A DNA stretch of 34,193 bases from an uncultured Clostridia bacterium (GTDB taxonomy: Bacteria; Bacillota; Clostridia; Oscillospirales; Acutalibacteraceae): assembly GCA_947170465.1 (NCBI GenBank), contig CAMVTS010000021.1, forward strand, positions 1 to 34,193, given 5' to 3'. A program made the position numbers and the translations under genes. The notes under the pieces were generated by a model. It saw only the letters and a program-made list of their open reading frames with translations. It made no database searches and was not told where the DNA came from. Positions 1 through 34,193 of the stretch are shown piece after piece. Every line of letters starts with the position of its first letter. Position 1 is the stretch's first letter.

Positions 1-42
1 CAGCGTAACAAACGGCCGCCTTTTTTTTACTTTTGTTGTCAT
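1..42 (-). CDS. N-terminal start of an unknown protein, cut by window edge
   Basis: Only the first 14 codons lie in the window: ATG at 42 reading leftwards gives MTTKVKKRRPFVTL, still open at the edge. A strong ribosome site (GGGAGG) sits 9 bases upstream of the ATG on the minus strand, which is why I accept it as a real gene start. The N-terminus is very basic and turns hydrophobic at the edge, as in a membrane protein starting with a cytoplasmic tail, but nothing more can be said about function. Confidence 0.5.
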   Translation of the reverse strand, partial: MTTKVKKRRPFVTL

Positions 43-523
43 TTGCTTTTCCTCCCTTAATGTTCTTGATTTCTCAGCAAATCTGCCTGCATGATGCCAA
101 CCGCAAGCTTATCGTACAAATTAATAATAACACGACTGTCCGCAAATTTCAAGGCAATACCGCATAATTCAGGTGTGCGGGGTGACACACGGTCGGAAAC
201 AGGAAGAAAAGCAGTCGGGAAAATAGGGAAAATCGGGGGGTGGTTTGTAAAGTATTCTATAAAAAATATTTTTTCGTCTCCCTCGCGCGTTAGAAAAATA
301 TAGAAAACTTTGCATTTCCCCCCTCGAAATTCCCTATTTTCCCGATTTTATTCTTTGCTGAACCGTGGTGTGAGCAAACACTCACGCGCCTTTTCTTCTC
401 ATAAACAGCCTGTTTACAGCGCCGCCGAAGTCTGCTTTTTCCACATCCTCGCAGAAGTGAAAGAGGATAATGGTGATGATGGAAAAGCCAAACAGCTCGC
501 CGCGCACGTCCGACAGCTTATTT
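43..523. other. 480-base gene-free stretch with a long inverted repeat
   Basis: I see no convincing gene here; the open frames lack ribosome sites and resemble no family. The stretch lies between the start of the left-edge gene and the end of the C-S lyase gene, both on the minus strand, so it should hold the promoter of the left-edge gene. It contains a perfect 16-base inverted repeat (215-230 and 330-345) listed separately. Confidence 0.6.
215..345. repeat. 16-base perfect inverted repeat with 99-base spacer
   Basis: TCGGGAAAATAGGGAA at 215-230 is the exact reverse complement of 330-345. The spacer is AT-rich and also contains G- and C-runs (234-240 and 318-323) that could extend pairing. 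It could be a long RNA hairpin in the leader of the left-edge gene or the ends of a small element. Function unknown. Confidence 0.55.
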
Positions 524-1735
524 CTACTCAAACACATACTCTTTCAGGCGCTCCATCGCTTCCACGACCAGCGAGTGCGGTACGGCGAGATTCATGCGGA
601 TTCCCCATTTGTCGTGGAAGGGTGCTCCCTGCTGCCACGCGACGCCGACGTCCCAGCCCTTTTGAATGAGGTCGTTGATGGTGAGGTGGTGCGCCTTGCA
701 GTAATCCTCGCAATGCAGGAACAGCATGTAGGTGCCTTCGGGCTTGGAGAGTTCCACGCCCTTGAAATGCGTGCGGATAAAATCACACGCATAGTTGACG
801 TTATCGGACAGCACCGCGCACAGCTCGTCCACCCACTGATGACCTTCGGGCTGATACGCGCCAATCAGTGCGTGCATGGACAGGACGTTCATGCTGTTGT
901 AATGCGTCATCGCGGACTGACGGCGGATTCTGTCGCGGAGATAGGGGTTATAAATCACATGATAGCTGCCGATTAAGCCGGCGAGATTGAAGGTTTTGCT
1001 CGGCGCATAAACGGCAATGGTGCGGTTTTTCGCGTCCTCGCTGACGCTTTGCGTGGGCGTGTGCTTTGCGTTATTGAGCAGAATATCCGACCAGATTTCG
1101 TCCGAAATCACCACGCAGTCGTTTTTGCGGAATACCTCCATCGCCTGCGCGATTTCCTCACGCTCCCACACTCTGCCGCAGGGATTGTGCGGACTGCAAA
1201 AGACGGCGAGATGAATGTGGTTTTGCTTCAAACGCGCGTCCATATCGGCGTAGTCCATGCGCCACACGCCGTTTTCGTCCTTTTTCAGCGGACTCAGCTC
1301 GGCAACGCGCCCGGTGTCCTCCAAAACGTGCGTGAAGCCAATATAGGTCGGGCTGTGCAGGAGGACTTTATCGCCCGGTGTTGTCAACGCCTGAATCGCC
1401 GTGCTGACGCAGCCGAGCACGCCGTTTTCATAGCCGATATGCTTTGCCGTCATGCCGGAAACGCCGTTACGCTGTTCGTGCCAGCGGATAATGGCGTTGT
1501 AATATGCCGCTGTCGGGATATAGTAGCCGTAGGCAGGGTGCTGCACGCGCTCCGTCATCGCCTGCACAATCGTCGGCACAGTCGCAAAATTCATATCCGC
1601 CACCCACATCGGAATCGCGGAAAAGCCGTTTTTCGGCGCGGTAGGCGCCTGCGCCCAGCTTACATCGGCGCCGATACAATCCACCGCCAGCGCGTCTTTG
1701 CCGCTGCGGTTCATGATGGTTGTAAAATCGTACAT
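524..1735 (-). CDS. MalY/PatB family PLP-dependent C-S lyase (cystathionine beta-lyase type aminotransferase)
   Basis: This 403-residue protein is a cytoplasmic fold-type I PLP enzyme. The N-terminal motif IPMWVADMNF (41-50) is typical of MalY/PatB C-S lyases, AYGYY (69-73) follows, and SDEIWSD (211-217) carries the Asp that contacts the pyridine nitrogen. APSKTFNLAG (244-253) holds the PLP lysine K247. Family members cleave cystathionine or other cysteine S-conjugates to a thiol, pyruvate and ammonia; some also regulate transcription. Length is normal and the frame intact. The ATG has AAAGGAG seven bases upstream, and TTGACG-18-TACAAT lies at 1765-1794. No operon partner is visible. Exact substrate cannot be read from sequence. 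Confidence 0.9.
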   Translation of the reverse strand: MYDFTTIMNRSGKDALAVDCIGADVSWAQAPTAPKNGFSAIPMWVADMNFATVPTIVQAMTERVQHPAYGYYIPTAAYYNAIIRWHEQRNGVSGMTAKHIGYENGVLGCVSTAIQALTTPGDKVLLHSPTYIGFTHVLEDTGRVAELSPLKKDENGVWRMDYADMDARLKQNHIHLAVFCSPHNPCGRVWEREEIAQAMEVFRKNDCVVISDEIWSDILLNNAKHTPTQSVSEDAKNRTIAVYAPSKTFNLAGLIGSYHVIYNPYLRDRIRRQSAMTHYNSMNVLSMHALIGAYQPEGHQWVDELCAVLSDNVNYACDFIRTHFKGVELSKPEGTYMLFLHCEDYCKAHHLTINDLIQKGWDVGVAWQQGAPFHDKWGIRMNLAVPHSLVVEAMERLKEYVFE

Positions 1736-1764
1736 AGTGGCTCCTTTATTCTTCCTTATGGTTT

Positions 1765-1794
1765 ATTGTATCATTATTCCGGCAATTCCGTCAA
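1765..1794 (-). promoter_or_regulatory. Sigma-A-type promoter of the C-S lyase gene
   Basis: On the minus strand TTGACG (789-794 of the 1-kb block, i.e. 1789-1794) and TACAAT (1765-1770) are separated by 18 bases and lie about 30 bases upstream of the ATG at 1735. Confidence 0.6.
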
Positions 1795-1878
1795 GATGAA
1801 TCAGTCGTACCAAAAGAAAAAGGTGAGTGGGGTAATCAATACTGAATGCAATTTTATTAGTTAGCAATATAAAACAAG

Positions 1879-1919
1879 AACGTGCAAGCATATTTGCTCA
1901 CACGTCCTGAAATGTTATT
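1879..1919. repeat. 41-base duplicated segment with hairpin (also at 18208-18248)
   Basis: The segment is identical to 18208-18248. Each copy sits immediately downstream of a TipAS-domain coding sequence on the minus strand. It contains the imperfect palindrome ACGTGCAAGCA...TGCTCACACGT (1880-1905). On the minus strand this copy is followed by TTCTTGTTTTA, so it can serve as an intrinsic terminator. The other copy runs straight into the ribosome site of the next gene instead. Confidence 0.7.
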
Positions 1920-2181
1920 GAAAATTCTGCTGAATACACGCCGAAGCATACGCCGCTGTGCCCTCGCCGTGCTTGTCGATGTTTTTCCGGAAACGTTCGT
2001 CGGCGACATATAGCTGACCGAGTCCTGCGAGGATTTCGTTTGTGCAGGGAACTTTTTCAGCGAATCCTAACTTTTTTAGCATGGGATCAGACGTAATTAA
2101 CTGCACTTTCACGTCAGGAAAACGTTCCGACAAACATCTTTTTAAACGCTCATAGGTTGGCATATCTGTTTCAATTTTCAT
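1915..2181 (-). pseudogene. Chimeric 88-residue ORF ending in a TipAS-domain fragment
   Basis: The last ~43 residues (TNEILAGLGQLY...FRKNIDKHGEGTAAY) match the C-terminus of the TipAS effector-binding domain encoded at 4054-4437 and 18244-18960. The first ~44 residues are unrelated to that domain, more AT-rich, and not recognised. A ribosome site (AGGTG, 8 bases before ATG) is present, so the ORF could be translated. The DNA-binding half and most of the ligand pocket are absent, so I read it as a recombination remnant that captured a new front end rather than a working regulator. Confidence 0.6.
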
Positions 2182-2265
2182 CGTATGAACACCTGCCTTT
2201 TTACAGCTTAATTATCTCATAAACGATGGGTAGAAGATAGTCAAATCAGGAACTGTCTTGCCCCT

Positions 2266-2899
2266 TCAATATGTCAGTGTAATCGTTACATTTCCGTTGG
2301 ACAACAGCTGCGTCAGTTCCGCAGGCGTTTTATCGGTGATATGACCGAGACGGGTGTACGCCCATGTGTTGGAGCCGTAGAACACAACCATCTGATTGCC
2401 GGAATACAGGATAACGTCACCGGGCGAAGTGGTTATGCGCGTATCATTTCTCGGAAGTGACATGCCGAGCGAGCCGACCTGCTCAAAGCCGCCGTACATG
2501 GACATTGGAATGGTGAGCGGCTTGTCTTTCACAGCCGCCTTCAACGCGGCAACCGCCTCGTTATCTTCCCATTCGACGGTGACCGGAGTACTGTTGATAC
2601 TCATTTTCAGCGCGTTGTTTTCCTCTGCCGGAAAACGGTCAATCAGACCGGCGATGAAGTATTGAATCAAGGTCGCGTCCGCGATAGAAAGCTCCCCGTT
2701 GCCAGAAAACGATGGCGCTTGTTTCGTCCCCTATTTTTTCCAATTCTACCAGGTGTTTCTGAATGGTTGTGACGTCCAGCACGGTGACGGCGCCGTCGCC
2801 GTTTGCGTCGCCCCATAGTTTTGCGGTTTCGGCAGCGTGTGCGCTGACGGACGATAACAGCACAAGAAGCGCTGTCAATAATCCCACGGCTTTTTTCAT
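2266..2899 (-). pseudogene. Frameshifted secreted dockerin/cyclophilin-like protein
   Basis: The first part (2899 to about 2710) encodes a signal peptide (MKKAVGLLTALLVLLSSVSA) and a dockerin Ca-binding repeat (GDANGDGAVTVLDVTTIQ). The rest continues in another frame with a second dockerin half (LSIADATLIQ) and a cyclophilin-like fold domain (MSMYGGFEQVGSLGMSLPR, YSGNQMVVFYGSNTWAYTR) to the stop at 2266. An A-run at 2706-2709 marks the break: one extra base restores continuous homology with the intact paralogue at 14541-15182. It has a ribosome site (GGAGGAG) and a promoter shared in sequence with the 16012 operon. Either a real frameshift mutation or a sequencing error in the homopolymer. 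Confidence 0.8.
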
Positions 2900-2949
2900 A
2901 CAACATCTCCTCCTTCGGTATGAAATAGCAAAAGTCTGTGTGTAATTCT

Positions 2950-2978
2950 ATTATAAATCCATTTTTGAGAAATGTAAA
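2950..2978 (-). promoter_or_regulatory. Sigma-A promoter duplicated from the 16-kb operon
   Basis: On the minus strand TTTACA (2973-2978) and TATAAT (2950-2955) have a 17-base spacer. The surrounding bases, including the upstream stretch to about 3001, closely match the promoter at 16043-16071, so the two transcription units share a duplicated control region. Confidence 0.75.
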
Positions 2979-3091
2979 ATACTTATGCTGCATAATTAGA
3001 AATTCAGCAGAAGAATTTCTCAGAAAAATGACAGAAATCCGCGCATTAAGATTAGATGCGCCGAAAAGTTCCCATCTTATGGTGTATCATA

Positions 3092-3120
3092 TTGTCATAA
3101 GGTTTGAAATGTGTTATGAT
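3092..3120 (+). promoter_or_regulatory. Sigma-A promoter of the duplicated 116-residue gene pair
   Basis: TTGTCA (3092-3097), 17-base spacer, TATGAT (3115-3120), about 80 bases before the ATG at 3202. The second gene copy has no equivalent promoter, so both are probably transcribed from here. Confidence 0.7.
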
Positions 3121-3201
3121 TGTTTCAGACCGGTATCAAAACAGAGTTGGTAAAACAACATTCCGTAAGCAGATAAACGCACGCAGAAAGGAAGGAAACC
3201 G

Positions 3202-3552
3202 ATGATTGATTATAGTTATTCTGAGTTGGAAGAAAGCGATATTAAACGAGTATTTGAAAGTAAGGAAGCGTCAAAATATAGAGTAATAGACTGCGAAGCC
3301 ACCTATTTCTATGCTGAATGCGAAGACGAACCTGACATGTTTATGAATCATCTGAAAGTCGCTGTCTATGAAACACAACATAACATTCTTTCAGATGAGA
3401 TGAAAGCGGACTTCATCCAATACGCTGACCGCTGGGATAAAGGCGAATTCCAACCCGACCTCATGCCCGGTGATATTCCTTTGATTCAGAAGGATATCGA
3501 CTTTGTCAGGAAAATGATTGGCGGTCATTGTACCGATTCAAACAATCATTAA
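3202..3552 (+). CDS. Unknown acidic protein, first copy of a tandem duplication
   Basis: This 116-residue protein is acidic (many Glu/Asp in the first 50 residues), with no signal peptide or membrane segment, so it is probably cytoplasmic. I do not recognise the family. GGAAGGAAACCG precedes the ATG. It is 407 bases from a second copy that is identical over the first ~75 codons and differs by only five silent changes later, until the last few residues (CTDSNNH here, CTDHEADNH there). The terminator after the second copy is present here only as its left half (3552-3580), so transcription should read through. Such small acidic duplicated proteins include immunity proteins, but no toxin partner is visible. 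Confidence 0.7.
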   Translation: MIDYSYSELEESDIKRVFESKEASKYRVIDCEATYFYAECEDEPDMFMNHLKVAVYETQHNILSDEMKADFIQYADRWDKGEFQPDLMPGDIPLIQKDIDFVRKMIGGHCTDSNNH

Positions 3553-3608
3553 GCAGCACGGCAGCCCTGTCAGAAGCAGACAAACACTCACAGAAAGGAA
3601 GGAAACCG

Positions 3609-3965
3609 ATGATTGATTATAGTTATTCTGAGTTGGAAGAAAGCGATATTAAACGAGTATTTGAAAGTAAGGAAGCGTCAAAATATAGAGTAATAGACTG
3701 CGAAGCCACCTATTTCTATGCTGAATGCGAAGACGAACCTGACATGTTTATGAATCATCTGAAAGTCGCTGTCTATGAAACACAACATAACATTCTTTCA
3801 GATGAGATGAAAGCGGACTTCATCCAATACGCTGATCGCTGGGATAAAGGCGAATTTCAGCCCGACCTCATGCCCGGTGATATTCCTCTGATTCAAAAGG
3901 ATATCGACTTTGTCAGGAAAATGATTGGCGGTCATTGTACCGATCATGAAGCAGACAATCATTAA
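3609..3965 (+). CDS. Unknown acidic protein, second copy of a tandem duplication
   Basis: This 118-residue protein is a near-identical copy of the gene at 3202-3552. I chose the ATG at 3609 because it has the same ribosome site (GGAAGGAAACCG) and N-terminus as copy one; the frame is open further upstream but that part is the duplicated non-coding tail of copy one. The only protein difference is the extreme C-terminus. Nucleotide changes are synonymous and lie in the last third. The gene ends in a strong hairpin terminator. Function unknown. Confidence 0.7.
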   Translation: MIDYSYSELEESDIKRVFESKEASKYRVIDCEATYFYAECEDEPDMFMNHLKVAVYETQHNILSDEMKADFIQYADRWDKGEFQPDLMPGDIPLIQKDIDFVRKMIGGHCTDHEADNH

Positions 3966-3966
3966 A

Positions 3967-4005
3967 CAGCACGGCAGCCCTGTCGGAAGCAGGGCTGCCG
4001 TGCTG
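3967..4005. terminator. Perfect 16-base-pair hairpin terminator
   Basis: CAGCACGGCAGCCCTG (3967-3982) pairs exactly with 3990-4005 across a 7-base loop. It ends the duplicated gene pair and also faces the TipAS-domain copy converging from the right. The downstream T-run is poor, so termination strength is uncertain. A half copy follows gene copy one at 3552-3570. Confidence 0.75.
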
Positions 4006-4053
4006 CTTGTCTGTAAATATACAATCATTGTCCGGGCTTGTGCGGTTTTTGAT

Positions 4054-4437
4054 TCATTCGCAATAGTTTTCAATACACCGCGATACATACGCCGCTGTTC
4101 CCTCGCCGTGCTTGTCTATGTTTTTCCGGAAGCGCACGTCGGCGGCATATAGCTGACCGAGTCCTGCGAGTATTTCGTTTGTGCAGGTGTAGAAATTGTC
4201 GGTGATACGCCGCTGTAATTTTTCGACCGTGATTTTTGCCGGCTCGCTGTCGGGTAAAACGCCGTCGCGGTTCAACGCGGCAAATTCTTCAAACACCGCG
4301 TCGAGTAAAGCGGCAGACTTGCTGAAATCTGTGTCGCGCTGCTCGAATTCTTTGTAGGCGGCGGTATTGCCCCAACGCTGTTTGGCTTCCTCTGCGTATT
4401 GACTTTTCAGCGCTTCGTATTCGTTATTCGTTTTCAT
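4054..4437 (-). pseudogene. Headless TipAS-like effector-binding domain (MerR regulator lacking its HTH)
   Basis: The 127-residue frame corresponds to the ligand-binding half of the MerR/TipAS regulator at 18244-18960. The DNA is nearly identical to that gene from about 4279 to 4484 and diverges towards the 3' end. Homology stops abruptly at about 4485, so the promoter, HTH and coiled-coil start are deleted. The ATG at 4437 keeps an AAAGGAG ribosome site 8 bases upstream, the same predicted internal start as in the full gene. It could therefore still make a free TipAS domain if transcribed; no promoter is evident, so I call it a remnant. Confidence 0.7.
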
Positions 4438-4484
4438 AAAACCTTCTCCTTTCTCCACGCTGTCGATTGCCGCAATCAGGAAGT

Positions 4485-4783
4485 TTCCGACTATTATACA
4501 GATTTAAGTGTGAAATAGAGCTTTATCCTCTATCACTTCAATCAGGCGATGATCCTGATGATTGGATTATTTTTGCCTGCGCCGTGCGCTTACCGCTTAC
4601 GGCTTGACACGCTCGCCTTCAAATCCCTTCACTCCGACATCCTGCTCCCAAAGAGATAAAATAGACTGGGAATAAATCCATACCACAACATATAGTGGTT
4701 TTTGTTCCGGAAAAGTTGCTCTTTGGCGCTCTTTGCCGCACTGTTTCCAAGTGCCCCAAAGCGCGTTATGGTCGGGTATGTGG
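4485..4783. other. Gene-free junction region with a tRNA-Pro fragment
   Basis: About 300 bases between the truncated TipAS copy and the zeta-like gene, with no convincing coding content. The long minus-strand frame across it translates tRNA-derived sequence and is spurious. It contains a rearranged tRNA-Pro fragment (listed separately) and looks like a rearrangement junction. Confidence 0.6.
4618..4653. repeat. Rearranged fragment of tRNA-Pro
   Basis: The bases 4618-4637 are the exact reverse complement of 26549-26568 (the T-arm and 3' acceptor end of tRNA-Pro), while 4635-4653 match 26573-26591 (anticodon-arm region) in the same orientation. The two halves of the tRNA 3' side are thus joined head to head, sharing a few bases at the joint. 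It cannot fold as a tRNA. Confidence 0.8.
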
Positions 4784-5338
4784 TCAGCAGACAATCTGCT
4801 CAACCTCCATAATCCAATCCGGTCGGTAACCGTTTGTATAGTAGAAGGTGTTATTTTTGATTTCTGCCACTTTGACAAAACCGTTTTCGTTATCATAAAA
4901 AACAACCTCATCACACAACGGCAAAACTCTTTTAAGCGATTCTATGCGGTTTTGGTATCTCAGCCTTACATACTCTTCAGGAATATCGTGACCACCCTTG
5001 CGCACACGGTTGGCAATACGCAAAACGCTTTCTTCCGCGGAATTCAACCCAACATAGAACATCACAACATCATATCCCTGCTTACGAGCCTGACGGATTG
5101 TTTTCTCCACCCGGTGACCGGCAAGCGTGGTTTCCTGCGTAAAGGTCAGGTTGTTTTCGAGGCAGTAGGAAATCTCTTTTACAGCTGCTTTACCTGCTTT
5201 TATATTGTCAAAATCGTTGTCTTTTGCAATCTTGTCAGCGTCAATAATGTGTCCTAAAGCGACACCCTGACCTTCTAAAACACCGCGCAAGCTTGATTTT
5301 CCCGTACCGTTAATTCCGGCAATTAAAATATATTTCAT
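4784..5338 (-). CDS. Zeta-toxin-like P-loop kinase/ATPase
   Basis: This 184-residue cytoplasmic protein has a Walker A motif GINGTGKSS (8-16) at the N-terminus, DADKIA (about 33-38) and a TQETTLAGHR segment (about 67-76), followed by Arg-rich NRVRKGG (about 109-115). The pattern fits small zeta-toxin-like predicted ATPases, whose toxic members phosphorylate UDP-N-acetylglucosamine. Many chromosomal members of this group stand alone and are not proven toxins. No epsilon-like antitoxin is next to it: downstream is a non-coding junction and upstream a Nudix gene on the same strand. The ribosome site is weak (AGG). Confidence 0.75.
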   Translation of the reverse strand: MKYILIAGINGTGKSSLRGVLEGQGVALGHIIDADKIAKDNDFDNIKAGKAAVKEISYCLENNLTFTQETTLAGHRVEKTIRQARKQGYDVVMFYVGLNSAEESVLRIANRVRKGGHDIPEEYVRLRYQNRIESLKRVLPLCDEVVFYDNENGFVKVAEIKNNTFYYTNGYRPDWIMEVEQIVC

Positions 5339-5428
5339 AACAAACCTGATTTCTTCGTCTTGCTTTTTTCAATTTCAGTATAACATATCAAAACAAAAAT
5401 AACAACTGTTTTGCCGGTTTAATTACAC

Positions 5429-5905
5429 TTACTCCCTCGAAAGGAAATGCTTCACTTCCCGGTCGTTTTCGAAATCCATGGTGCGGTAAAAATCGGGATA
5501 AATGGTGATGTTATCCGACTTATCCAAATCAATCCACTCTAAATATTCTCCACCGGGGCCGCCGTCGGTTCGGGTGCCGTCCTTGATTTGCAGAAGGCGT
5601 TCATTCGGCTTGACGGTGAAGAAGCAGGAAATCTCATGGAAAAACACGCCGTCGTCATCGGTGAAAAAGTTCTCGTGAATCGCCGCAAGGCGGTCAATCT
5701 CACAATTGATTCCCGTTTCCTCTTTCAGCTCGCGCAAGGCGGCTTCTTCCATACTCTCTCCGAAGCGGACGCGTCCGCCGACGGAGTAATAAAACGCGCG
5801 TTCTTCATTCGGATTGCGCGCCATCAAAACCTTTCTTCCGCTGCGGATGATCACGCCCACGCGGTAGTTGAATTTTCCTTGCTCTGTTTGAAATGTGCAG
5901 TCCAT
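5429..5905 (-). CDS. Nudix hydrolase
   Basis: This 158-residue protein contains a complete Nudix box (residues 44-66: G-x5-E-x7-REL-x-EETGI), the metal-binding loop-helix that hydrolyses nucleoside diphosphates linked to another group. The N-terminal RVGVIIRSGRKVLMAR strand and the length are usual for a stand-alone family member. AGGAGGGA lies upstream of the ATG. Substrate (oxidised nucleotide, ADP-sugar or other) cannot be deduced. It lies upstream of and on the same strand as the zeta-like gene, 90 bases apart, so co-transcription is possible. Confidence 0.88.
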   Translation of the reverse strand: MDCTFQTEQGKFNYRVGVIIRSGRKVLMARNPNEERAFYYSVGGRVRFGESMEEAALRELKEETGINCEIDRLAAIHENFFTDDDGVFFHEISCFFTVKPNERLLQIKDGTRTDGGPGGEYLEWIDLDKSDNITIYPDFYRTMDFENDREVKHFLSRE

Positions 5906-5954
5906 GCTATCCCTCCTTGTCCTGCTATTGTACCGCTGCCGGCAGATTTTTGCA

Positions 5955-5985
5955 AGTCAAAATTTGCGCCGCATGAAACAAAGAT
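5955..5985 (+). repeat. 31-base dispersed repeat, copy 1
   Basis: AGTCAAAATTTGCGCCGCAT at the left followed by gAAACAAAGA. Related copies lie at 20087-20117 and 25964-25994 in the same orientation; copies differ at several positions. Confidence 0.6.
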
Positions 5986-6012
5986 AACCGCTGGAAAACA
6001 GCGGTTACTTTT
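5985..6012 (+). terminator. Intrinsic terminator-like hairpin without an upstream plus-strand gene
   Basis: TAACCGCTG (5985-5993) pairs with CAGCGGTTA (5999-6007), loop GAAAA, followed by CTTTTT. Confidence 0.6.
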
Positions 6013-6110
6013 TAAGCCGGTATGTTCTGTTTCGGTTACAGGAATGTATCGACCATACCATAGATAAAACTAAAAGCCCGGCCTGAGCTCAATATCATTA
6101 AGTTAAGCAA

Positions 6111-6146
6111 CAGGACACTCACAAGAAGTGGGTGCCCTGTTTTTTT
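6111..6146 (+). terminator. Intrinsic terminator-like hairpin
   Basis: CAGGACACTCAC (6111-6122) pairs with GTGGGTGCCCTG (6128-6139) with one mismatch and one wobble, followed by seven T residues. Again there is no plus-strand gene just upstream. Confidence 0.65.
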
Positions 6147-6250
6147 GAAGAATTTTTAGGAAAAGGCGTGACAAAAGATGAAAAATGTGCGGCTGAAGGG
6201 ACGTGCTCTAAAGGACAAAGTGAAAAATGAGAGTAGCATAAAAAAGAGGC

Positions 6251-6325
6251 GGGAGCTACCCACAACAGCTGCAAACCGATTGAGGAAACGGTTTGCTAAA
6301 TTTAAGCAGATGCAGCAAGGCTCCC
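6251..6325 (-). terminator. Branched 3' structure after the LysR gene
   Basis: On the minus strand an outer stem GGGAGC/GCTCCC (6320-6325 with 6251-6256) encloses a hairpin GCAAACCG/CGGTTTGC (6271-6278 with 6289-6296). A CCTCTTTTTT run follows, giving a terminator for the LysR gene that ends at 6352. Confidence 0.55.
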
Positions 6326-6351
6326 ACACTGCCATCACCAGCGGCATGGGA

Positions 6352-7206
6352 TCATTTCTCAATATACCGCATAAACATCTTTGCGGCATTCGACGCCGTT
6401 TTTGATAAGAAAAATCCGTACGGGCATTGATATTCCCGGATGAAAGACACCGTCTTGCTGTGCGGATGTATGCTGCTCCAGCAATCAGGTATAATGACAG
6501 GCTTGTCGCTCTCCATGCAGTCAATCAAGACAGACGTAGAGTAAATCTCGACTTCCTCTATGGCGATCCCGGACTTCATAAGGTCATCACACATTCTGTC
6601 ACATGCTTCGCATATTCCTCGTTTGATTGTGAGAACTGTATGCCCTTTGAGGTCAACATCCGTGATGATACTGTGCTTTGAAAGAGATGAATGATCCGGC
6701 ACAAGCAAAGCGAGCTTTATCTGCGATACCTGATGAAATACAAAACCGTTCTGCCATATCGGTTCCGAAAAGAATACGCCTTCAATTAAGTCGGTATCCG
6801 GGCGGATGTCTGAGCCGCTCTGACTAAAAGAATATGACGATAAGGTGCTGCTGCTGTTTCCGGCGGCAAATCCCGGCCAATAATCGTAAATCAGCCGAGG
6901 AGCGTGAAATTCATTTGTTCCGAACAATACACTGCCTGCTGCATGGTCGGAATAGACAAGCAGATGCGAACGAATATCACTGCATCTTTGTATTAAGGCT
7001 TTGCTTTCAAGAAGGAAATATTCTCCTGCGGGCGTTAATGTGACTCCTTTCTTGCTTCTCACAAACAGATGCACATTCAGTTCCGCTTCAAGGTGGTTGA
7101 TCTGCTGAATAACAGCGCTTGGAGAAATATATGATTCTTCCGCTACTTTTGAGAATGAGCCGAGTTCTGCAGCTCTTACAAAGGTATCAAGGGCAGGATT
7201 GTACAT
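6352..7206 (-). CDS. LysR-family transcriptional regulator
   Basis: This 284-residue protein has the LysR winged-HTH at residues 1-60 (FVRAAELGSFSKVAEESYISPSAVIQQINHLEAEL), followed by a substrate-binding-like effector domain that lacks strong similarity to any named subgroup. AGGAGG sits 11 bases before the ATG. It is transcribed divergently from the alpha/beta hydrolase at 7363 with a shared 156-base control region, the usual layout for a LysR regulator and its target. Its own promoter (TTGATT-17-TATAAT) overlaps that region, so autoregulation is likely. The effector is unknown. Confidence 0.88.
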   Translation of the reverse strand: MYNPALDTFVRAAELGSFSKVAEESYISPSAVIQQINHLEAELNVHLFVRSKKGVTLTPAGEYFLLESKALIQRCSDIRSHLLVYSDHAAGSVLFGTNEFHAPRLIYDYWPGFAAGNSSSTLSSYSFSQSGSDIRPDTDLIEGVFFSEPIWQNGFVFHQVSQIKLALLVPDHSSLSKHSIITDVDLKGHTVLTIKRGICEACDRMCDDLMKSGIAIEEVEIYSTSVLIDCMESDKPVIIPDCWSSIHPHSKTVSFIREYQCPYGFFLSKTASNAAKMFMRYIEK

Positions 7207-7249
7207 AGCTTTGACAACCTCCTATCTGTTATAAGTTTTACCTTATATC

Positions 7250-7278
7250 ATTATAAGCAATCGAGACTTCAAAATCAA
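7250..7278 (-). promoter_or_regulatory. Promoter of the LysR gene at 7206
   Basis: On the minus strand TTGATT (7273-7278) and TATAAT (7250-7255) are separated by 17 bases. The -35 side overlaps the divergent control region of the hydrolase gene. Confidence 0.7.
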
Positions 7279-7362
7279 GAGAAACTGCTGTAAAATATAA
7301 ATGAAATCGAAAGTCGAGAAAAGGATCGGCTTAAAACATTTATCTTTTAGGAGGAAACAACC

Positions 7363-8334
7363 ATGGCAGATACCAGAGTTTTTGAAATCTATGAAGACAT
7401 CACAATGAAGGAAGTACGCTTCTCCAACCGTTTCGGCATCGAGCTTGCCGGTCACCTTTACCTTCCGGCTGACTGCGAAGGTAAGAAGAATCAGGCGATT
7501 GCTGTTGCCGGACCGTTCGGCGGCGTGAAGGAGATGGCGTCCGGCCTATATGCGCAGGAGTTTGCGAAGATGGGATTTGTGGCGATGGCTTTCGATCAGT
7601 CATTCACCGGTGAAAGCGGCGGCGCTGTGCGCAATGCGGCATCTACAGACATCAACACCGAGGATTATCTTGCCGCAGTTGATTATCTCGGTTCTCTGCC
7701 TTACGTTGATCGTGAGAAGATCGGTCTTATGGGAATCTGCGGTCTGGCGGGCATGGCAATTTCAGCCGCATCCATCGATACCCGTATCAAGGCGGTTGCA
7801 ACAACTTCCATGTATGACCTGTCACGCAGCATCGGCAAGGGCATGATGGACAGCTACACCGAAGCCCAGAAGGATGCCGTCCGTGAATATGTCAGCAAGA
7901 ACCGCTGGAACGATGTGGATAACGGGCAGTATGGTTACGGCCCTCATGAGATGACAGTGAACGAGAACAATGAGGTCGTACTGGCACAGCCCGATATGTC
8001 CCAGCTGCCGCCTTTCGTCAAGAGATTTATCGACTACTACTTCGGCATGGCGAAGCACGAGAGAGCCATTGGCGCATGGACACAGTCCACGGTGCAGAGC
8101 TTCATCAATTTCCCGCTGATGCAGTTTGTGGAGCGTGTGTCTCCCCGTCCGATCCTGATGATCGCAGGTGAAAATGCCCATTCCCGCTATTTCTCCGAGG
8201 ATGTCTACAAGCAGGCTCAGGAGCCAAAAGAACTGCTGATCGTGCCGGATGCCGATCACGTGGATATGTACTACAACAAGGAGAAGATCCCGTTTGCGAA
8301 GCTGAAGCGCTTCTTTGAGGAGAATCTGAAATGA
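7363..8334 (+). CDS. Alpha/beta hydrolase with Cys nucleophile elbow
   Basis: This 323-residue protein has an alpha/beta-hydrolase fold: an oxyanion-side motif GPFGG (50-54), the nucleophile elbow G-I-C-G-L-A-G (124-130), an acid region at IAGENAHSRYFSED and the catalytic His in DADHVDMY near the C-terminus. The nucleophile is Cys126 rather than Ser, as in the YcjY-like and dienelactone-hydrolase-like groups. No signal peptide, so cytoplasmic. AGGAGGAAAC precedes the ATG. It is divergent from a LysR regulator and ends in a strong hairpin, so it forms a single-gene unit. Substrate unknown; an ester or lactone is likely. Confidence 0.85.
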   Translation: MADTRVFEIYEDITMKEVRFSNRFGIELAGHLYLPADCEGKKNQAIAVAGPFGGVKEMASGLYAQEFAKMGFVAMAFDQSFTGESGGAVRNAASTDINTEDYLAAVDYLGSLPYVDREKIGLMGICGLAGMAISAASIDTRIKAVATTSMYDLSRSIGKGMMDSYTEAQKDAVREYVSKNRWNDVDNGQYGYGPHEMTVNENNEVVLAQPDMSQLPPFVKRFIDYYFGMAKHERAIGAWTQSTVQSFINFPLMQFVERVSPRPILMIAGENAHSRYFSEDVYKQAQEPKELLIVPDADHVDMYYNKEKIPFAKLKRFFEENLK

Positions 8335-8399
8335 AAATAATCGTATTAGAGGCTTTTCTATGTCTTAAGCAAGATACTTGATAAATGAAGAATATAGTA

Positions 8400-8432
8400 A
8401 AGGCGCCACAGCGAATTGTGCGGTGGCGCCTT
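8400..8432. terminator. Bidirectional hairpin terminator
   Basis: AAGGCGCCAC (8400-8409) pairs exactly with 8423-8432. It lies between the converging hydrolase gene and the response-regulator gene and can serve both. Confidence 0.7.
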
Positions 8433-8451
8433 AAGATTATGGCTGAGATGT

Positions 8452-9240
8452 TTAATCCATGTAATCGTCATACAAAAAATCAGCCCAATAATACTGGCTC
8501 ATATACTCGTTCTGGTACGCGTTGACTGCTCCCGCGTCCAGCTCCTTGAAACGGTAGTAGTCGCAGTCGAGCACATCGGGATTGACCGCGAGGGCGTTAT
8601 AGCTGCGTACTACCGCGTCCTCTGCGCCGACAGCCTTCAGGCTCTTTATCATAGCATAGATATAGGTTTGAAGGAGATTTTGCAGCTTTTTTTCATAAGG
8701 CTCATCCTCAAAAATCGCCGCGAATATCTCTCTCGTGGTACAGGAGCTGCCCTGTTTATGAACGAGATACGCAAAGACCTCCTTTGCCTTGCTGCGCTCA
8801 AAGCGAACGTGAGCGCCGTCCGGCGTGAAAACATCAAAGTTGCCGAAGCACTGTACGCGCAGCAGAGCGTTGCTTTTCGGTGTGATCGGAAAGCGCAGAT
8901 CCTCCAGTTCCGCCTTGACTTCCTCGGCGGTTACGGGCTTCATAATGTAGCCGGACGCTTTCATGTCCATCGCGTCTCCCTTGTAATCGGAAAAGCCGGT
9001 GACAAAGATGATATTCATTTTGGGGTTGATTTCCTTTAGCCTTTTTGCGACCTCTACGCCGTTCATGCCACGCATATGGATATCCAGAAAGGCGACGTCA
9101 CAGCCGTTTTGTTTGGCGTCCTCCAACAGATCTGCCTGCTTACGGAACGCCGTGACTTCAGCGTCGGACTTTGCTTCGCGGATTGCCGCTTCCAGCATTT
9201 TCAGAGCCAAAGGCTCGTCGTCAAGACAAAGTATCCTCAT
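8452..9240 (-). CDS. Response regulator with receiver plus SARP/BTAD-like winged-helix output
   Basis: This 262-residue protein starts with a receiver domain (acidic DDEP at 7-10, phospho-acceptor Asp53 in FLDIHM, FVTGF and MKPV motifs to about residue 115). A winged-helix output follows (VQCFGNFDVF...SKAKEVFAYLVHKQG) with a helical tail that resembles a shortened bacterial transcriptional activation domain rather than LytTR. Its start overlaps the end of the kinase gene by 20 bases, so the two are translationally coupled. It probably regulates nearby genes, but no target is proven. Confidence 0.85.
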   Translation of the reverse strand: MRILCLDDEPLALKMLEAAIREAKSDAEVTAFRKQADLLEDAKQNGCDVAFLDIHMRGMNGVEVAKRLKEINPKMNIIFVTGFSDYKGDAMDMKASGYIMKPVTAEEVKAELEDLRFPITPKSNALLRVQCFGNFDVFTPDGAHVRFERSKAKEVFAYLVHKQGSSCTTREIFAAIFEDEPYEKKLQNLLQTYIYAMIKSLKAVGAEDAVVRSYNALAVNPDVLDCDYYRFKELDAGAVNAYQNEYMSQYYWADFLYDDYMD

Positions 9241-11089
9241 TTGGTTGACCCTCCTTAGGTAATATTACGATCGCTGTGGTGCCCTTGCCGACAACACTTT
9301 CGATTTTTACCTCGCCGCCGCACATATCGTGCAGGCGTTTTTTTGTGTTTTCCATACCGACGTGCGAGCGGCCGTCATCCTTTTGCTCGTTGACGTCGAA
9401 GCCCACTCCGTCGTCTTCTATTACGACCTCATACGCTGTTTCGGTTTCACGGGTAGAGATCCTGACCGTACCTCCGTCCTCTTTCATTCCGACGCCGTGC
9501 TTGACGGCGTTCTCGACAAGCGGCTGAACGGATAGCAGCGGCAGCACAAAATCAGTTGCTTGAATGTCGTACTCGATATTCAGCAAATCGTCAAACCGCA
9601 GCTTCTCAATATATAAATACTTTTTCAGATGTTCCAGCTCCTGCGTGAACGGTACCGGACCGGTTTGTTTTAAAGAATCCATATTGCCGCGGAGATATTT
9701 GGCGAAGGTGATCGTCGCTTCTTTAGCGATCTTGGGATCGATCTCGCACATCATCGCGATGGACGTCAGGGCGTTATACATAAAATGAGGACGGATCTGT
9801 GACGTCATCACGCTGACCTTAGCCTCGTACAGCTCCTTTTGCATCTGTTGATGTCGGATCGCTTCTTTATACTGGAACCTCAGATCGCCGATCAGCCGCA
9901 CGATCTGCACGATCATCGTGATTGCCAAGCCGTAGTTGAAGTAGTGTGAACCCGGCAGGTGGATGAATTGATCGACGGCGTCTATTGCGACCGTCAGCAG
10001 CAACGGCACCCATGACAACAGGAAGAACAGCGCGTTGCGATTGATCCTCATTTCTACGCAGAGCAATACTATCATAATCACTATGCTGCCCGCAGTGGCG
10101 AAATTCATCGTCATTGATGAAGCGTTGAGATCCCTGATGTGGCAAAGGTGCAGAATAAATACGGTGAAAACGCAGCTTAAGTAGACAGCCGACGCGATGT
10201 TGGCGGCAATGCGCGTTCCTCTGCTGCTCATATTGGCTTTGAAATAGAACAGCACCGCGGAAACAAAGCAGTACCCGGTGATTTTGTCCATCATCATACA
10301 GACAGTCGGGTCTACGATCCAAAGGTTCAGATAGCCGCTTATCTGTTGCATTATCATATACAATCCCCATAAAAAGCTGAGCATTCCGAAGGTTAGGTAC
10401 TTATAATCGATCTTTCCGAGGATAAAGCTTGCCACGGGGAAAAAGAACAGCCCGAAGAAGCATATCAAAACGAACAGCAATACAGGCGGTAACGCGTCAT
10501 AGAAGAAACGCAGATATATTCCCTCGTTGTAATACGCTGTAACGTCAACACAGTCGTTATAACTGACAAGCGCGTAACCGTAGGGATATTCTACCTCAAA
10601 AATAAGATCCGAGTCCTCCGTTATATTCTCGGTCTTCGTGAGATAGTCCGGAGAAATAAATTTTACGCAGTAGCCGGGTGTATTCGGCATATCGAGCGCT
10701 AACGGTTTATCGGTTTTGGTGTGCTCATAAGAAAGCTTTTCGTCGTCAAAGTGATAGCTCTGTATCACGGTACCGTCGGTCGTTTTCAAAGTATACCAAA
10801 CATTTTTGGAAGAAATTGTCAGGCTTCCAAAATACATCAAGAGCTTTTTCGACATCTTCCCTTTAAATACAATTTTGTTAAAGTGGTCGGTGATATAGCG
10901 GTCTTTTTCGATCGGTTTCCACTCGCCGCCGTCTACGGAGTATTCGCCCTCCAAAAACATCGACGGCGTTTGATAGATATCCATACTGACATAATAGCGC
11001 ATACCGATCCAAATCGCGCTCACGATCATCAGAAGTGTCAGCGCAACGCAGACCGCTGTCCAGATCTTTCCACCGATGATCTTCATCAT
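9221..11089 (-). CDS. LytS/YesM-type membrane sensor histidine kinase
   Basis: This 622-residue protein has an N-terminal membrane helix (about 10-30), an extracytoplasmic sensor of about 170 residues, then seven hydrophobic segments between about 200 and 400. The cytoplasmic core is of the His_kinase (LytS) class: SQIRPHFMYNALTS with the phospho-acceptor His435, an N-box (QPLVENAVKHG) and G-box motifs (DDGVGFD, HVGMENTKKRL). The layout is like 7TM-DISM kinases. AAGGGGG lies 10 bases before the ATG. It forms an overlapping operon with the response regulator. The signal is unknown; the sensor is extracellular. Confidence 0.9.
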   Translation of the reverse strand: MMKIIGGKIWTAVCVALTLLMIVSAIWIGMRYYVSMDIYQTPSMFLEGEYSVDGGEWKPIEKDRYITDHFNKIVFKGKMSKKLLMYFGSLTISSKNVWYTLKTTDGTVIQSYHFDDEKLSYEHTKTDKPLALDMPNTPGYCVKFISPDYLTKTENITEDSDLIFEVEYPYGYALVSYNDCVDVTAYYNEGIYLRFFYDALPPVLLFVLICFFGLFFFPVASFILGKIDYKYLTFGMLSFLWGLYMIMQQISGYLNLWIVDPTVCMMMDKITGYCFVSAVLFYFKANMSSRGTRIAANIASAVYLSCVFTVFILHLCHIRDLNASSMTMNFATAGSIVIMIVLLCVEMRINRNALFFLLSWVPLLLTVAIDAVDQFIHLPGSHYFNYGLAITMIVQIVRLIGDLRFQYKEAIRHQQMQKELYEAKVSVMTSQIRPHFMYNALTSIAMMCEIDPKIAKEATITFAKYLRGNMDSLKQTGPVPFTQELEHLKKYLYIEKLRFDDLLNIEYDIQATDFVLPLLSVQPLVENAVKHGVGMKEDGGTVRISTRETETAYEVVIEDDGVGFDVNEQKDDGRSHVGMENTKKRLHDMCGGEVKIESVVGKGTTAIVILPKEGQPNEDTLS

Positions 11090-11117
11090 TCAGGTACCCC
11101 CTTTCCGATTTTTCTTC

Positions 11118-11146
11118 ATTATAACATAGGGATCGGGGAATGAAAA
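11118..11146 (-). promoter_or_regulatory. Promoter of the two-component operon
   Basis: On the minus strand TTTTCA (11141-11146), 17 bases, TATAAT (11118-11123), with the transcript starting about 20 bases before the kinase ATG. Confidence 0.6.
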
Positions 11147-11183
11147 GTTAAACAATCGTAAAAGTTTTAAAAAAACCCAATCT

Positions 11184-11203
11184 TTGCAAAGAAGTTGCAA
11201 AGA
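11184..11203 (+). promoter_or_regulatory. Direct repeat of TTGCAAAGA with 11-base period
   Basis: TTGCAAAGA occurs at 11184-11192 and again at 11195-11203, one helical turn apart. It lies just upstream of a TATAAT at 11213-11218 and next to the two-component operon, so it is a candidate binding site for the neighbouring response regulator. Confidence 0.4.
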
Positions 11204-11212
11204 TCACCCTGA

Positions 11213-12031
11213 TATAATAAAGGCACAGTAAAACAAAAACAATACGAAATTGACAACGGCATCATCACCGTCAACGAGGACGAATCTCCCTATGCAAAGT
11301 TTGAAAACACCGCTACCAACCTGCACAACAGTATGGTTGACATCGACAAGATCTTCAAGACCGTGCTGAAGGAAAACGGCTCTATCCCGAGCAAGTATGT
11401 TGTCGCCGACCTGTATGTCTTAGACGGCAACAAGACCATCAAGAAGGGCTGCACCTCCTTCATCGACGCTTGGTCACAGGGCATCGACAGCGGCAAGAAC
11501 TTCAACATCGTCGTTCTCAAAATGAATCAGTATGTAAAGGCAGACGCAAAGAAGGGCTTCAAGCTCGATAACAATGTAAAGGGCTTGAACGACAAGGGCG
11601 GCTTTGAGGTTCCCGCAGGCAGAGTCATATACATCGACATGGGCACCAGACAGCATAACGGCTTTGACTGCTCCGCAAAGAGTGATATGGATCTGTTCAC
11701 CATCAACAACGGCGCCAGCCTCGAACTCGTTCGTGCAAGGGTTTACGGCGACAACCGCAAGATCGTGATCCCGGACAACGCGAACAACACCTCTTTGACG
11801 ACAAAATATGTAGATTTCAACGGTATCTCTATTTACTACAACAAAGCTAATCCCTGCATCTCCATCTCCAAGAAAGCCAATAACACCAGCCTCAATTTTT
11901 GCTGGACTAACTTCAACGGCGAATGCACCAGCCGGATCCAGAACGACGGCAAAAACACCAAAATCAGCGAATGGTACGTCAAGCGCAGCTGGGAAAAAGA
12001 GGTTCGCGGCGACGAATACTGGGGTACCTGA
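11213..12031 (+). pseudogene. N-terminally truncated unknown protein
   Basis: The frame is open from 11213 (after a TGA at 11210) to 12031, but the first ATG is at 11333 and has no ribosome site. The codons before it read as convincing protein (YEIDNGIITVNEDESPYAKFENTATNLHNS), so the true beginning, probably with a signal peptide, is missing. The visible 232 residues after the ATG are rich in Asn, Lys and Gly with short repeated turns (NNTSLTTKYVDFNG, NNTSLNFCWTNFNG) that suggest a beta-helix-like surface or secreted protein. I do not recognise the family. Most likely a 5'-deleted remnant. Confidence 0.5.
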
Positions 12032-12098
12032 TAGACACGATTTGATCAAAACAATCGAAACACCACATCCAACTAAATGATGATTCACCTTAAAAAAA

Positions 12099-12127
12099 CC
12101 GCCTGCTCACACATCGTGAACAGGCGG
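12099..12127 (-). terminator. Terminator of the SGNH esterase gene
   Basis: CCGCCTGTTCAC/GTGAGCAGGCGG stem (one mismatch) followed on the minus strand by seven T residues. It may also stop plus-strand transcription coming from 12031. Confidence 0.75.
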
Positions 12128-12148
12128 TGATTTATTTATTATTGCAGG

Positions 12149-13576
12149 TTATGGTCTGAGGTCGGCAAGACGGAACTGGATGGCGGTCGCGTCCTGGATC
12201 GTGACCCTGCCGTCGCCGTCGACGTCGAAGATCTTTTTCTCGATCGCTGTTAAGAAACGTCCGCTGAAAGAGGAGCCGTCTCTGTCGAAGATCTCTGCGA
12301 GCATTTTCTGAATGCACGTTACGTCAAGAATCGAAACTTTTCCGTCTCCGTCAGCGTCGCCGCTGATTGCTTCTTCCACTTCAATTCCCAGCTTTTCGGC
12401 AACGGTTTTGTATGTTGCTTCATACAGCTTATCGGCGATATCCTTATGCCCCTGAGCGGTAGGATGCGGGTCGAGGTTAGACTCGTTGCTGATATCATAT
12501 ACATCGACATAGATGGCGCCCTTGCTTTCGGCAACCTCTTTCAAACTGCTGTTCAGCGCTTTGATCGTCGAGTCGATCGTCTTTCCGGCAAACAAATACT
12601 GCATCGGATAGCTCAGCTTGTTCTTGACGATCTGCTTCAAATCGGCGACGACTGTGTCTCTGTCGGCGTTTTTATCCAGTCCGGAGATATATTCCGCGGA
12701 GCCGGTGATGATCTCACAGACGACCGTTCTGATATTCTGCTTCTTTCCGTTGAGTTCCAGCGAGTTGCCGTAGGGATTGTACATATTCACAACCGCGAAA
12801 TCGGCGTCTTCATTAATCGTTCTGACTGTGTCAATGATGCTGCCGACGTCCTGTGCGGCTTTGTCAACGGATTCATCCGTCGCGTCGACGACCGTCTTGA
12901 GCGCGTTGGCGGCTTCTATAACGGTCTTATAGTTGATCTTGTCGCGTTCTGCTTTAATCTTCTGCATGGCCGTCTGCATAGCGGTTTGGGGATCCGTTCC
13001 CAACAGCAACATCATGACTGACGTACGTACCGCTTCGACGATCGGGTTATCGGATTTGCCCACGGTACTAAACATGCTGAGGATGATATCGTTGCCGCCG
13101 AGCTGAATGCTGACCAGATCAGCGTCGGGGATATACTGACTGAAGATCTCGTGGTAATGCTCCATCGGATCGTTCTCTGTATTTCCCGTCATTCTGAGGA
13201 TGCTTTGCATCATCGCACCCTTATGGTTATCTTCGAGGATCGTTTTTTCAACGTCCTCTGCGAGATATCCGCAGGTAGAAAGGTTGGTTGCGATCATCTC
13301 ATATCCGTTTTCTTCGCCCAGGGCGGTGAGCTTCTCACCGTACAAAGCAGGGTATGCACTGCGGATAGGGTTCGCGATCAGGTCTTCTGTCAGGAACAAC
13401 GAGGGATCTCCAAAAAAGCTGCCGCTTTCGTTCTCCAGACCAAAGCCGGCTGCGATGCTGTCGCCGAGCGCAACATAGCGATAGGTTTTCTCTTCGGTTT
13501 CCTCAGCGCCGACAGCCGGACACGCGATCCCGCCGAGCATAACGGTTGCCAACGCCAAACTAATGATTTTTTTCAT
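12149..13576 (-). CDS. Secreted SGNH/GDSL-type esterase with C-terminal type I dockerin
   Basis: This 475-residue protein has a signal peptide (1-23, MKKIISLALATVMLGG...) and then an SGNH hydrolase domain. Block I is VALGDSIAAGFG with nucleophile Ser40, block III is QLGGND and block V is LDPHPTAQGH with the Asp/His pair. Residues from about 395 form a dockerin with two Ca-binding repeats, DADGDGKVSILDVTCIQK and DVDGDGRVTIQDATAIQ, both with intact Asp ligands. The protein should be exported and dock onto a cohesin, in a cellulosome or on the cell surface, to remove acyl groups from polysaccharide or lipid. Promoter at 13624-13652, terminator at 12099-12127. A single-gene unit. Confidence 0.9.
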   Translation of the reverse strand: MKKIISLALATVMLGGIACPAVGAEETEEKTYRYVALGDSIAAGFGLENESGSFFGDPSLFLTEDLIANPIRSAYPALYGEKLTALGEENGYEMIATNLSTCGYLAEDVEKTILEDNHKGAMMQSILRMTGNTENDPMEHYHEIFSQYIPDADLVSIQLGGNDIILSMFSTVGKSDNPIVEAVRTSVMMLLLGTDPQTAMQTAMQKIKAERDKINYKTVIEAANALKTVVDATDESVDKAAQDVGSIIDTVRTINEDADFAVVNMYNPYGNSLELNGKKQNIRTVVCEIITGSAEYISGLDKNADRDTVVADLKQIVKNKLSYPMQYLFAGKTIDSTIKALNSSLKEVAESKGAIYVDVYDISNESNLDPHPTAQGHKDIADKLYEATYKTVAEKLGIEVEEAISGDADGDGKVSILDVTCIQKMLAEIFDRDGSSFSGRFLTAIEKKIFDVDGDGRVTIQDATAIQFRLADLRP

Positions 13577-13623
13577 AGTAGTAGTCCTCCGTTTTGGAAA
13601 AATAAGCTATTTCGCTATTATCT

Positions 13624-13652
13624 ATAATACACCAAATCCCCACAAAAAGCAA
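13624..13652 (-). promoter_or_regulatory. Promoter of the SGNH esterase gene
   Basis: On the minus strand TTGCTT (13647-13652), 17 bases, TATTAT (13624-13629). The same hexamers and spacing occur before the surface-protein gene at 32825. Confidence 0.65.
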
Positions 13653-13743
13653 GATTTTTTCAGAGAAATCGCACGTGATGATACTATGATGCGACTATTC
13701 TGTGACGTTTTCGGGCAAAATGCAACAACATCAATGTGATGTA

Positions 13744-13932
13744 TCAGTTCCCGAAGCATTGCCTCAGAATAGAGATAATCTCATCATACAAGCCGTTCTT
13801 CTTGATGGAACCGCCGCCGTAAATCAGCTGAACGGTCTTTCCGTATTTGGGCAGTTCTTCGTTGAGATAGCCGAGCGCTTCATCGCCGAAATAGAGCTTG
13901 GTAGGATTGTGATAACTGAAATTGCCTAACAC
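13744..13932 (-). pseudogene. N-terminal remnant of an iron-containing alcohol dehydrogenase
   Basis: The 62 residues ([16 protein letters not shown]...[23 protein letters not shown]) are the characteristic beginning of YqhD/butanol-dehydrogenase-type Fe-ADH proteins, with the GGGSIKKNG nucleotide-binding turn. The family is about 380-390 residues long, but here the frame ends after residue 62 and the following DNA shows no further similarity in any frame I read. It lies downstream of the flavodoxin gene on the same strand and was probably the last gene of that redox operon before a deletion. Confidence 0.8.
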
Positions 13933-13991
13933 AAAGATACCTCCGATTTTTTCTTTATCATATCATATTCGAAAGGATTTGAAAAGAAATT

Positions 13992-14531
13992 TTACAGCGC
14001 TTTGCCAAATTCATAGGCGGCATTCAGCAGCTTTTCACGCTTGCTGACTTCACCGGCGTCGTTGACGCCGCCGCCGTTGAACACGCCGGCAAAACGCGCC
14101 TTTTCAAAGCAGGCAATCCAGCCTTTCAGACCGCCGATCGCCGTCTCGACCACCTCGTCGCCTTCCTCAGCGGAGGTCGTCATCAAATAAATGTCGCGGA
14201 AGCTGTATTCCTGCGGATAGAGCGGATTCAGGCGGTCGAGCAGGGTTTTGAGCTGACCGCTCAGCTCATAATAATAAATTGGCGTTGCAAATACAACGGT
14301 ATCCGCCGCTTTGACTTTTTCAAGTATCGCGGATACATCGTCTTTGATAACGCATTTCATCGTCTTTTGACAGGCGAGACAGCCCTTGCAAAAGCGGATA
14401 TCTTTCTCTTTTAAGGTGATAAGCTCCGCCCTGTTCCCTGCCGACAGTGCTCCCTGCAGCGCCTGCTCTGCGAGGATTTCGGAATTGCTTTTATGGCGGA
14501 TACTGGTTGAAATAATCAGAATATTTTTCAT
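13992..14531 (-). CDS. Flavodoxin-fold NAD(P)H-dependent oxidoreductase (iron-sulfur flavoprotein-like)
   Basis: This 179-residue protein has the FMN phosphate loop near the N-terminus (STSIRHKSNS, about 8-17) and a CKGCLACQ cluster (about 48-55) typical of NADPH-dependent FMN reductases and iron-sulfur flavoproteins. FATPIYYYELSGQLKTLLDR contacts the flavin. Probably cytoplasmic, transferring electrons to quinones, nitro compounds or a partner protein. Its ribosome site lies in the last codons of the upstream dockerin gene, with the stop at 14541 only 9 bases away, so the two are coupled. Last intact gene of the LysR-flanked operon. Confidence 0.87.
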   Translation of the reverse strand: MKNILIISTSIRHKSNSEILAEQALQGALSAGNRAELITLKEKDIRFCKGCLACQKTMKCVIKDDVSAILEKVKAADTVVFATPIYYYELSGQLKTLLDRLNPLYPQEYSFRDIYLMTTSAEEGDEVVETAIGGLKGWIACFEKARFAGVFNGGGVNDAGEVSKREKLLNAAYEFGKAL

Positions 14532-14540
14532 TTCTTTCTC

Positions 14541-15182
14541 CTAATATGTCAGTGTAATCGTCACATTCCCGTTTGAGAGAAGCCGCGTTAGCTCCTCATT
14601 TGTTTTGTCACTGATGTGACCGAGACGTGTGTATGCCCATGTATTAGAGCCGTAGAACACGACCATCTGATTTCCCGAATACAGGATAACATCTCCGGGA
14701 GAGGTCGTGATCCTTGTATCGTTTCTCGGAAGCGACATACCGAGCGAGCCGACCTGCTCAAAGCCGCCGTACATGGACATCTGAACGGTAAGCGGCTTGG
14801 ACTTAACCGCTGCTTTTAAGGCTGCGACGGCTTCATTGTTTTCCCACTCTACTTGAACGGGCGTGTTATTGATCGTCATGTGTATTCCTTTCTGTTTTTC
14901 CTCCGCAGGAAAATGCTCAAACATCTCTGCAAGATATTGCTGAATAAGTGTTGCGTCCTGAATAGAAAGCGTTGTTTCTCCGCTGACAAGCACTGCCTGC
15001 AAGTTTTCTTCCGGTATCATTTCCAGCTCGGCAACATGCCGCTGAATGCAGGTGACGTCGTTGATACTCACAAAGCCGTCGCCGTTTGCATCTCCCCATA
15101 TTTTTTCGGTTTCTGCTGCGTGTACGCTGATAACCGACAGCAGTATGATGGCGGCAATCAAAAGTCCGCTGAGTCTTTTCAT
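14541..15182 (-). CDS. Secreted dockerin plus cyclophilin-like fold protein
   Basis: I start this 213-residue protein at the ATG at 15182, with GGGGGT upstream and a signal peptide MKRLSGLLIAAIILLSVISVHAAE; the open frame further upstream overlaps the lipoprotein gene out of frame. Residues about 28-95 are a dockerin: the first repeat (GDANGDGFVSINDVTCIQ) is complete, while the second (SGETTLSIQDATLIQ) has lost Ca ligands. Residues about 100-213 are a cyclophilin-like domain (VEWENNEAVAALK, MSMYGGFEQVGSLGMSLPR, VILYSGNQMVVFYGSN). The role of such domains is not established. Second of two cyclophilin-like proteins in the operon; a frameshifted paralogue is at 2266-2899. Confidence 0.85.
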   Translation of the reverse strand: MKRLSGLLIAAIILLSVISVHAAETEKIWGDANGDGFVSINDVTCIQRHVAELEMIPEENLQAVLVSGETTLSIQDATLIQQYLAEMFEHFPAEEKQKGIHMTINNTPVQVEWENNEAVAALKAAVKSKPLTVQMSMYGGFEQVGSLGMSLPRNDTRITTSPGDVILYSGNQMVVFYGSNTWAYTRLGHISDKTNEELTRLLSNGNVTITLTY

Positions 15183-15195
15183 GATTTTACCCCCG

Positions 15196-15795
15196 TTATC
15201 CCAAACTGATGGTGATAGTGGTATCGCCTTTGGATAAAAGCTGTGCCATGCCGTCGGCGCTTTGGTCTGTGATATGTCCGAGACGGGTGTATGCCCACCT
15301 GTTGGAGCCGTAGAAAACGACCATCTGATTGCCGGAATAGAGCACGATATCGCCTGCGGAGGTGGTTGTCTGCACATCATTCGCCGGCAGATCCATTCCG
15401 ATGGAACCGACCTGTTCAAAGCCGCCGTACATGGACATGGCGATCGTCAGCGGCTGATTTTGACAAAGCTCTTTGAGCGTCTGCACCGCTTCGTTATCTT
15501 CCCATGCAACCGAAACAGGCGTGCTGCCGATTGTCATTTGCAGCGACATATTTTGCTTCTCCTGCGGCGGTTCTTCTTCGGTATGCGGTTGTTCTTCAAT
15601 CCGCGTTTCTTCGGTCTGAGGCTGTTCGGTTTGGCTTGTTTCCTCCTGCGGCGCTTCGGTAGTTACAGGAGCAGTTGCACCGGCTGCGACCGTTGCCGGC
15701 TGCGTGGCGGGTTCCGTTTCTTTTTGCGCGTTGCCGCAAGCGGTCGCCGAAACAACGATTCCGGCGGCTAATAAGATAAACAACACCTTTTTCAT
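15196..15795 (-). CDS. Cyclophilin-like fold lipoprotein
   Basis: This 199-residue protein begins with a lipoprotein-type signal (MKKVLFILLAAGIVVSATAC, Cys20). A Thr/Glu/Gln/Pro-rich linker of about 60 residues follows, and then a cyclophilin-like domain (MTIGSTPVSVAWEDNEAVQTLK ... MYGGFEQVGSIGMDLP ... SGNQMVVFYGSN), closely related to the next gene's domain but without a dockerin. It should be tethered outside the membrane. The start codon follows the upstream stop by one base and the AAGGAG site lies within that gene, so translation is coupled. The next gene begins 14 bases downstream. Confidence 0.87.
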   Translation of the reverse strand: MKKVLFILLAAGIVVSATACGNAQKETEPATQPATVAAGATAPVTTEAPQEETSQTEQPQTEETRIEEQPHTEEEPPQEKQNMSLQMTIGSTPVSVAWEDNEAVQTLKELCQNQPLTIAMSMYGGFEQVGSIGMDLPANDVQTTTSAGDIVLYSGNQMVVFYGSNRWAYTRLGHITDQSADGMAQLLSKGDTTITISLG

Positions 15796-15796
15796 G

Positions 15797-16012
15797 CTAG
15801 TTCACTCCTTTTTCGGTTTGAAAAATCAAATAATCCAAACAGTCAAGCGCTTTTTGCTGTTCGTGAATTTGGTTTAAGAGTTCTTTTCGGTGTCCTCTCA
15901 AAAGAATAAGCATTTGTCCGGTTTGTCCGTGCTCAAAAAGCTCATTGCAGCGCTTGCTCAGTTCCTCTGAACATTTTGCGTCGATAAGATTATGATAGAG
16001 TGCTTGGCTCAA
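15797..16012 (-). CDS. Small coiled-coil protein, first gene of the cyclophilin/flavodoxin operon
   Basis: This 71-residue protein starts at TTG with a GGAAG site upstream. Residues about 36-66 (RGHRKELLNQIHEQQKALDCLDYLIFQ) form an amphipathic helix like the C-terminal dimerisation helix of MerR-family regulators, but there is no DNA-binding domain. Not a recognised family by name. It is promoter-proximal and tightly coupled to the cyclophilin-like lipoprotein gene (one base between stop and start), which argues that it is real. Function unknown. Confidence 0.65.
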   Translation of the reverse strand: MSQALYHNLIDAKCSEELSKRCNELFEHGQTGQMLILLRGHRKELLNQIHEQQKALDCLDYLIFQTEKGVN

Positions 16013-16042
16013 ATTATATCACTTCCGTTTTGATCTGACTCT

Positions 16043-16071
16043 ATTATAAGTCCTTTTCCCAGAAATGTAAA
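16043..16071 (-). promoter_or_regulatory. Promoter of the cyclophilin/flavodoxin operon
   Basis: On the minus strand TTTACA (16066-16071), 17 bases, TATAAT (16043-16048). It sits back to back with the LysR promoter in a 116-base divergent region, so the LysR protein is the likely regulator. A duplicate of this promoter drives the frameshifted gene at 2899. Confidence 0.75.
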
Positions 16072-16080
16072 ATACTTATG

Positions 16081-16109
16081 TTGCATAATTAGTTATTCTA
16101 TGTTAGAAT
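16081..16109 (+). promoter_or_regulatory. Promoter of the LysR gene at 16129
   Basis: TTGCAT (16081-16086), 17 bases, TAGAAT (16104-16109), about 20 bases before the start codon. Confidence 0.55.
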
Positions 16110-16128
16110 ATCTAAAGGAGTGATGAAA

Positions 16129-17004
16129 ATGGAGATTCGCGTATTGCGTTACTTTCTGGAAACCGCGCGAGAGGAAAACATGACGCGCGCCGCCGAACGG
16201 CTTTTTATCTCACAGCCTACCATGTCTAAGCAGCTCAAAGAGCTGGAAAACGAGCTCGGCGTAAAGCTGTTTAGGCGCTCAAACTACAACATCAAGCTGA
16301 CTGAGGCTGGTATGCTGCTGCGTGAACGTGCCGAGGATATTCTGTCGCTGGTGGACAAAACCTTAGAAGAATTCAAGTCGCTCGACAATTTGAACAGCGG
16401 AGATATTTATGTAGGCGCTCCCGAATCGGAAGCAATGGAACAATTCGCGCTGGTGGTTAGCGATTTGCAAAAGCGATATCCCGGCATCCGCTGCAACATC
16501 TACAGCGGCAACATGCAGGACGTTTGCGAAAAGCTGGACAAGGGGCTGCTGGATTTTGCGATCGTGATGAACTATGTCGATTTGAAAAAATACAACTATC
16601 TGCCAATGCAGACGGAGGATGCCTGGGGCGTTATTCTGCGGCGCGACGATCCGCTTGCAGAAAACGAAGCGTTCACGATATCCATGTTGAAGGAGTTGCC
16701 GCTGATTTGCTCGCGCCAATGGGTGGACTATGAACTGCCGCAATGGTTCGGCTCAGACACCAATGACGTCAACATCACGGCGACCTATAACCTTCCCTAT
16801 AACGGCGCGGTGATGGCAAAGGCGGGCATCGGCTATGCCATGATGCTCGACAAGCTGGTGCAGACAGACGAAAACAGCGAGCTGATATTCCGGCCGCTGC
16901 TGGATGTGCCAAAGGCGGAGATGTATATTATCTGGCGCAAATACCAGACCTTTACCCCGGTTTCACAGCTGCTTGTCAAAGCGCTCCGGGATAAATTCAG
17001 TTAA
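16129..17004 (+). CDS. LysR-family transcriptional regulator
   Basis: I start this 291-residue protein at the ATG at 16129 (MEIRVLRYF), 8 bases after AAAGGAG; upstream in-frame GTG/ATG codons overlap the ribosome site. The LysR winged-HTH occupies residues 1-60 (NMTRAAERLFISQPTMSKQLKELENELGVKLF), followed by the periplasmic-binding-like effector domain (SGDIYVGAPESEAMEQF onward). It is divergent from the cyclophilin/flavodoxin operon and is presumably its regulator. Ends in a strong shared hairpin terminator. Effector unknown; the redox operon suggests a small electrophile or quinone. Confidence 0.9.
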   Translation: MEIRVLRYFLETAREENMTRAAERLFISQPTMSKQLKELENELGVKLFRRSNYNIKLTEAGMLLRERAEDILSLVDKTLEEFKSLDNLNSGDIYVGAPESEAMEQFALVVSDLQKRYPGIRCNIYSGNMQDVCEKLDKGLLDFAIVMNYVDLKKYNYLPMQTEDAWGVILRRDDPLAENEAFTISMLKELPLICSRQWVDYELPQWFGSDTNDVNITATYNLPYNGAVMAKAGIGYAMMLDKLVQTDENSELIFRPLLDVPKAEMYIIWRKYQTFTPVSQLLVKALRDKFS

Positions 17005-17023
17005 AGATGATTCTCCACAAAAA

Positions 17024-17060
17024 CCGCCCTGCCGGACAATACCGGCAGGGCGGTTGATTT
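17024..17060. terminator. Bidirectional terminator between LysR and GNAT genes
   Basis: CCGCCCTGCCGG (17024-17035) pairs exactly with 17042-17053 and is followed by TTgaTTTTTT. The opposite strand also ends in a T-run. Confidence 0.85.
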
Positions 17061-17064
17061 TTTA

Positions 17065-17514
17065 TCACTCCGTTTCCATGCCCATCAGCATGACACGCTT
17101 TTCGCGCCTGAAGCCGAATTTTTCATAGAAGGGCGGCAACACGCCTTCGGCGGCGGTAATCAGATGTACGCCGACGATCCCCTGCTGTTTTATATCCTCC
17201 AGAAACCGCTCCAACAGCTTTGAGGCGATTCCCTGTCTTTGATAATCAGGGTGAACGGCGAAGTCGTTGATCTCAAAGGTTCTGCCGTAGTGAAACAGCA
17301 TAGACGCTCCGAGGATAAAACCGGCGACTTCTCCATTGACGACGTACTCCAAGCCGTAGGAATGACGGCTCTCCATGATCTCACCGATATGTATCGCCGC
17401 GTCCTCCACACGCCACGGGTCGTTCCACGGCTCTCCCGAGAACGCTTTTGCGTATATCTCCGCATACCGCTCTAAATGCGCGGCTTGAATCGGTTGAATA
17501 TTTGTCTCGCTCAT
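17065..17514 (-). CDS. GNAT-family N-acetyltransferase
   Basis: I start this 149-residue protein at the ATG at 17514, 8 bases after AAAGGG; the GTG three codons upstream overlaps that site. The acetyl-CoA-binding motif is visible (FAVHPDYQRQGIASKLLERF, residues about 86-105), with the usual FYEKFGFR near the C-terminus. It is the last gene of a three-gene operon (MerR/TipAS regulator, methyltransferase, acetyltransferase), 5 bases after the methyltransferase stop. The acceptor is unknown; modification of a drug or small molecule would fit the TipAS context. Confidence 0.87.
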   Translation of the reverse strand: MSETNIQPIQAAHLERYAEIYAKAFSGEPWNDPWRVEDAAIHIGEIMESRHSYGLEYVVNGEVAGFILGASMLFHYGRTFEINDFAVHPDYQRQGIASKLLERFLEDIKQQGIVGVHLITAAEGVLPPFYEKFGFRREKRVMLMGMETE

Positions 17515-17519
17515 ATTTT

Positions 17520-18194
17520 TCACCCTTTTATCGCGTAAAAACCGCTCTGCATATAGGAATGCCAGAACAGCTCGCAGGCGGCAAAGCCTGTTTTGTCGAG
17601 CAGTTCCAAGTGTTCTTTGATTGTAATCGGAAAATACTCAGTGTTGTATCTTGCAGAATGTGACCACACTTCCTCCGGCGTTCTTCCGGCTCGCAAGCCA
17701 AAGGCTTCGATGCGTTTCAGCAAAAGCTCTTTGCCGCGTTCGGTGAACGGTGCGGTGTTCTCAAAGCAGATAAAGATACCGCCGGGCTTCAACGCATTGA
17801 AGCAATTTTTGACTGCGATTTCTCTTGTTGCGCGGTCGAAATAATGGTGTGACTGGATCGCCGTGACAATATCAAAGCGGTTTGAAAATTCCAGCTTTTC
17901 CGAGCCGATACAATGATATTCACAGCCTTGATTTGCTAACTTCTTTTGAGCATCAGCAAGCATTTTTTCGGAAGGATCGCAGAGCACCAGCTCAGTCAGG
18001 TTCAACCTGTTCAGCGCCATCACGCCGAAATTGCCCGTTCCGCAGCCGGTGTCCAGAACGGCAACCGGCTTGTCGCTGCAATAGGTGGTTATCACGCTGA
18101 AAATCTGCTCGTATATTTCATCATAATGCGGAATCACCTTCCGCACATTCTCGTCATACTGATTCACCGCAAAAGCGGATTTGTTGTCGGTCAT
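17520..18194 (-). CDS. Class I SAM-dependent methyltransferase
   Basis: This 224-residue protein starts at the ATG at 18194 with AAAGGAG just upstream; the open frame extending to 18437 overlaps the regulator gene out of frame and is not used. Motif I is VLDTGCGTGNFG (about 47-58), with LCDPSEKML as the acidic ribose-binding motif II and a PGGIFICFE strand further on. The fold is that of cytoplasmic small-molecule methyltransferases. Middle gene of the MerR/TipAS operon. Substrate unknown. Confidence 0.87.
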   Translation of the reverse strand: MTDNKSAFAVNQYDENVRKVIPHYDEIYEQIFSVITTYCSDKPVAVLDTGCGTGNFGVMALNRLNLTELVLCDPSEKMLADAQKKLANQGCEYHCIGSEKLEFSNRFDIVTAIQSHHYFDRATREIAVKNCFNALKPGGIFICFENTAPFTERGKELLLKRIEAFGLRAGRTPEEVWSHSARYNTEYFPITIKEHLELLDKTGFAACELFWHSYMQSGFYAIKG

Positions 18195-18207
18195 GATGTT
18201 CTCCTTT

Positions 18208-18248
18208 AACGTGCAAGCATATTTGCTCACACGTCCTGAAATGTTATT
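18208..18248. repeat. 41-base duplicated segment with hairpin (also at 1879-1919)
   Basis: Identical to 1879-1919. Here it spans the end of the MerR/TipAS gene and the gap to the methyltransferase gene, with the hairpin at 18209-18234 directly upstream of the AAAGGAG ribosome site. It may tune expression of the downstream genes rather than terminate. Confidence 0.65.
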
Positions 18249-18960
18249 CAAAATACTGCTTAATACACGCCGAAACAAACTCCGCCGTACCCTCGCCGTA
18301 CCGATCAATATTTTTCCGGAAGCGGTCGTCGGCGACGTACATCTGTCCCAAGCCTTTGAGAATGTCGTCGGTGCAGGTATAGAAATTGTCGGTGATACAC
18401 TGCTGTAATTCTTCGACCTGTATTTTCGCCGCTTCATCGTCGGACGAAATGCCGTCGCGGTTCAGCACAGCAAATTCTTCAAACACCGCGTCGAGTAAAG
18501 CGGCAGACTTGCTGAAATCTGTGTCGCGCTGCTCGAATTCTTTGTAGGCGGCGGTATTGCCCCAACGCTGTTTGGCTTCCTCTGCGTATTGACTTTTCAG
18601 CGCTTCGTATTCGTTATTCGTTTTCATAAAACCTTCTCCTTTCTCCACGCTGTCGATTGCTGCAATCAACTGTTCAAGCCGTTCCTTTTTGGCAAGCAAG
18701 AGTTGACGTTGACGTGACAGCGCCTGCTGTTTATCGTAGTCAGGTGAGGATAAAATCTCCGCGATTGTTTTCAGTGAAAAGTCCAGCTCACGGTAAAACA
18801 AAATCTCCTGCATACGCTGCAAGGATTTTTCGTCATAAAAGCGGTAGCCTGTCTGCGCGTCTACCTCTGACGGTTTCAGCAAGCCGATTTCGTCGTAGTA
18901 GTGAAGCGTGCGCACGCTCACGCCTGTCAGCTCTGCGAATTCTTTGATCTGCATTTTCAT
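18244..18960 (-). CDS. MerR-family regulator with TipAS-like effector-binding domain
   Basis: This 238-residue protein begins with a MerR HTH (MKMQIKEFAELTGVSVRTLHYYDEIGLL), a coiled coil to about residue 110, then a TipAS domain (about 112-238: NNEYEALKSQYAEEAKQRWG ... GLGQMYVADDRFRKNIDRYGEGTAEF). TipAS domains bind structurally diverse antibiotics. The promoter has the 19-bp spacer and central dyad expected for MerR activation, so the protein probably autoregulates. Inside the gene an AAAGGAG (18636-18642) stands 8 bases before an in-frame ATG at 18627, predicting a free 127-residue TipAS-domain product. It leads an operon with a methyltransferase and a GNAT enzyme. Confidence 0.9.
   Translation of the reverse strand: MKMQIKEFAELTGVSVRTLHYYDEIGLLKPSEVDAQTGYRFYDEKSLQRMQEILFYRELDFSLKTIAEILSSPDYDKQQALSRQRQLLLAKKERLEQLIAAIDSVEKGEGFMKTNNEYEALKSQYAEEAKQRWGNTAAYKEFEQRDTDFSKSAALLDAVFEEFAVLNRDGISSDDEAAKIQVEELQQCITDNFYTCTDDILKGLGQMYVADDRFRKNIDRYGEGTAEFVSACIKQYFE
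18627..18642 (-). promoter_or_regulatory. Predicted internal ribosome site and ATG for a short TipAS product
   Basis: AAAGGAG at 18636-18642, 8-base spacing, ATG ending at 18627, in frame with the regulator. The same arrangement is preserved in the truncated copy (ATG at 4437). Confidence 0.6.
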
Positions 18961-18979
18961 TTTCCTCACCTCGGGTTCT

Positions 18980-19010
18980 ATGATACTCTATGACGCAGCG
19001 TCAGAGTCAA
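18980..19010 (-). promoter_or_regulatory. MerR-type promoter with 19-base spacer and dyad operator
   Basis: On the minus strand TTGACT (19005-19010) and TATCAT (18980-18985) are 19 bases apart. The spacer carries the dyad TGACGC-T-GCGTCA. A long spacer with a central dyad is the signature of MerR-activated promoters, and it lies just upstream of the MerR/TipAS gene. Confidence 0.85.
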
Positions 19011-19057
19011 GAGTTTTCTGAAAATATTCTATAACAATTTTTTCGGGAACGCAACGG

Positions 19058-19086
19058 TTGCATTTTTTCTTCGCTCGTACTATAAT
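19058..19086 (+). promoter_or_regulatory. Promoter of the HIT-family gene
   Basis: TTGCAT (19058-19063), 17 bases, TATAAT (19081-19086), about 20 bases before the start codon. Confidence 0.75.
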
Positions 19087-19107
19087 GTGAAAAAGGAGGC
19101 AAACAAA

Positions 19108-19512
19108 ATGGACTGTGTATTTTGTAAAATTCTCAGCGGAGAACTTCCCGGTTCCAAGCTGTACGAAAACGATACCACGATTGCGATAATGGATATTGCA
19201 GACGACGTTGACGGACACATCCTCGTCATTCCGAAGAAGCACTACAAAAATATTCTTGACTGCGACAGCGATACGCTTCACGACTTGATGGACACCGCTC
19301 AAAAGGTTTCCCGTCATCTTGTCGACAACTGCGGTTACGACGGTGTGAACCTCCTCAACGCCAGCGATGAAAGTGCGGGGCAGTCGGTGCCGCATTTCCA
19401 CATCCATATCATTCCGCGTAAGCGCAATGACGGCATTGACGGATGGCCTGTCTTCAAGGGCGCCAAAAAGAGCTATTCCTATCATTTTGAAAAACTGAAA
19501 ATGAACGGTTGA
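19108..19512 (+). CDS. HIT-family (histidine triad) nucleotide hydrolase/transferase
   Basis: I start this 134-residue protein at the ATG at 19108, 8 bases after AAGGAGG; the GTG further upstream overlaps that site. The N-terminal CVFCKILSGELP and the histidine triad HFHIHII (His96, His98, His100) place it with HINT/protein kinase C inhibitor-like proteins, which hydrolyse AMP-lysine-type phosphoramidates. The length is typical. Single gene with its own promoter; the stop overlaps the start of the next promoter (TTGACA at 19509). Confidence 0.92.
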   Translation: MDCVFCKILSGELPGSKLYENDTTIAIMDIADDVDGHILVIPKKHYKNILDCDSDTLHDLMDTAQKVSRHLVDNCGYDGVNLLNASDESAGQSVPHFHIHIIPRKRNDGIDGWPVFKGAKKSYSYHFEKLKMNG

Positions 19513-19537
19513 CAAATACCATTTCAGAAATTATAAT
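19509..19537 (+). promoter_or_regulatory. Perfect consensus promoter for the riboswitch transcript
   Basis: TTGACA (19509-19514), 17 bases, TATAAT (19532-19537). Transcription should start at about 19544, exactly at the first strand of the riboswitch P1 helix. Confidence 0.85.
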
Positions 19538-19543
19538 ATAACC

Positions 19544-19630
19544 GACCTATAAAGAGTGCGCGAGAGACAAGCTCGTTGACCGCACACCAACCTGCCGTGA
19601 GGTAAGGTGGTAATGCTTGACCGATAGGAG
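19544..19630 (+). ncRNA. SAM-clan riboswitch aptamer (SAM-I/IV-variant-like)
   Basis: The architecture follows the S-box core. P1 is CCTAT (19546-19550) with ATAGG (19624-19628), then the AAAGAG joining segment. P2 is GTGCG/CGCAC, with an inner GAG/CTC helix and a kink-turn-like GTTGAC. P3 has the conserved CAACC ... AAGGTGGTAAT. The P2 loop CAAGC (19568-19572) pairs with GCTTG (19615-19619) as the expected pseudoknot. The P4 hairpin of SAM-I is missing, as in SAM-IV and SAM-I/IV variants. A terminator follows at 19643-19672. It most likely senses S-adenosylmethionine and turns transcription off. The class assignment is by eye from conserved elements. Confidence 0.75.
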
Positions 19631-19642
19631 ATTATGAACGAT

Positions 19643-19672
19643 ACGCCTGTCGGAAACGATGGGCGTTTTTTT
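19643..19672 (+). terminator. Riboswitch expression-platform terminator
   Basis: ACGCCTGTCG (19643-19652), GAAA loop, CGATGGGCGT (19657-19666), then a T-run to 19672. CCTGTCGG (19646-19653) can instead pair with CCGATAGG (19621-19628), which includes the 3' strand of P1: a clear antiterminator. Ligand-stabilised P1 would therefore allow the terminator to form. Confidence 0.8.
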
Positions 19673-19711
19673 GTGCTCCGAATAGGGAATAATTTTTTCG
19701 GAGGATTGAAC

Positions 19712-19981
19712 ATGAAAACAATCGAAAGTCTTATCAACGCAAGCAAGAAGGTCTATGTCAAAATGAGTAGTGACGCAATCTGCAAGCAATTTTTCACACA
19801 AGCTGAACGCGAAGGATTTTTGTTTGGAGGTGAAAAACCGACCAAAAAAGAGCCCTCGGATATCATCGCTGTGTTACCTGACAAAAGGATCTGCTATGTC
19901 GGCACCATTGGCAGGATCGCGGCAGGGTCGGGAGCGGAGAATGTGGTCGTGGTTGAAGCTGAGGCGCTATTGGCGCCGTAA
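19712..19981 (+). CDS. Unknown 89-residue protein under riboswitch control
   Basis: I use the ATG at 19712 (MKTIESLINASKKVYVKMSS), 7 bases after GGAGG; the upstream in-frame ATG at 19634 lies inside the riboswitch platform. The protein has no signal peptide or membrane segment and no named domain that I recognise; the middle (FTQAEREGFLFGGEKPTKKEPSDIIAVLPDKRICYVGTIGRIA) resembles small phage- or element-associated hypothetical proteins. It is the only gene between the SAM-type riboswitch and the mobile element. Either it is a genuine SAM-controlled gene, or the original target was displaced by the insertion. Confidence 0.65.
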   Translation: MKTIESLINASKKVYVKMSSDAICKQFFTQAEREGFLFGGEKPTKKEPSDIIAVLPDKRICYVGTIGRIAAGSGAENVVVVEAEALLAP

Positions 19982-20086
19982 CACGCCCTGTTGCGCCCTG
20001 TGTGCGGTTTTTGTGGAACAGCAGGAACCAAACCCGACAAATAACTTTCGTGCAAATCAGGGCGTTTCTCGCGGTCGTTTGTGTCG

Positions 20087-20117
20087 AGTCAAAATCTGCA
20101 CCGCATTAATCAAAGAA
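20087..20117 (+). repeat. 31-base dispersed repeat, copy 2 (left of the mobile element)
   Basis: AGTCAAAATCTGCACCGCAT at the left followed by tAATCAAAGAA. It lies 72 bases before the element's first promoter, in the same orientation as copy 3 on the other side (25964-25994). The two differ at six positions. Confidence 0.6.
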
Positions 20118-20158
20118 TACGACGTTCAAAAACGTGCAAACATTTATTCTAAAATCTA

Positions 20159-20202
20159 TTGACACAAATGTTCGAATGTGTTATACTGAACATACATTCG
20201 AA
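20159..20202 (+). promoter_or_regulatory. Leading promoter of the mobile element with inverted-repeat operator
   Basis: TTGACA (20159-20164), 17 bases, TATACT (20182-20187). TTCGAATGT (20171-20179) in the spacer and its exact inverse ACATTCGAA (20194-20202) at the transcript start bracket the -10 box, so a dimeric repressor bound to both would block it. The right arm context GAACATACATTCG also resembles a Gram-positive LexA box. Confidence 0.7.
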
Positions 20203-20211
20203 TAAAAAAAC

Positions 20212-20260
20212 ACCATACACAGTCCGCAAAGTCATCGCGGGCGTGTATGGTTTTCATTTT
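20212..20260 (+). terminator. Leader terminator/attenuator of the mobile-element operon
   Basis: ACCATACAC (20212-20220) pairs with GTGTATGGT (20243-20251) and GTCCGC (20222-20227) with GCGGGC (20237-20242), followed by TTTTCATTTT. It lies between the promoter and the first gene. A second hairpin AACGCTG/CAGCGTT (20264-20280) stands just before the ribosome site. Confidence 0.7.
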
Positions 20261-20303
20261 CAAAACGCTGACGCAGCGTTACATTTTCATCAGGAGGTGC
20301 GCT

Positions 20304-20501
20304 ATGGAACACAAAACATACAAAAGCTATGATGAACTGCCGCTGATGTTATCGGTGCAGGACGTTGCCGACGTGCTGGGTATTTCAATGTCTGGCGCGT
20401 ATGAGCTGGTCAAGGAGAAAGGATTCCCTCACCTGAGAATCGGCGCCAGGATCGTGGTGCCGAAGGAGAAGTTCATCAAGTGGGTGAAGGATAACTCATG
20501 A
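20304..20501 (+). CDS. Excisionase-type HTH DNA-binding protein
   Basis: I start this 65-residue protein at the ATG at 20304, 8 bases after AGGAGG; the in-frame ATG upstream sits inside the leader hairpin. Residues about 13-62 are a MerR-like winged HTH of the excisionase family (LSVQDVADVLGISMSGAYELVKEKGFPHLRIGARIVVPKEKFIKWV). Such proteins bend DNA at attachment sites and direct the integrase towards excision, or act as small regulators. First gene of the element; its stop overlaps the next start by 4 bases (ATGA). Confidence 0.85.
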   Translation: MEHKTYKSYDELPLMLSVQDVADVLGISMSGAYELVKEKGFPHLRIGARIVVPKEKFIKWVKDNS

Positions 20502-20926
20502 CAAAATATGCAATGACGCCGCAGGGACAGTATCACGGTCCGCTCCCTGTGCGAAATTTCTTTCCTATGCCGAACGCGATCTTTGATCTTGGGCTTACGG
20601 CAGAGGAAATAGCTGTCTATGCCTTTCTGATGAGCTGCGAGGACAGGCGAACCTACACGTGTTATCCAAGCTACAAAATAATCGGCAAAGCGATCGGCAA
20701 AAGCAAAAATACCGTCATCAAGTATGTGGGTATGCTTGAAGAAAAGGGCTTGATATCCAAGCACAAAACCTTTGTGATAACCGACAACGGAAAGGCATGG
20801 AACGGCAACCTGATGTTCACGATCGCGCCCATCAGAAGCGCGATAGATGTGCATTATTATCATCAGATGTGGGATCGGAAAAATATCCAATACATCAAGC
20901 AGCCAAAACGCAAAAAACGCAGATGA
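20498..20926 (+). CDS. HTH protein of replication-initiator/DnaD-like type
   Basis: This 142-residue protein starts on the ATGA overlap with the excisionase gene. Residues about 18-95 form a winged HTH (FFPMPNAIFDLGLTAEEIAVYAFLMSCEDRRTYTCYPSYKIIGKAIGKSKNTVIKYVGMLEEKGLI) like the N-terminal domain of RepA-N initiators and HTH_36 proteins. The tail is very basic (KQPKRKKRR), as expected for DNA binding. In an element with no other replication gene, it could be a reduced initiator or a regulator. Confidence 0.75.
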   Translation: MTKYAMTPQGQYHGPLPVRNFFPMPNAIFDLGLTAEEIAVYAFLMSCEDRRTYTCYPSYKIIGKAIGKSKNTVIKYVGMLEEKGLISKHKTFVITDNGKAWNGNLMFTIAPIRSAIDVHYYHQMWDRKNIQYIKQPKRKKRR

Positions 20927-20945
20927 TTATCAAAAGCAGGTTAAA

Positions 20946-20992
20946 GTCAGGCGTCTGCCTTGACGCTATACATCAGCCGGCAGAGCCGACTG
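20946..20992 (+). other. Candidate origin of transfer: two hairpins before the relaxase genes
   Basis: GTCAGGC/GCCTTGAC (20946-20964, one bulge) and CAGCCGGC/GCCGACTG (20974-20992, one mismatch) lie in the 140-base gap between the HTH gene and the RHH/relaxase genes. Mobilisation origins often have such inverted repeats beside mob genes. No nick site can be assigned from sequence. Confidence 0.35.
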
Positions 20993-21067
20993 TTGCGATG
21001 TTCAAGGCGTTATTCGGCGGTTTTGTTGGTTGCTATATTTCGGGGTCTATATTTTGAGGTGTTTTTC

Positions 21068-21469
21068 ATGGTTGAAAATAAGAAAAAATACGCTTATTGG
21101 ATGTATCCATCCATGGTCAAAGAAATAGAAAAATCACTTGATATGGCGAACGCCACCTCAAAAAGTGATTTTGTAAGTCAGGCGGTGAATTTTTATATCC
21201 GCTACCTGCATTTGGGAAAATCGATGAACCTCTTGGCGCCCGTACTTGAGAACACTGTTCACAGCGAAGTTGAGAGCGCCGAGCGAAATCTTTCCGAGAT
21301 GATGTTCAAAATCGCCGTGGAGCTCGGCATGATTTCCAATCAGCTCTGCAATGTTTATCAGTTCGACAGAAACGCATTTAAGAAATTGAGAGAGAACGTC
21401 GCGGAGGAAATTGCATCCACCAACGGCATATTTACCTTCGACGACGCCTACCTCTGGCAGGATAATTAA
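21068..21469 (+). CDS. Ribbon-helix-helix relaxosome accessory protein (MobC-like role)
   Basis: I start this 133-residue protein at the ATG at 21068, with GAGGTG 6 bases upstream; the open frame before it has no better start. Residues about 10-50 (YWMYPSMVKEIEKSLDMANATSKSDFVSQAVNFYIRYL) look like a ribbon-helix-helix DNA-binding unit, followed by a helical region. It sits two bases before the relaxase start, the typical place of a nicking accessory protein that binds the transfer origin. No similarity to a named protein can be confirmed by eye. Confidence 0.7.
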   Translation: MVENKKKYAYWMYPSMVKEIEKSLDMANATSKSDFVSQAVNFYIRYLHLGKSMNLLAPVLENTVHSEVESAERNLSEMMFKIAVELGMISNQLCNVYQFDRNAFKKLRENVAEEIASTNGIFTFDDAYLWQDN

Positions 21470-21471
21470 CG

Positions 21472-22824
21472 ATGGCTAAATTTATTTTGACGAGCCGCTT
21501 TATCAAAAATCCCGCCTTTGCCAACGCGGGAAAGCTGCTGCAATATATGGCAACGCGCGACGGTGTAGAGAAGTTACCGCGTGGTATTGACAACAAGCCT
21601 GCCACCAAACAACAGGAAAAGCTCATCAACAGTATCACAAAAAAGTATCCGGAAACAAAGCAGTCGATTGAGTTTGAGGACTATGAAAACGCGCCGACCA
21701 AGGCAAATGCGAGTGAGTTTCTCTCTTACTTTGAAGAAAATTACGCCGACAAGATTGAGGATATGAAAACGCTTGTCCGGTATTTTGCAGAGCGTCCGGG
21801 CGTGGAAAAGCTCGGCAGTCACGGATTGTTTTCACAAACAGACGATAAAATCAACCTCGATGAAGTGGCTGATGAGGTAAGCAATCACGACGGCGTCGTA
21901 TGGACGCACGTGCTGAGTCTGCATCGCGAGGACGCGGAAAGGCTCGGCTATAACAACGCGAAGGCGTGGAAAAATCTTGTGCGCAGAAATGTTGCAGCCA
22001 TTGCCGAAGCACATAAGAGCGATCTGGACGACCTGCAATGGTACGCTGCGTTCCACAATACCGGTCATCATCCGCATATTCACCTGATTGTTTACTCCAA
22101 ATCAGGGCAGGGATATCTCACCAATAAGGGCATCGAATTGCTCCGCAGCCGGTTCGGAAACGATATTTTTCGCAACGAACAGTACAAGCTCTTTGAAATG
22201 CAGACGGAGATCCGCGACGAGCTGAAGGGCGAAGCAAGAAATGTTATCGAGGATCTGCTCGCGCATATTGACAGCAGCATCACGCCGTCCGATGAGCTTG
22301 TTGATCTGTTCAATCAGCTGAATGAGGCGATGAAGCAGCACAAAGGCAAGTGGCTCTACGGGTATTTGCAGAAGCCCGTGAAGGAAATCGTAGACAAAAT
22401 CGTTCACGAAATCGCCAAAGACCCGGGCATTGCCGCACTCTATGAAAAGTGGAATGAGGTCAACCGCGAAAAGCTTTCGCTCTATCACGAGAAGAAAACG
22501 CCCGACATTCCTCTCGAGGACAACAAAGAATTCCGCAGCATTAAAAACGATTTGCTCCGGTTGATGAAAGCACTTTCACAACTGCCGGTCAGCGAACAAA
22601 TCACCGCGGCAAATCTTTCTCCGGGCATATCGGGATTGATTTACAAGCTCGCACAGCTGATCGCAAAGAATTGTATGCAGCGCCGTGCCAAGCTGCGGTC
22701 TCAGGCAGACAGCAAGCTGCTCTCTGCCATTGAAGAAAAGAAACACGCTCACGGCTTGAAAACCGAAAAAAGCGCACAGAATTACGATGAAGATGACGAC
22801 GAATCTTTCGGTATGATAATGTGA
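21472..22824 (+). CDS. MobP-type (MobP3-like) relaxase
   Basis: This 450-residue protein has the three-histidine metal site of MobP relaxases in NTGHHPHIHLIVYS (His200, His202, His204). The likely nicking tyrosine is Y25 in YMATRDGVEKL. A second similar motif, YFAERPGVEKLGSHGLF, starts at Y104. The C-terminal half is helical and charged, ending in an acidic tail (YDEDDDES). Relaxases nick the transfer origin and lead single-stranded DNA into a recipient. It follows the RHH gene by two bases. No conjugation channel is encoded nearby, so transfer would need a helper element. Confidence 0.87.
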   Translation: MAKFILTSRFIKNPAFANAGKLLQYMATRDGVEKLPRGIDNKPATKQQEKLINSITKKYPETKQSIEFEDYENAPTKANASEFLSYFEENYADKIEDMKTLVRYFAERPGVEKLGSHGLFSQTDDKINLDEVADEVSNHDGVVWTHVLSLHREDAERLGYNNAKAWKNLVRRNVAAIAEAHKSDLDDLQWYAAFHNTGHHPHIHLIVYSKSGQGYLTNKGIELLRSRFGNDIFRNEQYKLFEMQTEIRDELKGEARNVIEDLLAHIDSSITPSDELVDLFNQLNEAMKQHKGKWLYGYLQKPVKEIVDKIVHEIAKDPGIAALYEKWNEVNREKLSLYHEKKTPDIPLEDNKEFRSIKNDLLRLMKALSQLPVSEQITAANLSPGISGLIYKLAQLIAKNCMQRRAKLRSQADSKLLSAIEEKKHAHGLKTEKSAQNYDEDDDESFGMIM

Positions 22825-22885
22825 ATTTTCTCTGGATATTCCAAAAAAGATGTGGTATCCTGTGTTGCTGACAGGAGGTGAAAGC

Positions 22886-24124
22886 ATGGCAGGAAAACGC
22901 CCTGACGGCGACGGTCTCGTCCGCAAACGAAGCGACGGTCGATGGGAAGGCAGGATCGTTATCGGTCACAAGGATGACGGCACGGCGATCTACAAAAGCG
23001 TGTTTGCCAAAACACAGAAGGAACTGATGCCGAAGCTGCATCAGATGATCGAGGAATACAAAGACGTTGACCTCACCGAAAACAGCAGCATGACGCTCGG
23101 TGAGTGGATGGAAAAATGGGTGGATGACTACGCAGAGCCGACGCTTCGGCAGCGCACAATCGACGGTTACCGTAGCATGATCAAGAACCATATCCGACCG
23201 GCACTCGGCAATAAACCGCTGCGCTTCCTCACGCAGAAGGACGTGCAGAGGTTCTACAATGCGCTCAAGCGAAAAAAGGTCAACAAGCTCGGCAAGCATC
23301 ACACGCTCGCGGATTCCTACATCCGAAAGATCCACATGCTCCTGCACGAAATCCTCGACGCGGCGGTCGCTTCAAAGCTGATCTCAAAGAACCCGACCGA
23401 GGGCACAACGATCCCGAAAAACAACTATGCGCCCAAGAGAATACTCAACGCGGAACAGCTCGACCGCTTCATGCAGGCGATCCTGAGTGAACCGATGTGG
23501 CACGATTTCTTCTACACAGAGATCACCACCGGGCTGCGGCTCGGTGAGATATGCGGACTGAAGTGGAGCGACCTCGACGAAAACACCGGCAAGTTACAGA
23601 TTCGACGCTCTGTTTCTCACGAGCCGGGCGGTGGTTTGACCTTCGGCGATACCAAAACAGAGAAAGGTATGCGCACCATTCTGCTGCCGAAGGGAACGCT
23701 TCATGTGCTCAAAGAGCGCAAAAAACACGCCGTCACGGAATGGATTTTCCCGAGCCTGCTCACACCCGAACAGCCAACCGCGCCCAACAGTGCCTATCAG
23801 CGGCTGAAGGTCATTCTGCAAAACGCAGGACTGCCTGACATACGCTTTCATGATTTAAGGCACACCTTCGCCACACACGCACTGTCGAATGGTGTGGACG
23901 CCAAAACGCTTTCGGGGATCCTCGGTCACACCAACGCGAGCTTCACGCTCGACACCTATACCCACGTCACCACCGATATGCAGAAAAACGCTTCCGCTGT
24001 CGTCGGTGACTTCATGGAAGAATTGTTTGGAAGTGATTTACAGCCATGGCAAAACGGAGAAAAGCAGGACAAGGAACCCTTCGTCTGCGCAAAGACGGAC
24101 GATGGGAAGGCAGAGTCGTCATAG
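22886..24124 (+). CDS. Tyrosine recombinase (integrase), first of two
   Basis: I start this 412-residue protein at the ATG at 22886, 7 bases after AGGAGG. Residues 1-60 are an AP2-like arm-binding domain (GDGLVRKRSDGRWEGRIVIG), 65-165 the SAM-like core-binding domain, and about 185-370 the catalytic domain. Catalytic residues are R218 (TGLRLGE), K257, H322 and R325 (HDLRHT), H348 (LGHTN) and Y358. All are present, so the enzyme should be active. The last 26 codons overlap the start of the second recombinase gene in another frame. Confidence 0.92.
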   Translation: MAGKRPDGDGLVRKRSDGRWEGRIVIGHKDDGTAIYKSVFAKTQKELMPKLHQMIEEYKDVDLTENSSMTLGEWMEKWVDDYAEPTLRQRTIDGYRSMIKNHIRPALGNKPLRFLTQKDVQRFYNALKRKKVNKLGKHHTLADSYIRKIHMLLHEILDAAVASKLISKNPTEGTTIPKNNYAPKRILNAEQLDRFMQAILSEPMWHDFFYTEITTGLRLGEICGLKWSDLDENTGKLQIRRSVSHEPGGGLTFGDTKTEKGMRTILLPKGTLHVLKERKKHAVTEWIFPSLLTPEQPTAPNSAYQRLKVILQNAGLPDIRFHDLRHTFATHALSNGVDAKTLSGILGHTNASFTLDTYTHVTTDMQKNASAVVGDFMEELFGSDLQPWQNGEKQDKEPFVCAKTDDGKAESS

Positions 24125-25488
24125 GTTACGACGACAACGGAAAGCCGAAAACAAAAAATGTAACCGCCAAAACCAAAGCGGCATGTCAGGAAAAGCTCGA
24201 CGAACTCAAGCAGCAGGTCAGCATTGTCACAGGAAAAGCCGCGCCGGATATGCCCTTCGGAGAATGGATGGAGCTCTGGTACAAGACCTATTCCAAACCG
24301 CATATACGTCTTACCACACAGCTTTGCTACGAAAACCGCATCTATCTGCACATCATTCCCTCTATCGGTGAGATACCGCTGAATAAGCTGACGCAGAGCA
24401 ATCTGCAAAAGTTTTACGCCGACCTCAAAAAGAACGGCAGAAAAAGCAAGGTCGAACGATACGGCACCGGCGTGTCCGATCGCCTGGTTCGCTCCTGCCA
24501 TGCCACCTGCCGCACTGCATTGCAAAAGGCAGTGGAAGAAAAGCTGATCGGCGTAAACCCGGCGATCGGCTGCAAGCTGCCTCCGAAAAAGGCACAGGAA
24601 ATGCAGGTGCTCACGCACGAGGAAATGCGTCGGTTTCTGATCCAATCCAAGCAGGACGATTTCTACGAGCTCGCCTTGCTGGAGCTGGCGACCGGTATGC
24701 GCCGCGGTGAGATCTGCGCATTGAAGTGGTCAGACCTCGACTTTGAAACCGGCGCGCTCCGTATTCAGCGTCAGGCGTATCATGTGGATCACGGCGTAGT
24801 GATCTCCGAACCGAAAACAAAGCAGTCATGCCGCTCGATCATCCTGCCGCCTTCTGTGCTGAATGTGCTCAGGCAGTACCGTGAAGCGGTGGATTCGGAG
24901 TGGATGTTTCCCTCACCCGTCAAGGAAGGCGAGCCGCTCAATCCCAACGGCGTGTACCGCAAAATGGTGAAAATCCTGGACAGAGCGCAGTGCAAGCGCG
25001 TCCGCTTTCACGACCTTCGCCACACCTTTGCCACAACCGCGCTTGAGCACGGCATGGACATCAAAACGCTGTCGGCGATCATCGGGCATGTCTCGTCGGC
25101 TACCACCCTCGATATCTACAGCCACATCACGGATGAAATGCAGGCAAACGCGGCGAACAAAATCGAAAAACGCTTCTCCAAAAACGAACCGTTCGAGCAA
25201 AGCGAATATGAAACGCAGAAACAGGCTTCGTCGTCTGCGGAGAGCTTTGAACCGTACAAAGGCAAAATCCGCAAGTCAGGCACCGGCGGCATCTATGAGC
25301 TGAACGACCATCTCTTCGAGGGTCGATACTCCCCCACCAATGCCTACGGCAAGCGCGAAGTACACACCGTCTACGCTAAAACGAGAGAAGAATGCGAGCA
25401 CCTGCTCGACGAGATGATCCCTAAGGTTCGCGCGGAGATCAAGGCAGAAAAAGAAAGACTGAAAGCAGAGGAAGACTCGTTGACATAA
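24046..25488 (+). CDS. Tyrosine recombinase (integrase), second of two, with extra C-terminal domain
   Basis: This 480-residue protein starts inside the first recombinase gene (79-base overlap). It has the same layout: AP2-like arm-binding domain 8-55 (GQGTLRLRKDGRWEGRVVIG), core-binding domain to about 175, catalytic domain with R219, K257, H322, R325, H348, Y358. The two proteins are clear paralogues with catalytic residues at nearly the same positions. Unusually, about 110 residues follow the catalytic Tyr. Residues 408-460 (GTGGIYELNDHLFEGRYSP ... VYAKTREECEHLLDEM) look like a second copy of the arm-binding domain. Confidence 0.9.
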   Translation: MAKRRKAGQGTLRLRKDGRWEGRVVIGYDDNGKPKTKNVTAKTKAACQEKLDELKQQVSIVTGKAAPDMPFGEWMELWYKTYSKPHIRLTTQLCYENRIYLHIIPSIGEIPLNKLTQSNLQKFYADLKKNGRKSKVERYGTGVSDRLVRSCHATCRTALQKAVEEKLIGVNPAIGCKLPPKKAQEMQVLTHEEMRRFLIQSKQDDFYELALLELATGMRRGEICALKWSDLDFETGALRIQRQAYHVDHGVVISEPKTKQSCRSIILPPSVLNVLRQYREAVDSEWMFPSPVKEGEPLNPNGVYRKMVKILDRAQCKRVRFHDLRHTFATTALEHGMDIKTLSAIIGHVSSATTLDIYSHITDEMQANAANKIEKRFSKNEPFEQSEYETQKQASSSAESFEPYKGKIRKSGTGGIYELNDHLFEGRYSPTNAYGKREVHTVYAKTREECEHLLDEMIPKVRAEIKAEKERLKAEEDSLT

Positions 25489-25508
25489 AAGACGTTGTCA
25501 GCTATAAT
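25480..25508 (+). promoter_or_regulatory. Perfect consensus promoter at the end of the second recombinase gene
   Basis: TTGACA (25480-25485), 17 bases, TATAAT (25503-25508). The -35 box overlaps the stop codon of the recombinase. It should transcribe the 61-residue gene at 25709 with a leader of about 190 bases. Confidence 0.8.
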
Positions 25509-25516
25509 AATATTTG

Positions 25517-25558
25517 AAATTATCAGTTTTCGAGCGGACATAGATTATCTGATAATTT
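25517..25558. repeat. 10-base perfect inverted repeat after the recombinase genes
   Basis: AAATTATCAG (25517-25526) and CTGATAATTT (25549-25558), 22-base spacer. It sits at the start of the transcript from the 25480 promoter and next to the integrase genes, so it may be an RNA hairpin or a recombinase binding site. Confidence 0.6.
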
Positions 25559-25708
25559 GCTCCAAACCCATAGATGTAAATATTTGCAACGGTTGTGGCG
25601 AGCAAAAATGTTCGTGGTCGTCACTTGGACTTAAAAAAGGCTCTCGGTAGCCGGTTATCTGATTGCAGTATTTATCAGCGAAAAATCTATGGAGAAAGGA
25701 GACCGGTT

Positions 25709-25894
25709 ATGGCAAAGAAAAAGGGTGTGTCAGGAAAAACGCATACTCAAAAACAGCTTGACGATTATGCTAACCAACACAATCCAAACAACAAAGCCTA
25801 CAAAGCCAACAAGAATAACCAAAAAGTACAGAAAAACCAAAAGTACGATATTGGTATTCTTGAAGGTGAAAGCTACGGTTGGTGTGACGATTAA
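25709..25894 (+). CDS. Small Lys/Asn-rich unknown protein
   Basis: This 61-residue protein starts at the ATG at 25709, 8 bases after AAAGGAG. It is basic and rich in Asn, Lys and Gln (HTQKQLDDYANQHNPNNKAY...), with an acidic end (EGESYGWCDD). It has no signal peptide or membrane segment. I know similar small hypothetical proteins from gut Firmicutes but cannot give a function. It has its own consensus promoter and a good terminator, which argues for a real gene. Its position just after the recombinases suggests cargo or an accessory gene of the element. Confidence 0.6.
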   Translation: MAKKKGVSGKTHTQKQLDDYANQHNPNNKAYKANKNNQKVQKNQKYDIGILEGESYGWCDD

Positions 25895-25920
25895 GATGAA
25901 TTAACCCATGCAGAAAATAT

Positions 25921-25956
25921 GGCAGTCCTGTTAAAAGCAGGGCTGCCGTATTTTTC
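25921..25956 (+). terminator. Terminator of the small 61-residue gene
   Basis: GGCAGTCCTG (25921-25930) pairs with CAGGGCTGCC (25938-25947) with one wobble, followed by GTATTTTT. The sequence resembles the terminator at 3967-4005. Confidence 0.8.
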
Positions 25957-25963
25957 TTATTGA

Positions 25964-25994
25964 AGTCAAAATTTGAGCTGCATAAAACAAAGAA
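25964..25994 (+). repeat. 31-base dispersed repeat, copy 3 (right of the mobile element)
   Basis: AGTCAAAATTTGAGCTGCAT at the left followed by aAAACAAAGAA. Same orientation as the copies at 5955 and 20087. Confidence 0.6.
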
Positions 25995-26028
25995 AGCGCT
26001 TCCGGATAAAAAGCACTATTGTTCTATT

Positions 26029-26339
26029 GGAGAATGCTTATGTTCAGCTTCCGATACCTTCCTGTTCGCTTATTTGGTTCAGTGTGATCGGAAAGGTTCT
26101 TCGGTTCCCGTCCGGCATTCTCTTTTTGGTTTGCAATGGTGGAGAATGCTTACGTTCATCTTCCGATACCTTCCCGCTCGCTTGATGGGTTCAGTGCGAT
26201 TGGAAAAGTTCATCAATCCCCGTCCGCTAAAAACGTGCCCCCGGCACGTTTTCTTCACGCGGACATTCGAGTCCAGCATTCTCTTTTTGGTTTGCATAAT
26301 TGATTAGCGGGAGTACCTTGAGGTACTCCCGCTAATCAA
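26029..26339. repeat. Tandem tRNA-derived palindromic repeats
   Basis: Two related units start at 26029 and 26141 (112-base period). Each opens with GGAGAATGCTTA and has an inner TTCCGAT...ATCGGAA-type stem. Each closes with GCATTCTC (26115-26122 and 26276-26283), followed by TTTTTGGTTTGCA. The outer GAGAATGC/GCATTCTC pair is the 3' acceptor sequence of the adjacent tRNA-Val. Unit two carries two insertions: a hairpin AAAACGTGCC/GGCACGTTTT (26230-26252) and 18 bases of inverted tRNA-Val 3' end (26266-26283). No protein gene is supported here; open frames are incidental. Confidence 0.7.
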
Positions 26340-26340
26340 T
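26299..26340. repeat. 20-base perfect palindrome abutting tRNA-Val
   Basis: ATTGATTAGCGGGAGTACCT (26299-26318) pairs exactly with 26321-26340. Its last base is the first base of the CCA end of tRNA-Val(CAC). On the minus strand it forms a hairpin immediately after the tRNA and could act as a processing or termination signal. Confidence 0.8.
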
Positions 26341-26416
26341 GGTGGAGAATGCTGGACTCGAACCAGTGACCTCCTGCGTGTGAAGCAGGCGCTCTAACCA
26401 GCTGAGCTAATCCTCC
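26340..26416 (-). tRNA. tRNA-Val (anticodon CAC)
   Basis: A 77-base gene including an encoded CCA (26340-26342). The acceptor stem GGAGGAT/ATTCTCC is complete with one G-T pair. The anticodon stem CCTGC/GCAGG encloses TTCACAC, giving anticodon CAC; the T-arm holds GGTTCGAGTCC. Third and last gene of a Pro-Val-Val tRNA operon. Confidence 0.9.
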
Positions 26417-26435
26417 GGAATTGATTTAATTGTGG

Positions 26436-26462
26436 GAAGTCCGCGGAAAATCCGCGGACTTC
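26436..26462. repeat. 12-base-pair hairpin between the two tRNA-Val genes
   Basis: GAAGTCCGCGGA (26436-26447) pairs exactly with 26451-26462 around an AAA loop. On the minus strand it starts two bases after the CCA of tRNA-Val(GAC). It is likely a tRNA precursor processing landmark. Confidence 0.75.
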
Positions 26463-26463
26463 T

Positions 26464-26540
<77 letters not shown>

Positions 26541-26545
26541 GTATT

Positions 26546-26621
26546 TGGTCGGAGTGAAGGGATTTGAACCCCCGACATCCTGCTCCCAAAGCAGGCGCGC
26601 TACCAACTGCGCTACACCCCG
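26546..26621 (-). tRNA. tRNA-Pro (anticodon TGG)
   Basis: A 76-base gene with encoded CCA (26546-26548). Acceptor stem CGGGGTG/CACTCCG with one G-T pair, anticodon stem CCTGC/GCAGG enclosing TTTGGGA, anticodon TGG. First gene of the operon. Pieces of this gene occur rearranged at 4618-4653. Confidence 0.93.
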
Positions 26622-26671
26622 AAGTGTGCTCTCCTCTGGAGATTCAAAGCTGTCCGACTGACAGCTTTCAT

Positions 26672-26700
26672 ATTATAGCACACAAAAAACGATTTGTCAA
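26672..26700 (-). promoter_or_regulatory. Perfect consensus promoter of the tRNA operon
   Basis: On the minus strand TTGACA (26695-26700), 17 bases, TATAAT (26672-26677). A hairpin AAAGCTGTC/GACAGCTTT (26646-26668) lies at the start of the transcript. The -35 box begins two bases after the HAD gene's stop. Confidence 0.85.
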
Positions 26701-26701
26701 C

Positions 26702-27358
26702 TCATTCCAGACGACTTAACTTGGTAAAAAGTTCTTTGGCGTTGTTGAGGTAGGCGCGGCAGTGGTATTTTTCGGCGTCCTCCTGGCTGCGGAAGCCCCA
26801 TCCGTAGAGTGCGGCGGCAAAATCCATGCCGACTTCTTCCGCCGCAAGCGCGTCGACGTAGCTGTCGCCGACAAAAATGCTGTCGGCGATATCAACCTCC
26901 AGCTCCTCACAGACAAGACGGAGCATATCGCTCTTTTCGCGGTCGATATCGACGTCGGTGGCACAGACCGTATCGAAATGCTCGCCGATATTTTTGTATA
27001 CGCCGAGCATATTGGTGATGAATTTGCGGTTTTTCTGGGTGACAATCGCCAGCTTGCAGCCGGTCTGCTTGAGCTTTCCGAGGCTCTCGTCAATGTCGTC
27101 GTAAATCTGGAACATCTCCTCGCCCTTGATGGAGTAGAGCTTGCTGAAATTCGCCATGGCGTACTCAATCTCGTCCTCCTTCATGCCGTAAAGGCGCATG
27201 AAGCCCTGTTCCACAGAAACGCCGATAACGCCGTAAAGCGCATCATGATGCACCGGCGTGTAGCCCATGGCGTTCGCTGTCGTATTCATGCAGTAGAGAA
27301 TGCCCGGAGAAGTGTCGGCAATCGTGCCGTCAAATCCGATGATAATCAATTTTTTCAC
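26702..27358 (-). CDS. HAD-like protein lacking the catalytic nucleophile
   Basis: I start this 218-residue protein at GTG 27358 (MKKLIIIGFDGTIADT), with AGGTG 6 bases upstream. It has the cap and core of phosphoglycolate-phosphatase-like HAD proteins: motif II Thr in IVTQK, motif III Lys in DREKSDML and motif IV GDSYVDALAA. Motif I, normally DxDGT, reads GFDGT. The first Asp, which becomes phosphorylated in family members, is replaced by Gly, a change of two bases in the codon. Either the protein is no longer a phosphatase, or it works differently. The following gene on this strand is the tRNA operon with its own promoter. Confidence 0.87.
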   Translation of the reverse strand: MKKLIIIGFDGTIADTSPGILYCMNTTANAMGYTPVHHDALYGVIGVSVEQGFMRLYGMKEDEIEYAMANFSKLYSIKGEEMFQIYDDIDESLGKLKQTGCKLAIVTQKNRKFITNMLGVYKNIGEHFDTVCATDVDIDREKSDMLRLVCEELEVDIADSIFVGDSYVDALAAEEVGMDFAAALYGWGFRSQEDAEKYHCRAYLNNAKELFTKLSRLE

Positions 27359-27478
27359 AAATATCACCTGCCCTGACTCTATTTTATCACTATTATCGCT
27401 AAATTACAATAGTTTTAATTGACAATCAGGACATGTAGAGGTAAAATTATTCTGAATCAAAATAGAAAGGCTGACGGT

Positions 27479-29119
27479 ATGAAACAAACTAAATCCCGGT
27501 CTGCGACCTCTGCGTCAAAATACCTGCTTTCAAACGCGGTTGTGAGCTTCTTCCTGCTGGCAATGTTCGCGGTATTTCCGCTGTTTGTCTCGGTTTTCTT
27601 TGACGGCAATTTTCCTTTTATGCACTTCGACAACGGCTTCTTTGGCATCCGCCACCAGAAGTTCTATTTTTTCGTTACCCTGTCGGCAATCGCGCTGATT
27701 GTCGAGGTGATGCTGATTATCACCAATATCACGGCGGACAAAAAGGATAACACCCTGCGCAAGTCCTTTTTTGACACGCTGAGCTTTACGGACTGGGCGG
27801 CAGCGGCGCTGCTGGTCAGCTGTACGCTCTCAACGATTTTTTCGCCGCATCCCGATTTGGCATTCTGGGGAGAAATCACCATTGGCTCCAGCGGTATCGG
27901 CAGAAACAACGGACTGTTCCTTATTATTATTTACGTGCTGCTGTACTTCATGATTTCAAGGCTGTACCGCTTCCGTGAATATGTCTTTGTCGGACTTGCC
28001 GTCAGCTGCGGTATCGTCTATCTGCTGACGGTGCTCAACGGTTACTATCTCGATCCGCTGCATATGCTGGCGCAGTTCAAGACCTCTCAGCCGAATGTCT
28101 ATATGGAATTTTTCTCGACAATCGGCAACAAGAACATGCTCGCGAGCTTTATCTGCGTAACGCTGCCGGTGCTGTTTGTGATGTCCGTTATCACCGAAAC
28201 GCTGTGGAAGCGTATCCTCTACCTCGTGTCCACCGGCTTGGGCGCAATGGCAATGCTGATTGGCGACAGCGACTCGGCGCTGCTCGGTATGGGCGTGTTC
28301 CTGATGGTATTCCTGGTCGTTTTTGTGAGAAACATCACCCGTCTCAAGCGCTATTTTCTGGCGCTGACGGTGATGCTCGCCTCCTTCAAGCTGGCAAGGC
28401 TGTTCTCGCTGATGATGAACGACAACTACAAGGAGCTTGGCGACCTGATTAAAGGAATCCTGTTCTCCAATACGGTTTATATTCTGCTCGCTGTCTCGGC
28501 GGTTATCACCATCGCGCTCTATGTGCTCGACAGCAAAAAGCCGGAGCTGACGGTTCCGAAGGCGGTTCCGGTTGTGATTGGCGCTTGTTTCGGCGTGATG
28601 GCTGCCGCTGTGCTGGGCGTGTTCTTCTATTTCAGCGTGATTGACACGAAAACCGACCTCGGCAGTATGGAAAAGCTCCTGCGAATGAATGACGCATGGG
28701 GTACGCACAGAGGTATCATGTGGCTGCGCTCGTTCAATATCTTCGGCGACGCGAATCTCTGGCAGAAGCTCTTCGGCACCGGTCCGGACACCTTCTACTT
28801 CGCGTTTGAGCCGTATTTCTCACAGCTGCAGGAGTACGGCAACAGCTCCACCGACGCGGCGCACAACGAGTACATCAACTACCTGATTACGATTGGGCTG
28901 GTCGGTACGATTTCCTACCTCGCTTTCACCGGCAGCGCGCTGGTCCGCGGCTTCAAGGCTTCCAAAAAGGTGCCTGTGGCGCTTTCCTGTGCCGGCGCTG
29001 TGGTTTGCTATCTCGCGCAGGCAACCGTCAATATCGCGCTCCCGATAGCCACGCCGCTGTTTTTCATCTTCGTCGCCATGTGTGAGGGCTGCGCCAGACA
29101 GCCGGAGGAAGCAGCATGA
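27479..29119 (+). CDS. O-antigen ligase/polymerase family membrane protein
   Basis: I start this 546-residue protein at the ATG at 27479 after GAAAGG; a longer frame upstream has no ribosome site. It is mostly hydrophobic, with roughly twelve membrane segments. The region before the last helices (GDANLWQKLFGTGPDTFYFAFEPYF ... DAAHNEYINYLITIGLVGTISYL) is characteristic of the Wzy_C/O-antigen ligase domain, where the H-N-E-Y motif lies in the extracellular loop. Such proteins ligate or polymerise glycan chains carried on lipid. It overlaps the next gene by 4 bases (ATGA), so both form an operon. Substrate unknown. Confidence 0.85.
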   Translation: MKQTKSRSATSASKYLLSNAVVSFFLLAMFAVFPLFVSVFFDGNFPFMHFDNGFFGIRHQKFYFFVTLSAIALIVEVMLIITNITADKKDNTLRKSFFDTLSFTDWAAAALLVSCTLSTIFSPHPDLAFWGEITIGSSGIGRNNGLFLIIIYVLLYFMISRLYRFREYVFVGLAVSCGIVYLLTVLNGYYLDPLHMLAQFKTSQPNVYMEFFSTIGNKNMLASFICVTLPVLFVMSVITETLWKRILYLVSTGLGAMAMLIGDSDSALLGMGVFLMVFLVVFVRNITRLKRYFLALTVMLASFKLARLFSLMMNDNYKELGDLIKGILFSNTVYILLAVSAVITIALYVLDSKKPELTVPKAVPVVIGACFGVMAAAVLGVFFYFSVIDTKTDLGSMEKLLRMNDAWGTHRGIMWLRSFNIFGDANLWQKLFGTGPDTFYFAFEPYFSQLQEYGNSSTDAAHNEYINYLITIGLVGTISYLAFTGSALVRGFKASKKVPVALSCAGAVVCYLAQATVNIALPIATPLFFIFVAMCEGCARQPEEAA

Positions 29120-29454
29120 CCCCGAAAAAAGCCTTCTGGCTGAATCACGGCTACAAAATCGCCGCCATCATTGCCATGCTGGCGATCAATATCATCGCGC
29201 TGGTGATGGTGCTGCGCGGTCAGAGCAGCTTTTTCGTCACCGAGCTTATCAGCGTGGTGCTCATGTTCGCGCCGCCGGTGCTGCTGACGGTTTACATCGT
29301 CCGTCACCGTGCGGACAGCTTCGGCGACCATGTGGAGTGGATGGATATCGTCATGATGGTGCTGAAATGGTTCGGCGTGATGGCGCTGTTCCTGCTGTAC
29401 GCGGCGTTTCTGCGGATGCTTACCGTGTGGATTCCGACATTTATTATTACATAA
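29116..29454 (+). CDS. Small membrane protein partner of the O-antigen-ligase-like protein
   Basis: This 112-residue protein has three hydrophobic segments (about 16-36, 45-62 and 83-108) and no soluble domain. It starts within the stop of the preceding gene (ATGA overlap), so it is translationally coupled and may assist it. I do not recognise a family. It ends in a strong hairpin at 29461-29483. Confidence 0.75.
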   Translation: MTPKKAFWLNHGYKIAAIIAMLAINIIALVMVLRGQSSFFVTELISVVLMFAPPVLLTVYIVRHRADSFGDHVEWMDIVMMVLKWFGVMALFLLYAAFLRMLTVWIPTFIIT

Positions 29455-29460
29455 CGCAAA

Positions 29461-29483
29461 ACGGACGGCCGGCGGCCGTCCGT
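29461..29483 (+). terminator. Terminator of the membrane-protein operon
   Basis: ACGGACGGCC (29461-29470) pairs exactly with GGCCGTCCGT (29474-29483), followed by TGTTATATTTTT. It also faces the end of nrdG from the other side. Confidence 0.8.
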
Positions 29484-29485
29484 TG

Positions 29486-30022
29486 TTATATTTTTCCGCT
29501 TTTGGGGATATAGGGGATAACCCCGCCTGTTCTCAGAGACTTCTGCACGTCGATAATACGCTGGTTGGAGGAACCGCGGAACTGCAGGGTGATGCTGTAC
29601 AAATCCTGCACAAACTCGCCGTCAACGAGCACGTCGAGCAGGGAGAGCATTTCGTCGGTATGCTCACACCGTGCGCGGCTGTCGGAGAGCAGCTCCTTGT
29701 CAAAGAGATAGCCGGAGTAGCACCAGATATTTTTCTGCGGAAAGCGCTCCTTCACGCGCCTTAAAAACGGCAGCAGCGCCGCCTGATTCGCCGGCTCAAA
29801 GGGCTCGCCGCCGAGCAGGGACAAGCCGTCGATATAATCGGGCGCCAGCTCCTTTAAGAGCAGCCCCTCGGTTTCCTCCGTAAACGGCTCGCCAAAGGCA
29901 AAATCCCAGGTTTCCTTGTTGAAGCAGTTTTTGCAGTGATGGGTGCAGCCCGACACGAAAAGCGACACGCGGACGCCTTCGCCGTTGGCGATGTCAAAAT
30001 TTTTGATTTCTGCGTAATTCAT
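29486..30022 (-). CDS. nrdG: Anaerobic ribonucleotide reductase activating protein (radical SAM)
   Basis: This 178-residue protein is the 4Fe-4S radical SAM activase that installs the glycyl radical on NrdD. The N-terminus NFDIANGEGVRVSLFVSGC leads into the cluster motif CTHHCKNC (Cys26, Cys30, Cys33), followed by LSLLGGEPFE, the SAM-binding GGE region. Length is usual. It lies directly downstream of nrdD on the same strand, separated by 69 bases that contain a strong hairpin, which may lower its expression relative to nrdD. Confidence 0.93.
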   Translation of the reverse strand: MNYAEIKNFDIANGEGVRVSLFVSGCTHHCKNCFNKETWDFAFGEPFTEETEGLLLKELAPDYIDGLSLLGGEPFEPANQAALLPFLRRVKERFPQKNIWCYSGYLFDKELLSDSRARCEHTDEMLSLLDVLVDGEFVQDLYSITLQFRGSSNQRIIDVQKSLRTGGVIPYIPKSGKI

Positions 30023-30042
30023 AGTCTACCTTCTCAAAAACA

Positions 30043-30070
30043 GTAGGGTTTGGTCAAGACCAAACCCTAC
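30043..30070 (-). terminator. Hairpin between nrdD and nrdG
   Basis: GTAGGGTTTGGTC (30043-30055) pairs exactly with 30058-30070. On the minus strand it is followed by TGTTTTTG, so it can act as a partial terminator that reduces nrdG expression. Confidence 0.7.
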
Positions 30071-30091
30071 ATTCTTTTGTCACACGGATAA

Positions 30092-32287
30092 TTACAGGTG
30101 CAGCACGCGCTCCTGAATTTCCTGGGTTCTGCCCTGGTTCCAGAACTGGGTGCCGATATAGCCGCAGGTGCGGCGCGCGACGTTCATCTTGTCCTGGTCG
30201 CGGTTGTGGCAGTTGGGGCACTCCCAGAGCAGCTTGCCGTCCTCCTCGACAATGGCGATTTCACCGTCGTAGCCGCAGACCTGACAGTAGTCGCTCTTGG
30301 TGTTCAGCTCGGCGTACATGATGTTCTCGTAGATGAACTGCATGACGCGGAGCACCGCCGGAATGTTGTCCTGCATGTTGGGAACCTCGACGTAGCTGAT
30401 AGCGCCGCCCGGAGAAAGCGCCTGGAACTCGGATTCGAGCTTGAGCTTGTCGAAGGCGTTGATTTCCTCAGTGACATGAACGTGGTAGCTGTTGGTGATA
30501 TAGTTGCGGTCGGTCACGCCCTTGATAATGCCGAAGCGCTTTTGCAGGCACTTGGCAAACTTGTAGGTCGTGCTCTCCAGCGGTGTGCCGTAGATGCTGT
30601 AGTCGATATTTTCCTCCGCCTTCCACTTTGCGCAGGCTTCGTTGAGCTTCTTCATAATCTGCAAGCCCAGCTCCTTGCCCTCTTCCTCGGTCAGCTTCTT
30701 GCCAATCAGGGAGTAGACGCACTCCCACAGACCGGCGTAGCCGAGAGAGATGGTGGAATAGCCGCCGTAGAGCAGCTTGTCGATGGTCTCGCCCTTTTTC
30801 AGACGTGCCAGCGCGCCGTACTGCCAGAGAATCGGCGCCGCGTCGGACAGGGTGCCCTTGAGACGCTCGTGACGGGCACGGAGAGCGCGGTGACAAAGCT
30901 CCATGCGCTCGTCGAAAATCTTCCAGAATTTTTCCATATCGCGGTTGGCACTCAAGCCGATGTCAACCAAATTGACAGTGACAACGCCCTGATTGAAGCG
31001 GCCGTAGTATTTATGCTTGCCGGGCTCGTAGTTGCCGGCATTGGCGATATTGCCCACGCCCGCGTCGGTGAAGCGGTCGGGCGTTAAGAAGCTGCGGCAG
31101 CCCATGCAGGTGTAAACGTCGCCCTTGAGCTCCAGCATGACCTTCTCGGAGATGTAGTCCGGCACCATGCGCTTGGCGGTGCATTTGGCGGCAAGCTCGG
31201 TGAGATACCAGTAACGGCTGCCCTCGCGGACGTTATCCTCTTCCAGCACGTAAATGAGCTTCGGGAACGCGGGCGTAATCCACACGCCGGCTTCGTTCTT
31301 GACGCCCTGATAGCGCTGCTTGAGGGTTTCCTCAATAATCATGGCGAGGTCGGCTTTTTCCTGCTCGTTCTTTGCCTCGTTGAGGTACATATAGACGGTG
31401 ACGAACGGCGCCTGACCGTTGGTGGTCAGCAGGGTGACAACCTGGTACTGAATGGTCTGCACGCCGCGGTTGACCTCCTTGCGGAGACGCAGCTCAACGA
31501 TTTCGCTGACTTTTTCGGGCGTGACCTCCGCGCCGAGGCTCTCGATTTCCGCGAGCACCTCACGGCGGATTTTTTCACGCGAAATCTGCACAAAGGGAGC
31601 CAGATGCGCCAGGCTGATGCTCTGACCGCCGTACTGGTTGCTGGCGACCTGCGCGATAATCTGGGTGGCGATGTTGCAGGCGGTCGAGAAGCTGTGGGGC
31701 TTTTCAATCAGCGTATCGCTGATGACAGTGCCGTTCTGCAGCATATCCTCCAGATTGACCAAATCGCAGTTGTGCATGTGCTGGGCAAAATAATCGGAAT
31801 CATGGAAGTGAATCAAGCCCTGCTTGTCAGCCTCGATGATATCGGGTGAAAGCAGGATTCTGCGCGTGAGGTCGCGGCTGACCTCGCCTGCCATATAGTC
31901 GCGCTGAACGCTGTTGACGGTCGGATTCTTGTTGGAATTCTCCTGCTTGACCTCCTCGTTGTTGCACTCGATGAGGGAGAGAATCCGGTTGTCGGTGGTG
32001 TTCGCCTTGCGCACCAGCGAACGGGTGTAGCGGTAGCGGACATAGCGTCTGGCAAGCTCGAAAGCGCCCTTTGCCATGAGCTGATCCTCCACCATATCCT
32101 GAATTTCCTCAACGGAAACCGCGCGCTTCATCTTGTTGCAGCGGTACTCCACGTAGTCGGCGATATCCGTAATCTGTTCTTCCGTCAGAAACGGACTGTC
32201 AGAGGAATTGTTCGCCTTGCGGATGGCGTTGATAATCTTTTCAATGTTGAAGTCCTCCTCGGACCCGTTGCGTTTAATAATCTTCAT
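30092..32287 (-). CDS. nrdD: Anaerobic (class III) ribonucleoside-triphosphate reductase
   Basis: This 731-residue protein reduces NTPs to dNTPs without oxygen. The N-terminal ATP-cone (MKIIKRNGSEEDFNIEKIINAIRKA, to about residue 90) senses dATP/ATP. The large catalytic barrel follows, then a C-terminal zinc site (CQVCGYDG ... CPNCHN) and the glycyl radical motif RRTCGYIG with Gly709. Length is typical. GGAAGGAAC precedes the ATG. The promoter at 32363-32391 overlaps and follows an NrdR-like operator, so repression by NrdR is likely. Operon with nrdG. Confidence 0.96.
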   Translation of the reverse strand: MKIIKRNGSEEDFNIEKIINAIRKANNSSDSPFLTEEQITDIADYVEYRCNKMKRAVSVEEIQDMVEDQLMAKGAFELARRYVRYRYTRSLVRKANTTDNRILSLIECNNEEVKQENSNKNPTVNSVQRDYMAGEVSRDLTRRILLSPDIIEADKQGLIHFHDSDYFAQHMHNCDLVNLEDMLQNGTVISDTLIEKPHSFSTACNIATQIIAQVASNQYGGQSISLAHLAPFVQISREKIRREVLAEIESLGAEVTPEKVSEIVELRLRKEVNRGVQTIQYQVVTLLTTNGQAPFVTVYMYLNEAKNEQEKADLAMIIEETLKQRYQGVKNEAGVWITPAFPKLIYVLEEDNVREGSRYWYLTELAAKCTAKRMVPDYISEKVMLELKGDVYTCMGCRSFLTPDRFTDAGVGNIANAGNYEPGKHKYYGRFNQGVVTVNLVDIGLSANRDMEKFWKIFDERMELCHRALRARHERLKGTLSDAAPILWQYGALARLKKGETIDKLLYGGYSTISLGYAGLWECVYSLIGKKLTEEEGKELGLQIMKKLNEACAKWKAEENIDYSIYGTPLESTTYKFAKCLQKRFGIIKGVTDRNYITNSYHVHVTEEINAFDKLKLESEFQALSPGGAISYVEVPNMQDNIPAVLRVMQFIYENIMYAELNTKSDYCQVCGYDGEIAIVEEDGKLLWECPNCHNRDQDKMNVARRTCGYIGTQFWNQGRTQEIQERVLHL

Positions 32288-32362
32288 ATGTTGTTCCTTC
32301 CTTTACGTCATTTCAAAATCTATCTGTTAATTCAAAATCGTTATCAGCTGCGTGCAGAATTT

Positions 32363-32391
32363 ATTATACATCACTATTTTGGGAAAATCAA
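32363..32391 (-). promoter_or_regulatory. Promoter of nrdD-nrdG
   Basis: On the minus strand TTGATT (32386-32391), 17 bases, TATAAT (32363-32368). Confidence 0.75.
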
Positions 32392-32425
32392 GTGTTATTT
32401 TTCCCAAAAACACAAGATATAGTAT
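32380..32425 (-). promoter_or_regulatory. NrdR-box-like operator upstream of nrdD
   Basis: On the minus strand ATACTATATCTTGTGT (32410-32425) matches the NrdR box pattern ACACWATATMTWGTGT at 15 of 16 positions. A weaker half (ACACTTGATTTTCCCA, 32380-32395), 14 bases away, overlaps the -35 box. The pair arrangement is that of NrdR-regulated nrd promoters. No nrdR gene is in the window. Confidence 0.6.
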
Positions 32426-32764
32426 TCTTAAAAAGAAATAAGCCCATTATCTTGTTGTCGCTGTAACAGCTTGTCAAAGCCTTGTCAACCGTGTAAAACG
32501 GCATGGCTACGCGGTTTTCGGAGAATTCAAAAAAGCTAAAGGGACATTTTTGCCCCATTTGGGAGCCATAAAAACAACATGTCAAGTTACAAAATTGGCA
32601 TTTTTACAACACAATAAATTGTGGTCTTGCTGCCGGAGATACAAGATATAGACGAGTTCTCAAAATGCGTATACCCCTGTTTGTGCGATTTCAACAAAGT
32701 AAAGTACTAAAGTATCGTAATTTTCACGACAAACTCTGAAATGTTTTTTTATTGAAAATGTCTC
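32426..32764. other. Long divergent intergenic region
   Basis: AT-rich control DNA between nrdD (leftwards) and the surface-protein gene (rightwards). No gene is supported. A weaker NrdR-like sequence (CTATATCTTGTAT on the minus strand, near 32640) is the only other notable motif. Confidence 0.6.
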
Positions 32765-32793
32765 TTGCTTTTTATCACTATAGATGATATTAT
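32765..32793 (+). promoter_or_regulatory. Promoter of the surface-protein gene
   Basis: TTGCTT (32765-32770), 17 bases, TATTAT (32788-32793). Same hexamers as the SGNH esterase promoter at 13624-13652. Confidence 0.65.
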
Positions 32794-32824
32794 ATTTTTG
32801 TAGATAATATGAGGAGGTATTATT

Positions 32825-34096
32825 TTGAATTCCAAAATCTTTAAATCCATGGCAGTCGCCGCAGTTGTACTGGCGGCAGCGGCGATGACGACGGTACCGG
32901 TTTTCGCGGCGGTATCAAAACCTGTCACAAAGGAAATTGCCAGCCCTGACGAGCCCGTACAGGCAATGCTCGGCGACGGCGTCGAGTCATCCGACTGTCA
33001 GATGAACGGCAACAGTGATCAGTTCGCGCTCTTTGAGACGCCCGAGGATATGGGACTGCCCTTCAACAGCGGTATCATTCTCTCTACAGGCAACGCGCAG
33101 ACTGCCTTTGCAAAAGAAGGTCAGAGCACTTCTCTTTACGGAAACGGAGACGCGTATCTCGGTACGTTGAGTGAATTCTCGACCCACGACGCGGCTTCCA
33201 TGTCATTCGCGCTCACACCCACCAGTGAGTTTTTGACCTTTGACTACTTCTTCGCTTCCAACGAATACGACCAGCCTGCACAATATAATGATGTTTTCGC
33301 GCTGGTGGTTGTTGACAGCGAAACCGGCGAGCAGTTCAACATCGCGCTGACTCCCGCAGGCAAGATCACGAATGTTTCCAACACCGTTACCATGCAGAAC
33401 GGCGAGAAAAACTACACAAAAAACAGCAAATACTACACCTATAACCCCGAATACACCGTCAACGGTTACGGCTTTGGTTATCAGGGCTACTCTTCCAAGT
33501 TCACCGCCAACGCCTCCAAGCTGGTCAACAGCAAGGGCAACAAGGTAATCCAAAACGGCAAGCCCGTAGGACTCTATCTTGCCGTTGCGGACGTTTCCGA
33601 CTCTATCAAGGACACCGCTATTTTCATCAAAGGCAACTCTCTGAACTTTGTTGACGCGGAAGAGAAGGTTTACACCGTTGTATTTGATCCCAACGGCGGC
33701 ACCTGCGATACGCCTGCGCTTGTCACCGGTACCGACGGTACGCTGGAAACCCTGCCTGTCGCGGTTCTGGAGGGCGATGAGTTCCTCGGCTGGTTCACCT
33801 ACCCCACCGAGGACGGTGAGATGATTGACCTGAACACGGTGTTTGAAAAGGACACCACCGTCTTTGCTCATTGGAAGCTCCATAAGGTTGAGCTTCCCGA
33901 CTGCGACACCGACGAGACGCCGGACGCAGAGGAAATGAATTACGAGGAAGCAGAACCCCTGACCCTCAGCGCCCAGGCGGAGGACACCAACGGCGTTCCT
34001 CAGACCGGCGAAGGCAGTCTTGCCGGTATCGCGCTGCTCGCGTTGATTGGCGCGTTCTCCACCGTATTCATTATTTACAGAACCAAAAAAATGTAA
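32825..34096 (+). CDS. Sortase-type surface protein with choice-of-anchor-L and InlB-type repeat domains
   Basis: This 423-residue protein starts at TTG 32825, 7 bases after GAGGAGG. Order: signal peptide (about 1-28), choice-of-anchor L domain (about 35-275, with FDYFFASNEYDQPAQYNDVFALVV), one InlB B-repeat/Flg_new-like unit (about 278-350: VFDPNGGTCDTP ... FLGWFTYP ... FAHWK), an acidic linker, then VPQTGE followed by a hydrophobic helix and RTKKM. VPQTGE is a plausible LPxTG-type sorting signal, so the protein is probably linked to the wall. Adhesion or matrix role is likely but not shown. Confidence 0.85.
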   Translation: MNSKIFKSMAVAAVVLAAAAMTTVPVFAAVSKPVTKEIASPDEPVQAMLGDGVESSDCQMNGNSDQFALFETPEDMGLPFNSGIILSTGNAQTAFAKEGQSTSLYGNGDAYLGTLSEFSTHDAASMSFALTPTSEFLTFDYFFASNEYDQPAQYNDVFALVVVDSETGEQFNIALTPAGKITNVSNTVTMQNGEKNYTKNSKYYTYNPEYTVNGYGFGYQGYSSKFTANASKLVNSKGNKVIQNGKPVGLYLAVADVSDSIKDTAIFIKGNSLNFVDAEEKVYTVVFDPNGGTCDTPALVTGTDGTLETLPVAVLEGDEFLGWFTYPTEDGEMIDLNTVFEKDTTVFAHWKLHKVELPDCDTDETPDAEEMNYEEAEPLTLSAQAEDTNGVPQTGEGSLAGIALLALIGAFSTVFIIYRTKKM

Positions 34097-34106
34097 ACAA
34101 ACAGCC

Positions 34107-34139
34107 AACCGGCGCATAACGAAATGTTATGCGCCGGTT
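34107..34139 (+). terminator. Hairpin terminator of the surface-protein gene
   Basis: AACCGGCGCATAAC (34107-34120) pairs exactly with 34126-34139, five-base loop. The T-run after it is short. Confidence 0.7.
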
Positions 34140-34193
34140 CAGTTTGTCGAAAAACTAGCGTTTGTCTTTCGATGATGGTAAAAATAATGCCAT

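Follow-up and report, generated by a model that had tools for sequence, protein, structure and literature searches.

A compact SAM-I riboswitch relative without P4 as a candidate double-locked OFF switch for a small-protein gene of bacteria and phages

Why does a SAM-type aptamer lie directly upstream of a single small gene that borders a mobile element? The locus is part of the window analysed here, a stretch of bacterial DNA of 34,193 nucleotides in total, and the initial annotation offered two answers: either the small gene is a SAM-linked target, or the true target was displaced by an insertion. Our analysis argues for the first answer, and we consider it probable that a compact P4-less relative of SAM-I serves as an OFF switch for this one gene, with transcription and translation both locked. 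The following features were located:

19509-19537, + strand: sigma-70-type promoter, TTGACA-17-TATAAT, 12 of 12 consensus bases
19544-19628, + strand: P4-less SAM-I-like aptamer (RF00162 match, covariation in 43 relatives, pairs checked)
19546-19550/19624-19628, + strand: aptamer P1
19556-19560/19581-19585, + strand: aptamer P2a
19564-19566/19572-19574, + strand: aptamer P2b
19568-19571/19616-19619, + strand: aptamer pseudoknot
19586-19588/19609-19611 and 19591-19596/19601-19604,19606-19607, + strand: aptamer P3
19621-19653, + strand: antiterminator (19621-19628 with 19646-19653; 8 standard pairs, found in the minimum-energy fold of the full leader)
19643-19672, + strand: intrinsic terminator (stem 19643-19666, then T tract; 10 pairs, 6 of them G-C)
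19673-19686, + strand: post-terminator element, able to pair with the 5' strand of the aptamer (19546-19550/19682-19686 and 19554-19559/19673-19678)
19676-19703, + strand: ribosome-binding-site hairpin (19676-19682 with 19697-19703; 7 standard pairs)
19700-19704, + strand: ribosome-binding site GGAGG, from sequence, 7 nt 5' of ATG
19712-19981, + strand: gene of the 89-aa family-A protein (open reading frame; relatives; confident predicted fold)
19982-26017, ends approximate, + strand: mobilisable element with HTH, MobL relaxase and two integrases (Pfam); context, outside the switch

The consensus promoter had been claimed before and agrees at every consensus base. Neighbours of the leader are merR, a HIT-family gene, the mobile element and tRNAs. 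The HIT-family gene (19108-19512) lies between merR and the aptamer and was not found there in the related loci L139, L140, L141 and L143. Within the mobile element, two tandem tyrosine integrase genes overlap at their join (22850-25488). Elsewhere in the window, a tandem duplication has left two adjoining frames (116 and 145 aa; 3202-3965) with almost identical products, and three frames (2266-2670, 14541-15419 and 15196-15795) resemble one another in a C-terminal stretch (PGDVILYSGNQMVVFYGSN and the like).

Searching with covariance models, the check that the initial annotation had proposed, we found that 19544-19630 of the window matches RF00162 (51.8 bits, cut-off 44.4; E 2.8e-9 for the whole window), and the claim of a P4-less SAM-clan aptamer survived. 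The kink-turn in P2 is intact, as are the pseudoknot and the ligand pocket. P4 is missing, the gap between pseudoknot and P1 3' strand being just 4 nt (19620-19623), and the aptamer was therefore filed as a P4-less relative rather than as standard SAM-I. P1, P2a, P2b, P3 and the pseudoknot are present as described previously, except that the pseudoknot is best counted as 4 bp and not as 5 bp, since P2b also needs C19572, one base of the proposed fifth pair. The SAM-IV model (RF00634) gave no match to the window aptamer at E up to 10, and the SAM-I/IV model (RF01725) gave 27.3 bits, which is under its cut-off of 41.1. SAM-IV likewise has no P4, as a passage of PMC6890682 states; its P5 and second pseudoknot were not found in the window aptamer, where the terminator platform directly follows P1. 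In SAM-I/IV, P2 is described as having no internal loop (a passage of PMC2864571), and contrary to this feature the window aptamer has one. The source genome encodes one further SAM-I element, which has P4 (81 bits, C139).

Relatives were sought with RF00162 in 300 genomes of the same bacterial family and then in 40 of these with several or weak hits. Alignment A3 holds 43 P4-less aptamers from this one bacterial family, the window aptamer included, so that the 104.5 bits which the latter scored against a model of the 43 are partly a match by construction. Under the proposed structure, 96.6% of the cells of A3 are paired. Both sides change in 12 of the 26 pairs (shuffled mean 5.2; 0 of 500 shuffles as high), the pseudoknot is paired in all 43 rows with two of its four pairs covarying, and the kink-turn G-A positions A20, G35 and A36 are invariant throughout.

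Model R1, built from P4-less aptamers, scored 86-106 bits at 25 of the 27 family-A-adjacent aptamers in named genomes and 67 (L138) and 56 bits (L127) at the remaining two, versus 34-61 bits for sixty other SAM-I elements of the family, whose P4 was not checked individually. Order-wide the separation is less clean, with L166, L170, L172 and L173 reaching 70-80 bits. These four leaders, together with L199 and L200, are of ordinary SAM-I sequence and stand before metK, yet leave no room for P4; P4 was therefore lost in metK leaders of other families too. A close relative of the P4-less aptamers with another small protein 3' of it (L088:1501-1610; 80 bits with R1) has kept or regained a short P4-like hairpin.

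The survey of homologues for an upstream aptamer, also suggested by the initial annotation, was carried out in the sampled bacterial family, where 25 of the 300 genomes hold 30 family-A loci. A P4-less aptamer lies directly 5' of the gene at 27 of these; the three exceptions (L043, L051 and L060) count against our reading, and in L051 and L060 the family-A gene seems, by eye, to sit operon-like 3' of another open frame. Named genomes, partly the same ones, gave an aptamer at 27 of 32 family-A loci (exceptions L113, L117, L120, L131 and L136). On viral contigs, some of which may be prophages, all ten family-A loci have it. Ruminococcus phage NatCom_28274 (PV036439.1) carries the aptamer (108 bits) 89 nt upstream of its family-A gene, and L211, one of the ten viral loci, is near-identical to this phage. 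Carriers of the aptamer-gene unit include bacteria of this order and class, phages and mobile elements. Since the pair recurs at 27/30 loci of the bacterial family and 10/10 viral loci, we regard the gene as SAM-linked rather than as noise.

Family A accounts for 28 of the 43 partners in A3, among them the divergent L094. A 140-aa family B follows five aptamers and a family C two, while an FGase, an amidohydrolase of the MTA/SAH-deaminase kind, another small protein and metK occur once each; four aptamers have no adjacent long frame. Elsewhere across order and class, P4-less aptamers are also followed by other small proteins, FGase (L179 and L191; L182 by eye), a phage-type ssDNA-binding protein (L184) and an ADP-ribosylglycohydrolase (L178). 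FGase-family amidohydrolases were seen under P4-less SAM aptamers in L093, L179 and L191 (L182 by eye), in L191 directly 5' of metK; our guess is that these enzymes release methionine from N-formylmethionine rather than acting on formylglutamate. In two different genera, the same 11-codon frame, MxENKRxYKPP, follows a P4-less aptamer with no long gene (L039:334-421 and L097:2012-2099, both on the - strand). L165 and L168 encode similar proteins 3' of P4-less switches, with an RNA polymerase alpha C-terminal-like domain (Pfam match in L165).

The expression platform agrees with the mutually exclusive antiterminator and terminator proposed before: the antiterminator strands pair completely, and this pairing excludes both P1 and the terminator. 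The post-terminator element (19673-19686) is absent from the earlier reading of the sequence. Its alternative partners are the aptamer 5' strand and, via 19676-19682, the ribosome-binding site. In the window copy (L002), the duplex with the 5' strand has -13.1 kcal/mol (z -2.7, p 0.015) and that with the ribosome-binding site -12.3 kcal/mol (z -3.6). In its minimum-energy fold (-57.6 kcal/mol), the full window leader has the antiterminator together with the pairing of 5' strand and element, but two bases of the ribosome-binding site pair with 19542-19543; the drawn OFF structure, with ligand and pseudoknot left out, has -45.4 kcal/mol.

We collected 103 leaders, of which 93 were distinct; five were set aside (L113, an ordinary one, and the P4-less metK leaders L166, L170, L172 and L173) and two had no recognisable ribosome-binding site, which left 86. 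The 40 nt upstream of the ribosome-binding site were analysed, with significance from letter shuffles. For the pairing of element and aptamer 5' strand, mean z was -3.4 in the P4-less leaders (p<0.05 in 70 of 86) versus -0.47 in other SAM-I leaders (8 of 56); for pairing with the ribosome-binding site, the values were -2.4 and -0.25. The comparison set had 59 other SAM-I leaders, 56 of them usable and 51 with a metK motif. The complementarity of the P4-less leaders goes far beyond that of other SAM-I leaders. Among the four P4-less metK leaders that had been set aside, only L173 had the 5'-strand pairing; the lock therefore seems to go with small-protein leaders and not with P4 loss in general. 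For the ribosome-binding site, the predicted exposure was 0.43 with the aptamer strand free versus 0.22 with it locked; it rose by more than 0.3 in only 28 of the 86 leaders, which speaks against the lock, and none had a comparable fall. We consider a translation lock likely for the P4-less small-protein leaders as a group and less so for the window leader, where the predicted effect is weak (0.12 versus 0.00).

Taken together, the switch would work as follows. When SAM is plentiful, P1 would be stabilised and the terminator would form, so that transcription stops 5' of the gene; RNA that is read through would be poorly translated too, its ribosome-binding site being paired with the post-terminator element. 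As SAM runs low, the antiterminator would take up the P1 3' strand, and the freed aptamer 5' strand would capture the post-terminator element and expose the ribosome-binding site. At low SAM, this unit with its own promoter and switch would make a small alpha/beta protein.

This double lock has to be weighed against transcription attenuation only, in which the element is a plain ribosome-binding-site hairpin and its likeness to the 5' strand is incidental, AAAGAG being Shine-Dalgarno-like. That the element pairs with both partners, that the 5' strand is nearly invariant and that the predicted opening is small in many leaders, the window's included, would all fit this simpler reading. However, the pairing exceeds the Shine-Dalgarno-like part and covaries in the divergent leaders L115, L160, L171, L119 and L052, and other SAM-I leaders lack the signal. 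Permuted elements also pair worse than a leader's own (-11.9, s.d. 0.23, versus -13.9 kcal/mol in 78 leaders after removal of near-duplicates; 0 of 5000), in a test that leaves shared ancestry in. Moreover, seven leaders without terminator retain the element, as judged by eye (L114, L123, L129, L130, L132, L133 and L135). We thus regard attenuation only as rather unlikely, though a serious contender.

The second answer of the initial annotation, in which a mobile-element insertion displaced the true target and left the 89-aa gene as an accidental neighbour, draws on the integrase/MobL element immediately downstream. Relatives already contradict it: L141 has the order merR, aptamer, gene and tRNAs with no mobile element, and the pair recurs in the bacterial family and in viruses as counted above. 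In the window, gene and tRNAs are separated by the element, which also follows the gene in L139, on a contig that ends inside it; the element was inserted downstream of the 89-aa gene. With the element-free relative, the downstream position and the recurring pair, we ruled the displaced target out, leaving it next to no probability. A changed ligand, as in the spermidine-sensing variants of SAM-I, with the small proteins serving another metabolite, would explain why most gene partners have no known link to SAM. It would also fit the two rows of A3 in which canonical A45 reads G (L048 and L058), where a shift in ligand preference is possible. But A45 is kept, and the pocket intact, in 41 of the 43 aptamers. 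At the positions near SAM listed for SAM-I in a passage of PMC6890682, all 43 rows are unchanged save A45, the variable position 8 and position 59, which is a compensated C/G flip (38 C, 5 G); apart from this flip, the window aptamer holds all ligand-contact nucleotides of that list. J1/2 and the P3 internal loop, which are altered in the spermidine variants (a passage of PMC10853860), retain the SAM-I sequence, and P4-less aptamers precede metK (L103, L167, L169, L186 and L193) or an FGase-metK operon (L191). We consider a changed ligand highly improbable. Covariation is strong in the alignment of the 43 aptamers, and metK too is found behind P4-less aptamers, which makes SAM the likely ligand.

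As claimed before, the 89-aa protein has no recognised domain: the window protein, a single-copy gene product in the source genome, matched nothing in Pfam, PHROGs, NCBIfam or PADLOC, yet judged by its sequence it is a member of a large family. AlphaFold2 predicted a confident small alpha/beta fold (pLDDT 90.3, pTM 0.78), for which we found no convincing relatives among solved structures. Among ten hand-picked neighbours of family-A genes, eight matched defence-related models and two matched none; the matches comprise HKD+Snf2 (L123 and L130), MzaB and MzaC (L132), and BrxP, SspB, SspC and a WYL protein (L142). On the viral contig L211, two DNA methyltransferase genes lie beside the family-A gene, and a member of a superinfection-exclusion family lies near it on L214. 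A role in phage-host conflict is our guess. Some phages are known to encode enzymes that break down SAM to counter restriction (a passage of PMC7877911). These enzymes motivate a further, decidedly speculative and quite unlikely reading, in which aptamer and family A together act as an alarm for SAM depletion in the phage-host arms race. Located on chromosomes, next to defence genes and in phages, the cassette would be silent at normal SAM and would turn on when SAM collapses, for example when an incoming phage degrades it to escape methylation-based defence. The small protein might then block a competitor or protect the defence, and both locks would prevent leak.

The passages of the open-access PMC literature that our searches returned report neither the P4-less class nor its gene family, nor any SAM-I switch on a phage; members of the class may lie unremarked in Rfam alignments. 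The SAM clan hereby gains a naturally P4-less architecture, and a simple route is suggested by which a translation lock is added to a terminator switch: the 5' strand of the aptamer itself is used a second time. Putative expression at low SAM, which is testable, unites several uncharacterised families of small proteins and an FGase-like enzyme of a metK operon. Recurrence in related gut bacteria and some phages points to an unexplored response to falling SAM, and since phages carry the switch, the SAM level is a candidate signal between phage and host.

Among known systems, the spermidine-sensing SAM-I variants (in the passages of PMC10853860) are comparable as rare relatives of SAM-I with unusual gene partners, and differ at the two sites at which the P4-less aptamer keeps SAM-I sequence. 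With SAM-IV (RF00634) and SAM-I/IV (RF01725), the P4-less aptamer has the core in common; it lacks P5 and the second pseudoknot, and keeps the P2 internal loop, the kink-turn and the first pseudoknot. Dual transcription and translation attenuation is a category in PMC2258182, and here too a single aptamer is proposed to control both steps; in our leaders, however, a separate post-terminator element pairs with the aptamer 5' strand, an arrangement that the corresponding section of that paper lacks. Closest is SAM-I itself (S-box, RF00162), which shares P1-P3, kink-turn P2, pseudoknot, ligand pocket and the terminator/antiterminator OFF platform. SAM-I has P4, whereas the P4-less switch adds an element 3' of the terminator and usually partners a small protein of unknown function instead of a methionine gene.
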